A stretch of DNA of 64,000 nt from Panorpa germanica (lineage: Eukaryota > Arthropoda > Insecta > Mecoptera > Panorpidae): contig OY783209.1 of NCBI GenBank assembly GCA_963678705.1, positions 9,176,001 to 9,240,000 of the forward strand, in the 5' to 3' direction. The notes under the pieces are model-generated. The model did no database searches. It was not told where the DNA came from and saw only the letters and a program-made list of their open reading frames with translations. Positions 1 to 64,000 of this stretch are shown here, one piece after another (the first letter of the stretch is position 1; every line of letters starts with the position of its first letter). A program made the position numbers and the translations under genes.

Positions 1-743
1 ACGGTGTATTGGAAACGATTACTTGCGACGTCCACTTGCTTAGATTAGCATACCTTATAATAAGAGGAGTTTGTACTTTAATGTTTATCAATTACACCGC
101 TGTATTGAAACATACTGTATTTATACGTGCGTCTTCATTTGTATCTTAATCGAAGTATCTGAATAGTAAAGTGTCGTGCCTTAGACGAGCTCTGTATCAA
201 AATTTGTTGAGGGGCCCTAATGATGGGTAAAGATTTTTCACAAAAGGAACAAAGACGATCGCATTTAATTAAAATAATTATATATTTATTATACGTTATT
301 ACTTACAATTAATACTCCGAAAAACTAAGCTAAGTACGGCCTAACAGTTTAAGTGAGATTGTGGATTTTTACTTTTTACACACTTTTGGGGTCCTTTTAG
401 CCCGAGGGCCCCGTATCATTGATAGGCGGTAGCTACGCCACTGTATCTGAACTTGCTTGTAAACTGCAACTTCATCCGTGGTCGTCTTTGTGTTAACTAT
501 TTCATGGACAACGGATCTTGTGGTAGGAAAACGAACAGAATATAATATGCACTTTTATTATAAACATTAAAGTAGAAAATTCATTTCATGATATAGTACT
601 AATACGAAGCAACTCGAATAGTAGTACCTACATAAATATCGGCGTCGCAAGTAGTCAGCTTTGCTGTGAGAGCAGTCCTTATACTCTCACATATATTTTT
701 TCTAAAGCTTATTAAATATAAATGTATATTTTTGTGATTGCAG
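1..743 (+). other. Intron sequence upstream of the last exon of the first gene
   Basis: No reading frame I can support lies here. The stretch ends in a good 3' splice site (TTTTTGTGATTGCAG, AG at 742-743), so at least its right part is intron of a gene entering from the left. It holds a small hAT-like element at 164-443. Confidence 0.6.
164..443. mobile_element. Non-autonomous hAT-like element with 8-bp target duplication
   Basis: The 280-bp segment is flanked by a perfect 8-bp direct repeat TATCTGAA (156-163 and 444-451). The right end reads GCTACGCCACTG, the complement of the CAGTGGCG terminus common in hAT elements. The left end (TAGTAAAGTG) is eroded. Internal GGGGCCCT-type blocks near 214 and 405 are in inverted orientation. 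There is no coding capacity. Superfamily assignment rests on the 8-bp duplication plus the CAGTG-like end. Confidence 0.7.
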
Positions 744-1010
744 CAAACGATAGCCCAATTGCATCAAAATCCAAATGTACAAATGCAAACAATACAGCAG
801 CTACCTTCATTACCGGTTGTAACCACAAGCGGCATGTCCAGCCCCCCACCTCTAGTGCATCTTGCTCAACCTACAACTGTACAAACTGGAATGATGCACG
901 CGGGTAATTTAGTGCAAATTCAGCAACATAATGGTCCAAATGACATTACTCACATTGCACACCGAATTATTTTACAACCAGCTTCACATCCCATTTACTT
1001 GCCTCACTAA
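744..1010 (+). CDS. C-terminal exon of a Gln-rich protein, possibly a transcription factor (partial)
   Basis: After the acceptor AG at 742-743 the frame runs 88 codons to TAA at 1008-1010. The peptide is rich in Gln, Pro, Thr, Val and His, with runs such as QTIAQLHQNP, SSPPPLVHLAQ and LVQIQQHN, and ends IILQPASHPIYLPH. This is low-complexity, activation-domain-like composition with no catalytic motif. I do not recognise the gene. A role in transcription is inferred from composition only. The 3' UTR probably ends near an AATAAA at about 1440. The rest of the protein lies left of the window. Confidence 0.65.
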   Translation, partial: QTIAQLHQNPNVQMQTIQQLPSLPVVTTSGMSSPPPLVHLAQPTTVQTGMMHAGNLVQIQQHNGPNDITHIAHRIILQPASHPIYLPH

Positions 1011-2757
1011 AATGTTGCAAAATATTTTATTATCTTAGGTTTGGAGGAGAACTATCTAATAAGTCAACAATATTTTATCGATGAATTATTTTATTATTAT
1101 TATTACGCACTTAGATCTTTTTTAAATTTATTAATTCAATCTCGATTTTTTAATACTTTAAAATTAGTATTTATTTTCATTTTTTTACGTAGATAAATAT
1201 ATTATGTAAGGCGCGAAAATTTATTTTTATATAAATCTAATCACAATTTATATTAATTTATTAGTTTGTAAAACTATTGCTTAAAACATTTCTTAGAAGG
1301 TTACTAGTATTGGGCAGTTATTGCCCGTGGATTACAAATGATTATTTGTAATTGTGAACTAAGTGCAATTCTTTCTTATTATTAGCTACATACAGTTAAT
1401 CATGAAGTTCAAAATTAAGCTGCCATTTATTTATTGATTAAATAAAGTTATCAGTTCATTAGTTCTTAAACACATACTAAGTATTCCTTTCTTAATAGTT
1501 GTTATTTAGTATAAACCTGGGGTGAGACACTTTTTCACAATCTAAGCAGTTATTTGAAAGTAATAAATAAAAATGAAGACAGTAATTGATGAATTATTAT
1601 ATTGTTATTTATTACACATTCATACAAAATTTACCCCACACCAATTTACTCAGGCTTTTAAAATTCCGGTGCACAAATAGTAAAAAATATATGATAAACC
1701 TACAAACGAAATTGAGCTACGTTTCTTATCCCTGGTATATACTTGCTTTTCATGTAAAAATTCTATAAAGATGGCAAATTTAAAGAAAACATAGTTATAT
1801 ACGAGATAGGTGCAAAAAGGTTCTAGTTAACTATTTTGCAACGCGGACATGGTGTTTGTGATACCGAAATACTCCTACAGTATTTCTTCTCTAGCCTTTA
1901 ACATTTTAATTAAGGAAGTAGCAACATCTTCATAAAGCTCCCTATGGGTTACTCTTTCTACTCTATGAAAAAAATTTAATAATCCATTCTTTCACGGTAT
2001 AAAAAAGTTTAAGCTTACGGTACACAATTCTGTAAACTATCATAGCATATTTGATTGAAAGGAGTATCTCCAAAGAACTGACGCAAAATAGCTGATATCA
2101 CCGACATATTCATTTACTCATAGTTAACTGGAAATTTTTTTTGCCTATCTCTTATATAAAAAAAATTATCACTTGAAGTGCTGTTTTTTCATGAAGTGAC
2201 TTATATATAAAAAATATTGTAAGGTGCGGGAAAAGGTACTACCGTTTATTGTTAGACAATATTACAATAAGATTTATATAGTATGTATATATAAGAAATT
2301 AATAACTAATTAAACATAAATAGGCTCTTATCTAATAGATATACGTAACTAGAAATTAATTGTTTAATGTATTATATTAAATATTTACAATGAAAAATAA
2401 AGTAGATTATGTATTTTTTAGAAGAACTTTTTAGTAATGTCGTTAATCAATTTGTATAAGTCATGCAGAGAATTAGTTAACTTGCCCAGCTCGTGAAATA
2501 GATCCAATTATTACTTGATTATAATAATACATTACATCCCTTTAATTATACTTTGAAGTAGTAATAAATTATAATATTGATCCAATACAAAAATAAACTT
2601 ATACGTTTCAAGTGTGTTTCTCGTATTAGGCAAATTGTCTACTTCTAAAACTAAGTAAGTTCAACATAACTATTATCTTTAATTTGCAATTTGGATACAA
2701 ATCTTTCGTAATATTTATTATACGATATGAAAGCTAAAAAGAACTATTCAAGTATTA
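1011..2757 (+). other. 3' UTR and AT-rich intergenic sequence
   Basis: Very AT-rich sequence follows the stop of the Gln-rich exon, with a candidate polyadenylation signal AATAAA near 1440. I see no gene or repeat with confidence up to the small element at 2758. Confidence 0.6.
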
Positions 2758-3084
2758 TAGAGTAAGATCCCAGAGCGATCTGACATAACTTATTTTCAAA
2801 AGCATAAAGCATCAAAAGCAGTTCTGGCCCATGGAAAGCGTCTGACACTTTTAATTTTACTTCAGAATAACATTCTACAAAATATATTTAAAAATCAGTC
2901 ATACAAATTTAAGTAAAGTAACTCTGATTTTTAGTTACCTTTCTCACCTGGTACCTGCCCAGGTGTCACCGAGCGAACTCCACAAATACGCAGGTATTAA
3001 AAGTACATGTAGAGACTACTTAGAACCGAAAGTTCTATGCTTTTGAAAATAAGTTATGTCAGATCGCTCTGGGATCTTGGACTA
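2758..3084. mobile_element. Short TIR element (MITE), possible TA target site
   Basis: About 43 bp at the left end (from AAGATCCCAGAGCGATCTGA at 2764) return as the reverse complement at 3037-3079. The ends are TAGAGT/TAGTCC followed by AAGATCCCAGAG, flanked by TA on both sides, which fits a Tc1/mariner-type TA duplication but does not prove it. There is no coding sequence. The copy lies between two convergent genes. Confidence 0.7.
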
Positions 3085-3304
3085 TTAGATCAAGAGAAAA
3101 TCGACAGACAAGTGATGCAAAGCAGATCACACAATCGACAGTGCACTATAAAATAGTGTTACTTAAATTTTTTTTAAAGAAAATAATAACAAATTTTAGA
3201 AAAAATTTGATTAAATTTTATTTGAAACATGCTTAAACCACACATTTTATTGCTAAGATTAATATTAAATATCAGTTTAATTTATTCGTCATATTCCCAT
3301 TTAC

Positions 3305-6300
3305 TCAGTCGCTATCGCTATCTACTAAACTTTTAATCACCGATAATGTCTTCTGTTGTTGATCATCATCAATATAAATGGGCTTGCTTTGAGGTGTTGT
3401 TGTCGATAATCCTCTGGCACTGCGCAATGTACGTCCAGAAGCTAGCAAATTGAAATAAATGCAGTATAAGTTTGTTAACATTTTTAAAACATTAATCTTT
3501 ATCATTTTTAAATTAATAACACCTACTTTCAATAATAACTGATGTATCCAATTCGGAAATTTCCCTTTTTACCGAAACTTTAGGACGTAATCGTCTGCAC
3601 TTAGTATATGTTGGTTCTCCTTTTAAGCCATAGCATTGTAATTGATAAAGCATTGCATCAATTTTCTGTCGCTCAGTCGTACAACCTTATTGAAAAAGAA
3701 CCATCATGAAACATAAGGATCAAATTTATAAAGTAACATTCGCTTACCTTCAAATAATTTATTGTATTTTACTTTTATTCCAGCAGCTTGAATGTATGAT
3801 TTAAATGTATCTATATCATTTTTATTTGTTGTAACTCTTTTACGAGCATCATAATTATTTCGAGGGTAACTTTGAACTTTAGCTCCTCTACTGCTGTTGA
3901 ATTGTTTATAAGAAGATGAAGATTCAGAGTCCGACGAACTATTTCGACAGGTTTCTTGTTTTTGACAAATAACCTTCTGGACTGTTTTAACTACTTTAAC
4001 ATCTCCAAAATATATTTCATTAGGAATACTTCTTGAGTCAGTATCACTATCACTATAACGTCTAAAAATACAAAAATATAAGGAATTATTCTTTTTAACA
4101 AAAAAATAGAGATTATTTTTATTAAATTCTTTTAATCACCTGACACTTTCAATAGGTTTTTCTATTATTTTTATTTTTTCGATGGGTTTTGCTTTTTCTA
4201 TAGGTTTTTTGACTACTGGCTGTGGTTTCCGTCCAGCAGCTTGAATATATGATATAAATGAATCTATTTCACGTACTTCTGAATTGATGTTTCTAGGAGT
4301 ACCACAATCATTATTTCGAGAGAAACTTTGACCTCTACGACTGGTGTTTCGCCCCCTACTACATTTTGCTGTATTTGGTCGGTTTACAGTATTATCTGGA
4401 GTTCCAAAATAAACTTCATTTGGAATGTGGGAATCGCTTTCAGATGAGCTGGAGTCTTCGGTTGTCGATCTAATGAAATAAAAAAAAGTTATTAAGATAA
4501 TCTAGGGAACCATTTAGAGCGATAAAACTTTAGTTTACTAACTCATTCTTGTCAATTTCACTTATAGTGTCTGTTTTATCAATATTCAATTCCTGCTGTT
4601 CAGCTTTCTCTATCGGTAAGTCTTCAGTAGGTATTTCATTAGGAGATGTAACATTTATTTCTTCATCATCTGATTGCTCGGAAGTGCTTTCGTGCTCATC
4701 CACCTCCATGGTCTCGGTAGATAGATCTTCAGGCAAAAATACATCCATAACTATATCTGGAACTGTATCTGTATGTGGTTCTGGTTGTTCTTCTTCAGGA
4801 AGTGGTTCAGTTATTAACGTTCTTAATTCAATATCACTCTCCTCACTACTACTTTCTAATATTTTACGTTTATTACACTTATAAATTTGAGACCTGCTTT
4901 GTTTTTTTTCCATTTCTGTAAGTTAATCATAAAATAAAAAGAAATTAATGAATTCCAAGAAATAATACATACATTGGATATGATTACAATTCTTACCATT
5001 TTCAGATTCAGAACTATCAGATACTTTACCAATAGACGGACCTGCAGATATTATTATTGCGTTTTGCAAAAGTTTCTGTGTTTCAATTTGCTTTAACAAT
5101 ATTGTCGATTGTTTTTTAGATTTTGGTTTTGGTTTTTCTTTAGGCAAATCTTTTATTATTGAATCAACAATGCATAGTGGTGGAGAAGATGCAATAGTTG
5201 CTAATGGTGGTGTTAGTGCTTCTTCCAAATCTAAACAGAATAAGAGAATTTATTAAATGTGGGAGTAACAATAATATTTAACAACTGAAATCAAATAGTA
5301 ACTGGAAATATAAATTCTACAACTTAAGTAAGCTCGTTAATAGGAAAAAGAACCAACCAATAACAGATTCTTTAGAGTCTTTTGAACTGTCTTCACTTTC
5401 ATCTGAACGCTCTAATATTCTCCTTCTTCTCTTGCATTTCTGCTTCTTTTTTTTCTGAAAATTCTCTGGAAAACTTCCTATACCACAAATGTCCACATCA
5501 GCGTTTGGAATATGTTCCTCGTTTAATTCCATATCTGATTGAGGTTGCGATTCAACTTTTGATATTGGAGAATCGACGTTTTCGTCAGTAATTATTTCAA
5601 TGTGAGGTTCCATATCAAAGTCTGTGTTAGATAGTTCTTTAGATTCCGGTAAAATATCTTCTTCAAGTAAATCCTCAGATCCCTCAGAACCATTTTCATT
5701 GTCAGAATATAACTTTTTATTAATATTATCGTATTGATCTGCTTCTAATTCCATATCTGATTGAAGTTCAGATCCTACTTTTGATGATGCCGAATCATTT
5801 ATTTCTTCATTAATTACTTGCGTTTGACTTTCTACACCAGTATTAGGTAGTCCTATAGGTCCCACAGAAATATTTTCTTGGAGTAAATCTTCAGAACCAT
5901 TTTCATTGTCAGAATATAATTTATCATTAATGTTACTGTCTTGCTGAACATGTTCAGTAATTTCTACATCTATAAATGAGTTATTATTTAGATGGCAGTG
6001 ATTTTCTGAATCAACTTGTGCATCTTCTTCAACTGAAGTATCAGATTCTGGAGAAACGTTTTCAGTTTCAGAATGTGCGTGTTCCACTTTTTCTGGTCCT
6101 GATTCTAAATCTATGGAAGAATTATTATTTAAATGTACCTCATTCTCAGATAGTAAAGAATGAACAGATTCATTCTCATCTTCGAAAGCTGCATGATTTT
6201 TGTCAGATATAGATATAAAAGACTCTTCATCTGAGGCTTCAATTAATCGTTTACTTATGTTTGAGTCATTCAATTTCAATGTCGGCGAATTATTTCCTTC

Positions 6301-6528
6301 TGTTATTTCACGTATGTGTGAGTCTGCTGAATTAGGATCTACACAGTTAACACTTTCTCGAATTTCACTTTCAGAATCGTTAAAGTTGAGAAAAGCGCCA
6401 GGGCATGAAACCTCTGATATACCTTTTTCCTTAAAATCTCCCGACATATTTAGCTGCGAATATGATGAATTTATTTGTTCGTCAAGTAGATCTTCTGCTA
6501 CTTTTTGTTTAACAATAATTGAAGACAT
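3305..6528 (-). CDS. HIRIP3: HIRIP3-like histone chaperone with Chz1-type C-terminal motif
   Basis: Seven exons on the minus strand (6528-5358, 5230-4997, 4915-4543, 4469-4140, 4061-3748, 3685-3527, 3441-3305) join in frame to 905 residues. Residues 1-600 are highly acidic, Ser/Asp/Glu-rich and contain internal repeats (LYSDNENGSED twice, LNNNSFID/LNNNSSID). Exons 4 and 5 carry two related modules, IPNEVYFG...DSFISYIQAAG and IPNEIYFG...DTFKSYIQAAG. Only the second continues into the conserved YNKLFEG...LKGEP...KCRRLR segment and then into LDTSVIIETSGRTLRSARG (about residues 851-868). That last stretch resembles the CHZ motif of yeast Chz1 and human HIRIP3, which bind H2A-H2B. The motif is split by the last intron. 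A nuclear H2A-H2B chaperone role is inferred from family. It is longer than the human protein, mostly because of the acidic N-terminal part. Confidence 0.78.
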
Positions 6529-7739
6529 TATTTACTGAATAATTAGTAAATATGATATGTACTAAAATGCAAATTAATATAATTTTTTCTGTTGCTATTA
6601 TTGTTTATATATCCCTTTCATTTTTATAAACAATTAGTTTTACATTATATGTATCACCCTTCACTTATAAATCTATATTATTACAAAAAGTCTTCTATGT
6701 CAATATCATCTTTGGGTATGTATAATTTATATATAAATCAAAACACAGCATAGATAAATGCACTAGTTTTATTAGAATTATGTGCAGAAGTATTGCTTAA
6801 TTCACGTATTATCAGCATCACGTTTTGAAAATATTATTTGAAGATGACAGCCCTCGTTAACTTTTGTTGTTGTTCCCATTTGTCCATTATACGTGGCCCC
6901 CATTCAAGGATTGGTAAATGGCGGCCAGTGTCTTTCTATATTTACTAAACTAGGCACGTCAACTACGAAAACATACACTTTACAAATAATATCAAAATAT
7001 AAAATTTAAAAAGTTTAAATAAATCCTATTTTTTCTTTGAAGAAAATATATTGGATGGTGACATCATGAAAACTATTGAAATCATAAGTTTAAAAACATT
7101 TATTACGTATCTGAATAAATTTTACTCTTGCTTCAACAAGTTTTTGTTAGTTCATTTCTTAAAATATAAGGCACATACTCATCAAAAAGCATCACCATAT
7201 TAACACACTCTCTTATTATTTTCCTTTATTTGAAGGTTATATTTTATAAATAGAATATCTGTTATTAATAGCTTAAAGTTTATATAGCTATTATAATGAT
7301 GCATTAAAAACATTTCCTATAGCAATGCAGTTCAGAATCGCAATCGTGCTGCTACGAAATATATTAATTAATATTTAATATTAATATATTTACTATCATC
7401 ATCTTATATAGAATAAACACCTACAAATTAGCAAATATAAACATATAAAATGAGGTAATACATTAAATAAAGTCAATAGCATACTAATTCATAAAAATAA
7501 CATTGACGGTAACGCTAACGAATTTTCCTGTAAGCACAGTGGCGTTTTAAAAATAGGACCAACGTGGAGAAAATAAATCAAAATGGAGAAACAAATGGAT
7601 AGCGCTATTAGCATAGGCAGTAGTGTTGTTATATGTACTTGTACATATAATCATATATATGATACAAATACTCTGTTTTAGCTACAATATCGATTGTTGG
7701 AGATTTGAACACAAATTAACCATATACATATAATGAAAC
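6529..7739. other. Intergenic, AT-rich
   Basis: This is the upstream region of the minus-strand HIRIP3-like gene. No convincing exon is seen. A CAGTGGCG hAT-end-like string occurs near 7539 without a detectable partner. Confidence 0.5.
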
Positions 7740-7759
7740 AATAGTCTCAGCATCTTGTA

Positions 7760-8230
7760 GCATCAAGATATAAAAGGATTTGGAAGAGAGAGATACCACA
7801 GTACTTAATAGAAAAAGACATAAAAAACATGAGAAGGATTGCAAGGTTTAGGTTGGGAAATAAGGAGAAAGGAAACAGATACTGGGCAAATAGAGAGGAA
7901 AGAATGTGTATAGTGTGCGGAACGGAGATTGAAACACTGGAGCACATTAAGTTTGATTGTCAGGAAAAAGTAGTGAGCGAGAAGAATATTGGGCAGCTAT
8001 TAAAGGGAGGCAGTGAAGGAAAGAGGTGGATGGCGGAAATAGAAAAAAGGAACGAAAAACAGGACAAAAAATAATCTCGTTATCTGGTTTGCATGTGGAA
8101 CATGAAGACTAAAAGTATAGAATAATTTTTTAGTTTTAATAAATAAATAAAGTTTAGTTTTAAGGTTCAATTGTTAAGATAGGAATGAAATGTAATAAGC
8201 ACACACAATTAATAATAAATAAATAATAAT
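7760..8230 (+). mobile_element. 5'-truncated non-LTR retrotransposon with 20-bp target duplication
   Basis: A perfect 20-bp direct repeat, AATAGTCTCAGCATCTTGTA, flanks the insert (7740-7759 and 8231-8250). The insert ends in an AATAAT-type tail, as expected for target-primed reverse transcription. Its reading frame (7829-8074) covers the extreme C-terminus of a reverse-transcriptase ORF2: ARFRLGN, RYW, CIVCG, ETLEHIKFDC (a CxxC...H...C zinc finger), then RWMAEI. Only the last part of ORF2 and the 3' UTR are present, so it is a dead-on-arrival copy. Related copies occur on the minus strand at about 24.0, 24.9, 28.9 and 33.6 kb. Confidence 0.85.
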
Positions 8231-8250
8231 AATAGTCTCAGCATCTTGTA

Positions 8251-9119
8251 TATATGCCTTTAAATGTATAATAGTTAAAATAAAACAAGGTGTGACATAT
8301 GTTGCTCTATTTTCAGGCGCAATATTTTCCATTAAATTACTGACTTCAATTTGAATTTAATCCATACCACTAATTACTCAAAAATTATTATATGGTTTGT
8401 GATTCATACTTAAAATCATACTTTAAAATGTGTTTTTTTGGCTTTTCGGCAATATTCTTTGCAATACAGTAAAGTAAAACTTTAAATTTATTAGTTCTTT
8501 TTACATATTACACATAAATTGGCAGTTTTTGCATTGTAAAATTGGACAGCTCTAGAGCCCAGTATGTACGGCACTGGGTCACTAAGCCGTAGTAACTTTG
8601 TATACAACGACCTATGACATCACCGATTATTTCGAGCGATGCTGCTTGCACACTAAGGACACCAAACATCACAGAACGACAAGGTGTTGCTAATATTTTG
8701 ATCAATATTTGTAATTTAAAAAAGTTAATGCCTCTAAAACCATTGAATATAATTCCATATACTACATAAATACATGCAATTTTTTACATTTGTTATTAGA
8801 TACTTTATTTATTGGCCACAAATAATTTAGTAAAGAGACTGGAAGGTTTTATTTTAAAATTTTGCGCAATGTTATACCTTATGCGGACCAACCTTGTCGT
8901 AACACCAACCTTATACTTTCTTTTGATGAAATAATCAATTCCGAAATGTTGATATTTTTATAATTCTGGCTTGCTTCAGTCGTCCGTTTAATTTGAACAT
9001 CAGTTGAATGAGAACTGTCGAAGTGGAAGGTATATTTATAAGCATTACTCTAGTACAAACATATATAAATATAGTGACTTTGAATTTAATAAAAATTTAG
9101 AAGAAAAGCGAATTCAAAG
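8251..9119. other. Intergenic region upstream of the 314-residue protein gene
   Basis: AT-rich. The last 150 bp presumably contain the promoter and 5' UTR of the gene starting at 9120. No further feature is supported. Confidence 0.4.
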
Positions 9120-11838
9120 ATGTCAAAAGACAGCAAAGAAGATTCAGGATATGGATTTAAGGATAAAGCAAAGGCTGAAGAAACTCTTCGACTTTTAGAA
9201 GAGCATGACATTGCGTACAGAAAACTTACGGTCCGAGGACTTCTTGGACGAGCTAAAAGAGTTCTAACATGTAAGTAAGTTTACCGATACTAATCTAATG
9301 TTATTGTTTGGATTATACATTTTTTATACTCTATTTTTATACTCTATTGTAAAATGTTTTGTGTTCTAAATAATTCTATATATAAATATAGAAGGCGATA
9401 TTTTTCTTAACAGAATACACATTACTTTTTGAAAGTTTGGAAATTCAAATATTTATCATGTAGACTACTACTTTATCGATATTAAGAAAAAAAAAAAACT
9501 TCGTTATTTTTAAAAATGACTAATACATAATATTTAAATGGGCTTGTGTCCTATGTCTTAATTTTTATAAAAGTGTACTATATATTGCTAAAGTGGGTTT
9601 CTAGAACCTCAAATGTTCAATTATTTTTTAATAACGTTGTACACATTCCAAGTGCATGTGACATCACAATCCTTGTGTAAGGTTACCAACCTTACAGATC
9701 ATAAATTTGTGCTATATGTATTTATATATCAAAATATCAAATATTATTTACAGCTATTTCAAGGAACAATCAAATTTCAATATTATGTCTGCCTTAGCAG
9801 AGTTAAATAAAATAAAAACTTATTATTGTTTGACTTGACTTGATTATTCGACTACCAACAGCTACAGAACATTACCACAGGACTGACCTACTCAACAAAT
9901 AACTGACGTTAAAATGCATTTCACGTCATACAAATATGGCCGACCATTTCTAGCGCTAAAACTACAATTCAAACTTTTAATTGCTATATCTCCGTCAATA
10001 TTTAGATATTTAATAAAATAGACACGCCAATACACATTTATTAACATCAATTTCAATCAACAATTGAAAAATCGACCACTAAGAAATGAGGACACAAGCC
10101 CATTTTTAGAAATAGTAAAAAGTGTATTTCTATTATTATTATTGTTATTTATGTAGTCGGTGTTGAAGAAAAATAATTAACCCATTATTTTTTTTATTTA
10201 AAACGTTTTAAAAATTATATAGAAGCGTATCAATAAGGGTGTTTGCTTTTAAGTTTATTAATACACTATAAAATATAATATTATTGTCTCAACCACAAGT
10301 ATTTATTAGAGGAGCCCCAGTAGATTCAAAATCCGTTCAATCTAATATGACATTTTTTAGCTCTCACCATAAATTCATGAAAGTATTGAACCCTCTAAGC
10401 ATAGTACCATGAAAAAGTTTTTGTAGAGGTGGTGTTGAACTCTATTCGGGCCGCACTGTGCGTGTGAAACTGCGTTGAATATATTAATTTGCCTACTACA
10501 CATTTTTAACGATTAGATCATATGTATAATTAGCCTAATTTGTAAACATACACACTATAAATTTATAAGGACGGTTTCAAAATAAATTAAAACTCATAAC
10601 TCATGTAAATTACTACATAACATAAATATTTAATTATGTATCATAGTAAATATTATGTAATGAAACTGTTTAATAAATTAACAGTTTTTTTTCTCTATTA
10701 TTTTCAATGGCTATATATAAGAAGAGTTAGTTAATAATATAAGCTGGCGATAGCCGATTAAAATACCACAAACTTACACCCACATTGGTTAATAGGTCAG
10801 CTATTCTAAATCTTTATCTCATCAACATTGCTTTCTTTTTTCATTATGTTTCTATGTGAGTTCAAAATGAAAACCGTATATTACCACCAACGTGTATATT
10901 GATTTGCATAATTATCAGGGGTTACTTTCCTTCCTTTAAAAATTTATCAAATTTTATATTGTTTTCAGTAACTAAAGCAGAAGAAAAAATTAACAATATT
11001 AAGGCTGCTATGGAAGTTTTTGAAACTTGGTTAGCTGAAAATGGCGTGGATACAAGTAAGAAAGCAGCAAAGAAAACTGCAGATACTTCTGGAGAAGGCG
11101 AAAAGAAAGCTGAGACTGTACCAGGCTTGGGTTTCAAAGACAAAGAACGAGCTCTCGATACTTTGAAAGTACTAGAAGGTCGTGATCCTGATTATCAGAA
11201 ATTGGCTATAAAAGGACTAATTGGCAGTGCCAAAAGAGTGTTACCAAGTAAGTGTACAAGTATTAGTATATTTATCAGGCGTATCATACTGGGATTAATA
11301 AAAGTAACTATTTTTTATTTTAGGTACAAAGGATGAAACCAAAATTAATAACATTAATGAAGCTTTGGAAGTGTTCAATAAATTTTTGGATGACTTTGAC
11401 GCTAAAAATATGTCTAAGCAGACATTGGCCTATCTCCCATATGAAACTGTGAAAGTATTTTTACCTTTAGCTGAAAAATATGGAGTAAATGTGAAACCAG
11501 TTTCACAATTTTTAGAGGATTATGAAAAAGTAGAAAATTATAAGCATTTAAGAACAATAAAGCAGCCAGATACTGAAATTACTTGGGATATTGTTCGTAA
11601 TAAAGAACTGAAAAAACTTACTGATACTTTTGAAGCTGAATATCCTAATTTGTTTGAAGATAATAAAGATCCTAGTGAAATTCATCTAAAAATGATCCTC
11701 TGGGGTTACAGTCCTAACGCTGGAAGAATTAAAACATTGTCTACCCAAATGGCTGGAATGGAATTGTCTGATAAACGGGGAACTAAAAGGAAGTCTGGTG
11801 GTGACTCCGACGAGGACGAATCTCCCAAGAAGAAATAA
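9120..11838 (+). CDS. Unrecognised conserved-looking protein, 314 residues, with an internal tandem repeat
   Basis: Exons 9120-9270, 10969-11247 and 11324-11838 join in frame (945 nt) with GT-AG sites. The protein contains the same module twice: GFKDKAKAEETLRLLEEHD...LLGRAKRVL at residues 11-50 and GFKDKERALDTLKVLEGRD...LIGSAKRVL at about 98-142. Each copy is followed by an intron at the same place and a TK-E-KINNI-A-EVF helix. The C-terminal half holds LAYLPYETVKVFLPLAEKYG and TWDIVRNKELKKL. The tail KRGTKRKSGGDSDEDESPKKK looks like a bipartite nuclear localisation signal in an acidic context. I do not recognise the family and assign no function. The first intron hosts a TIR element at 9538-10103. 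The start is the first ATG of the frame, after an A-rich leader. Confidence 0.82.
9538..10103 (+). mobile_element. Copy 1 of the AATGGGCTTGTGTCC TIR family
   Basis: Ends are ATGGGCTTGTGTCC and GGACACAAGCCCAT, a perfect 14-bp inverted repeat. It lies in intron 1 of the 314-residue protein gene and lacks the roughly 65-bp segment TCCTTATATGTTAGGAG...GGGATTCAAC seen in longer copies. Non-coding. Confidence 0.88.
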
Positions 11839-12541
11839 TTATATTTTCTCCTCTTCGACAAACTTATATTATTATATACTTATATTTATGATACTACATA
11901 TTATACATCTATTATAGTTGATTAATTGTACAAAAGAAATTTTTTTTTTTATTGTGCGACAGTGTTTTTCCGAAAATAAAAAGATTAACAATATTTAAAA
12001 GTCATAGTTATCATTTGCAAATTTAAAAAAAACTACACAAGAAATATAAAGCACACCGATTTTTGCCTACTTCTGCCATCTGTTATTTATATCTATTCGT
12101 CATCTTAGCCTCCAACCATTTCTTGAAGAAAAAAACACAAAAAAGAAACACAAAAGCTGTCAAATGGTTAACAGTATGGCGCCGGTACTTAATTAAAAAT
12201 AATATTTTAAAAGATAAATCTCATTATATTATAAATATAACTTTCATTTGTGTTTATTTATATTACTATTTATAAAATGCAATAGAAATTCTACTTGCTC
12301 TAATGATCATTTTTAATTATGAAAAATGTAAACAAAGAAAATGAAATATGGGGCAAATGTGCGAAAGTGTATACAATTTGTGAATTAATTAATATTTGAG
12401 TAAATAAAATATAATTTATACAATGTGGACTACAAATAATTTTAAATACCTTATTATTAAAGTATAAATAAATGTTTCTTCAGTGTTGAATGATGATTGA
12501 AGTTATCATTTCATTAAATTTTGGGCTTTTAAAGTGTTGTA
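11839..12541. other. Intergenic region between two same-strand genes
   Basis: Contains the 3' UTR of the 314-residue protein gene (AATAAA near 11976) and the upstream region of the EF-hand/MCC gene. AT-rich, with no other feature seen. Confidence 0.5.
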
Positions 12542-13114
12542 ATGTCTCATATTGAAGAAGGACCTAGTGGAGACGTAACAAGCGAAGATGGTGCTTGTAG
12601 CTCTCTTGGTGATGAAGAGAGAGCTAGGAGATTATTCCAAGCTTGTGACGGTGATGGAGATGGTTTCATAGACAGGTATTACTTAGTTGACACAATATGG
12701 AGATATGCTATTACAAAGAGTTTTCTACTTTATGTTTTAAATTTTTTAGTGAGGATCTGGAGAGTGTTTGTAGAGCTCTTGGTTTGGTTGGCCCTTTGGA
12801 GCCACTCTTATTAGGATTAGGAGCTGATGAACGAGGAAGAGTTTCTCTGCAGGAATTTACAGCTCGTCAACAAGCATTGCGTCCTCAAATTGAGGCGATC
12901 AGAGGGCGCGATGGTAGCTTAGGTTAATATTATTTTTATAATGATATTGAAATCTATAAGTATTCTAAAATAAGTAAATTATATTTTATTGGTTTTAGCT
13001 GGAAAACAAGATAGTTGGGGGTGGGATTCCGGTGTGGGCACAAGAGAACTTTCTCCCGACCGTACCAGAGGAGGAGTAAAAGCCCCATCAGCTATGCTAG
13101 ATATTGCAAATAAG
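12542..13114 (+). CDS. MCC: EF-hand N-terminal exons, probably of the MCC long isoform
   Basis: Exons 12542-12675, 12750-12922 and 12999-13114 join to exactly 141 codons and end in phase 0 at a GTAAGC donor, so more exons must follow. The start MSHIEEGPSGD leads into EF-hand loop DGDGDGFIDR (residues 36-45), a helix ESVCRALGLVG, and a second degenerate hand GLGADERGRVSLQEF. Then comes a Ser/Gly/Arg linker ending SAMLDIANK. Long forms of MCC are reported to carry an N-terminal EF-hand. The next strong same-strand exons (47.2 kb onward) encode MCC, so I infer one gene across a 34-kb intron. Alternatively these exons belong to a separate EF-hand gene (the pair also resembles Rab11-FIP3/4 EF-hands) whose end I missed. 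Confidence 0.7.
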
Positions 13115-13880
13115 GTAAGCCATTAATTATAATGAAACAATAAGTTAAATATTTAATAAGCTCTATGTTTAATATTAATTTTACTTTTATTGCTTGTAAT
13201 TAAGAGCCATCTATTGGCTGGTACTTTAAAGTATAAGTCTAGATCACAACCTATGTTTGTAAATATTTAAAAGCTATAAAGATTATACTCCGATTCTATT
13301 AAACTTGTATTTTAAAATTATGTAATTAATTATTCAATACAGAAATTATAATCTCCTTTTAAAGTAGGTGTATAATATATATTTACATAATATCCGGTTC
13401 ATTTTTCTTTTCTATATGTAGGCGATACTTGATGGCCAGTATTTGTAAATAATTAAAGAAGTATAATACAAAAAAAAACACATTTTGTGCTACGGATTAC
13501 TGTAATAGAATTCTAATATATGCTAATATCATTATCATATTTTATGTTTTGTGTATTTAACCTATTATTTTCAACTAGTTTATATCATGTCTTTGACCTA
13601 ACAGTGTAACAATACGAATCGTTGCGAAATTTCAAACGAACTCGAAATATTCAGTGTATTAATATAACACTCAGAGCCGCATTAAAGTATGGGCGCTCAG
13701 ACATTTGTGACGCAATTGAATTTGCAGTAAGTGTGAAATACATTCGGTACCTTAACTAGTTTTAAATGTAGGGAGGCCTTTCTAAGAAATTTTAAGTGAA
13801 TTCCAATAACTTTCTGGTCAGAAATATATAAAACTCGAAACACAAATTAAACTAAACAAAACCTAGTACTATTTAATCTA

Positions 13881-14415
13881 AGGCGCTCAGCACACGACGC
13901 GACTGATTGCAAACCTTAGCCCCGAATCTGCCCGATCCGAATGTGATTGCAACTGTGTTGTTAGTAAAAGAACGAACGTGTTTACGAGTGAGATAAAACA
14001 CACGGCACGAACGTAACTAAACTGATTTGAAACTGGTTTTGAGTATATATTCAGCGACTAGATTTCTCGGTCACAGGGGATTGTTGGTTTCATCAACAGA
14101 GATGTTTACGAATACTATTGAAAAATATTAAAATACATACATACAATCAAACATAACACAACAGAATCCCCTGTTTTGCTGTTGTTAAAAATTCTATTGA
14201 GTCACGATACACGGCTCGACATGGCTCGTGCTCGTTTTCGTTAAAAACTTCGTTTCGCGTTTAGTTTGCAATCAGCCGACTCGTGTGCCTTTCCTCGTGC
14301 TTTATCTCACTCGCATACAAGTTCGATCTCTCACTAACAACAGTTGTAATCACATTCGCTTCGAGTAGATTCGGGGCTGAGGTTTGCAACCAGTCGCGTC
14401 GTGTGTGGACGCCCT
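13881..14415. mobile_element. Fold-back element with about 130-bp inverted arms
   Basis: The left arm, AGGCGCTCAGCACACGACGC onward (13881 to about 14020), returns as an imperfect reverse complement in the right arm (about 14250-14415, ending GTGTGTGGACGCCCT). Shared blocks include ACACGACGCGACTG, TTGCAAACCT, GCCCCGAATCT, CGAATGTGATT and GAGTGAGATAAA. CTAA flanks both ends (13877-13880 overlapping the arm, and 14414-14417). It is GC-richer than its surroundings and has no reading frame. Confidence 0.75.
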
Positions 14416-16605
14416 AAAAGTATCTTTTTCTATTTTTTTATAGCTATTTTGGAAACCTTTAATCTTTAAAAGGGTGCTCTTAAGATTTTTTAATCCTTAG
14501 TAGACTAAGTATAAAAAACGGAAAAGATGGTCACAAAACGTTGTATATTAGATAACATTTTTTATGTAATAGGTAATGTTTGTTATGGAAAATAAACCTT
14601 AAATATACATAATCGTCTTTTTAGGTTTACTGTATCGTTTGTAAAAATTTACTTGCCATTTAAGTGCCTCGTGTTCGAGTTTCTGTGTCTAACAAAATTT
14701 AATTCTATTTGGTGTAAATGTACTTTATATTATCACCAAGTGGCAGCCTTGCAAAATCTCAGGTTTAATTATATCTAGAGTAAATATCTAAAAAATCTGA
14801 TTCACTTCTATCCAGTATAAATAATTCGTCGTTTGGGCTGCAGCTCTTATAGCACAAACCATATGAACATGGTTGTTTGTTTGTGTTGTTTTATGGAAAA
14901 CAGTTTGTTATAAAGTTCATTGTACTTTCAAAAGTAATTTCAGTAAAATATGTTTAATATTTTTTATTGCGTATTACGTTTGGGGAAGTACACCCTATAA
15001 AAAAATATTTTTATTTAGTAAAAGCCTATCAATAAATTGTAGATTTCGTAATAAAATAGCATCTATTTATACAGTTATTTCAATTTTATGACAGTAATAT
15101 TGTTAACCACATTTCACAAAAATTGAATTGTGTATCATAAAAAGAAAATCTAATTTTCCTCTCTGGTATCGTATGTATCCGCTTTTCTTCGTTTAAATTC
15201 GTCCATCTATCTAACTTCGTTTTTAATCGTAAAAGATTCGGTTAATATCGGTAAATGTCTCATCAGTCGATGTTTAAACTTCGAGAAGTGCGGTCGAATG
15301 TTTAGTAATTTGACATAACCTAAGATATATACATGTATTAAAAAAGTATAGTTAGTCTTGACCTAGCCCAAAAGTGTTAATTAAACAAATTAATAAAATA
15401 AATGTTATATTTGAATTAAAATAAAGTTTATAGATTATAATTTAATAGAAAAAGTAAATGACATTTACATATGTGGAAAATATATAGCATTAAATATTTT
15501 GTGTGACAGTTTTTTTTTGTGACATATGATAAATTGAAGCAATAAAATTATCAAAAAAAGCTATCGATTTGGGAAGCGGTATTTAAGGTCATTCAAAACC
15601 AATTACATTTATCTGAACTTTATATAATATGGATTATGTATTTATTATTAATGTAGGGTATTGACACCTACGTTCCTTTTTGTTATTTGTTTTGTTTGTG
15701 CTATTCAAATGTTGGGAATTATGCAAGTGTTTGCGTTTTCTAATATTTCTATCAATGCCCTTACACTTTACGATGTTATTATTCATTTATTTAAACAATG
15801 AATTTAAATAAGGCTTACTTATAACATTATTTATCAATTCCTAATATACATAATTTGCCATCAAGATAACCAATAAGTTTTGTGTATTTTAAATGCATTT
15901 CTTTTTAAAATGTTTATTGTAGATAATGAAGGTGAACGGTTCTAAATTCTCTTAGAAATTGCAATAAATGATATACAAAATGCACTCAATTTTCTTTAAT
16001 AATAAAACCCATTCCACCTGTATTGGGTTTGAAGGTTTAGGTTAAAATTTAAGCATATTTCTATCAGTAATAAATGAAATTTTCTTCAAAGTATTTGCAT
16101 CTATGACAGGTCCCCATACCATTGCGGCAAGTACCATATTGATAACAGACCACACCGTTTCTTAATAGGTTTATGGTTAAGTAAACATTAATTAAACTAA
16201 ACAATAACCAAACTCACAAAATGTAGTGCTGGTTCAAGCGTCAATGCCCCAGCAATACACCATCATTAAAAGAATAATAATAGCAACCGTAATAAGAAAC
16301 TAATCTTAATTTAATGTTTCAATAAAAGTTTTATTTACATATATTGAAATTAATCATTCTCTTATCTGAGTGAATTATTAGCCATGTTCTCCTATTTCAT
16401 TTTATAGTTGGAACCAATCGCCTTTTGCCTTATCGATGATTAAACGGCAAGATATTTGTAAGGTCCTATGTAAATATTTTTTATCAAAACGTACTCATGC
16501 CGATAGGAACGAATTCAATAATCGTTTATTTGTGAAATTATGCTTAAAATTGATTTTGTCATTTCTTAAAAAAAAAAACAGTAATAAAAAATAATATGAT
16601 AGCGC

Positions 16606-16914
16606 CAGTTCCGTATTAAGCAGCAAGGGGCCTGTAGTAAATATTATAAAGAGGCCCTAGGTTTCTCGATCTCTTGGTAACCATTTCAATGTAAGTTCAG
16701 GAATCATTTCTTTGGTGACTTTAGTACATATTTCTTAAATATTTTAACAATTTGTGTAAACACTTTTAAAAATATTATTGTAATCCCGAAGATCTGAAAA
16801 AAAATATTTAAACCTAAATTTTACAAGCTAAATAATTTCTGTTCTTGATGCGGGATTCAACAAAACGGGGCCCGTAGTATTTGCTGCTTTTGCTACATGC
16901 CTAATGCGCCACTG
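16606..16914. mobile_element. Non-autonomous hAT-like element with 8-bp target duplication
   Basis: Flanked by GATAGCGC (16598-16605) and GATAGCAC (16915-16922), a 7/8 match. Termini are CAGTTCCGTATTA and TAATGCGCCACTG. Inner arms share GCAGCAA...GGGGCC in inverted orientation. It is 309 bp and non-coding. Confidence 0.75.
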
Positions 16915-18888
16915 GATAGCACAGTAGAGAAGGCTTTGATTTATTTACGTGCGCTATAGTTTCTGGATGTTATTTTATTTAACTAATTATTTATATGTAA
17001 CATAAATTCCTGAAAAATGTGTATATAATATGTCATTTCTTTTGGGCAATGTTCAAGTAAAATCGAATCGTTTATACCTAAAATAAAACAGTAAATCTGG
17101 ATCCTAATTATCACATTTGGTTTATAATTAAGCGGAAGGGAAGGTATATGCAGCGACGACTACAACTCTAGTGTGATTTTTCACTGTAATTTTCGGTTTT
17201 GATTTTTTTTTTTAAATGTATCTAATTCACTAATAGAACGTCTATACTTATCGTTCGGGGCTTCGTCCTCTATGCGACGGTATACCTTGCATACTCCTCC
17301 TATTTACGCCACTGCTTCTTATCTATAATACCACAACAAACGTTTTTGATTGAAGCATGTTAAATGTTATTATTAACTACAAGTATTGTAAGCGTGACCC
17401 GACTTACATTTTTTGGACTTTTGCCAAATTACACATGAATAAATTCAATTGTGATTGAAATAGTCACATTATGATTTCAAGTATCGTATATTTGTTTTTT
17501 AATGCTATTTAATATAGCTGAATGGTTTATTCCACATGAAAAGCCAAGAGATATTACTGGTTATTGATATTTCCATTTATTTATTTCCGGTACTGGGGAA
17601 ATAAAGCTTTTTAAAATACGTATATAAAAAATCAAGATTAGTCAATTTTTTATAAATTTGTATTTGAGTGAAAGGGAAAAAATTTGTTTTTTTATATTTT
17701 TCTAAATACTTCTATCTTAACAAATACCGTATTAAATTATTATGGCGAAAATGTAAAAATTGACCGAGTTACAGAATTTTTAAAGCAATGATCAAATTTT
17801 CACAATTGTTTGGAAACGACTTCTTCAATGTTTTTGAAACTTTTGTATTCGAATCGTAATTCGAATTTTACCCTGTATGTTTTTGGGAAGCCATTATTTT
17901 GGAAGCACTAAATAAATTACATAATAACATAAAAAGTGAAATTTTTATTTGGAATCTAAAATAAATGAAATATAAAGAAATTTATTAACGATTGGACCTA
18001 CATTACTTTCATTAATAACGTCATCTGTTACCTTTCTTTTTATTAGAGATCATTTCCAACAATAACATCCGCTTTAATTACGATATTTTGGAAAATTCCC
18101 CATACTTAAAATTAATAACAATCTGAGAGAACAAATGAAATCTAATCCTAAACGATTGCGTGATCAATTATAACTGATCCTCATAAACTCTTACTATATT
18201 CCTATCTTTACTACATTATTACATTTACTAATTTTAATTTTATATAGTAAATTTTTTTTGGAATTCGTGCACAACTAATTAGAAAATATATACGAAGTAC
18301 AATTTTATTATTCTCGTATACCCAGAATTCACCCTACTTGTCTCACATGTAATTCAGCACTTATTGGATTTCAGCCATTGTTACAGACATTAGCATACCC
18401 GCAGATGATGCTATTTCACTTCCTCCATGGACAATACATTTATTTTCCTTTTTAAAGAATACAATAATGTCTATATCTCTATATCCAAAACAATAATGAT
18501 GTTACGTAGTCCATGTTATTGTACTGTGTCAATCGCAAACAAAGAAATAAAAAAGGAAGGGATAGGGCCATCAGACCCTATTGATATTTTATGACAGACG
18601 TACGAAGATGTCATTTAGATATCCTATAACACACGTAAAAAACAATACAATATCTTAATGGATTTATAAAATTATTTAAATGAAAATCAATAATTGTAAA
18701 ACTTTATTTAGAGCTGTCATAAAGCTGAGTAATGTTTTTAGGGAAAGAAAAATTTGAAAAACTGAAAGTGCTTTTTTCTATGGAATTTTTGCTGCTATGT
18801 GCACAAATGTTGCTTGACAGGTGAAACCCAAATTGTGAATCTAGCTAATCGTGAACAAAAATTGATTCAGTTGTTTAATTTCTGTTGA

Positions 18889-19498
18889 ATGGGCTTGTGT
18901 CCTACGTCTTAATTTCTATAAAAGTGTACTATATATTAAAAAAAGTGGGTTACTAGAACCTCAAATGTTCAATTATTTTTTAATAACTCCTTATATGTTA
19001 GGAGATATTTACAATTAAAAAAGTCATTTTGTCTCTTTAATTATTAAAGGGATTCAACGTTGTACAGATTCCAAGTGCAGGTGACATCACAATCCTTGTG
19101 TAAGGTTACCAACCTTACAAATCATAAATCTCTGCTATATGTATTTATATATCAAAATATCAAATATTATTTACAGCTATTTCAAGGAACAATAAAATTT
19201 CAATATTATGTCTACTTATTATTCTTTGATTTGACTTGATTATTTGACTGCCAACAGCTACAGAACATTACCACAGCACTGACCTACTCAACAAATAACT
19301 GACGTTAAAATGCATTTCACGTCATACAAATATGGCCGACCATTTCTAGCGCTAAAACTACAATTCAAACTTTTAATTGCTATATCTCCGTCAATATTTA
19401 GATATTTAATAAAATAGACACGCCAATACACATTTATTAACATCAATTTCAATCAACAATTGAAAATTCGACCACTAAAAACGAGGACACAAGCCCAT
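18889..19498 (+). mobile_element. Copy 2 of the AATGGGCTTGTGTCC TIR family
   Basis: About 610 bp, plus orientation, with 14-bp terminal inverted repeats as in copy 1. It includes the palindromic TGTAAGGTT...AACCTTACA block and the TAGCGCTAGAAATGG complement near its right side. Confidence 0.9.
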
Positions 19499-20099
19499 TG
19501 TGAAAAAGAGTCTATAGTCTAGTATGCGCTGCGTATTTTCTATACGCTGGTTGTTTGTTTGTGCCGCCTAAAATTAATTAATGAGCACTCGTTGCTGATT
19601 TGTTTAATAGTCTTAGTTCTAAGCTACTACAGTTTTTATAACTTATGTTTTACGTTAAAACTCAGTGAGTTGGAATGGGGATTTAACGTCTGTCGGTTCA
19701 GCTAGTATCTAATAAATAAAATCCTTACGCATATGTAAAAAATGTTGCCCGTATTTCAGGTGTCAAAGGAATGAAATCTCAAACTGAAGCTTTCAATCGG
19801 TGCAGTTGCTGAAATCCTTGAAACGAGGTCGGCTATTAAATAAGAAGACTAACGCTGTAAAACATTTTATTTTGATTTCATACATGAAAATAGTGAAAAC
19901 ATATACTCATGAACGTCATAGATGTCACTGTAGAGATAACAGCCAACACAGTTGATATTTGGAGTGGACAGAACTCACGTTTTTAGTTGTATTTATATTT
20001 ATATATAGTTTATTTATACTTATACATATCTACATTATTTTACATCAATATAATGTCACATTTAACAACTGTCACGTATTATATCTAGACAGCCCTGAC

Positions 20100-20640
20100 T
20101 TGACAGCTGTTACTTTCGACGCATGCGCATAGAGAACAAATAGGAACATATACCTTTCTCTTTCGCACATATTTTGGACACTTTCAGGTTCAGCATTCTC
20201 TCTCCATATATATGCTCTAAGCTCTAATGCGAACGAAGGCTACGGTTATACTGATTTGTTTACAGAAGCGAGAGGCACTGCGTTGGAAAGAGAAGGCTTT
20301 ACCATAAAAAGATAGCGGTCGCTGACGTTTGGCGTATACACTCTTCTTCTGTAGCAGCGTCAGTCTCGTAATTTAATAGTCGCATTAAATGTAATAAAAA
20401 ACATTTTTTTTATAATACAAGAATTTACCTATTTTCCAGTTTCGGTCGAATGTGTGTCAGCTCCCCAGATATCTGCAACAACACCCAAAGCATTACGTAA
20501 TATAGGTAATAGATCTCTTCGTGTTATCAATTTGAGTGATAGCGAGGTTAAGGTTAAGCGTGTGTTACACGTCACTTGGGGCATCAAAGTACAAGGGTGT
20601 ATGCTATGATGAACCAACCCCATGTGAAACCATCAACCTC
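20100..20640. other. GC-richer, CpG-containing patch in the large intron
   Basis: Base use differs from the AT-rich surroundings (CGACGCATGCGCA, GCGAGAGGCACTGCG). A 64-codon open frame lies on the minus strand at 20429-20623 (...RRDLLPILRNALGVVADIW...), unrecognised. It could be a decayed element, a regulatory segment or chance. Confidence 0.25.
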
Positions 20641-21366
20641 GATTACGCGCCCTTCATTCACTGATACTTTCAGCCTAAGGGTTTCTTTAACGATTTATTT
20701 TTTGCTATTTACGCGTTGTGAGTGTGTTTTGCCCTTAACACGTTTAGATCTTATCAATTCATAACAGTTACAAATATTCATATTTTAAAACGGAAAGCAA
20801 TAATAATAAAAATGATAATTTTGTACATGTTTTTAGGTTATATTATACTTCTTCTTTTATATTTGTTAATTACATTTCAAATTGCTTTTTTGCATGTTAA
20901 TGATATTGTATAGTACCATTAACAGTGTACTATATACTGTTAAATATACCGAGCTAATCTAACTTTTATGTTTCATAAACTTTGACCAAGTTTTTTAAAA
21001 TTTCATTTATTGAATGAGGTCAATTTTATAGGTGAAACAGGAGTGGTACAATACACCTGGTTCAATTTTTCATTTATTGACTTAAGGAGGGTGGGGGAAA
21101 GGTTTCAACTTTTTTTTTATTTATTTATATTAATATACAACATATTAAGTTTATTGTGTGAAAATTTGAAATCGATTGGAGTAAAACTGTCGGAGATATA
21201 TAGTTTTAAGTCTTCACCTCTCTGTTTTGCTTTCGTGTTACTTTGAAACTTTTAAATGCGTTTTCTCACATATAGCTTTTTCAGAGTCGGTGCCCTCTCT
21301 AACTCAAAATGTACTTGACCGATTCTTTTGAAATTTTGCACACTCTTTCTTTACATAAATGCCGAG

Positions 21367-21519
21367 GTAACGCTGTCGAGTTTTTTTAATTTTTTATTTT
21401 AACGTATTTTAAAATAAGAAAGGTTCTGATTTTTTTCATGAAAAATCAGTATTTTGACTTTTAAGTGCTGTAAAAAATTGCAAAATCAATTAAAAAATAA
21501 AAACTCGACAGCGTTATCT
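21367..21519. repeat. Imperfect inverted repeat
   Basis: GTAACGCTGTCGAGTTTTTT (from 21367) reappears as its complement in AAAAACTCGACAGCGTTAT (about 21498-21516), with AT-rich inner arms. It is part of a longer unassigned repeat-like tract (about 20.94-21.9 kb). Confidence 0.5.
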
Positions 21520-22360
21520 GCAAAAACTTATCAACTAATGAAATTATTTTGGTTTTTCGATTTTAGAAAATCCAGTGATGAGTTATGAGTGGCACCGCAA
21601 TGTTACTTTTTTTGTGACGTCTGCGGAGATTCGCTGTCAATGGCTCATTTCTTGATATTTATTTATGAAAATTTCACAAAGTATTCTTCAAATGTCATTT
21701 TATCATGTAGTAATTATCGAAATAATTATAGATTAACTGTGTCGTCAAAAAACATTATCGAAAATATGCTTTTTCTATCGTTTTGACCTATCGAAAACAC
21801 TGGTTTTTTTTCCAGCCAACAGTATCTGCAATAAATATTCTAGAGAGTTTTCATTTCATAGAAAAAATGTGAACATCGTGCCCGCAAACCGCTCGGCCCA
21901 AGTCAAATATTGTTAGCACCTTCTTTTTTCTTGTTTCTTGAACCATTTCAAATGGTGTCGTCACAATCTTTCAACGTACACAGAGTGCGCTTAAGCAAAA
22001 ACCTTCTGTATCATCCAATCCAGAAAGAAGTTCCTTTATATAATTTTAGAATGGTTTGGAAGAGACTTACATATATTAATCTTTCTGGAATTCAACAAGC
22101 CAACGTTTTACAATTTTACAAATAAGAATTAGTAGTGATAAATATATACATAAAAAAAAAATATTTATGAACTCTAAATTTCTTATATTTTTAAACTTGT
22201 AATAAATTACGTTTAAATATGACATACTTCGGAATAGTATTTTGTATTCATAAAAAAAAATTAAGGCTGCAATAAACATTCTTTAGCAATTAAGATTTTG
22301 GACAAGTTCAAACCTGTTTTTTTGCAAATATTTACTTACTGAAGTGTGGAGAGTTAAGCC

Positions 22361-22812
22361 TCATTCCCACTCACTGTTTTGATATTTAATTTACTGTTTT
22401 TATTTAATATTGTAATCTAGATTTCACGTTTTCGTGTAAGCATTCCTTTTCACATTTGTGTTTTAATTTAAGTTTAGTTTATTTAGTTGGCAATTTTGAC
22501 AATTCGACTAGTAATAGAAATTGTTTTCACTTCTATATTTTTAAAAAACTAACATTAAACTTCTTTTAAAAGTAAATCCTATTGCATTTTGACAGATTGT
22601 CACATTTTGGAGGTTATAATATAATATAGTTTTTCTTAATTTAATATTTTTAATTGGACCTTGTAAGGTTCTAAAAAAACTAAGAAAACTTAATAAATAA
22701 ATTAAATTAAACATGGTACTGTGAATGACTACGCGTATTACCATATGTTAAACAATTTAAATTAAATACAAAGTACAAAATAAAATTAAAGCAGTGAGTG
22801 GAGTGGGAATGA
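22361..22812. mobile_element. Short TIR element (MITE)
   Basis: Left end TCATTCCCACTCACTG and right end CAGTGAGTGGAGTGGGAATGA are inverted copies (one has a 4-bp CTCC insertion). The inner arms continue as AT-rich inverted sequence (ATTTAATTT...). About 450 bp, non-coding, no clear target duplication. Confidence 0.65.
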
Positions 22813-23951
22813 TACTTTATCCAATACAAAAGTTAGTTCATATTTAGTGAATATGCCTTTGGTTCTGTTCGATATAGGAGGTCTCTATAAAGATAGTAGA
22901 GACCATTAGGGTTGCCACCGTGCCTCTTTAAACTGTGGTTTTTTTGAGTTTGTGGATCTGTTTCACATCCGGATTACCACCACTACCGCGATGAGTCGAT
23001 GTGCGCAGCTTTTGCAGCGCAGTGCATTCAAAAAACCACTTTAGTAATCATGTACATAATGAAATGCATATAGTGTTAGTATATAGATGCATACATGTAT
23101 GCGTCAGCTAGATCTGTGTTGACATTGCGACGAATGCCGCTGCAACGTTCTGTTATAAATGTCACCAGACTTAAACGATCACACATGACTCCATGCGATT
23201 GCGGACGCACTTTATTGTCACTGGATTCGGCAGTTCCTAAATAATGTGCCTGGAAAACATCCGCATTGAATTTTATCACGTATCGGCGTGAATACACTTG
23301 TCATTATAATATTTTGGGATCAAGAAACTTAATTAAATTAAGTTTAATTAAAATTAGTTTCATCCATTCTTTTGTTATTTATTTATGACGATGTTGTACA
23401 AACGGATGAAATTTAGAAAATTCGCTGCACGTATTTGTTGTTTCGTGGTGAAAATTACTTGACTTTGTTGCGTTGATGTAACTTCCTTATTACTCAATAC
23501 TTAAAACGGATTTATTGTGTTTTGTTGTTTTGCTTTGGTTTTAGTAGCAGTTTTATGACGCTTTTGTGAGAGTATTTACTTGAGTACCCTAGTAATACAT
23601 ATATAAATTCAAGTAACGGATATATACACGTAACCCTCCTTTTACACGGATTCGAACTAACACGATTCACAAATAGCATTTGTTTTAACACGAATTCTAA
23701 AATAATTTTACTATATAAAATTGCATATTATTCTTCGATGTTCAAGATACTCGTCGCACAGACAAAGCTGTAATATGCCTGAGGAATACAGGCAAATATT
23801 AGAAAGCAGGGAAAGTCTGAAAAACCTTATTGAATTTATTAATAAAACAAATTTAATCTCTTTATTTTAAATACCCATACTCGTGTCTATAAGTTGTAAA
23901 TGTTTATATAGGTATATATTGTTTTAAGTGCGAATAACTGTTGAAAATTGA

Positions 23952-24659
23952 TGCATTCAATCAGAAAATTCATTACTATATATATTATATTATATTATAT
24001 TAATTGTTTGCCTTTCGGCTTTACAATCTACCTTCTTAATACATTTCATAGAACTTCAACTTGAAATTAAACTTAAACTATTCTAGACCTTTTTATTTCC
24101 AAAAGTACTTTCTGCTTCTTCTTCTCTTGACCCTCTTCCTTCATTTTCCATAGTCTTCGTTCATTCTCACCGTTTCCTCACCTCTTGTCCTCTTTGTCTC
24201 CTCTCGGCAAACCGTTTCCTGCTTCTCCTTCCTTATTGTCTGTATCTTCCTCTCTCTTCATGTTCCTTATGCAATCGAGCCACAAGCTTATTTATTGTCC
24301 TGTTTTTCCTTTCCTTTTTACTATTTCCGCCATCCACCTCTTTCCTTCACTGCCTCCCTTTAATAGCTGGCCAATATTCTTTTCGCTCACTAATATCTAT
24401 CTATTTGAATCTCGCGCCTCGCTCTTTAGAAATCCCACTAGAATCATCTGCATCTTCTTTTAAGGTATTCATGTACCTTAGTTTATCATCATTAATATTT
24501 GTCATCTTTGTGCTTGTTAACTTTTATAATCCTCCAATATAAAATTTTATTTCTCGTCAATTATCATCAAAAATACTTCCTTACAATTTACATAAATTAT
24601 ACAAAGAACAAGAAAAGATCAGCCGCCCGGGGCCTCGCAATGGCTAAGGGCGCCCCTGC
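23952..24659 (-). mobile_element. Truncated hAT-like element interrupted by a non-LTR insertion
   Basis: Sequences at about 23962-23983 and 24390-24659 are together collinear, in reverse complement, with the intact element at 38441-38800: AATTCATTACTATATAT on one side, TTGAATCTCGCGCC to GGCCTCGCAATGGCTAAGG on the other. The material between is a non-LTR fragment, so the 38-kb copy serves as an empty-site reference. One terminus (GCCCCTG at 24659) is present and the other is lost. Confidence 0.72.
23984..24389 (-). mobile_element. 5'-truncated non-LTR retrotransposon fragment (nested)
   Basis: Minus orientation. It starts with a TTATATTATATTA tail and then TGCCTTTCGGCTTTACAATC, the 3' end shared with copies at 24.92 and 28.91 kb. 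Reverse-strand coding remnants match the RWMAEI and LLKGGSEGK region of the copies at 7.8 and 29.0 kb. It sits inside the hAT-like copy. Confidence 0.7.
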
Positions 24660-24917
24660 ATTCAATTAAATATTAAAAAAAAACTATATAAAATTTAAAC
24701 AAATATTTCAAATTTTCACGATTTCTTACAAAAATGTCTTTTTATTTTATGTTTTGTTAATATAGTGAAGTTATAAAGATACCAGAGATTATGACGGTCA
24801 ATTATAAATGATCACGCGTAGTAATAAGGATTAAATTATATTTGTTTCGGGATATTGTTTAGGATTAGGATTCATTTGATGTTTATGTGGTCAATTTTAA
24901 AATAATTAGGCTCATAT

Positions 24918-25257
24918 TTTATTTATTATATTAATTGTGTGCCTTTCGGCTTTACAATCTACATTATTCTATTTCTTAATGCATTTCATATAAATTCAAA
25001 GTTAAAAACTAAACTTAAACTATTCTAGACTATTACTACTTTGAATAGTACTTTCTGTTTCTTCTTTTCTTGATCCTCTCTCTTCATGTCCCCTACTCCT
25101 CCTTTATTCACACCGTTTCCTGCTTCTCCTTCCTTATTGCCTGTATCTTCATCTATCACCTCTTGCTTTCCTTGTCTCCTCTCGACAAACCCTCTATTAT
25201 CTCTTCACTATCCTTCCTGCCTCTCTCTTCGTATGATTTGTTTTTAATCAAACAATA
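24918..25257 (-). mobile_element. Second truncated non-LTR fragment of the same family
   Basis: It begins with the same TGCCTTTCGGCTTTACAATC 3' end and continues with the pyrimidine-rich strand of the 3' UTR (CCGTTTCCTGCTTCTCCTTC block shared with 24.2 kb). No ORF2 coding part remains. Confidence 0.6.
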
Positions 25258-26515
25258 ATTAAGCAAGTTTTATTAAAATCCATCATTGAATACTCCTAGT
25301 GAACAACTACCTTAAGAAATACATACACTGATATGAAAATTACATTCTGTTTGTTGATTTCACAAAAACCAGCTCCAAGCAATTAACCTATTAAGTCACC
25401 CTGCATATTTCACAATAAAGAATTCTGCGCTGAAAGGTTAATAAGGGTAACAACTCCTTCCCCATGAATTATTAGGCAGCTTCACTGCGATCTACGTTAT
25501 TTTCTTATAAAAAGAAAACCAAGATAGAAAGAATTGCTAGAATTTTTATGAAGCAGTGCGATTCCAATAGCTGTGACGTAAAGTGTCCAGGACATAAAAA
25601 GGATGTTGTTCTATTATTAATAGGATTCTTAAAGGACGATATCGATCTGCTGGTTCATCCATTGGATTTTCCTTTTTTTTTCTACTTGAAATTAATTATT
25701 CGGCATGTCAAGCAGGATATATGTCTTAAAAGCATAGGCGTCCCCAACTGATGACCGTCTTGCAAAATATCGGATTCGTGGTAGAAAAATTTCTGTATGA
25801 ACGCCCATGCTTTGAAACCATCTAATATTTAAAACGAATTCCGAAACACGAAATGTTTTTCTGTATACAGTCAGTTTGTATCTAAACCCGGAAAGACGTT
25901 TATATAAATTTTACATAGCTGCTATGACACCATAGGCGAAAGAAACACAAAACTCAGTTTTCTACAACCGTTACTCATATTATTGAATCATTTAATTACA
26001 CATCACTCAATAAGTTCGTAGGATGACATATAGATGGTGTTACTATTTTATTTAGTACCAACCTTCAAACGATGTGTCAAAATTTCATGACATGCCGTCC
26101 AGTAGTTTACGAGTTACAATGGTTTTAGTGACACTATTTTTGTAATTTTTAAAACAATAGAAAAATTTAAATTCCATTTGTTCAAAATTATGAAAGTACA
26201 CAATAAAGACGCAATTTAGGTCTAATTTTATTGACAAAAATACTCCATATATATGTCCATTACATACCTTCTTTGAATGGAAGTTATTTAGAGCACAATT
26301 TTGGGTTTTTTAGCGGACATAAGAGTGCTCCAGATGCGCTAAAATGCGCTTGTTACTGGCTTTAGTGAAGGTGAATTTTGTTCAAAATTTTGCCCTCTTA
26401 AAATTGATAATAACTACCAAAACTCTACAACCAACAGAATACATAAAATTCGAAAGTCTAATACTCGACTTTTTCACGGTAATGCCATTTATTAAAACCC
26501 CCAGATCAATCAAGA

Positions 26516-27152
26516 ATGGGCTTGTGTCCTATGTCTTAATTTCTATAAAAGTGTACTATATATTGATAAAGTGGGTTACTAGAACCTCAAATGTTCAATT
26601 ATTTTTTAATAACTCCTTATATGTTAGGAGATATTAACAATTAAAAAAGTCATTTTGTCTCTTTAATTATTAAAGGGATTCAACGTTGTACAAACTCCAA
26701 ATGCATGTGACATCACAATCCTCGTGTAAGGTTACCAACCTTACAGAACATAAATCTCTGCTATATGTATTTATATATCAAAATATCAAATATTATTTAC
26801 AGTTATTTCAAGGAACAATCAAATTTCAATATTATGTCTGCCTTAACAGGGTTAAATAAAGTAAAAACTTATTATTCTTTGACTTGACTGGTTTGTTTGA
26901 GTACCAACAGTTACAAAACATTACCACAACACTGACCTACTCAGCAAATAACTGACGTAAAAATGCATTTCATGTCATACAAATATGGGCGACCATTTCT
27001 AGCGCTAAAACTACAATTCAAACTTTTAATTGCTATATCTCCGTCAATATTTAGATATTTAATAAAATAGACACGGCAATACACATTTGTTAACATCAAT
27101 TTCAATCAACAATTGAAAAATCGACCACTAAAAAATGAGGACACAAGCCCAT
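26516..27152 (+). mobile_element. Copy 3 of the AATGGGCTTGTGTCC TIR family
   Basis: Full-length type, about 637 bp, plus orientation, perfect 14-bp terminal inverted repeats, AAT before and ATT after the GGGC...GCCC core. The 26344-26637 reading frame overlapping its left end is a chance product of the repeat. Confidence 0.9.
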
Positions 27153-27911
27153 TCAAAAATAGACAACACATATTTTCAAGAATGTTCAAGATTAGGTTAA
27201 ATTTGGCGCAAGTACTCAAGATATTTTTTTATGAGTATTGTAGACTGAAATGGACTTTGATGTTTTTTCTCTAATTATAACGAACATGTGGTTAAAATAA
27301 CATTTATTTAACCTTGTGAATTAATTTGTTTATTGAAGTGTTAAATTCGAATTATTGTAAATAAACTTAGAAAATACTTGACGCCACATGTGGTTAGAGA
27401 GCTATGAAGGTAATCTAACCTAGCCGAGTTATGTGGTCTAAACATATAAACGTGGTATAGTAAACAAATCACCGATTATTTGGATTGGAATACTAAAATA
27501 CAATTTTGTATGTGAGAGATAAACTGTAGTAACTACAATATTATTGATTCTTATCCTTTTTTTTAATATATAGTTTCTCGGGCTTCATAGGCACGTAGCC
27601 TTTTATCGCCCCTAATATTGGTTTGCTTCTTCTTATACTCTATATCCAGACAACAAGAATGATTTGCTCATGGCTACTGCTGTTATAAATTTCGGGTTCT
27701 CAATCAAAGAGGCGGTGTGAACAGGAAGCGTCTGCGAAGTCTGTAGCACCGCCCTTTGGAGTCCATTTCTTGTTATTGATGTATTCTTACATTGCCACAG
27801 AATGTGGGATTCTTATTCTTAGTCAACGTTAAGATGGATTAGTTTATAATGGTAAAAAATATTATTTTGTTTTATTTGTCAGAATTTGTCTACACTGTAT
27901 TAAAGCGAAAT

Positions 27912-28638
27912 ATTTTATACTGCATGTGACGTCACAACGCTTCTGCCACGCTTCTTCACTTGCGTATGAAGTAATTTATGGATTGCCCTTTATATTCTTT
28001 GTAAACAAAACGAGCGGAAGCGGGCTGCTTTTCGAATCAACCCTCTTTGAGCAATACCGTAGCTGTCGCTGCATACTTCTCTCCCGCTTCCATTCTTTTC
28101 ATCCTTTTATTCAATACAGCTTCTGTATATTGTTTTTATCATGGGCTATAAAAATAAATGAGTTAAATATGTCCAATTTAAAATAAGAAATTAGTTTTGT
28201 ATTATTTGGGGCGTGCCTATTTAGTGTGTATTCTTCTTTAGAAAATAAAACATCATTAGCAGCAATTAACTAAATATTTAAGAGAATAATTACTTTAAAA
28301 GCAAAAGCTATTACATTATGACGCAATAAGCAATTCAAGCGAGCAAACAAACAACCGCAACGCATGTCTCCTTTTACGTGTGGTACATACGTACTGCAGA
28401 ACAAGTTTGTTTGTTTACTATATTCTACATACTCGTAGCAGTGGCGTAGGTAGAAATATCGGGCCCTTATGTAAGTATAGCGACACTTTCCTCCTCAAAA
28501 AAAGGTTGAATATTTGCAGAATATATTTAACAAGTAAACAATGAAAACTAAAAATGTAATACATATTAAGGGCATCGTAAATTACGTCACACGCGAAGAG
28601 AGTCTGAAGCGGTGTGACGTCACATGCAGCATTAAATA
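27912..28638. mobile_element. Inverted-repeat element with TGCATGTGACGTCACA ends
   Basis: The left arm, TGCATGTGACGTCACAACGC, continuing CTTC...GAAGTAATTTATGGATTGCC, returns inverted at 28572-28630 (GGCATCGTAAATTACGTCAC...GTGTGACGTCACATGCA). The imperfect inverted repeats are about 65 bp in a 727-bp element. The palindromic TGACGTCA (CRE-like) is conserved in both arms. No reading frame is supported. Confidence 0.65.
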
Positions 28639-28910
28639 TATAATTTTTATTGTAAAAGAGTATAGCTAAAAAAACGTAATTTCCTGGAAAAAATAATTAA
28701 AATGTGTGGCATCACACCAAGGGGGAAGTGGTTCGCAAAATGTGATACGGACGGGGGTGAGGGGGGTGTTCTAAATTGCAGGAAATTTGTGTGATGTAAT
28801 TTATGAACACTAAAATATAATAAAAGAGTTTAAGAAAATGTAGTTCCTTATACAATAGATTTTTGATACAACGGACTTTTTTTTAAATTTACAAATAATA
28901 TTAGTAATAT

Positions 28911-29520
28911 TATTATTTATTGTTTATTGTTCGCCTTTCGGCTTTACAATCTACATTCTTAATACATATTTCAAATTACAATTAAATTTACATTATTCTC
29001 CACCAGCTTATTTATTCTCCTGTTTTTTCTTTCCTTCTTACTATTTCCGCCATCCACCTCTTTCCTTCACTGCCTCCCTTTAATAGCTGGCCGATATTCC
29101 TTTCGCTCGCTACTTTTTCCTTACACTCAAACTTAATGTGCTCCAGTGTTTCGTACTCCGCTCCGCACATTCTACACTTTCTTTCCTCACTCTTTTCCCA
29201 GTATCTGTTTCCTTTTTCCTCATTTCCCAATCTAAACCTTGCTGTTCTTCTTATGTGTTTTATGTCTTTTTCTATAAGGTACTGAGCCACATTATTTTCC
29301 CATAACCTTTTATATCTTTTATTGTAGTTACTTTTTTCTATTTTTCCCATTCTCTCCTGCTGTTGTATCTCCTTATCACTTCTCCTTAGCTCCTCTTCCA
29401 CACTTGCGCCACCTTCTCTTCTCCTCTCTGCCTCCTCGATCGCCATTCCATTCCTTTTAAAATACTCCTTTCTCTTTTTCGAACCTCCTTTTTTATATAC
29501 GTATTTTAAAAAGCTTAGTA
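28911..29520 (-). mobile_element. 5'-truncated non-LTR retrotransposon with 14-bp target duplication
   Basis: Flanked by a perfect direct repeat AATATTAGTAATAT (28897-28910 and 29521-29534). The TTATTATTT tail is at the low-coordinate side. The minus-strand frame 29446-29012 encodes the C-terminal ORF2 part: helical EERRREGGASVEEE region, YLIEKDIKHIRRTARFRLGN, KCRMCG, ETLEHIKFEC, then IGQLLKGG and RWMAEI. Same family as the copy at 7.8 kb. Dead fragment. Confidence 0.85.
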
Positions 29521-29929
29521 AATATTAGTAATATATAACGGATTGATTGGCGGGAAGAATGATTAAAAGAATGGAATATTATTAATAGGTTAGAAATACA
29601 ATCTATAAATTTACAATATGTATACGCTACAGTGTTAAATTTTACGTGGTGCATGGAATGATCATATTGTATTTCATTGTATGTTATATAGAGGGTTTGC
29701 ATTTCAAAATTAATATTCTTCCTGACTTTTACATTTGCAAAGTACTTTACATACATGTCTGCAGCTTTTTTATACTCAATGGCTGATAAGACAAGTGATC
29801 CATTTGATGATTTCAATTTATAAACTTTCTCTAGACTAGCTGTTGTTACTAGCAATCTTAGAAACAACATTATAGCAATGTATACTTAGGAAAAATCGCT
29901 TTCCAAGTAACCCACCTTTTCTAGAAGTA

Positions 29930-30562
29930 ATGGGCTTGTGTCCTCATTTTTTAGTGGTCGATCTTTCAATTGTTGATTGAAATTGATGTTAATAAATGTG
30001 TATTGACGGGTCTATTTTATTAAATATCTAAATATTGACGGAGATATAGCAATTAAAAGTCTGAATTGTAGTTTTAGCGCTAGAAATGGTCGGCCATATT
30101 TGTATGACGTGAAATGCATTTTAACGTCAATTATTTGTTGAGTAGGTCAGTGCTGTGATAATGTTCTGTAGCTGTTGGTAGTCAAATAATCAAGTCAAAT
30201 CAAAGAATAATTTTTATTTTATTTAACCCTGCTAAGGCAGACATAATATTGAAATTTGTTTGTTCCTTGAAATAGCTGTAAATAATATTTGATATTTTGA
30301 TATATCAATAGATATAGCAGAGCTTTATGAGCTGTAAGGTTGGTAACCTTACACAAGGATTGTGATGTCACATGCATTTGGAATGTGTACAACGTTGAAT
30401 CCCTTTAATAATTAAAGAGACAAAATGACTTTTTTAATTGTTAATATTTCTTAACATATAAGGAGTTATTAATAAATAATTGAACATTTGAGGTTCTAGT
30501 AACCCACTTTATCAATATATAGTACACTTTTATAGAAATTAAGACATAGGACATAAGCCCAT
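29930..30562 (-). mobile_element. Copy 4 of the AATGGGCTTGTGTCC TIR family
   Basis: Reverse orientation, about 633 bp. Left end ATGGGCTTGTGTCCTCATTT, right end GGACATAAGCCCAT (one mismatch in the terminal repeat). Confidence 0.9.
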
Positions 30563-32185
30563 TTCTAGTTTAATTTTAATTAATCTAAACCACGTTTGTG
30601 AAATTTTATACATTTTCTCAGTTTACTAGCTATCACCCTTAGCTATATCGCAGCTACACCACTGACTCATACATTAAAATGTGATGTGTTTTTATACGCA
30701 ACTTGTAATAAAATTAAAAGTAAAAGTTGTGCAATTTACGCGCCCCACGCACTAATCTAACACGTGAATCTACAACGTCCGGATTTACGGTGTTTAATAA
30801 AATGTAATAAAAAAATTAGTATAAACATGCATATTGTATAATATATACAAACGTTGACCAGAAAAACGAATTTCTTGTTCTAATTTTAGGCGGTTCTTTC
30901 ATCTGCTCTAAAAATAAATACAATCTTATTTTATCCGGTTGATCAATCAATCAACTATGTGATTCCATTTTAAGGGAACTAATATTACCCGTTTTTCAAG
31001 CATGTAGAAGTCGGGCGTAATCTGGTCCAGTGTGAGAGTTCCTACCAAAGCATACAAATTAAGATAAAAATTTAGCTTACATGATTTTATAAAAAAATTC
31101 TATTATTGTTTAAAAATAACAATATTAACTGATTGCATAACATTATACTTTTAACCCAAATTTGTGACCTCTTTTAAAAAACCATCCCTTTTATCTTTTC
31201 CAGCTCTTTCTGATTATTTAATATTGATTTGACATTTGGCACCGTTTACCAATTCAAGTGACAGCAAGTGCCGTTCAATAACACTCCTTTGTGTGCCATT
31301 TTACCATTTTACAAAACCTCTTCAAAAGGCAATTTTTTTTGTATATTGCTTGTTATATGCAAATTTTATTATTAGGTATTCTATAGAGATTCTACAATAA
31401 AAATTTATGAATTTATATAAAATTTTGTTAACATAGTTTGAAGCGTAATAATAAATTTGTGACACGTCTACAACAACTGCTACTCCAAAATTTGAGCTTG
31501 ATATCAATACAATTAGAAATCGATTGCAAAAATTCGTCCGCAACAACAAATAAATACTATATAATATATCATATTTAAAAGAAGCTTATAAACAAGAAAT
31601 AATCCCACAAAAACTTCTGGTATAATTAGCTTATATTTTAATATGCAAAACATGTCCCAACATGTCTAATGAAAGTACTTAAACTATTTAACATGAATTT
31701 TTAAAACGTCGCGTTAGTTATAAGGGTTACATAGGTATTATAATAACATTCCCCTTCCTTTAAATTAGCATTTTCCGCCAATTTATGCTCACTAACTTAT
31801 AAGTCTATGAAAAGAGCTTAACTTTAGAATTATACGTCTTGTTTTCAACAGTTTTTTCCTCCCTTGATCATTTTAATTCCAGTCGCCGTATAATTATAAT
31901 TTATAGGTCAATTAGACGAGTAAAAAAGTTTCGTAATAAAATTCTAACTTTATGACATTGCTGGTTAATTTTTTGTTGTAAAAGAATGATATATAGAGTA
32001 TATGAAATAGTAGTTGCCAACCTTTTTAAAATCTCGTAGATTCTTAGGTCTTTTTTTAACATCATTATCTTCTATAACCTCATTCATGGATGTCGTATTT
32101 TTTTCTATATAAAGTGGTAGTGTTGCCATATTGTTATTTACATATTATGTTGATAACAAACATTTCTACTTCTTTGACAATAGTA

Positions 32186-32796
32186 ATGGGCTTGTGTCCT
32201 CATTTTTTAGTGGTCGATTTTTCAATTGTTGTTTCAAATTAATGTTAATAAATGTGTATTGGCGTGTCTATTTTATTAAATATCTAAATATTGACGGAGA
32301 TATAGCAATTAAAAGTTTGAATTGTAGTTTTAGCGCTAGAAATGGTCGGCCATATTTGTATGACGTGAATGCATTTTAACGTCAGTTATTTGTTGAGTAG
32401 GTCAGTGCAGTCGTAATGTTTTGTAGCTGTTGGTAGTCAAATAATCAAGTCAACTCAAAGAATAATAAGTTTTTATTTTATTTAACCCTGCTAAAGCAGA
32501 CATAATATTGGAATTTGAGTGTTCCTTGAAATAGCTGTAAATAATATTTGATATTTTGATATATAAATACATATACAGAGATTTATGATCTGTAAGGTTG
32601 GCAGCGGTTGTGATGTCACATGCACAACGTTGGATCCCTTTAATAATTAAAGAGACAAAATGACTTTTTTAATTGTTAATATCTCTTAACATATAAGGAG
32701 TTATTAAAAATAATTGGACATTTGAGGGTCTAGTAACCCACTTTATCAATATATAGTACACTTTTATAGAAATTAAGACATAGGACACAAGCTCAT
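32186..32796 (-). mobile_element. Copy 5 of the AATGGGCTTGTGTCC TIR family
   Basis: Reverse orientation, about 611 bp. Right end GGACACAAGCTCAT carries one change. A short deletion removes part of the GGTTGGTAACCTTACA palindrome. The 32131-32379 frame is a by-product of the repeat. Confidence 0.88.
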
Positions 32797-33599
32797 TTGT
32801 TAAAGTTTAAAGGTGTGTTTCTTGGATAAATTATTTTTTACTTTTTATTTAAATTTTCGTAAGTAATACAGTAGTATTGTTCGTTTATGAATGCTTCTAT
32901 TTTTATGAAGATACGTTTTCTACAACGCGGCTTCATGCGACGTTAAAAACACATCGCATCGCAGTAGTAAAATAAATATTTTAAAACCAATAACGACTAA
33001 TATTAATATCCGTTTCTAATTAGCTTTGTGGTATGATTGTAATTACATTTACCATACTCCTTGGTCTATCCATCTAGCATAGACCTATCTATGCTGGTAT
33101 ATTAATATCATTAAAACCATTAACAACCATTTATAAATATTAGAATGATCGACGTCAAACGATCAAGGCGGGCGAGTAATGCAGGCCAATTTGCTTATAC
33201 CAATACTAACCAGTACCACCAGTTACTCGTACTTCAATGTGTATACAAGATTATCCCGTTTACAACGGGAATTTAGCATATGTTCATGTGCTTTAATATA
33301 TTGACGTCTGATGGTACAAGTATACTTGTATGCCCACACCCATTAAGCACACAGGGGACAAAAGGGCTGTTAAATACAACAAAAATAAAAATTACAAAAA
33401 TTCACAGACGTTCTAAGAAATATAAACTAGATAAATAGCTGCTGAATGTAACTGAAATTAAGATATGCCAAGTTAAAAGATTTCTATTTCTTAATAATCA
33501 CTTGATCCAATAGTTTGATGCTCATCTGTCTTTTACATTAGTTCTATTAGTTACATTGCCTCTATTTAATTTAATTAACATGACAGTAAGCTTAACCCG

Positions 33600-33850
33600 T
33601 TTTCAACTTCACAAAAAATGTTTATTCTTGTTCTTATTCTCTGCCGTCCATCTCTTTAATTCCTTGTCTCTTCTCAACAGCTCTTTTCACTAGCAACCTT
33701 ATTTTACTGCTCCTTTCACTGCTACTCTCCCTTTTGCTCTACTTTCTTCCTTCTTCTTTGTACTTCCGCCATCCATCGCTTCCCTCCGTTGCACCCTCTC
33801 ATCAGCTCCTCTTATCTTCTTTTCACTCTTTATTTTACATTCACATGTCG
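33600..33850 (-). mobile_element. Degenerate non-LTR fragment
   Basis: The reverse strand contains frame-shifted remnants of the same ORF2 C-terminus (GAATGTAAAATAAAGAGTG for the ...CK.KSE... part, GCGATGGATGGCGGAAGT for the RWMAE part), with a second similar remnant beside it near 33640-33700. Older and more decayed than the copies at 7.8 and 28.9 kb. Confidence 0.45.
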
Positions 33851-35495
33851 TTTATAAATTTGTCGTTGTCGTAGTATGGTTCTTTTCTTTATCTTTTCTT
33901 CTTGTAGAACATATAGTTGAAAATGACACATGCACTATGGAATTAATTCTGCAAATGCCATATACTGTTGTTGACGTATTTCTGTGGTAGCAACTGTCGC
34001 TGCATCTTTTTAAACATAAGATATATAAATACAACAGTATAAAAGCAGTTCTTGATCGCTTATCCGCAGTGTGTGCTAGGTAAGTTTTAATATGCAGAAT
34101 TAAAACCGTGAGGAAAATATCGCGCGTAGTATGATCTAGGCTTTAAGCAACGTAGTTTTAACAATTTAGATAGTTCCCTGGGACTTATAATGGGTTCCCT
34201 GTCTTCTTAATTTTATGCGAGTACATATATGTTCAGAAATATGCTCGTTCGCAAGAAGACATAAAGATATGACAATACGAGCTAAGTGAAGTATCACACG
34301 GCATAATACAGCAAATAAAGATAACAACTAATCGATCATTAAAATAGAAAACTACAAGGGGAAGCAAGTGATGTGTTGCATTAGCTCCTCCCCTCTCTCT
34401 TCTTCACCTCTCACTAATCTCTAACACCCTCGTTATACCGTACAACGGCACGAGGACAACTTGTTACTTTAACGACTTTTTTTTGTTTAACTCTACATTT
34501 GTTTGATGTTAATGTCATGAGGGTTCTGTAATGAGCCCTTCACCGTTTATTTTGAAAGTGGGGCAAGTTCATTTTCTATTATTGCTAGATGTTTGCAAAA
34601 TTAACATATTTGTAATCAGATTTATTTGAAATGAAATTTTGACACAACGTTGCATTTAAAGACGCGCGTGTTTTCAAAAATAAAATTCGTTACACTCTTT
34701 TCTTTCCAGTTGATCGTCGTCTGTGTTTCTGTGCCCTTCAGTTACTTTCCCATTCATTTCATACAAGACTGAACCACAGCAAAACTTGGCGGGATTAAAT
34801 AGTTTATAAACTATATTATATAGTTATATAGTTTAATTGTGTAAATAAATAACACAAGTTTAAAAGAAGTTTGCATTAATGATAAAAACTATATATTAAT
34901 TTCCTTGTAAAAAACATTAAAAATGACGCTCCTTCAAAGCAATTTTTAACACTTTTTCCCATAATGTAAAGCTTCTATTCCTGTTGAAATTCACAATTGT
35001 AAATAAAATACATTTTTGTTTATTCATTATTTAAAAAAATGTTTTGAAATATTATCAAAAATTTACATAAGAATATATGTTTTTAACTCCAGCTGTGGGT
35101 AGCTATTCTATTCTATTTCTATTATTTATACAACTTTTCTCATGGTATCTATCTTTCTATTTCCTTACTGTCTTTCATCATTTCCGCCCCAAGTATTTCC
35201 TCCTTACCGTTGAAATGTTGGTTGGTTTTTATATAAACTAAAATCAACATTTTCTTTTTCAGAAATAATTAGATATTTATTTTTATCTCGTTGTTTAAGG
35301 GCTGGGGATGCAGTGGAAAAAAATAACCTGTGTATTCTGCCTATTGCTTTTATTTTTGGGTCAAATGGTCCATGGACACTTCTTCTGATATAGCCAGGCT
35401 TTTTGACAACTCCAAATTTTGAATTAAAATGTGTAACAAAAATATAAACCAACGAGATAAATATGCAATTTCCCTAAAATATGCAAACGCATATA

Positions 35496-35912
35496 ATGGG
35501 CTTGTGCCCTATGTCTTATTTTCTATAAAAGTGTACTATATATTGATAAAGTGGGTTACTAGAGCCTCAAATGTTCAATTATTTTTTAATAACTCCTTAT
35601 ATGTTAAGATATATTAACAATTAAAAAAGTCATTTTGTTTCTTTAATTATTAAAGGGTTTGACTACCAACAGCTATAAAACATTACCACAGCACTGACCT
35701 ACTCAACAAATAACTGACGTTAAAATGCATTTCACGTCATACAAATATGACCGACCATTTCTAACGCTAAAACTACAATTCAAACTTTTAATTACTATAT
35801 CTCCGTCAACATTTAGATATTTAATAAAATAGACACACCAATACACATTTATTAACATCAATTTCAATCAACAATTGAAAAATCGATCACTAAAAAATGA
35901 GGACACAAGCCC
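35496..35912 (+). mobile_element. Copy 6 of the TIR family, internally deleted
   Basis: Plus orientation, about 417 bp. About 200 bp are missing between TTAAAGGG and TTTGACTACCAACAG. The right end stops at AAGCCC without the final AT; CCCTCATAAGGCCCATT follows, suggesting local rearrangement. Confidence 0.85.
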
Positions 35913-36069
35913 TCATAAGGCCCATTGCCTTATTTATAACAAATAAATCTATAAATGTGTGTAAATGTAACGGTCGTTACTACATAAAGCTGTGTTAGAA
36001 TTTACTGCTCTTGTTATTGCTATATAAAGTGTAATAACCGCTTTAACACGATTAACAATATTCTGTAGG

Positions 36070-36185
36070 AAACGTCGGCCGAAAGCGTCTACTTAGTATC
36101 AGCTTGGGGCACTGGGGGCCGGTGCCGGTGCCGACAGTTTGTGGTGACGTTGTGCGGGCTCGGGTTGTGTTAGGGTTCGGATGGC
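36070..36185. other. GC-rich, CpG-dense patch
   Basis: In an otherwise AT-rich intron this stretch reads AACGTCGGCCGAAAGCGTC, GGGGGCCGGTGCCGGTGCCG, then GTGCGGGCTCGGGTTG. No splice-bounded frame is evident. Candidate uses are an internal promoter/first exon of MCC or a mobile-element remnant. Confidence 0.3.
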
Positions 36186-37399
36186 ATTATGACAAAGCCA
36201 ACGACATCCAGCAGATGTTTGCGCCAATTTTAATCAAGATACAGTCATGCTTATATTTATAACAAAGATAATCAATTATTTCACTTAATTAGATTTCTTA
36301 ATTGTTAGTGATTACTAATTACGGTTCTATCATTGAGAGTAATACCCTGATAATAGTATTACTTTGTGTGGAACTTATTTGAAGAAAGATACAAAAAAGA
36401 TTTTATACATTTTCTTCATGCAAGCAGTGTAGTATTGTAATTAACCCTGCGTGTGTACACTGGGTCTTTTAAGGAACAGTTGAAAATTCAAACTCTTATT
36501 TCTCTCTCATGAGTACAGAGCGCGCTTCACCTATGTCCCTAAAAAATCTAGGTACTAGTAGGGACTAAGGTTCCAGCAGCATCCGGATCTGGCAGATTAC
36601 TGGCAAAGTCGAGCCAGTGAAACTTGCCTCTTTTTCAATGTTAGTAAATGCACTTTTTTTTCTTTTCTCGTTGTTTTACAGTTTTTTCATGGTTAAAATA
36701 AATGTTTTATGTAATTTAATATATTATTTCTTAGATTATATATAGATTTTTTTTTTATTAGTTGTTTTTTTTTTACGGTAATAAGTTTTTGAAGATAGTT
36801 GACAATTCAACTGTTGCGCACCATAAAATTCTCTTTTTGACATTAATTATTATTAAGTAATATTAATTATTATTTCATAACTTTTGTATGTTCATCAATA
36901 AAAACTTATTTTGTGCTGAATAATCACCGTTCCGTTTATTATGACATGCCTGAATTCGTAAAATATTCCCCATTTTCAGGTGCACAAATAATTCAACTTT
37001 TTGGAGCCCACGCCAAAGACACTACATTCTTTCGAAAGCTTATAGTCTAAGATAAAAAAGTCTACAATTATTTTTCTTAATATTTGATTGTTATAAAGTT
37101 TTTTCAAAATGTGGGTTTCTTACGTAAACGCGTTGGATTTTTATTGTAAAAAGAAAAAAAAAAATTTGCTTCGTGCTTTTATTTACGACTAGTTAAGATT
37201 AGTAATCAATATTGCTGAGAGTTTAATTATAAGTGTAATAAAAATTTAACAATAGAATACTTAAATCGTCATTACTGTGATTAAAAAAAGAATATCTACT
37301 CTAATTCAGTCCATGGAGAATCATGCGCGGTCTCAAAAGAGACTATTGGAACCAACATGTCCATATGATTTTCAGTAAAATCATCTGCTCCTTCAACTT

Positions 37400-37515
37400 C
37401 GTTCTGATCTAGCCACTCTAAGCCGTTGGCGCTTGCGCACAATAACTCATTAGCTCCGGCATAACGTCCGGCAGAAATTCGCTTAAATACGGTCCCATAC
37501 TGAGACAGGCCTTAA
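37400..37515 (-). repeat. Partial copy of the GGCCTGTCTCAGTATGGGAC repeat
   Basis: In reverse complement this reads TTAAGGCCTGTCTCAGTATG, GACCGTATTTAAGCG, then TCTGCCGGACG, matching both ends of the repeat at 44722-45417. Only one terminus is present here. Confidence 0.6.
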
Positions 37516-38440
37516 GCATGTACAATCTAGATTAAATGGACCAAAATAGTATAATTTTTTTTTGTTTCAATCAGAAAAAAAATTGCGTGATATTTGCCGA
37601 GACCCCCCCTCTCTCCAACGGAAGATTAGATGAGATTTGACTCGACCCCCTCCCCCTCTTAAACATCTCACGTAATTTATGGACGCCCCCTTAGAAAACT
37701 GGAACTCAACTGTTCCCTCAAAAACGTAGTGTACACACCATGTCTCGAAAAATATAGTGTTCACACGAAGGGTTAAGGAGTTATTTAGGAAAAAGTAGAA
37801 TATTGACTAGATACATTGATACAAATGATTTTAAAATCAGTAGCAACCCTGCGCCACTGTCGATGTAACGTCACTGGATAAACATATTGAGTACGAAATC
37901 ATGAATTCCATTATACAACCATAATGGATCAATTACAGCAATTAAAATCAACACCTACATTAACTAAAATACTTTCTCGCTCTCTCATGGTCATTTTCTG
38001 TCTTTCCATCTCACTCACTCTCATGAATTATTTGACGTAATACACAAACTACATATATTCAGTTAACCGGAAAATTTAGTGACCCCGTGAACTGAAAACC
38101 ATGCACTCCATTACACTCCGATAGCTTGGCGACGGCGACGGCGACGGTGATAACAATCTTGATAATGGGACTCCACGAGACCAAATGTCGACAAAAATTG
38201 TGGTTAGGTTACTCGAGGAAATAAAATGCATTCTAACGCATTGGACTGTAATTAATGTATACATCAAATTACGAGAGTTTGTCGGTGACTGAAATGAAAA
38301 AGCACTATCTCACTAATTTATGTGTAATGTATATAGGTACAAATAAGACAAAAGTCACTTCAGTATCGTAAATTTATACTACTCTTATAACGTGTATTAA
38401 GCATGAGTCACCGCCGAACTCTCATAATTTGGACTATAGC

Positions 38441-38800
38441 CAGAGGCAGCCTTAGCCATTGCGAGGCCCAGGGTGGTAGATCTTTGTGAGGCACTTGTTC
38501 TTTGTATAATTTATGTAAATTGTAAGTAAGTATTTTTGATGATAATTGACGAGATATAAAATTTTATATTGGAAGTGTTATAAACGTTAACAAACACAAA
38601 GACGACAAATATTAATGATGATAAACTAAGGTACATGAATGTCTTAAAAGATATACGCAGTGATTCTAGTGGGATTTCTAAAGAGGGAGGCGCGAGATTC
38701 AAGTACATATATAGTAATGAATTTTTCTACTTGGGTTGTTGCGCGAGAATGCAAGGCCCCGGGCAGTTGCTCTGCTTGCCACCCCCTGAGACCGCCTCTG
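38441..38800. mobile_element. Non-autonomous hAT-like element with 8-bp target duplication
   Basis: Flanked by ACTATAGC (38433-38440) and ACTATAGA (38801-38808). Termini are CAGAGGCAGCCTTAG and GAGACCGCCTCTG, with inner GAGGCCC/GGCCCCGGG arms. 360 bp, no supported reading frame. A truncated reverse-complement copy is at 23952-24659. Confidence 0.8.
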
Positions 38801-40542
38801 ACTATAGATATGGCATAACCTAAATTTATAAATTTTATTTGGGGGAATATGACTTTAAATTAGAATTTGAATCATGAATTTTATTTGGGGGTTGAAATTG
38901 TGTTAGGAAGTTAAAATTTTGTATATACCTACTTTGATACCTAATTTTCCAATCGAAAAATAATCCCTAAATTTTGGAAAATAGGTTGATCAAATAACGC
39001 ATAAATTTTGAGAATTGAAAATATTTTTATTATATGAATTTTTTTTTTTTAATTTGAACACCTGTTCATATTTACATTCAAGCCAAATATTTAAATTTAA
39101 AAATGGAATTAAAATTAGAAATTAAATTATGAATGTAAATGAAAAGTTCACTATTTGATTGTTCCAAAAAGTTACCCGACCCCTGCACTAGAATTATTAA
39201 AGTACTTTTTTTTTTTTTAATATTTATTTTTAGAGCATCAACTTTTAAAAGTTATTAGCTCTTAAAAAGCATATACATTTACAATACATAATTCGTAATT
39301 TATAATTTACAATTTATAAATATATTTAAAATAAAGAAATTAAATTTGTTTTGTATTAACGTATTTGTTATAAGATCAAAATTTGATAAACAAACTTATT
39401 TTCTTTTAAAAATGAATAGAATGTGACCTATTAATAAAAAAAACAATTCGAAATTCTCATGCAGAAGCAGCTGGTGCCGGAGCTGTCCTCGAATACACTA
39501 GCTCGAGGAAGTGGGAGTGAATAACACCATTCTCACCTCGTCTGGGTTTGCTTGATGAAAAATCAATAAAATAGTGTTTGTTGATAATATCTAGAATTGT
39601 CTATTGTCTATAAAAATGAGTTTGCAAAATGATTTGATTTTATGAACATGGCCGGTAGCTTGTAATACCGGATATTACGAATATGAAAGTTAAATGATGT
39701 TAGAGAAGCACTAGACTAGACGATCCATCATCTCCAGCTCCACAACGTCGTCTCTAACGGAGAACGGAGAACATAGATATTGGGTAATAGAACTTGGCTT
39801 TTTATTGAATTCTCAACAGCATTTTCTATAACAGTGGTCGTTTTAGTGGGTCTTGAATGTTGAAACATCGATATATCGGCCTTTCAACACTGTTTTATGA
39901 ATACAGTATTTTGTTTGTTATACTCTCGTCTATTATGTCTCGTTCCATTCTGAAATTCCTTTTTGAAACGCATGAATTATCATTACATATAGTGTTAATA
40001 TAGTTGCCTACAATATAAAATGCAGGCGATTTTAAATCCTATTCTTTAACATATAATATATATTTTTTATATGGACACCACTACTACACCATATAAAACT
40101 GTTTCGAATGTATGATCTCATAGAGTACTAGTAGTGTAGCATGATATAGGTCATCTCAGCGCATTGCGACCCTCTAGTGCTACTCTCTACAGAAGCATAA
40201 TGGAATCGACTAGCACTAGAGACTAGACCAAATACCATAGACCATTCTATAAAGGTTTTTCAAAGACTAGTAAAGTAGTTTAAAATAAATCCTGAAACTT
40301 ATTTAGGATTATCTATATAGAGCCTTTTGTTTTCAATTTGTGAATAGAAAAATAACATTTAAGTTTCTATAAAATTGCATTTTTATCAAGTGAATATTAT
40401 TACACGAATTTAAGCTTTTATTTTCGATCAAAATATTTATAAAATTTTAATCAGTATTCTTCTGACAAAAAGAATTTCTGAATCTTCTGAATGTTTCGAA
40501 TAACTCTAATTCTCACTGTACTATCCATTCTACCAGTATTAC

Positions 40543-40993
40543 CAGAGATGTGCGTTTTTCAAATACATATACTCAAAATGCAAATACAAAATAGTAAATA
40601 CCTATTTTCTATTTTGTATTTAAATATCTTTTAAGAGTATAGAATTTTATATTTTATTTGAAAATTTTTACCAACCTATTTCTTCCACAGTAGAACGTCT
40701 CTTTTCGTTTGGTGGAATGATAATGAGACCTCATCGACGAAGAATGAAAGATAAATTATTTGAACAAATAGTGGTATTAAAATTCATGACATAAATAACA
40801 TAAATTCTCATAATTTTATAAAATTCAACATAAAAGACTATTCTATTTTCTCAAAAGTAGTTTTAAAATACGTATTTTGTATTTAAATACTAACATGAAA
40901 TTTATTTTCTATTTTGTATTTAAAATAGGAAAATATCGAGGTATTTGCATTTTGTATTTAAATGCTTTTGAAAAGCATTTGTGCACATCTCTG
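40543..40993 (+). mobile_element. hAT transposon remnant with 8-bp target duplication and transposase C-terminus
   Basis: Termini are CAGAGATGTGCGT and GTGCACATCTCTG, flanked by AGTATTAC (40535-40542) and ATTATTAC (40994-41001). Subterminal blocks of repeated TATTTTGTATTTAAAT occur in both arms. Inside, 40681-40794 encodes a 37-residue end of a hAT transposase dimerisation domain (SSTVERLFSFGGMI, then RPHRRRMKDKLFEQIV) closed by a stop. Most of the transposase is deleted. Confidence 0.82.
40681..40794 (+). pseudogene. hAT transposase C-terminal fragment
   Basis: The open frame SSTVERLFSFGGMI...RPHRRRMKDKLFEQIVVLKF ends at TAA 40792-40794. The V-E-R-x-F-S pattern followed by an R-R-x-x-x-D-K-x-F-E motif is the conserved C-terminal hAT dimerisation region. 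No upstream catalytic part is present, so it is a remnant inside the element at 40543-40993. Confidence 0.75.
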
Positions 40994-41839
40994 ATTATTA
41001 CATTATCCATTAAATAATTTCCACTTTATTAAATGTAAATGTATGCATTTTCAAGTACACTTCTTACCCATTACAAGTACCTGTATCATTTTAGTTTAAT
41101 TTTTAAGCGATTCATTTTTACTCTTCACATAAAATATTCTAGAAGGTACTATCCTCTCTTCTCTACTTGTGTGAGGCAAACGGATGCACTATTTTAATAC
41201 AAAGCTCGCACTAGAAACTTCAAAATGGGGTAGTTCAAACATAGTTCACCAGAGGATGGTGGGAAGAGAGGAAGGGATGGTGCATTGTGTTCATACTTGC
41301 AGAGCTACACCGTACAGGCGTGTACACCATACGTTCTCATTAACAAGTGCAATAGGGCATAATACTGCTAGGTGCAAATACAAATTACAAATACATACAC
41401 AACATATTCATTTTCTCAAATATGCAATCTCATATTCATATATGAGAACGCAGTACGAGTGGTGTTTAAACCCGGTACTAACAAAAGCGTTTTCAAATGT
41501 GTATTAAGGTTTAAATTAAATGCACCATATGTGTCTTTCTATTTCATAATAGATGCGCATTAGGTATTGGAATACCGCACATTTTTTCTTTGACTTGTGC
41601 TGTCTGATTTACGTGTCAAACTCTGTGCAGATACGTTTGCAGATAGTGCTCATTCGGCATTATACTCTACTATGTCGTCAAGTTGTGGGTATTGTAATTT
41701 GCTACACTACAGAACACGAGATAAAAAGACTGAGCCCAAATGATCGTTCATTTTGTGTTCAAACGTCATTCTAGAATGTTGGCAGCATCTATAGTATCGA
41801 GGCCTCATATATCTGCACAATTTCTTGCAGTTGAAAATA

Positions 41840-42471
41840 ATGGGCTTGGGTCCTCCTTTTATAGTGGTCGATTTTTCAATTGTTGATTGAAATTGATGTT
41901 AATAAATGTGTATTGGCTTGTCTATTTTATTAAATATCTAAATGTTGATGGAGATATAGCAATTAAATGACGTGAAATGTTACGTTAGTTATTTGTTGAG
42001 TAGGTCAGTGCTGTGGTAATGTTATGCATCTGTTGGTAGTCGAATAATCAAGTCAAGTCAAAGAATAATAAGTTTTTATTTTATTTAACCCTGTTACGGC
42101 AGACATGATATTGAAATTTTATTGTTCTTTGAAATACCTGTACATAATATTTGATATTTTGATATATAAATACATATAGCAGAGATTTATGAGCTGTAAG
42201 GTTGGTAACCTGTAAACTTGCCAAAGTTCTATCAAGAATATGCTATCTCTTTTACGCTCTGTTGTATAAAAGAGATAGCAACTAGCGGCTGTGATGTCAC
42301 ATGCAGTTGGAATGTTGTACAACGTTGAATCCCTTTAATAATTAAAGAGACAAAATGACTTTTTTAATTGTTAATATCTCCTGAAATATAAGGAGTTATT
42401 AAAAAATAGTTGAACATTTGAGGTTCTAGTAACCAACTTTATCAATATACGAGTATAGTACACAAACCCAT
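41840..42471 (-). mobile_element. Copy 7 of the TIR family, with an inserted hairpin
   Basis: Reverse orientation, about 632 bp, diverged termini (ATGGGCTTGGGTCC; GTACACAAACCCAT). The central palindrome is replaced near 42212-42292 by a roughly 75-bp insertion with inverted arms GCTATCTCTTTTA and TAAAAGAGATAGC. A stretch around the GCGCTAG motif is deleted. Confidence 0.85.
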
Positions 42472-43030
42472 TGCTCGCCATTTTCATTATTAAGTCAAAC
42501 ATAGGTTGTTATTTGCGACTTGACAATGCCGTCTTACTCAAGTGGTGCCTTGCGGAATAGAACCAACTACTCCTCGTTCTCTCCCTCTCTTCCCTGCTAC
42601 CCCACTACATCCTTCTACACGCCACCGTATGTCGGTACATGCCCTGAATAGACAATCTGTATATAATGATAACCCTGTGTATGCAACGCAAGTCATTTCC
42701 CCTCACCCCTAGATTTTATACCATATATTGTATTAAATAAGACAAAAAGAAAACGTAGAAAAGAAACGACTGTACTTTATCAACAATAGAGAATTTTCAT
42801 TTCGTCAACATAAGGTGCTAACGAACACTTAAATGCAAACGGTTGGCCAACTTGGTAAAATGGACGCCATGTTTTTTTCTGTATGTTGTCACTATTTCGT
42901 TAATATTTTTGTTTCATAACCTCTTTCTAAATTTGTAATATGCCGTATTTTTCGTTCTAAAGGTCTTCAACTGTTTGCAATTTCCAACTCTCTTATGTGT
43001 ATATCATACAAGGTTATTTTCTGGAACCGA

Positions 43031-43667
43031 ATGGGCTTGTGTCCTCATTTTTTAGTGGTCGATTTTTCAATTGTTGATTGAAATTGATGTTAATAAATGT
43101 GTATTGGCGTGTCTATTTTATTAAATATCTAAATATTGACGGAGATATAGCAATTAAAAATTTGAATTGTAGTTTTAGCGCTAGAAATGGTCGGCCATAT
43201 TTGTATGACATGAAATGCATTTTAACGTCAGTTATTTGTTGAATAGGTCAGTGTTGTGGTAATGTTTTGTAGCTGTTGGTAGTCAAATAATCAAGCCAAG
43301 TCAAAGAATAATAAGTTTTTATTTTATTTAACCCTGCTAAGGCAGACATAATATTGAAATTTGATTGTTCCTTGAAATAGCTGTAAATAATATTTGATAA
43401 TTTGATATATAAATACATATAGCAGAGATTTATGATCTGTAAGGTTGGTAACCTTACACAAGGATTGTGATGTCACATGCATTTGGAGTTTGTACAACGT
43501 TGAATCCCTTTAATAATTAAAGAGACAAAATGACTTTTTTAATTGTTAATATCTCCTAACATATAAGGAGTTATTAAAAAATAATTGAACATTTGAGGTT
43601 CTAGTAACCCACTTTATCAATATATAGTACACTTTTATAGAAATTAAGACATAGGACACAAGCCCAT
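43031..43667 (-). mobile_element. Copy 8 of the AATGGGCTTGTGTCC TIR family
   Basis: Reverse orientation, about 637 bp, full length, perfect 14-bp terminal repeats. It is only 560 bp from copy 7 and in the same orientation. Confidence 0.9.
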
Positions 43668-44599
43668 TGGAGGTAAAGCTTGAGCACAAATATCTTAAGA
43701 CAATGTTTTGGTCGTAAAGAGATAGAGACAGCATCATATAAACATTGTACAAATTGGAACGACGATTGTGACAATATTGTCACAAATATTTTAATCTCCA
43801 TTTATTTCCATGGGTCATACTGAATACGTAGAATTTATAAAGACATTTTTGTCCCCCTGAATAATTTTTACTCATATATTTTACAGAATATGGGGCGATA
43901 ACTATATACTCATTTTAAAAACATTATCACATTTGCTTTTAAAATTCCGTATTAGCAAAACAGATTACAGAGAAAATAGCGGGATCATAAAACGCTCATA
44001 AAAGAAACCCCAAACTTATTATTCCTTTCTTGGTAAGGTTCCTAAGTAATTCATTGGGCTGACAACGCATAAAACGCAAAATGAAAACACACTACGCCTT
44101 AACTTTAACTTTAACTCTAACTTCAACATGAAGAAGAAGTAAATAATGTTCCTATAAACAAAACGAAAAAATTCCAGACGTCAAGGTCAATGGGACATAA
44201 GAATACGCAGTTAAAGTATTAGGAAGGAGAAAAACACAGCACACCCCTAATATTGAATGAATGAAAGTAGCTGGATATTATCGTAAATATCATCTTTAAT
44301 AAATTGAACAATCTAATAAAATGAATACGAGTAAAAGATAAATTTTGTTAGTTAATCTGAAAGTTTATTTATATGATGTATTAGAAATGTCAGTTGTACG
44401 ATTCATTAATGAAAGTATATTAAATGTTAAATCTACTTTATCGGCATTTACCAAAGACATAAACCTTAAGTTATTAATGTAATTTTTATTGTTATTAGGC
44501 TTAAGCACGATACTTTTATAATACGGTAATACTCTCTTATAATCCGATTAATAGATGACAGTAAATCTGAAAGTGCGCAAAACTAATAAATATATAATA

Positions 44600-45417
44600 T
44601 ATACATTTATCTCTTTCAACACAGTAGTACATTGATAAACATTGAAATAGAAACTTGCTATTGCAAAACAACTTCAATACACCTTACTGACAATATTGAC
44701 AGATGGAGTCTGCTCGAGAGTAAGGCCTGTCTCAGTATGGCACCGTATTTCTGCCGGACGTATACAGGCTACTACGCTTTACCTATCCGAACCATGTAAA
44801 TGTAATGAGATCTCTCTGGAGCTCTCAGACTGCAAGCTACAAAGCCGTCCGAATACGGGCGGCACTACCTCGCACATTAGAACCGTATAAAGACGAATTT
44901 TATCCAAGCGTTACCACTTCTACAACGATATCCTATCCGAACCTTTGTAAATGCAAACAGCCGCCTCAGACTGGAGGGGATACCTAAGATCGCTTGTTGT
45001 TACGCTGCAATACGGTTCAAATGAGATCTATCGGCGACATCGCTTGTGACGAGTATGTTCTGCATGCAGTTTATGTTTGTATTTCAGTGAATCATGAACA
45101 CCGATACCGATACCAATACGATAGAACTAAATTTAAATTCACGACAACCAGAACTCAGATATATAATAAATGCTAAAGTCTCTTTAATACCAGTAGTGTA
45201 TCGATAAAAATTAAAGTTAAAGTTTGCTCTCATAATAAATTATATTAGTGCTAAAGAACTCCAATACACCCCCTACAGTACACAAGTTAGTTATCTGACG
45301 ACTGACTACAGACATCTGTGACACACATAGGCGGTTTGCTTTGTAGCTCATCCAACCCGCCGATTTACGTCCGAATACGCCGTCGCTTAAATACGGTCCC
45401 ATACTGAGACAGGCCTA
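44600..45417. repeat. Repeat with AGGCCTGTCTCAGTATGG inverted ends and an internal tandem duplication
   Basis: AAGGCCTGTCTCAGTATGG at 44723 and CCATACTGAGACAGGCCTAA at 45398-45417 are inverted ends of a 695-bp unit. In addition 44618-44690 (CAGTAGTACATTGATAAA...CTTCAATACACC) reappears diverged at 45187-45275 (CAGTAGTGTATCGATAAA...CTCCAATACACC), an offset of about 570 bp. TATCCGAACC(A/T)TGTAAATG recurs near 44785 and 44935. GC-richer than its surroundings. No coding function recognised. Confidence 0.6.
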
Positions 45418-46132
45418 AGAATCGTTAATTTTTGAAGTCCATAAATCTAAAGTTAAATAAAAATGTCATGACATGGTAAAAAGGTTCCCTATCTCTGATC
45501 TAAATGTTCCATATCAAACACAACACGAAGAAATGAAAGAAGAGAGATAAAATAAATAGAAAAGTTGATAAATAAATAAAGACGATTCAGAAAGAAAGTA
45601 TCGATTGACAATTCTTAACATCTCCTCCTTATAACAAAGAATTTGTCGGTAACATTAAAACTGCGTTTATAATTTAATGTAAATGAACAACATCCCGTGT
45701 ATATTTTTACACTTAACTATCATAAATTTAGTATCAAATTTCTTAAATAACCAACACAAGATATTAGAGCACCAGCAACAGGATTACAAGAATTGTAGTT
45801 TAGTTTGGCTTCTGTAAACAAGTTCTATTTTTAACAATAGTTTTCTTAAAGAGGCTGCTTAAATCTTACACCACTATCTAATAAATTTTACAAGAATTTT
45901 AACTATTTATAAATTACATGTTTTTTCTTTATTTTATTTTTTCTATTAATAACCTTAAGTTATAAATTGAATAAAATATTTTTTAGGACTTTTTTTAGTA
46001 TAATATTATCATCTGTATACACTTAAAAAAGGTATACACTTTTTAATGATACAAAGCAATTTTAGATGTGAGTCATTTGACGAGAATCCCTACGAAATGG
46101 CAAGATCTGTTCCGCTTATATCTTGTAAACTA

Positions 46133-46756
46133 ATGGGCTTGTGTCCTATGTCTTAATTTCTATAAAAGTGTACTATATATTAATAAAGTGGGTTACTAGA
46201 ACCTCAAATGTTCAATTATTTTTTAATAACTCCTTATATGTTGAGATATTAACAATTAAAAAAATCATTCTGTCTCTTTAATTATCAAAGGGATTGAACG
46301 TTGTACACATTCCAAATGCATGTGACATCACAACCGCTGCCAACCTTACAGCTTATAAATCTCTGCTATATGTATTTATGTATCAAAATATCAAATATTA
46401 TTTACAGCTATTTCAAGGAACAATCAAATTCCAATATTATGTCTGCCTTAGCAGGGTTAAATAAAATAAAAACTTGTTATTCTTTGATTTGATTTGATTA
46501 TTTGACTACCAACAGCTACAAAACATTACCACAGCACGACCTACTCAACAAATAACTGAAGTTAAAATGCATTTCACGTCATACAAATATGGCCGACCAT
46601 TTCTAGCGCTAAAACTACAATTTAAATTTTTAATTGCTATATTTCCGTCAACATTTAGATATTTAATAAAATAGACACGCCAATACAGATTTATTAACAT
46701 TAATTTCAATCAACAATTGAAAAATCAAACACTCAAAAATGAGGACACAAGCCCAT
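46133..46756 (+). mobile_element. Copy 9 of the AATGGGCTTGTGTCC TIR family
   Basis: Plus orientation, about 624 bp, perfect 14-bp terminal repeats, last element before the MCC coiled-coil exons. Shares with copy 5 the loss of the central palindrome segment (CACAACCGCTGCCAACC). Confidence 0.9.
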
Positions 46757-47174
46757 TATCCGAACTCAGTAGCTCTGGAAATAACTATAACTTTTCTTTA
46801 ATGTATGTAGGTTTGAGAAATATAAGAAATTGATAAAAAAATAAAATGGACATTACCTAAATAAAAGTATTTAAATAATTAATGTAAAGAGAAGTGTTAA
46901 ATGAAAAAGAAAATTAAAAACTTTGTGAACTTATCCAAAAATATTAAAATTTAGACATAAAACTATCTACAATGTAAATAATAAGATTGAAGTTATACAA
47001 CGAACAACTCTTAATAATTTTATATTAATTTTAAAAATTCATTACCCCATAAAAATACCAAAAAATAATAATAAGTGTTACATAAATATTGAAAACAATA
47101 TTTTAAAAATTGTTCACAAATAAAATTGATAATCAAAAACATCCATATGAAACACCCTATAATGCATTTGCAAG

Positions 47175-50100
47175 ACATGAATTCAAATAATCCAATAATA
47201 ACCTCGGGATTAAAACCTCCGAACTTGGTTGGCATAAATATTGTCGATCCAGAGAGAACATATGATGAACCCTGTGACCTAGACTATGAAGGAGCACCTG
47301 GTCGTATCCCCAGGAGTCGTTCGTGGTTGTGTTGCCCACAGGGGGTTGAACGAGAAGGGGGAGCATTACCCTGCCGATACAGCAGTCTTCCCCCAGTGAC
47401 TGTGCCTCCAAAACCGCAAGAACAAGTGAGAGAACTACATCTGGATTTTTGATTTTATATTTTCGATCTTCTTAAAATTGTTTCCCATATATTGAATTTA
47501 TTTTCTTGTTCCAAAAAAGATGACTGTTAATTACTTTGATTTTTTAAATTTATAAAAAAAAAAACATATTATTTTTATTTCTAGTTGCATGTTGCGGCTT
47601 TGGCAGCGTTAAAATCCGAAGTGTTGGAGCTCTCAGCCCGTCTTCAAGCATCTGCTAGAGAACGTGACCATCTTCAGTCAAAACTATCTGAAGAACAAGA
47701 GGAACGTGGAAGAGCACAAGTTCGTCTGGAGGCCATGGGAGCAGCGCATGAAGGACGATTAACAGAACTTCATTGTGTAATCGCTGAATTAAGCCGGAAA
47801 CTTCAGCAAAGACAACAAACCGCTATTATGGAAGAAGACAACGAAGGGGATATATCTGGTAAGTGGCTACACCTCAAACAATTACTTTCCAATAGTGTGT
47901 GTGTTATAAGTGTTGCCTATTATAAGGCGCAGTCAGCCCATGTAAAAATGAATGCAAACCTTCGTTTTATACTTTTTATAATAGAGTTAAAAACAGAACT
48001 ACAGATAATACATTTTATTTTGTAATTTATTTTTTCCTTACAGAGGTAGAGTCGAGTTCAATTTGTGAAATAGAAGCGAATGACAGAACTTTGGGGGATA
48101 TTACTGATAATGAGCAACAAGATGAGGTTTGATATTTTTTAAATATTTTTGTCACCAACTAATTGTTTTATTGAAATAAATTGTTTCATTACAGAATTGT
48201 GTACAGTCTCCTGAAAGTCCTGCAGAACTGCCACAACCAGAACTGACAACATCTGTAAACCATATGTCCAATCAAACCCATCCTAGCGCAACTCACATAG
48301 CTGCACTTCAAGAGGAAGTTCTAAGTCTTAGACAAGAAGTAGCTCATTTGCATTCTCAACTAGCATCTAAACAAAACGGCGACTCTATTTGTAATGACTG
48401 TGTTGATAACTCAATGTGTGACAGACACTACGACACGGAGAACTCTGTGAAACGATCAAACACCTACACAAGTGAACAGGACTACGAAGATACCATTCCA
48501 AACGACCTGTCATGCCGATTAAACGACAGTTTTATTGAAAATAATGAAAAGGAATCGGATTCAGAAAGAAATGATTTACAAATTCAAGATATAAGACATG
48601 ATAAGTCAAGTCCTGTTCATAATAATTTTAATGATCAAATAAAAATAAATGAAAAGAAAGATATTGATTTTAACGATGATCAAAAAAATGAACAACAAAG
48701 TCAAGTTAGAACTCATTCAACAGCTAAACATATTAAAACAAGTAGTCTTGTTCTTCAGCCGGTCCGAAGTGCATCACCAATTCATGTGCATGGTTAGTAA
48801 ATTTACCGCCATTGTATTGTTCTTTTTATGTTGCATATCTGTAAGGAGTACGTTAATTTATGCATATTTTTCTTCATTAAATTTCTTTAATATAATGGTT
48901 AATATAAGGCATAATTTAATTATTAAATACATATGACGCAATAGCTTTTTAAAATCAAAATATATTTTACGTATATATATTTTACATTCAGTAATTTATT
49001 ATGGTTTCAGGTGGAATAGGATCTTTGGGTAGATCAGGCCATGGCGCACCCGTAGCTAAAATGGCAGAACGTGTCCGATTACGAAGAACGACTGAAGAGC
49101 GTCATATTACAGGCCCAGATATAACCAATACGGGGGTAATTTAATAATTCAATTTTTAAAATATTTTAAATATTGTTTAAATTTTAATTTTTATATTACT
49201 TTGTAGGTATGTACAACAGAAGTAGCAGAACATTTAGTATCTGATTTCTTAACACAGTCATCATTACGTGAATCACTAGGACTGTGTCCCACAATGGGAC
49301 TTACAGGAAGTGCAACAACACCTGCTGAATCTATTCGATTAGAACTAGAGCTTGAAAGGGCAAATGCGCGGTTAGAACATTCTAGGGCAAACTGTACTGT
49401 TTTAGCTCTAACGCTACAAGAAAGCAAAGCTCATTGTGATAGGTAATAACAAATTTATTACCTACTTTATTCTTTGTTATTATATTAATCGGAGACATAA
49501 CAATATTTTAGATTGGCGCTATTATGCGGTCGATACGAATCCAATGCAATGGCCCTCCAAGTAGCACTTAATTTCAGTGACCGGACAGTAGAGGCATATG
49601 ATGTATTACTAGCGCTATTGGAAAGTCAAATGGCTTTAATGAAATCTAACGAAGACGATCCTGTAAGTTATTTGGATTATGTAAAAAAAAATTGAGATAT
49701 GATTCAGGACGTTATATTCTTATATTTTAGATAGAACAAGCTAGTGCCAGAGATGGTCGAAGAGCTGCCGAAACTGTTGCAAAACACCTTTTAGCCCGAT
49801 TACAAGCGGAAGGTGGACCACTTGGTGCAAGTATGGGTCCTTGGCAAGATGCAAAAGCTCTTTATGCCAACAGGTATATATATATGAATTTATATAAGTA
49901 GTGTAACTATTATATCATCTTTGTGTTTTTGTATAGTGCCGTAACATCAGATCCATGGTCCTCAGCTGATGAATCTCGATTACGTTCGTTAATGTCGCGC
50001 TTAAAAGCAGAAAGAGCAGGCGTACAAAACACAGTTGTCATTCTAGAATCTCCACATGCAGGTGAATACGAACCAAGATCACGACCACAGGAAATACGAC

Positions 50101-50912
50101 GGTTAGACTTGGAAACAGCTGTACTTATGCAGGTTTGTTGAATAAATATGGCTTGTTAATAATTATCTTAATACTTTATTAATACATACATTTATAAAGG
50201 AGTTAATGTCGATGAGAGAGGAAAAAGCGGAACTACGTTCACGTGTTTTTGCATCGGAACGAGATCGTGCATCTGCTGAACTAAGGCTTGCCGCTCTTGA
50301 AGCAGCACATCGAGCAGCGCAGGCTGCTCTGCAACATCTGCAAGCGCAACTGGCTGACACTGAGGCATTATTAGCAATTGCTAGACAAAATAAGGTCATT
50401 AGAAATCTAATAATATAGAAATAATTATTATATACTTTAAAATGACAACAAGATCTTATTTTTGTACAGGATAGGTCTTCATACTCCGAATCAGAACATG
50501 CTGCAGGTATAGAAAGAGAGTTAGTTGAAGCATTAGCACGAGAATCACGCTTGAAATCTCGCCTTCAAGGGTTAGCAGGGTCTCTTGAAGCAGCTGCACG
50601 GACTTCTGAGGAGCGAAATGCACAATCACAAGCAGTAATGACAGATCTTCGACAAGCAAACTTGTAATTAAATAAAAATTAAATTAATCAAAATTTAATT
50701 ATGAAAAAGTGTTATCAACATTTCTATTTTACAGAACATTGACGCAGTCCTTAGAACGGTGTAAGAAGAAATATCAAAATCGTTTGCGAAGGCTAGAGCA
50801 GCAAATGTTGGGGATGGCAGAAAGACATGTAGCTCAAGTTAATGTGGGTTTGGGATATCCTGTTCAAGTTCATGGAATGTCACCGACACAGGGACCAGAA
50901 ACGACTTTGTAA
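47175..50912 (+). CDS. MCC: Colorectal mutant cancer protein (MCC), coiled-coil scaffold, C-terminal exons
   Basis: Exons: 47175?-47425, 47585-47858, 48044-48126, 48195-48792, 49011-49135, 49207-49442, 49512-49662, 49731-49873, 49937-50132, 50200-50394, 50470-50663 and 50735-50912. All junctions after the first are GT-AG and in phase. Matches to MCC in order: LHVAALAALKSEVLEL and LTELHCVIAEL (first coiled coil), VAKMAERVRLRRT, TEVAEHLVSD, GRYESNAMALQVAL with VEAYDVLLAL, RLDLETAVLMQELMSM, and a final coiled coil. It ends ETTL-stop, a class I PDZ ligand like vertebrate MCC, which uses it to bind Scribble. A scaffold in polarity, migration and Wnt signalling is known for vertebrates and inferred here. 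The 5' edge of the first exon is unsure: no strong acceptor is seen, and the frame stays open upstream to 47126. A polyadenylation signal AATAAA lies near 51170. Confidence 0.9.
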
Positions 50913-52389
50913 AATGTAGTATTCATTCAAATGGCCATAATTAATTAAGGTTTATATTAATATATTTTATACATTTTTTTAATTTTGAATAGTATTAAAC
51001 TTATTAATTTAGTCATTTAAGTTATCAATAACCAAGAGAGTAGTTACTATTGTAACTCCGAAGTAATTTGTTTAAAATATGATTTTATTCAAAAAGCTCA
51101 ACAATATATAAATTGAACAAATATAGAAACAAATATAAAACTATAAATGTTATTGTTATATGAAATAAATATTATTTATAATAAATTTAAAAAATAAATA
51201 ATAATGTTACATTTTAATGAAATATACAAATATTATTCCTAAATATTCATTCAATTTGAAGGTCTAATCATTAAGGACAAACATGGCTACTAAATATCTT
51301 TATTAATAATGATATATTGATAAGATCTGTAGATTATTTGAATATTTACAATGAAAATTATATTGTAAATTTTGAAATATGTCGTATATTTCAATGTTTA
51401 ATGCCAAAAAGTGCTTTGCTTTAAAAGTTAAATTAATTACGTATTTGTTATTTTAAATAAATGACTTGGTTTGAATTGTTAATAACCGAATATAAATACA
51501 AATAAGCTATAAAATAAGTTGTAAAATATTCTAGGTATTATTAATTTTACAAGTATAAACTAATAATAAATGCAATATACCATTTCTTTTTAAATGTAGC
51601 TTTATGTAAGAAGACATTAATATCCCAATCTAAACATTCGGAAAGATATCACTCACAATCAAATATCTAGAAAATATTTATTTTGTAGTTAATGCTCTTT
51701 CCTAATTCTCTTCCAATGTAGAATTTTTAAATTAGGAAAGTAACAAATAGCCATATGTATAATAGTAGTTCAGAAACATAATTAATAGCATACTATTAAA
51801 TTTCTTTATAGAAAACTTTCTATAAAAATGCAATAAAATATATTTATAATTACAATTTATTTTTTCCTAAAGAAAGATATTACAGAAGAAAATTCATTCA
51901 TTTATATAATTTATAAAAGAAACTAATCTTAAAACAAACTAATTTTGAAATAAATTTGATTTAATTAGAATATTTGTTTTATATATAATTTATAAAATTA
52001 TGAAAAAATGTGATTCTGATTTATTATTTACAATTGTAATATAATTTTGTACATGTTAAAACATATGTAGTTATGGTAAATGACCATTATATATTGTTCA
52101 CCACTATGATTAAAATGTTCCAAGTTGTGGCTATATTACATATACTGTGAAATAAAAACATATTTTAGTAATTAACTGAAGTATTTGTAAATGACGCTAT
52201 TTATCCCATCCTAGAAATAACAGTAATTGCTTATAGTTTTTCGTATCTTCAACACTGTGACTTTTTATTATGGAAATAAGTATATATATATATAAAAAAA
52301 AATTAACTTTGAATAAGAAACATCTCTTTCACATACAAAAATATGTATTAATTATATTCATTTATTACATTCTTATTATAGTATAAATC
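50913..52389. other. 3' UTRs and intergenic spacer between convergent MCC and BCAS2
   Basis: Extremely AT-rich, several AATAAA strings on both strands. No gene or mobile element recognised. Confidence 0.6.
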
Positions 52390-53465
52390 TCACTCGTTCG
52401 ACGGTAAACTAGCTTCTTCATGTTTCCGTTTGCTATCATCAACATCGTCAGCAAACATATCTTCCGTTTGTTTACGTTTTCGTTCAGTTGTCGTAGCTTC
52501 TCCATTTTGCAAACCATTTACTTTATTTGCCTTGTTTGCTGTGTTTGCTTCTTTAACTGCTAACTCATTCCCTATTGCTTCTTCTAATTGTACACACGCT
52601 TGCTCTATCTCATAATTTTTAGATACAAGAGCAACCCATTCAGCTTCTAACGCACGTAGTTTTTCTCCACCCTGCGTTTGAAGAGACTTACGTTTCCAAT
52701 TAATTTCTTGCATTTCTTTTCTGAATATGTAATAAAAATATTAATAATAAAATATCGTACTTAAGCCTCACTAAGTAACTGAAGTAATTACTAGCAACAT
52801 AAATGTAATATCATTTTTAATTAAAAGTTTATATTACCTAACAAATTGTAACTCTCGTTGAGCTTTGTTTAATAAACTGCTTATTATTTCTAGGTAAGAC
52901 TTCCATGTTTCTTGACCATATTCAAGCATAAGTTCTAAGTTCAAGACTCGTGTAGCCTGATGTTCCAACTGAGCTCCAGAATTATCAACACATTCTGCCC
53001 ATGCTTGTAAATCAGAAAGTTTTCCTGTTGGAGGAGGTGGGAGTTCGTATCTAAAGTAAATTCATGTTTGTGTTAATAATGATGCCAATTGTATTATCTT
53101 AAACATATTATGTGTAAATATTTATGTATAAACTGACCTTTTCATACTAAGAGGTTCCATAGGTTGCCTATTTTGCATTCTCTCAAATTCTGCTCTCATA
53201 ACATCAGTCTCAAAAGACGTCAAATTCAATGGTGGTAAATGCTCTAGGTAGTTTTTCGTTGGTCTATATCTCCTACATTCCTCGTCAACCATCGCCAGAG
53301 CCTAAAATAAATATATGTAGAGCATAACCTATCAATTTATGAGTTTCAAAGGTATATTATATATGTATTTATATTCACCGATTCTCGAACTCCTGGATCA
53401 TCGTAACCTTGATCAATATATGGAAGGGCATCTACTACTACATCGCTCCCTAATGCAGATGTCAT
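52390..53465 (-). CDS. BCAS2: BCAS2/SPF27, Prp19-complex splicing factor
   Basis: Four minus-strand exons (53465-53379, 53301-53138, 53050-52838, 52720-52390) join to 795 nt, 264 residues. Family landmarks run in order: [20 protein letters not shown] at residues 8-27, [67 protein letters not shown], and the coiled coil [19 protein letters not shown]. The human protein has about 225 residues. The excess is a C-terminal tail with [19 protein letters not shown], likely a nuclear localisation signal in an acidic stretch. BCAS2 is a core NTC/Prp19 subunit needed for spliceosome activation. The start ATG fits the family N-terminus. It is divergently paired with RpL4. Confidence 0.95.
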
Positions 53466-53934
53466 TTTTTAAGCTAATATTAAAAAGTTAAACAAAACCT
53501 GCTTAAAATGTCAATGTCAAACATTAATTTATTCGCGGCTGTATTTACAACTCTCTCGCTACATGTTGATCATACCAACCAACATTAAGAAATACTAACT
53601 AATGCTTGTAATATTTTATTATTTAAACATTTCAACAAGTACATCATTTAAAATCTCTCGTTGAAAATAAAATTATTGATATTATGTTTCAGTTTTTTTA
53701 AAGTTTCGCTAATAATTACTAGTATATTACGTGATATTACGTAAAATAAGGTTTTCATTTTAAATTTATTGACTTTTGCTTTTGTAAATTGGTAGTTGTT
53801 AGTCGGCAGCCATTTTGAATTAAACATATCCGGCAGCATCCATTGTATCATTCTTTTAAGTCGTTCTTTCTTTCATGGTGGATGGCTCAGCCTCTACTTA
53901 TTTATTGAACATAACATATTAATAAAATTATAAA
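53466..53934. promoter_or_regulatory. Divergent promoter region of BCAS2 and RpL4
   Basis: Only 469 bp separate the two start codons. A pyrimidine tract TTCTTTCTTTC (53864-53874), preceded by TCG, fits a 5'-terminal oligopyrimidine (TOP) start for RpL4, the usual signature of ribosomal-protein genes under TOR control. An upstream ATG at 53875 opens a 15-codon frame closed at 53922, before the RpL4 ATG. No TATA box is assigned. Confidence 0.5.
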
Positions 53935-56878
<2,944 letters not shown>

Positions 56879-57257
56879 AAAATATACAAGAATACGCCGT
56901 GCTTTATTTTACGTTAATAATTCAAAGACTATTATTTTATATATTTACTAATATAGTAAAAAATTGTTTTATTAATTTAGTAAAATAAACATTTGCTATT
57001 GTTGGAATGACAAATTTCTTTGTTTTATTTTTATAATACATGTATTATATTATTTATAAATAAACCACTTTTTTTCTTTATATTTGTCAGAATTTTAATA
57101 TCTAGGTTTTGTAAGTATTTTTTTTCAAGCAACATACAAAATGTAGACTGAAGAAACTTGATGCATATACACGAAGACTCGAAATAACTGAATGGATCAG
57201 AAGAAGTTGCCACATTCGTAAAAGTAAGTCATTTTCTAGTTTACTTTAATACACATA

Positions 57258-57330
57258 CTCGATGATGAACCATTTGTAATAGGTTGAGGATTATGAATCT
57301 CTGTGTTTACCATATATTTATCTGAAATAT
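57258..57330 (+). ncRNA. Type B box C/D snoRNA copy (host-gene intron 1)
   Basis: Box C 57262-57268 and box D CTGA 57322-57325. It shares ATGATGAACCA and AATAGGTTGAGGATTATGAA with the RpL4 intron 7 snoRNA. The 3' guide region differs. Confidence 0.58.
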
Positions 57331-57503
57331 ATAATTGCAATTTCTTTTAAAAAAAGTTTGGTACCTTTTCTAATTTGTTCCAAATTTTCTTGTAGGGATC
57401 AGTAAAGGGAATATGCAGTTGCAGCCAAATTACAATATCTGCGTTTGTGTTCGATTATTTAAACGGTAAGCTAATTATTTCTGTAATAATTATAAAATAT
57501 AAC

Positions 57504-57578
57504 TTAAATGATGAAATGCTTTTTAGAGCACTGGGTTATGAATGACTGTGATTAACGTTGACATTCCTCCTGATAAAC
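57504..57578 (+). ncRNA. Type A box C/D snoRNA copy (host-gene intron 2)
   Basis: Box C 57508-57514, box D 57570-57573. Both 28S-complementary stretches (AGAGCACTGGG and ACGTTGACATTC) are intact, while the linker between them differs (GAATGACTGTG against GAACAACCGTG). Confidence 0.7.
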
Positions 57579-57737
57579 ATTAATACATAATGAATTTTAA
57601 TTCAATTGTTTCTGTTTAATAAATTAATATTTAATTCTTTACAGCTGGGAGTAGAAAGGATGTGTCTACGTGCTTGGTCTCTTTTCTTTATTCCAGTCCA
57701 AAGGTAAGAAAAATTCAATGTAATGTTTAAATTCATT

Positions 57738-57810
57738 CTAGAATGATGATTTGCTTTTGGTCCGTGTTTCTGAAATATACCATTGACGTATTTACAAAAG
57801 CTCTGATTAA
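57738..57810 (+). ncRNA. SNORD18: U18 (SNORD18) copy (host-gene intron 3)
   Basis: Box C 57743-57749, box D 57803-57806. The guide TTTTGGTCCGTGTTTCTGA is unchanged from the RpL4 intron 4 copy. Confidence 0.82.
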
Positions 57811-58033
57811 TTTTACTAACCGAATTTTAAAAATGAACTTAACTTAAAATTAATTTTAACTTAATATTAATTCTAGGACACATCATTGATCAGATTCCAG
57901 AACTTCCATTGGTTGTTTCTGACCATAGTACAAGAACCAAGCATGTTCTTTCTTGCGTCGCATTAGAGCATGGGGTGATATCAAAAAGGTAAAATTCTTC
58001 ATGAATATTCAGTCACTTCTAGTTATAGTAAAT

Positions 58034-58169
58034 TTGCACTGGGAAATGTCCACATGGTCACAAGTTTATTTTTGAGATCGTGTTCCTTTAAATGTGCTAC
58101 AGAAACTGGTGGCTTGGCGTTCCCTTTCGGCTCTTAATTCCGGCATGGGGCATAGTTCATCTTACAAAT
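58034..58169 (+). ncRNA. H/ACA snoRNA copy (host-gene intron 4)
   Basis: Differs from the RpL4 intron 5 copy by very few bases (box H region CTACAGAAAC instead of CTAGAAAAAC). ACA at 58164-58166. Confidence 0.7.
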
Positions 58170-58387
58170 ATAAAATGTGATTCATATTTTCGTATATTTG
58201 GTTGTATTTAAAGTTTTGAAACCAAACTGATTTGTATTTTTGTTTTGTAGGTATACCAATCCCAACGTCTTCGTGCTGGTAAGGGTAAGATGCGTAACCG
58301 TCGTCGTATTGAACGTCGTGGACCCTTAATTGTCTACAACCAAGATCAAGTAAGATTCATTCACTAATTTTATAAGATTTTCACTTT

Positions 58388-58459
58388 GTAAATGATGATT
58401 TTTTTTAATTCTTGGTCTGTGTTGCTGATATTTTTGATTATAATCATATTCTGAAGTCT
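58388..58459 (+). ncRNA. U18-like snoRNA copy (host-gene intron 5)
   Basis: Box C 58392-58398, box D 58451-58454. The variant guide TTGGTCTGTGTTGCTGA is identical to that in RpL4 intron 6. Confidence 0.62.
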
Positions 58460-58694
58460 CTTTCAATTAATTTTTAATAGAACATCTATAAGTTTTGTAA
58501 ATTAATAAGTATTTTTTATTTACAGGGTTTAGTCAAAGCACAATTGAAAAGTTTGGTAAAGCTGTTGCTCCATATTATATAATTATCAATCTGACAAGCG
58601 TAACCATGGAGGACGCATGTTTGCCCCAACCAAGCCATGGCGCAGGTAAGAAAATTGTACATATCTTAAGAAAATAGTAATTTTTTTAAAAATT

Positions 58695-58767
58695 TGAAAT
58701 GATGAAATGCTTTAGAGCACTGGGTTATGAACAACCGTGATTAACGTTGACATTCCTCCTGATATGA
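58695..58767 (+). ncRNA. Type A box C/D snoRNA copy (host-gene intron 6)
   Basis: Box C 58699-58705, box D 58759-58762. The guides match the RpL4 intron 3 copy, with one T-to-C change before box D. Confidence 0.7.
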
Positions 58768-58962
58768 TTTATGGTTTAATTATAATTTACAAAATGGTTT
58801 TCATTTAGTAATAATTTAATTTATGTTTAGGTGGCACCGCAAGATCAATGTGAACCAAAAGCGCTACGCACTGGTTTCTGCTATTGCTGCCTCCGGTGTA
58901 CCAGCTGTGGTACAATCTAAGGGTAAAAATATATATTATGTTACGCTGTTTTAAAATTGTTT

Positions 58963-59036
58963 CTATGATGATGATTTGCTTTTGGTCCGTGTTTCTGAAA
59001 TTTATTATTGACGTATTAACAAAAGCTCTGATTTAA
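58963..59036 (+). ncRNA. SNORD18: U18 (SNORD18) copy (host-gene intron 7)
   Basis: Box C 58968-58974, box D 59028-59031. The U18 guide TTTTGGTCCGTGTTTCTGA is intact, while surrounding intron sequence has diverged. Confidence 0.8.
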
Positions 59037-59228
59037 TTAATTACAAAGTTAAAACTTTATTCAAAAGTTCTACAAATTTTAACTTGCTATTTTAATTTTA
59101 GGGTTTCATCAGAATGTATGGTTGTTGAGTTTAAAAGTTGAGCAAAACCAACTCAAGCTGTTTGTTTCGCTGGATTATGCTGAGATCCAAAAGGTAAAAG
59201 ACTGAAAATATGTTGTTTAATTATTTTA

Positions 59229-59302
59229 GACAATGATGATTTCCTTTTGGTCCGTGTTTCTGAAATTTACATTGACTTATATTAACAAAAGCTCTGATAA
59301 TA
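59229..59302 (+). ncRNA. SNORD18: U18 (SNORD18) copy (host-gene intron 8)
   Basis: Box C 59234-59240, box D 59294-59297. The guide is unchanged. The neighbouring exon (59102-59193) is a heavily decayed exon-5 relative. Confidence 0.8.
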
Positions 59303-59471
59303 CCATTTTATTTATTTATTTAATATACATAAATCCATATTTTAATATTTCATGTTCATGTTGTTGCAGAATTATATTTGCTTCTTCCTGATTTACAAAC
59401 TTGATAATTTCTAATCCCAGAAGGTAATATCTTTGATAATATTCCGTTAATTAAATAAGTGTAGTTTAGTT

Positions 59472-59607
59472 TTGCACTGGGAAATGTCCACATGGTCACA
59501 AGTTTACTATTGAGATCGTGTTCCTTTAAATGTGCTAGAAAAACTGGTGGCTTGGCGTTCCCTTTCGGCTCTTAATTCCGGCATGGGGCATAGTTCATCT
59601 TACAAAT
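59472..59607 (+). ncRNA. H/ACA snoRNA copy (host-gene intron 9)
   Basis: Near-identical to the RpL4 intron 5 copy (TTTACTATTGAG instead of TTTATTTTTGAG). Box H AGAAAA is intact and ACA is at 59602-59604. Confidence 0.7.
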
Positions 59608-59866
59608 TTATTTAAAATTATAATTACTGGTGTAATACAATATTACGTAACTTGATTGAATAAATATATATCGAAATAATTTTTTTGTTACAGTATTGAT
59701 TCGGGTTTACTATTTTTTGAAATATAAAAATGATTGGAAAGAAACTAGATGAACCTTGCAGATTATTTTTGATGCAAATCTGACACTGAGTTATAGAATA
59801 TAAGATTTACTTCTATATATGTATATAAAAAATATATTATAATAAAGAATTGTGAACATAAATCAG

Positions 59867-61875
59867 TGTTATTAATTAAGAAATGAAAATATAAATGAAT
59901 CGAAAGTGTTTGGCCCCGCCTCAAAGCGAGGTGTGTAGCAATAGATATCTAACTTTTAACAAATTTGTAGTCATATAAAATCTATTAATTTGACGTAAGA
60001 TTGATATAGAGTAATTAGTTTTTTAAAAGTAATTGTTTAGGCAATAGTTTTAAAGATAAAATAAGTGTTCTACATACTTCTATATGTGTTTATAGTTGCA
60101 TACTGATCACGCGTTGAAAATAGGATTTTTCTGCATTTTTAATATTAACAAATACAAATGTAAGATGTTCTGCATTTCTTGTGATGAAGGAACTGATTTT
60201 TTTGATTGTAACAATAGATATTTGTTTTTAATAGCTAGGTAAATTATTTTATATAAAATATTAAAATTTTCTAAAAGTAATTGTTTAGCAATAATTAAAA
60301 CATAAAAATGTATTGGAGAGTAGATATAACAGATAAAGTTAATCATAGAAGAAAACTATATCGTCTGATCGGTATGCAAGCATGTATACTTTTATTTTAT
60401 TCACTTTTGTGCAAATAATATTCTGTATTATTTGAGATGAAAGAAGATCTTTTCTCTTGTTAAAAAATAAACCGAAAGAAAGCGAAGGCGATTTACACCT
60501 CTGAGATTCAATTATATCCAGTACAAATAATACTTTTATAATTATATTCAGTTATGATCTTAGTTTGAGGATCTGTGGCGAAATGAAATTGAAGTACGAA
60601 ATGTTGCATATACACCAGGCAATGTAGCTTATATATTTTTTAAATAAGCCTTTTTATTTGAACTTTTCAGTTAATCAATAGCAGAAGCATAAATAATTCA
60701 ATTTTATAGCACCTTAGAGGACCATTTACTCACCTGAGGTATTCCACACTTTGCTGATACGAAGGTGAATGTATTAAAGAAGATATACACTCATAAAAAT
60801 ATATATACTTCGTGCTATAACGACTGTACATATATAATGTGATAACATATATAAGAAATCGATTTATTTGTTGTATACGGTTGTATAGTTTATAACAAAA
60901 ATATTTATGAATGTAATAATTTATATTTGATTTTAATTATTTATACAGCAACGGTGGACGATTTATCATTTGAGTATGTTCATTGATTTTAGTATATAAG
61001 ATAATATATATTATTATTCCAGATAATATTTTTTACTAAACGTTTTTTTTATTTAGAAAATGATAGCTAATAGCGGAAAATATTCATTACAAGGTAAATA
61101 GACCTGCTATATCTTTACAGTTCATACATAATAAATATCGACTCATCACAATTTAATGTGATTTCTATTTGCGGAGTTTCCATGACAACATGACAGCACC
61201 CCTATATTTTAGATTTGTGTATTTAATGAACAGGTAAATAAAGACTATTAAACCTGGAGTATAATTTACGAGAAATTCAATTTCAGGTATACATACTTAT
61301 TTAATTCTGATAATAATTTTACTTCTTTTATTAAATGTAACAAGTGGGATGAGAATTCAACTTGAACTCAAACTCTATGTATAAAGTTTAATCAACAGGT
61401 TTTGTGCAATTGAGACGTCTTATTGTGCATTGATTGTTTTATATGTTTTATCTTATATACATGACCTTTATATAATTGACCCTTGACCTTTTTTGCGCAT
61501 GTGTGTAAGGCCGCCGGCCACCACATGTATGGGGATGTTTATTTTTTGTGTGTATTTGTAAAAGTAGTAGCCTGTAGAGTCTGCCATAATCCTTAGTTGA
61601 AGACTGAAGATGATTAGGCGTATATTTCATATTTTTTATTAATTGAATAAGACGTAGTTGAAAATTAGTTTTACTTTATAAAGTGCGTTTATTTAAATAT
61701 AATCGGATATTTATAAAATATTTTGTATAAAAGTAAAGTGCGTTAATATATTTATACTACATTCCTCAAGTTCTACATGTTGCTGAATGAATCATGTTTA
61801 GCAGAATTTAAAAATGATGTTTATTGGAAGAATTATATATTGTTGTAAGTTTTACAAAAGTAATATAATAAAAAC
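59867..61875. other. Intergenic, AT-rich
   Basis: No gene recognised. A short block, AAAAGTAATTGTTTAG(G)CAATA, occurs twice (about 60026 and 60274). The last part is upstream sequence of the aminopeptidase gene. Confidence 0.5.
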
Positions 61876-64000
61876 ATGTCACAAAAACGCCATAGAGAGG
61901 ACAGCGAAGCTAAAATTGAAGTAATTCCATTAGAACCGCTTGGAAATTATAAAAACAATAATAACGGACCTGTTAGAGGTAATATATTAATACTATAAAT
62001 GTTATAATAATATTTATGAACTTTTTAATAATGAAATAATTAAGAGAAATAAAGATTATCCGCTTTAATTTAAATGTACCTCTTAAATTGGCCACCAGAT
62101 GTCTGAAAGCATAAATGGTTTAATAACTAATGTCAAAAGTGACATTTTCCGTCCTAATTAATCAATTTTCATGAGTTCCTTCCAATACTATTATAATGTT
62201 TAAGATTAATTGATAATTATTAAGTATATCTCCAAAGAATTAAATTGTTATTGAGAAATTCGTCTAAAAATTAGTGCCATAATTAATATAACTTGTGTTA
62301 TAGGTTAGGAATCCACATATCTCTTTGAATTTATATTATTAACAAAATACATTAAACAAGTAGACTTTTGTGTATAAGTAATGTAAATTAGGGTGCCATA
62401 TTCTTGCTAGAAAATAGAAACTATTGATTTTTAAATCTAACGTAAATTTACAAGTTATAAAAGTGTCTGTGACAGGAGGCCCAGAGGCTGCTGTATTGTG
62501 GAGAAGGCAGCAAAAAAATATGAGTGAACCAGAGGTCGACGATGTTGCTTTTTTAACAGGTCAACACGTAAAATGTGTTTTTTAATAAAGACATCCCATT
62601 TTACACAAATAGGATCGATTGTTAATGCAAATAGTTAAGTCAATTAAATTGTACAGGTGGTGATAGCAGCAGCGGCGGTGGTCGGGGACGTTATAGCGGT
62701 ACAGGGGTGGCAGTATGCTCTTATCAGAAAGCGTTATGTGTGACAGGCCTGGTGCTTAGCTCCCTTCTGGCAACAGCTCTCATCATAGCTTACGCCGGCC
62801 CTCAGAATGGTCAGACTTGGCATTTCACTACCCCGTTCATCAGACAAGACCTGCATGTTTGTTATTTTTTTTTATTTATATTATTTACTTTTAGTTTGAT
62901 AGTATAGATCTGAAAATGCATTTTTAATTTATAATTTAATAACATTACTTATTAATTAATTTAAATATATTTTCAATTATTATGAGTATAATTTTTTTTA
63001 TATATTATATAGAGCATTTTTATTTCTATATTGTTATTATTATTTTTCTTGTACCTATCAACTGATTTACAAACGACTAGAAAATTTAAGCTTCTCTTAA
63101 AAAATGTAGGAGTTGTTATTTGATTAAGATTTTATTGATCTAGATTGTGCCTGCGCTGGAAAGATGCCACCTGGTTTTGTACCAGAGGATTTAAACGTGA
63201 CTACTCCGGTGATACCGCTTGCTACTAATGGCCAACCATTTCCTTGGTTGAATGTACGATTGCCAACTTTCGCCAAACCTTCCAGATATAATATTACGAT
63301 ACACCCGAATTTAACAACTCTGGATGTGAAAGGTTGTTTTATACAATATATTATTGATATATTTAAATTATCGCTTATATTTAATCATAATTACATAATG
63401 TCACACAATATCTTCTAGAAAATGATTGTATTTTATTACAGATCATTTAAAATATCTAATTATTTACAGGGGTTGTTTTTATTGAGTTCAATGTGGATAA
63501 GGAAACAAATTTTATTATCGTTAATTCTAAAAATTTGACCATAACAGAAAAGGTATATACTTACTGATATGTTATCCGTTTAAACTTTATTTCAAATAAC
63601 GAAACATTTTTCTTACCAGGCTGTGGTGGGTCCCAAAGGTCACACTCTGAAAATTGTAAAATTTTTAGAGTACCGTCCTACTTGTCAATTGTATATAGAA
63701 GTTCGAGAAAAACTTAGACGCCGTGGAAATTATACGTTAAGCTTACGTTTCACAAGAAAGTTATCGAAGGAACCTTATGGACTCTATGTTGATTCTTTTA
63801 AAGATAATAATGGAGAAAAGAGGTATTCTATAATCTCGTTTTTAAATCATAAGTGATACGATAATATTTAATCTATATGAAACAATTGATAGATATGTGG
63901 CAGCGACAAATTTTCCACCGGGAGGAGCACGATCAGCGTATCCATGTTTTGACGAACCTCATTTAAAAGCAAAAGTGCAGTTATCAATCATTCGTGATAG
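61876..64000 (+). CDS. Type II membrane M1-family aminopeptidase (aminopeptidase N-like), 5' part
   Basis: Exons 61876-61978, 62476-62559, 62657-62809, 63144-63332, 63470-63552, 63620-63822 and 63893 to beyond 64000, all in phase. A cytosolic tail (MSQKRHREDSEAK...) and a Gly/Ser-rich linker precede a signal-anchor helix, ALCVTGLVLSSLLATALIIA (about residues 83-102). An ectodomain start follows (GPQNDCACAG, PWLNVRLPTFAKPSRYNITI), then strands of the N-terminal beta domain, ending in AATNFPPGGARSAYPCFDEP, the family's hallmark before the catalytic domain. The GAMEN and HExxH zinc motifs would lie right of the window, so activity cannot be judged. The exon 3 donor at 62810 (G|GTCAGA) was chosen because it alone restores frame with exon 4. 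Ectopeptidase function is inferred from family. Confidence 0.9.

Follow-up and report, generated by a model that had tools for sequence, protein, structure and literature searches.

Downstream of the ribosomal protein gene RpL4 on chromosome 6 of Panorpa germanica (Mecoptera), we delimited an array of nine GT-AG introns, each containing one snoRNA copy, in the window (the whole 64,000-nt stretch of DNA analysed). The array is most probably (about 0.83) a noncoding snoRNA host unit that arose by repeated partial tandem duplication of RpL4 and whose transcript would be spliced to release guide RNAs. What the DNA itself shows is that the array is homologous to RpL4 and divided by introns, that the RpL4 frame has been lost, that boxes, guides and splice sites have been kept, and that the main guides pair with 28S rRNA.

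RpL4 and the intron array downstream of it

The parent gene was identified as RpL4 from its top protein matches, which are flea RpL4 proteins (82-83% identity), and introns 3-7 contain one snoRNA apiece (n = 5). The array has the same strand and direction as RpL4, and its introns carry, in order, type B, type A, U18, H/ACA, U18-like, type A, U18, U18 and H/ACA copies, that is, three U18, one U18-like, two type A, one type B and two H/ACA. Each of the nine introns could be aligned to a cognate RpL4 intron. One snoRNA in every intron, in the same tally of types, had been proposed in the earlier note together with a total of 14 snoRNAs in about 5 kb; both proposals held, the nine array copies and the five in RpL4 spanning about 4.7 kb (54881-59611).

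Table 1. Features of the RpL4 locus and the downstream array (positions in the window)
Feature	Location	Coordinates	Strand	Basis or remark
RpL4 (uL4), parent gene		53935..56878	+	9 exons, 428 aa; exons join into open frame
Type A box C/D snoRNA	RpL4 intron 3	54881..54950	+	boxes by eye, D' read as ATGA
U18 (SNORD18)	RpL4 intron 4	55148..55218	+	RF00093, 45.3 bits; 28S guide
H/ACA snoRNA	RpL4 intron 5	55461..55597	+	two hairpins, H box AGAAAA, ACA tail
U18-like snoRNA	RpL4 intron 6	55815..55883	+	RF00093, 24.8 bits (sub-cut-off); 28S site shared with U18
Type B box C/D snoRNA	RpL4 intron 7	56270..56340	+	12-nt perfect complementarity to own 28S
Weak TCT/TOP-like initiator candidate, TTCTTTAT		57074..57081	+	motif scan, partial match
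Putative noncoding snoRNA host array	9 introns, with exons between and after	57224..59866	+	intron/exon delimitation; coordinates given from first intron on
Type B copy	intron 1 (57224-57395), old unit	57259..57325	+	changed: functional 0/30, other 16/41
Type A copy	intron 2 (57466-57644), old unit	57505..57581	+	changed: functional 0/46, other 13/24
Young duplication block		57730..58540	+	blastn, cognate RpL4 55139-55968, 93% identical
U18 copy	intron 3 (57704-57876), young block	57739..57809	+	RF00093, 46.7 bits; 70/71 identical to RpL4 U18
H/ACA copy	intron 4 (57989-58250), young block	58033..58169	+	134/137 identical to RpL4 copy
U18-like copy	intron 5 (58350-58525), young block	58388..58456	+	68/69 identical; Rfam 28.0 bits (sub-cut-off)
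Middle duplication block		58604..59094	+	blastn, cognate RpL4 54797-55279, 87% identical
Type A copy	intron 6 (58646-58830), middle block	58696..58765	+	68/70 identical
U18 copy	intron 7 (58923-59101), middle block	58964..59035	+	Rfam 40.0 bits, cut-off 41; functional changes 0/30
U18 copy	intron 8 (59194-59369), old unit	59229..59304	+	Rfam 44.8 bits; flanks at shuffle level
H/ACA copy	intron 9 (59424-59693), old unit	59471..59611	+
Candidate AATAAA poly(A) signal of array		59841..59846	+	motif scan

Employing the Rfam SNORD18 model (RF00093, gathering cut-off 41 bits), we found six matching places, three of which passed the cut-off (55147, 57738 and 59228); the others were at 58960 (40.0 bits), 58387 (28.0 bits) and 55814 (24.8 bits). 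When the halves of the H/ACA RNA were folded separately, all three copies formed approximately the same two hairpins in the order hairpin-H box-hairpin-ACA, whereas folding at whole length gave two hairpins in the RpL4 and intron 9 copies but not in the intron 4 copy. In the latter the H box has changed from AGAAAA to ACAGAA and still fits the consensus ANANNA. Genome queries with U18, type A and H/ACA DNA matched at the RpL4/array locus only; an array match elsewhere in the genome was set aside as a chance match of AT-rich DNA, showing no box motifs or guide by eye. Sub-cut-off Rfam matches to mir-3804 (intron 9 H/ACA copy), ceN54 (intron 6 type A copy), and snoU36a and SNORD52 (U18 copies) were likewise set aside.

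Duplication history and exon decay

The earlier note had described the array as one scrambled copy of RpL4. Derivation from RpL4 was borne out, but instead of a single copy the array holds several tandem copies, all partial, which fall into at least three age classes: the young block, the middle block and the oldest units, which are introns 1, 2, 8 and 9.

Decay of most exons, also claimed earlier, calls for correction. The RpL4 similarity of exons 1, 2, 3, 9 and 10 (5/10 exons) was indistinguishable from that of shuffles, and exon 8 has decayed yet is recognisable, its alignment to RpL4 exon 5 beating 300/300 shuffles. Close similarity to RpL4 persists in exons 4, 5 and 7 and in the last 42 nt of exon 6; exon 5 matches RpL4 exon 6 at 99/99 nt, and exon 7 matches RpL4 at 87/90. 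The low divergence of exons 4 and 5 was not counted as a sign of selection on the array, because by our reasoning constraint on RpL4 alone would roughly halve the expected exon divergence.

The proposed loss of coding capacity agrees with what we found: the RpL4 frame is broken in exon 4 by 15 gap columns (net -13 nt) and in exon 6 by a junction. The predicted spliced exons encode no conserved RpL4 protein, with the caveat that their longest ATG-initiated ORF (85 aa) exceeds the 95th percentile of shuffles (74).

Retention of snoRNAs and splice sites

Boxes and guides, which the earlier note had called nearly identical to those in RpL4, are in fact identical in the seven C/D copies: 0/243 box and guide positions were changed, compared to 51/250 other positions. 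In the four more diverged C/D copies (introns 1, 2, 7 and 8), the counts were 0/136 functional versus 47/147 other positions (Fisher 1e-15, an over-confident value, as each indel column was counted separately). The snoRNA cores of the oldest units are 91-98% identical to the RpL4 copies and aligned at 12.9 to 31.5 SD over shuffles, whereas their flanks reached at most 2.9 SD; over all array introns, core alignments ranged from 12.9 to 32.5 SD. Compared intron by intron on substitutions alone, core and flank differed significantly at 0.05 in five of nine introns (1, 2, 3, 8 and 9) but not in introns 4, 5, 6 and 7.

Splice sites are retained as well. The best-scoring donor near its own snoRNA was the one used in our delimitation in 9/9 array introns, and the same was true of acceptors in 8/9. 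Based on shuffles (2000 trials), the chance of both splice sites was 0.0005, 0.007, 0.002 and 0 for introns 1, 2, 8 and 9, respectively; acceptors alone, with chances of 0.088, 0.19, 0.24 and 0.033, are weak evidence. C/D copies of the array lie 63-70 nt from the 3' splice site and H/ACA copies 81-82 nt, and coordinate subtraction gives 64-73 and 80 nt for those in RpL4; array introns resemble RpL4 introns in the distances to both splice sites.

The complementarity search employed the species' own 28S loci L020 and L022; L019, tried first, lacks the type A sites. The D' guide of U18 pairs with the 28S site AAACACGGACC over 15 pairs, including 2 G-U, ending at D', and the D' guides of U18 and U18-like scored better than 30/30 shuffles on both loci. 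The type A guide was better than all 30 shuffles on one of the two loci, and its D' and D guides pair with neighbouring stretches of 28S. The 12-nt complementarity of the type B guide did not score above all shuffles. For the H/ACA RNA, with rRNA pairing placed 14-16 nt from the box, pocket candidates on 18S and 28S were equalled by 11/100 and 8/100 shuffles. 2'-O-methylation of 28S would be directed at AAACACGG by U18 and U18-like, at the CCCAGTGCTCT/GAATGTCAACG stretch by type A and probably at CCTCAACCTATT by type B; the H/ACA RNA would direct pseudouridylation.

These patterns argue that the guide RNAs of an RpL4-derived noncoding host are spliced, functional and under purifying selection. 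Selection on the intronic RNAs only, as put forward earlier, can be read in the old units and not in the young block. Exons 5 and 7 are so close to RpL4 that part of the array must be too recent for selection to show, and with four exons still resembling RpL4 it is the old units that carry the contrast. Were the array instead a decaying tandem pseudogene with unexpressed snoRNA relics, similar to RpL4 through recent origin or gene conversion, the identity of the young and middle blocks throughout, exons included, would be explained. The old units, however, retain boxes, guides and splice sites amid decayed surroundings. Within 70 nt the changes fall outside boxes and guides, a selectivity not expected of gene conversion, which was therefore rejected as the sole cause. 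We consider the pseudogene reading very improbable. It is also unlikely that a pre-existing noncoding host, not born from RpL4, acquired its old snoRNAs through retroposition and gained RpL4 segments afterwards. The five exons without detectable RpL4 similarity and the near-shuffle level of the old-intron flanks would suit such a host, but exon 8, which adjoins old intron 8, retains its similarity to RpL4 exon 5, visual inspection showed no poly(A) tail behind any of the four old snoRNA copies, and the splice-site distances on both sides resemble those of RpL4 introns.

Transcription of the array and comparison with known hosts

According to the preferred reading, a noncoding host derived from RpL4, RNA polymerase II would transcribe the array from its own start or via RpL4 readthrough, the transcript would be spliced at nine introns, and every excised intron would be debranched and trimmed to yield one snoRNP. 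The extra copies may raise snoRNA dosage, and the array would serve as a dedicated supply of guides for ribosome maturation. A separate gene with a TOP-like start of its own, a possibility raised in the earlier note, is unsupported by the sequence: a motif scan of 56985-57223 found no full TCT/TOP initiator (YYCTTTYY) but a weak match at 57074, and array intron 1 begins only 165 bases beyond the AATAAA at 57059, which could belong to RpL4. Upstream of the array, blastn detected no homology to the RpL4 promoter. A bacterial promoter scan was set aside as uninformative for an insect.

Possibly, though we hold it less probable, the array belongs to the RpL4 unit as an alternative 3' extension, such that readthrough RNA is spliced, snoRNAs are released and the extended mRNA becomes a decay target. 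The shared strand and direction, the closeness of the RpL4 stop codon (ending at 56878) to array intron 1 (from 57224) and the lack of a good initiator in 56985-57223 are in its favour. Against it, two AATAAA (56984 and 57059) intervene, and the array has an AATAAA of its own at 59841; neither point is decisive. This reading is a sub-variant of the noncoding-host explanation, and the odds of the two overlap.

The GAS5 and SNHG1/UHG hosts of vertebrates and Uhg1-Uhg8 of Drosophila carry a single snoRNA per intron, their exons encode no conserved protein and the snoRNAs are the conserved payload; they typically have a TOP start and an independent promoter, and we know of no parent gene for them. 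The array resembles them in having one snoRNA in 9/9 introns, in exons lacking conserved protein-coding capacity (with the 85-aa ORF as a caveat) and, in the old units but not the young block, in snoRNAs conserved over exons. It differs in that its exons and introns can be traced to a protein gene that is still intact and lies 0.3 kb away, and in the missing full TOP motif.

Noncoding multi-snoRNA hosts are named in PMC13228274 (the Uhg clusters) and PMC2653536 (gas5). The latter also places U18 in introns 2, 5 and 6 and U16 in introns 1 and 3 of chicken RPL4; in vertebrates such copies lie inside the coding gene, whereas P. germanica has nine more outside it, in noncoding remnants. Complete or partial host-gene duplication is named there and in PMC8178906 as a route of snoRNA copying, as is cis-duplication, in which tandem recombination copies snoRNAs into neighbouring introns (chicken and human, respectively); unlike in those cases, the copies here were received by a new, putatively noncoding unit. 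In yeast, six cases of deintronization are reported in which, of the two loci left by host duplication, one retains the snoRNA but not the protein gene (PMC4202332, citing Mitrovich 2010). Similarly, the array keeps snoRNAs without the protein gene, but the yeast cases involved whole-genome duplication and snoRNAs freed from the intron, whereas the array involves tandem partial duplication and nine introns with splice sites kept.

Noncoding multi-snoRNA hosts are already known; a still-traceable ribosomal-protein origin is new. We lean towards the view that a GAS5/UHG-type host arose here from RpL4, tandem partial duplications having produced a payload-only unit that holds 9 of the 14 snoRNAs of the locus and to which the parent has added at least twice since the oldest units. 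If true, this would show one way in which noncoding snoRNA hosts of animals can come by their orphan exons. The origin of such hosts is usually erased because their exons evolve fast; with the parent adjoining and units of three ages side by side, duplication, loss of the frame, decay of exons, and retention of payload and splice sites can be followed as steps at one locus. The idea that noncoding snoRNA hosts are protein genes minus the protein would become testable, as would the uncoupling of snoRNA dosage from ribosomal-protein dosage.

Probable origin of the array from RpL4 segments

The array downstream of RpL4 (57224-59693) comprises nine GT-AG introns with one snoRNA apiece, in the order type B, type A, U18, H/ACA, U18-like, type A, U18, U18 and H/ACA; types A and B are the box C/D snoRNAs of RpL4 introns 3 and 7. 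The composition claimed in the earlier note (three U18, two type A, one U18-like, one type B and two H/ACA, one per intron) was confirmed. The cognate RpL4 introns of array introns 1-9 are 7, 3, 4, 5, 6, 3, 4, 4 and 5. In the Rfam search, SNORD18 matched six places in the window (3/6 above the cut-off), and types A and B and the H/ACA RNA matched no family at the cut-off.

RpL4 itself hosts type A C/D, U18, H/ACA, U18-like and type B C/D snoRNAs in introns 3-7, in that order. Its best protein matches are those of fleas (82-83% identity), which fits Mecoptera. Introns 1, 2 and 8 showed no match in an Rfam search to E 3, a result that leaves intron 1 a possible home of a lineage-specific H/ACA RNA. 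U18 within RPL4 introns has a precedent in chicken, in introns 2, 5 and 6 (PMC2653536), and in the fly snoRNAs are reported from 27 cytoplasmic ribosomal-protein genes (PMC2246290).

RpL4 and the array segments that match it (window coordinates)
Feature	Position	Strand	Description
RpL4	53935-56878	+	nine exons, 428-codon open frame
RpL4 intron 1	53938-54421		484 nt
RpL4 intron 2	54600-54684		85 nt
RpL4 intron 8	56574-56674		101 nt
Young block (array introns 3-5)	57730-58540		matches RpL4 55139-55968 at 93%
Middle block (array introns 6, 7)	58604-59094		matches RpL4 54797-55279 at 87%
Outer units (array introns 1, 2, 8, 9)	57210-57325, 57477-57639, 59225-59298, 59472-59610		RpL4 match restricted to snoRNA surroundings

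Because the two blocks differ in their identity to RpL4 and the outer units are alike only around the snoRNA, the sequence indicates that the array consists of several copies of at least three ages, with the youngest block inside the older array. The array had been described as a scrambled copy of RpL4; the derivation stands, and the single copy gives way to several. Array exon 6 takes its first 15 nt from RpL4 exon 7 and its last 42 nt from exon 3, and reads as a duplication junction. Array exon 8 is like RpL4 exon 5, yet the U18 intron comes next; the word AAAGGTAAAA is common to both relevant RpL4 junctions, and a crossover there could have produced this arrangement.

Collapse or an assembly artefact is an unlikely explanation of the duplication, since the window is without N and the assembly, whose contig N50 is 5.0 Mb, was built from PacBio Sequel IIe reads (PMC11464959). 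Employing DNA queries, we searched the whole genome (464,208,970 bases in 249 contigs) with the RpL4 gene, H/ACA, U18, type A and the whole array. The matches of the RpL4 gene (7 places), H/ACA (3), U18 (4) and type A (3) all lay at the RpL4/array locus; no copies were found elsewhere with these four queries in a search whose first pass can miss diverged copies. An extra match of the array query on another contig, C12, was set aside as chance. Elsewhere in the window, a 144-aa ORF (29012-29446, minus strand) resembles by eye part of a retroelement protein and had no match in Pfam.

Splice sites, exon decay and transcription

Splice-site weight matrices were built solely from the eight RpL4 introns and applied 20-80 nt upstream (donor) and 40-110 nt downstream (acceptor) of each snoRNA, windows chosen after data inspection. 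The used donor was the top-scoring one in 9/9 array introns and the used acceptor in 8/9, the exception being intron 8, whose used acceptor (5.0) is surpassed by a site at +49 (7.3). Both sites reached the observed scores in fractions of 0.0005, 0.007, 0.002 and 0 among dinucleotide shuffles of the surroundings of introns 1, 2, 8 and 9 (2000 trials); the acceptor-only chances were 0.088, 0.19, 0.24 and 0.033, so that donors supply most of the signal. By coordinate subtraction, the snoRNA-to-acceptor distance is 64-73 nt (C/D) and 80 nt (H/ACA) in RpL4; in the array it is 63-70 and 81-82 nt. Since intronic snoRNAs of this kind are usually released by splicing, splice sites kept amid decayed flanks are the strongest hint in the sequence that the array is expressed.

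It had also been claimed that the snoRNAs are kept while the exons decay. In the young block, exons are conserved about as well as snoRNAs, and the contrast is therefore unreadable there; the correction concerns which units carry the evidence. Array exon 5 (58251-58349) is identical to RpL4 exon 6 (55678-55776) at 99/99 nt, with flanks of the neighbouring introns differing by ~4 to 8%, and this identity may be due to constraint on RpL4 or to local gene conversion. The exon conservation in the block may need no more than constraint acting on RpL4. Array exon 7 matches RpL4 at 87/90 nt. The predicted spliced array contains an 85-aa ORF (58604-59423) running from RpL4-derived exon 6 via exons 7 and 8 into exon 9, compared with a shuffle 95th percentile of 74, a caveat to the noncoding reading.

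A TOP-like start of the array, proposed as a check in the earlier note, did not emerge: a motif scan of 56985-57223 found no YYCTTTYY initiator, the closest approach being TTCTTTAT at 57074, whereas RpL4 has one at 53864. Transcription by readthrough from RpL4 is for this reason a real rival to an independent start, and would have to pass AATAAA at 56984 and 57059, between RpL4 and the array.

Predicted rRNA targets of the guides

The U18 site, searched as a pattern, was located at 19 places with rDNA or rDNA fragments, and ten loci, equal to 9/19 places (L017 and L021 being one place), were examined. Of these nine places, 8/9 have the type B site, 7/9 the H/ACA 3' candidate site and 2/9 the paired type A sites; 4/9 sequences extend far enough (10 kb) to cover the last. 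The U18 target word of 28S is dispersed over the 19 places, with loci L013-L022 lying on contigs C1, C2, C8 and C77, and the type A site is missing from 2/4 places covered over 10 kb; rDNA fragments or pseudogenes thus seem scattered across at least three chromosome-sized contigs.

C/D guides were searched against 28S only, with pairing tests on two 28S loci (L020 and L022) and 30 shuffles. At each of them, the D' guide of U18 matches AAACACGGACCAAGG over 15 pairs (two G-U) right up to D'; that of U18-like matches the same site, also over 15 pairs (two G-U), leaving one nt to D'. The two pairings outscored 30/30 shuffles on each locus. The type A D' guide (D' taken as ATGA) pairs with GCCCAGTGCTCTGAA, and its D guide pairs with GAATGTCAACGTGAA, with one mismatch and at three nt from the box; three nucleotides are common to the two target stretches. 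Each RpL4 type A guide outscored 30/30 shuffles on one locus but not the other; the array-version D guide, with the same score as that of RpL4, stayed below the shuffle maxima on both (12.5 versus 13.6 and 13.2). Both guides of type A (54881-54950) appear to contact adjoining 28S stretches, a possible extended rRNA contact. By target, type A appears to resemble U15/snR13. In a chicken table, U15 is assigned to a 28S site (PMC2653536).

Type B forms a 12-nt mismatch-free pairing with CCTCAACCTATT that scores 13.0 versus a shuffle maximum of 13.2; for its copy in array intron 1, another place in L020 scores higher (12.4 versus 12.0). A complementarity search of 28S gave no convincing match for the D guides of U18, of U18-like or of type B. 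Candidate H/ACA targets are TTAAAGGAATTGACG on 18S (in 2/4 loci) and AACTATGCCTGGTCA on 28S, both unproven because 11/100 and 8/100 shuffles, respectively, were equally good.

A probable noncoding host of ribosomal-protein origin

The main part of the earlier interpretation holds, with corrections to array structure, evidence-bearing units and promoter. RpL4 segments would have been copied in tandem in several rounds, and copies retaining a snoRNA and splice sites would have continued to yield snoRNAs, because the intron suffices; the exons, free of constraint, would have decayed, leaving a noncoding host. Copying of snoRNAs via cis recombination and complete or partial host duplication is on record (PMC8178906, PMC2653536). 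The closest process precedent is yeast deintronization, in which, after genome duplication, the snoRNA was retained without the protein gene in six cases (PMC4202332, citing Mitrovich 2010). Noncoding snoRNA hosts are reported to be poorly conserved in host sequence (PMC7719101), and the words 'pseudogene' and 'duplicat' are absent from that analysis. No animal snoRNA host gene of ribosomal-protein-gene origin was among the literature matches listed, weak evidence of absence with most subscription journals outside coverage.

With the extra copies, four methylation guides and one pseudouridylation guide would probably reach a higher dose, or a dose that can be adjusted independently of RpL4 protein. 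The array probably represents a known kind of gene, a noncoding snoRNA host, here with an unusually readable origin.
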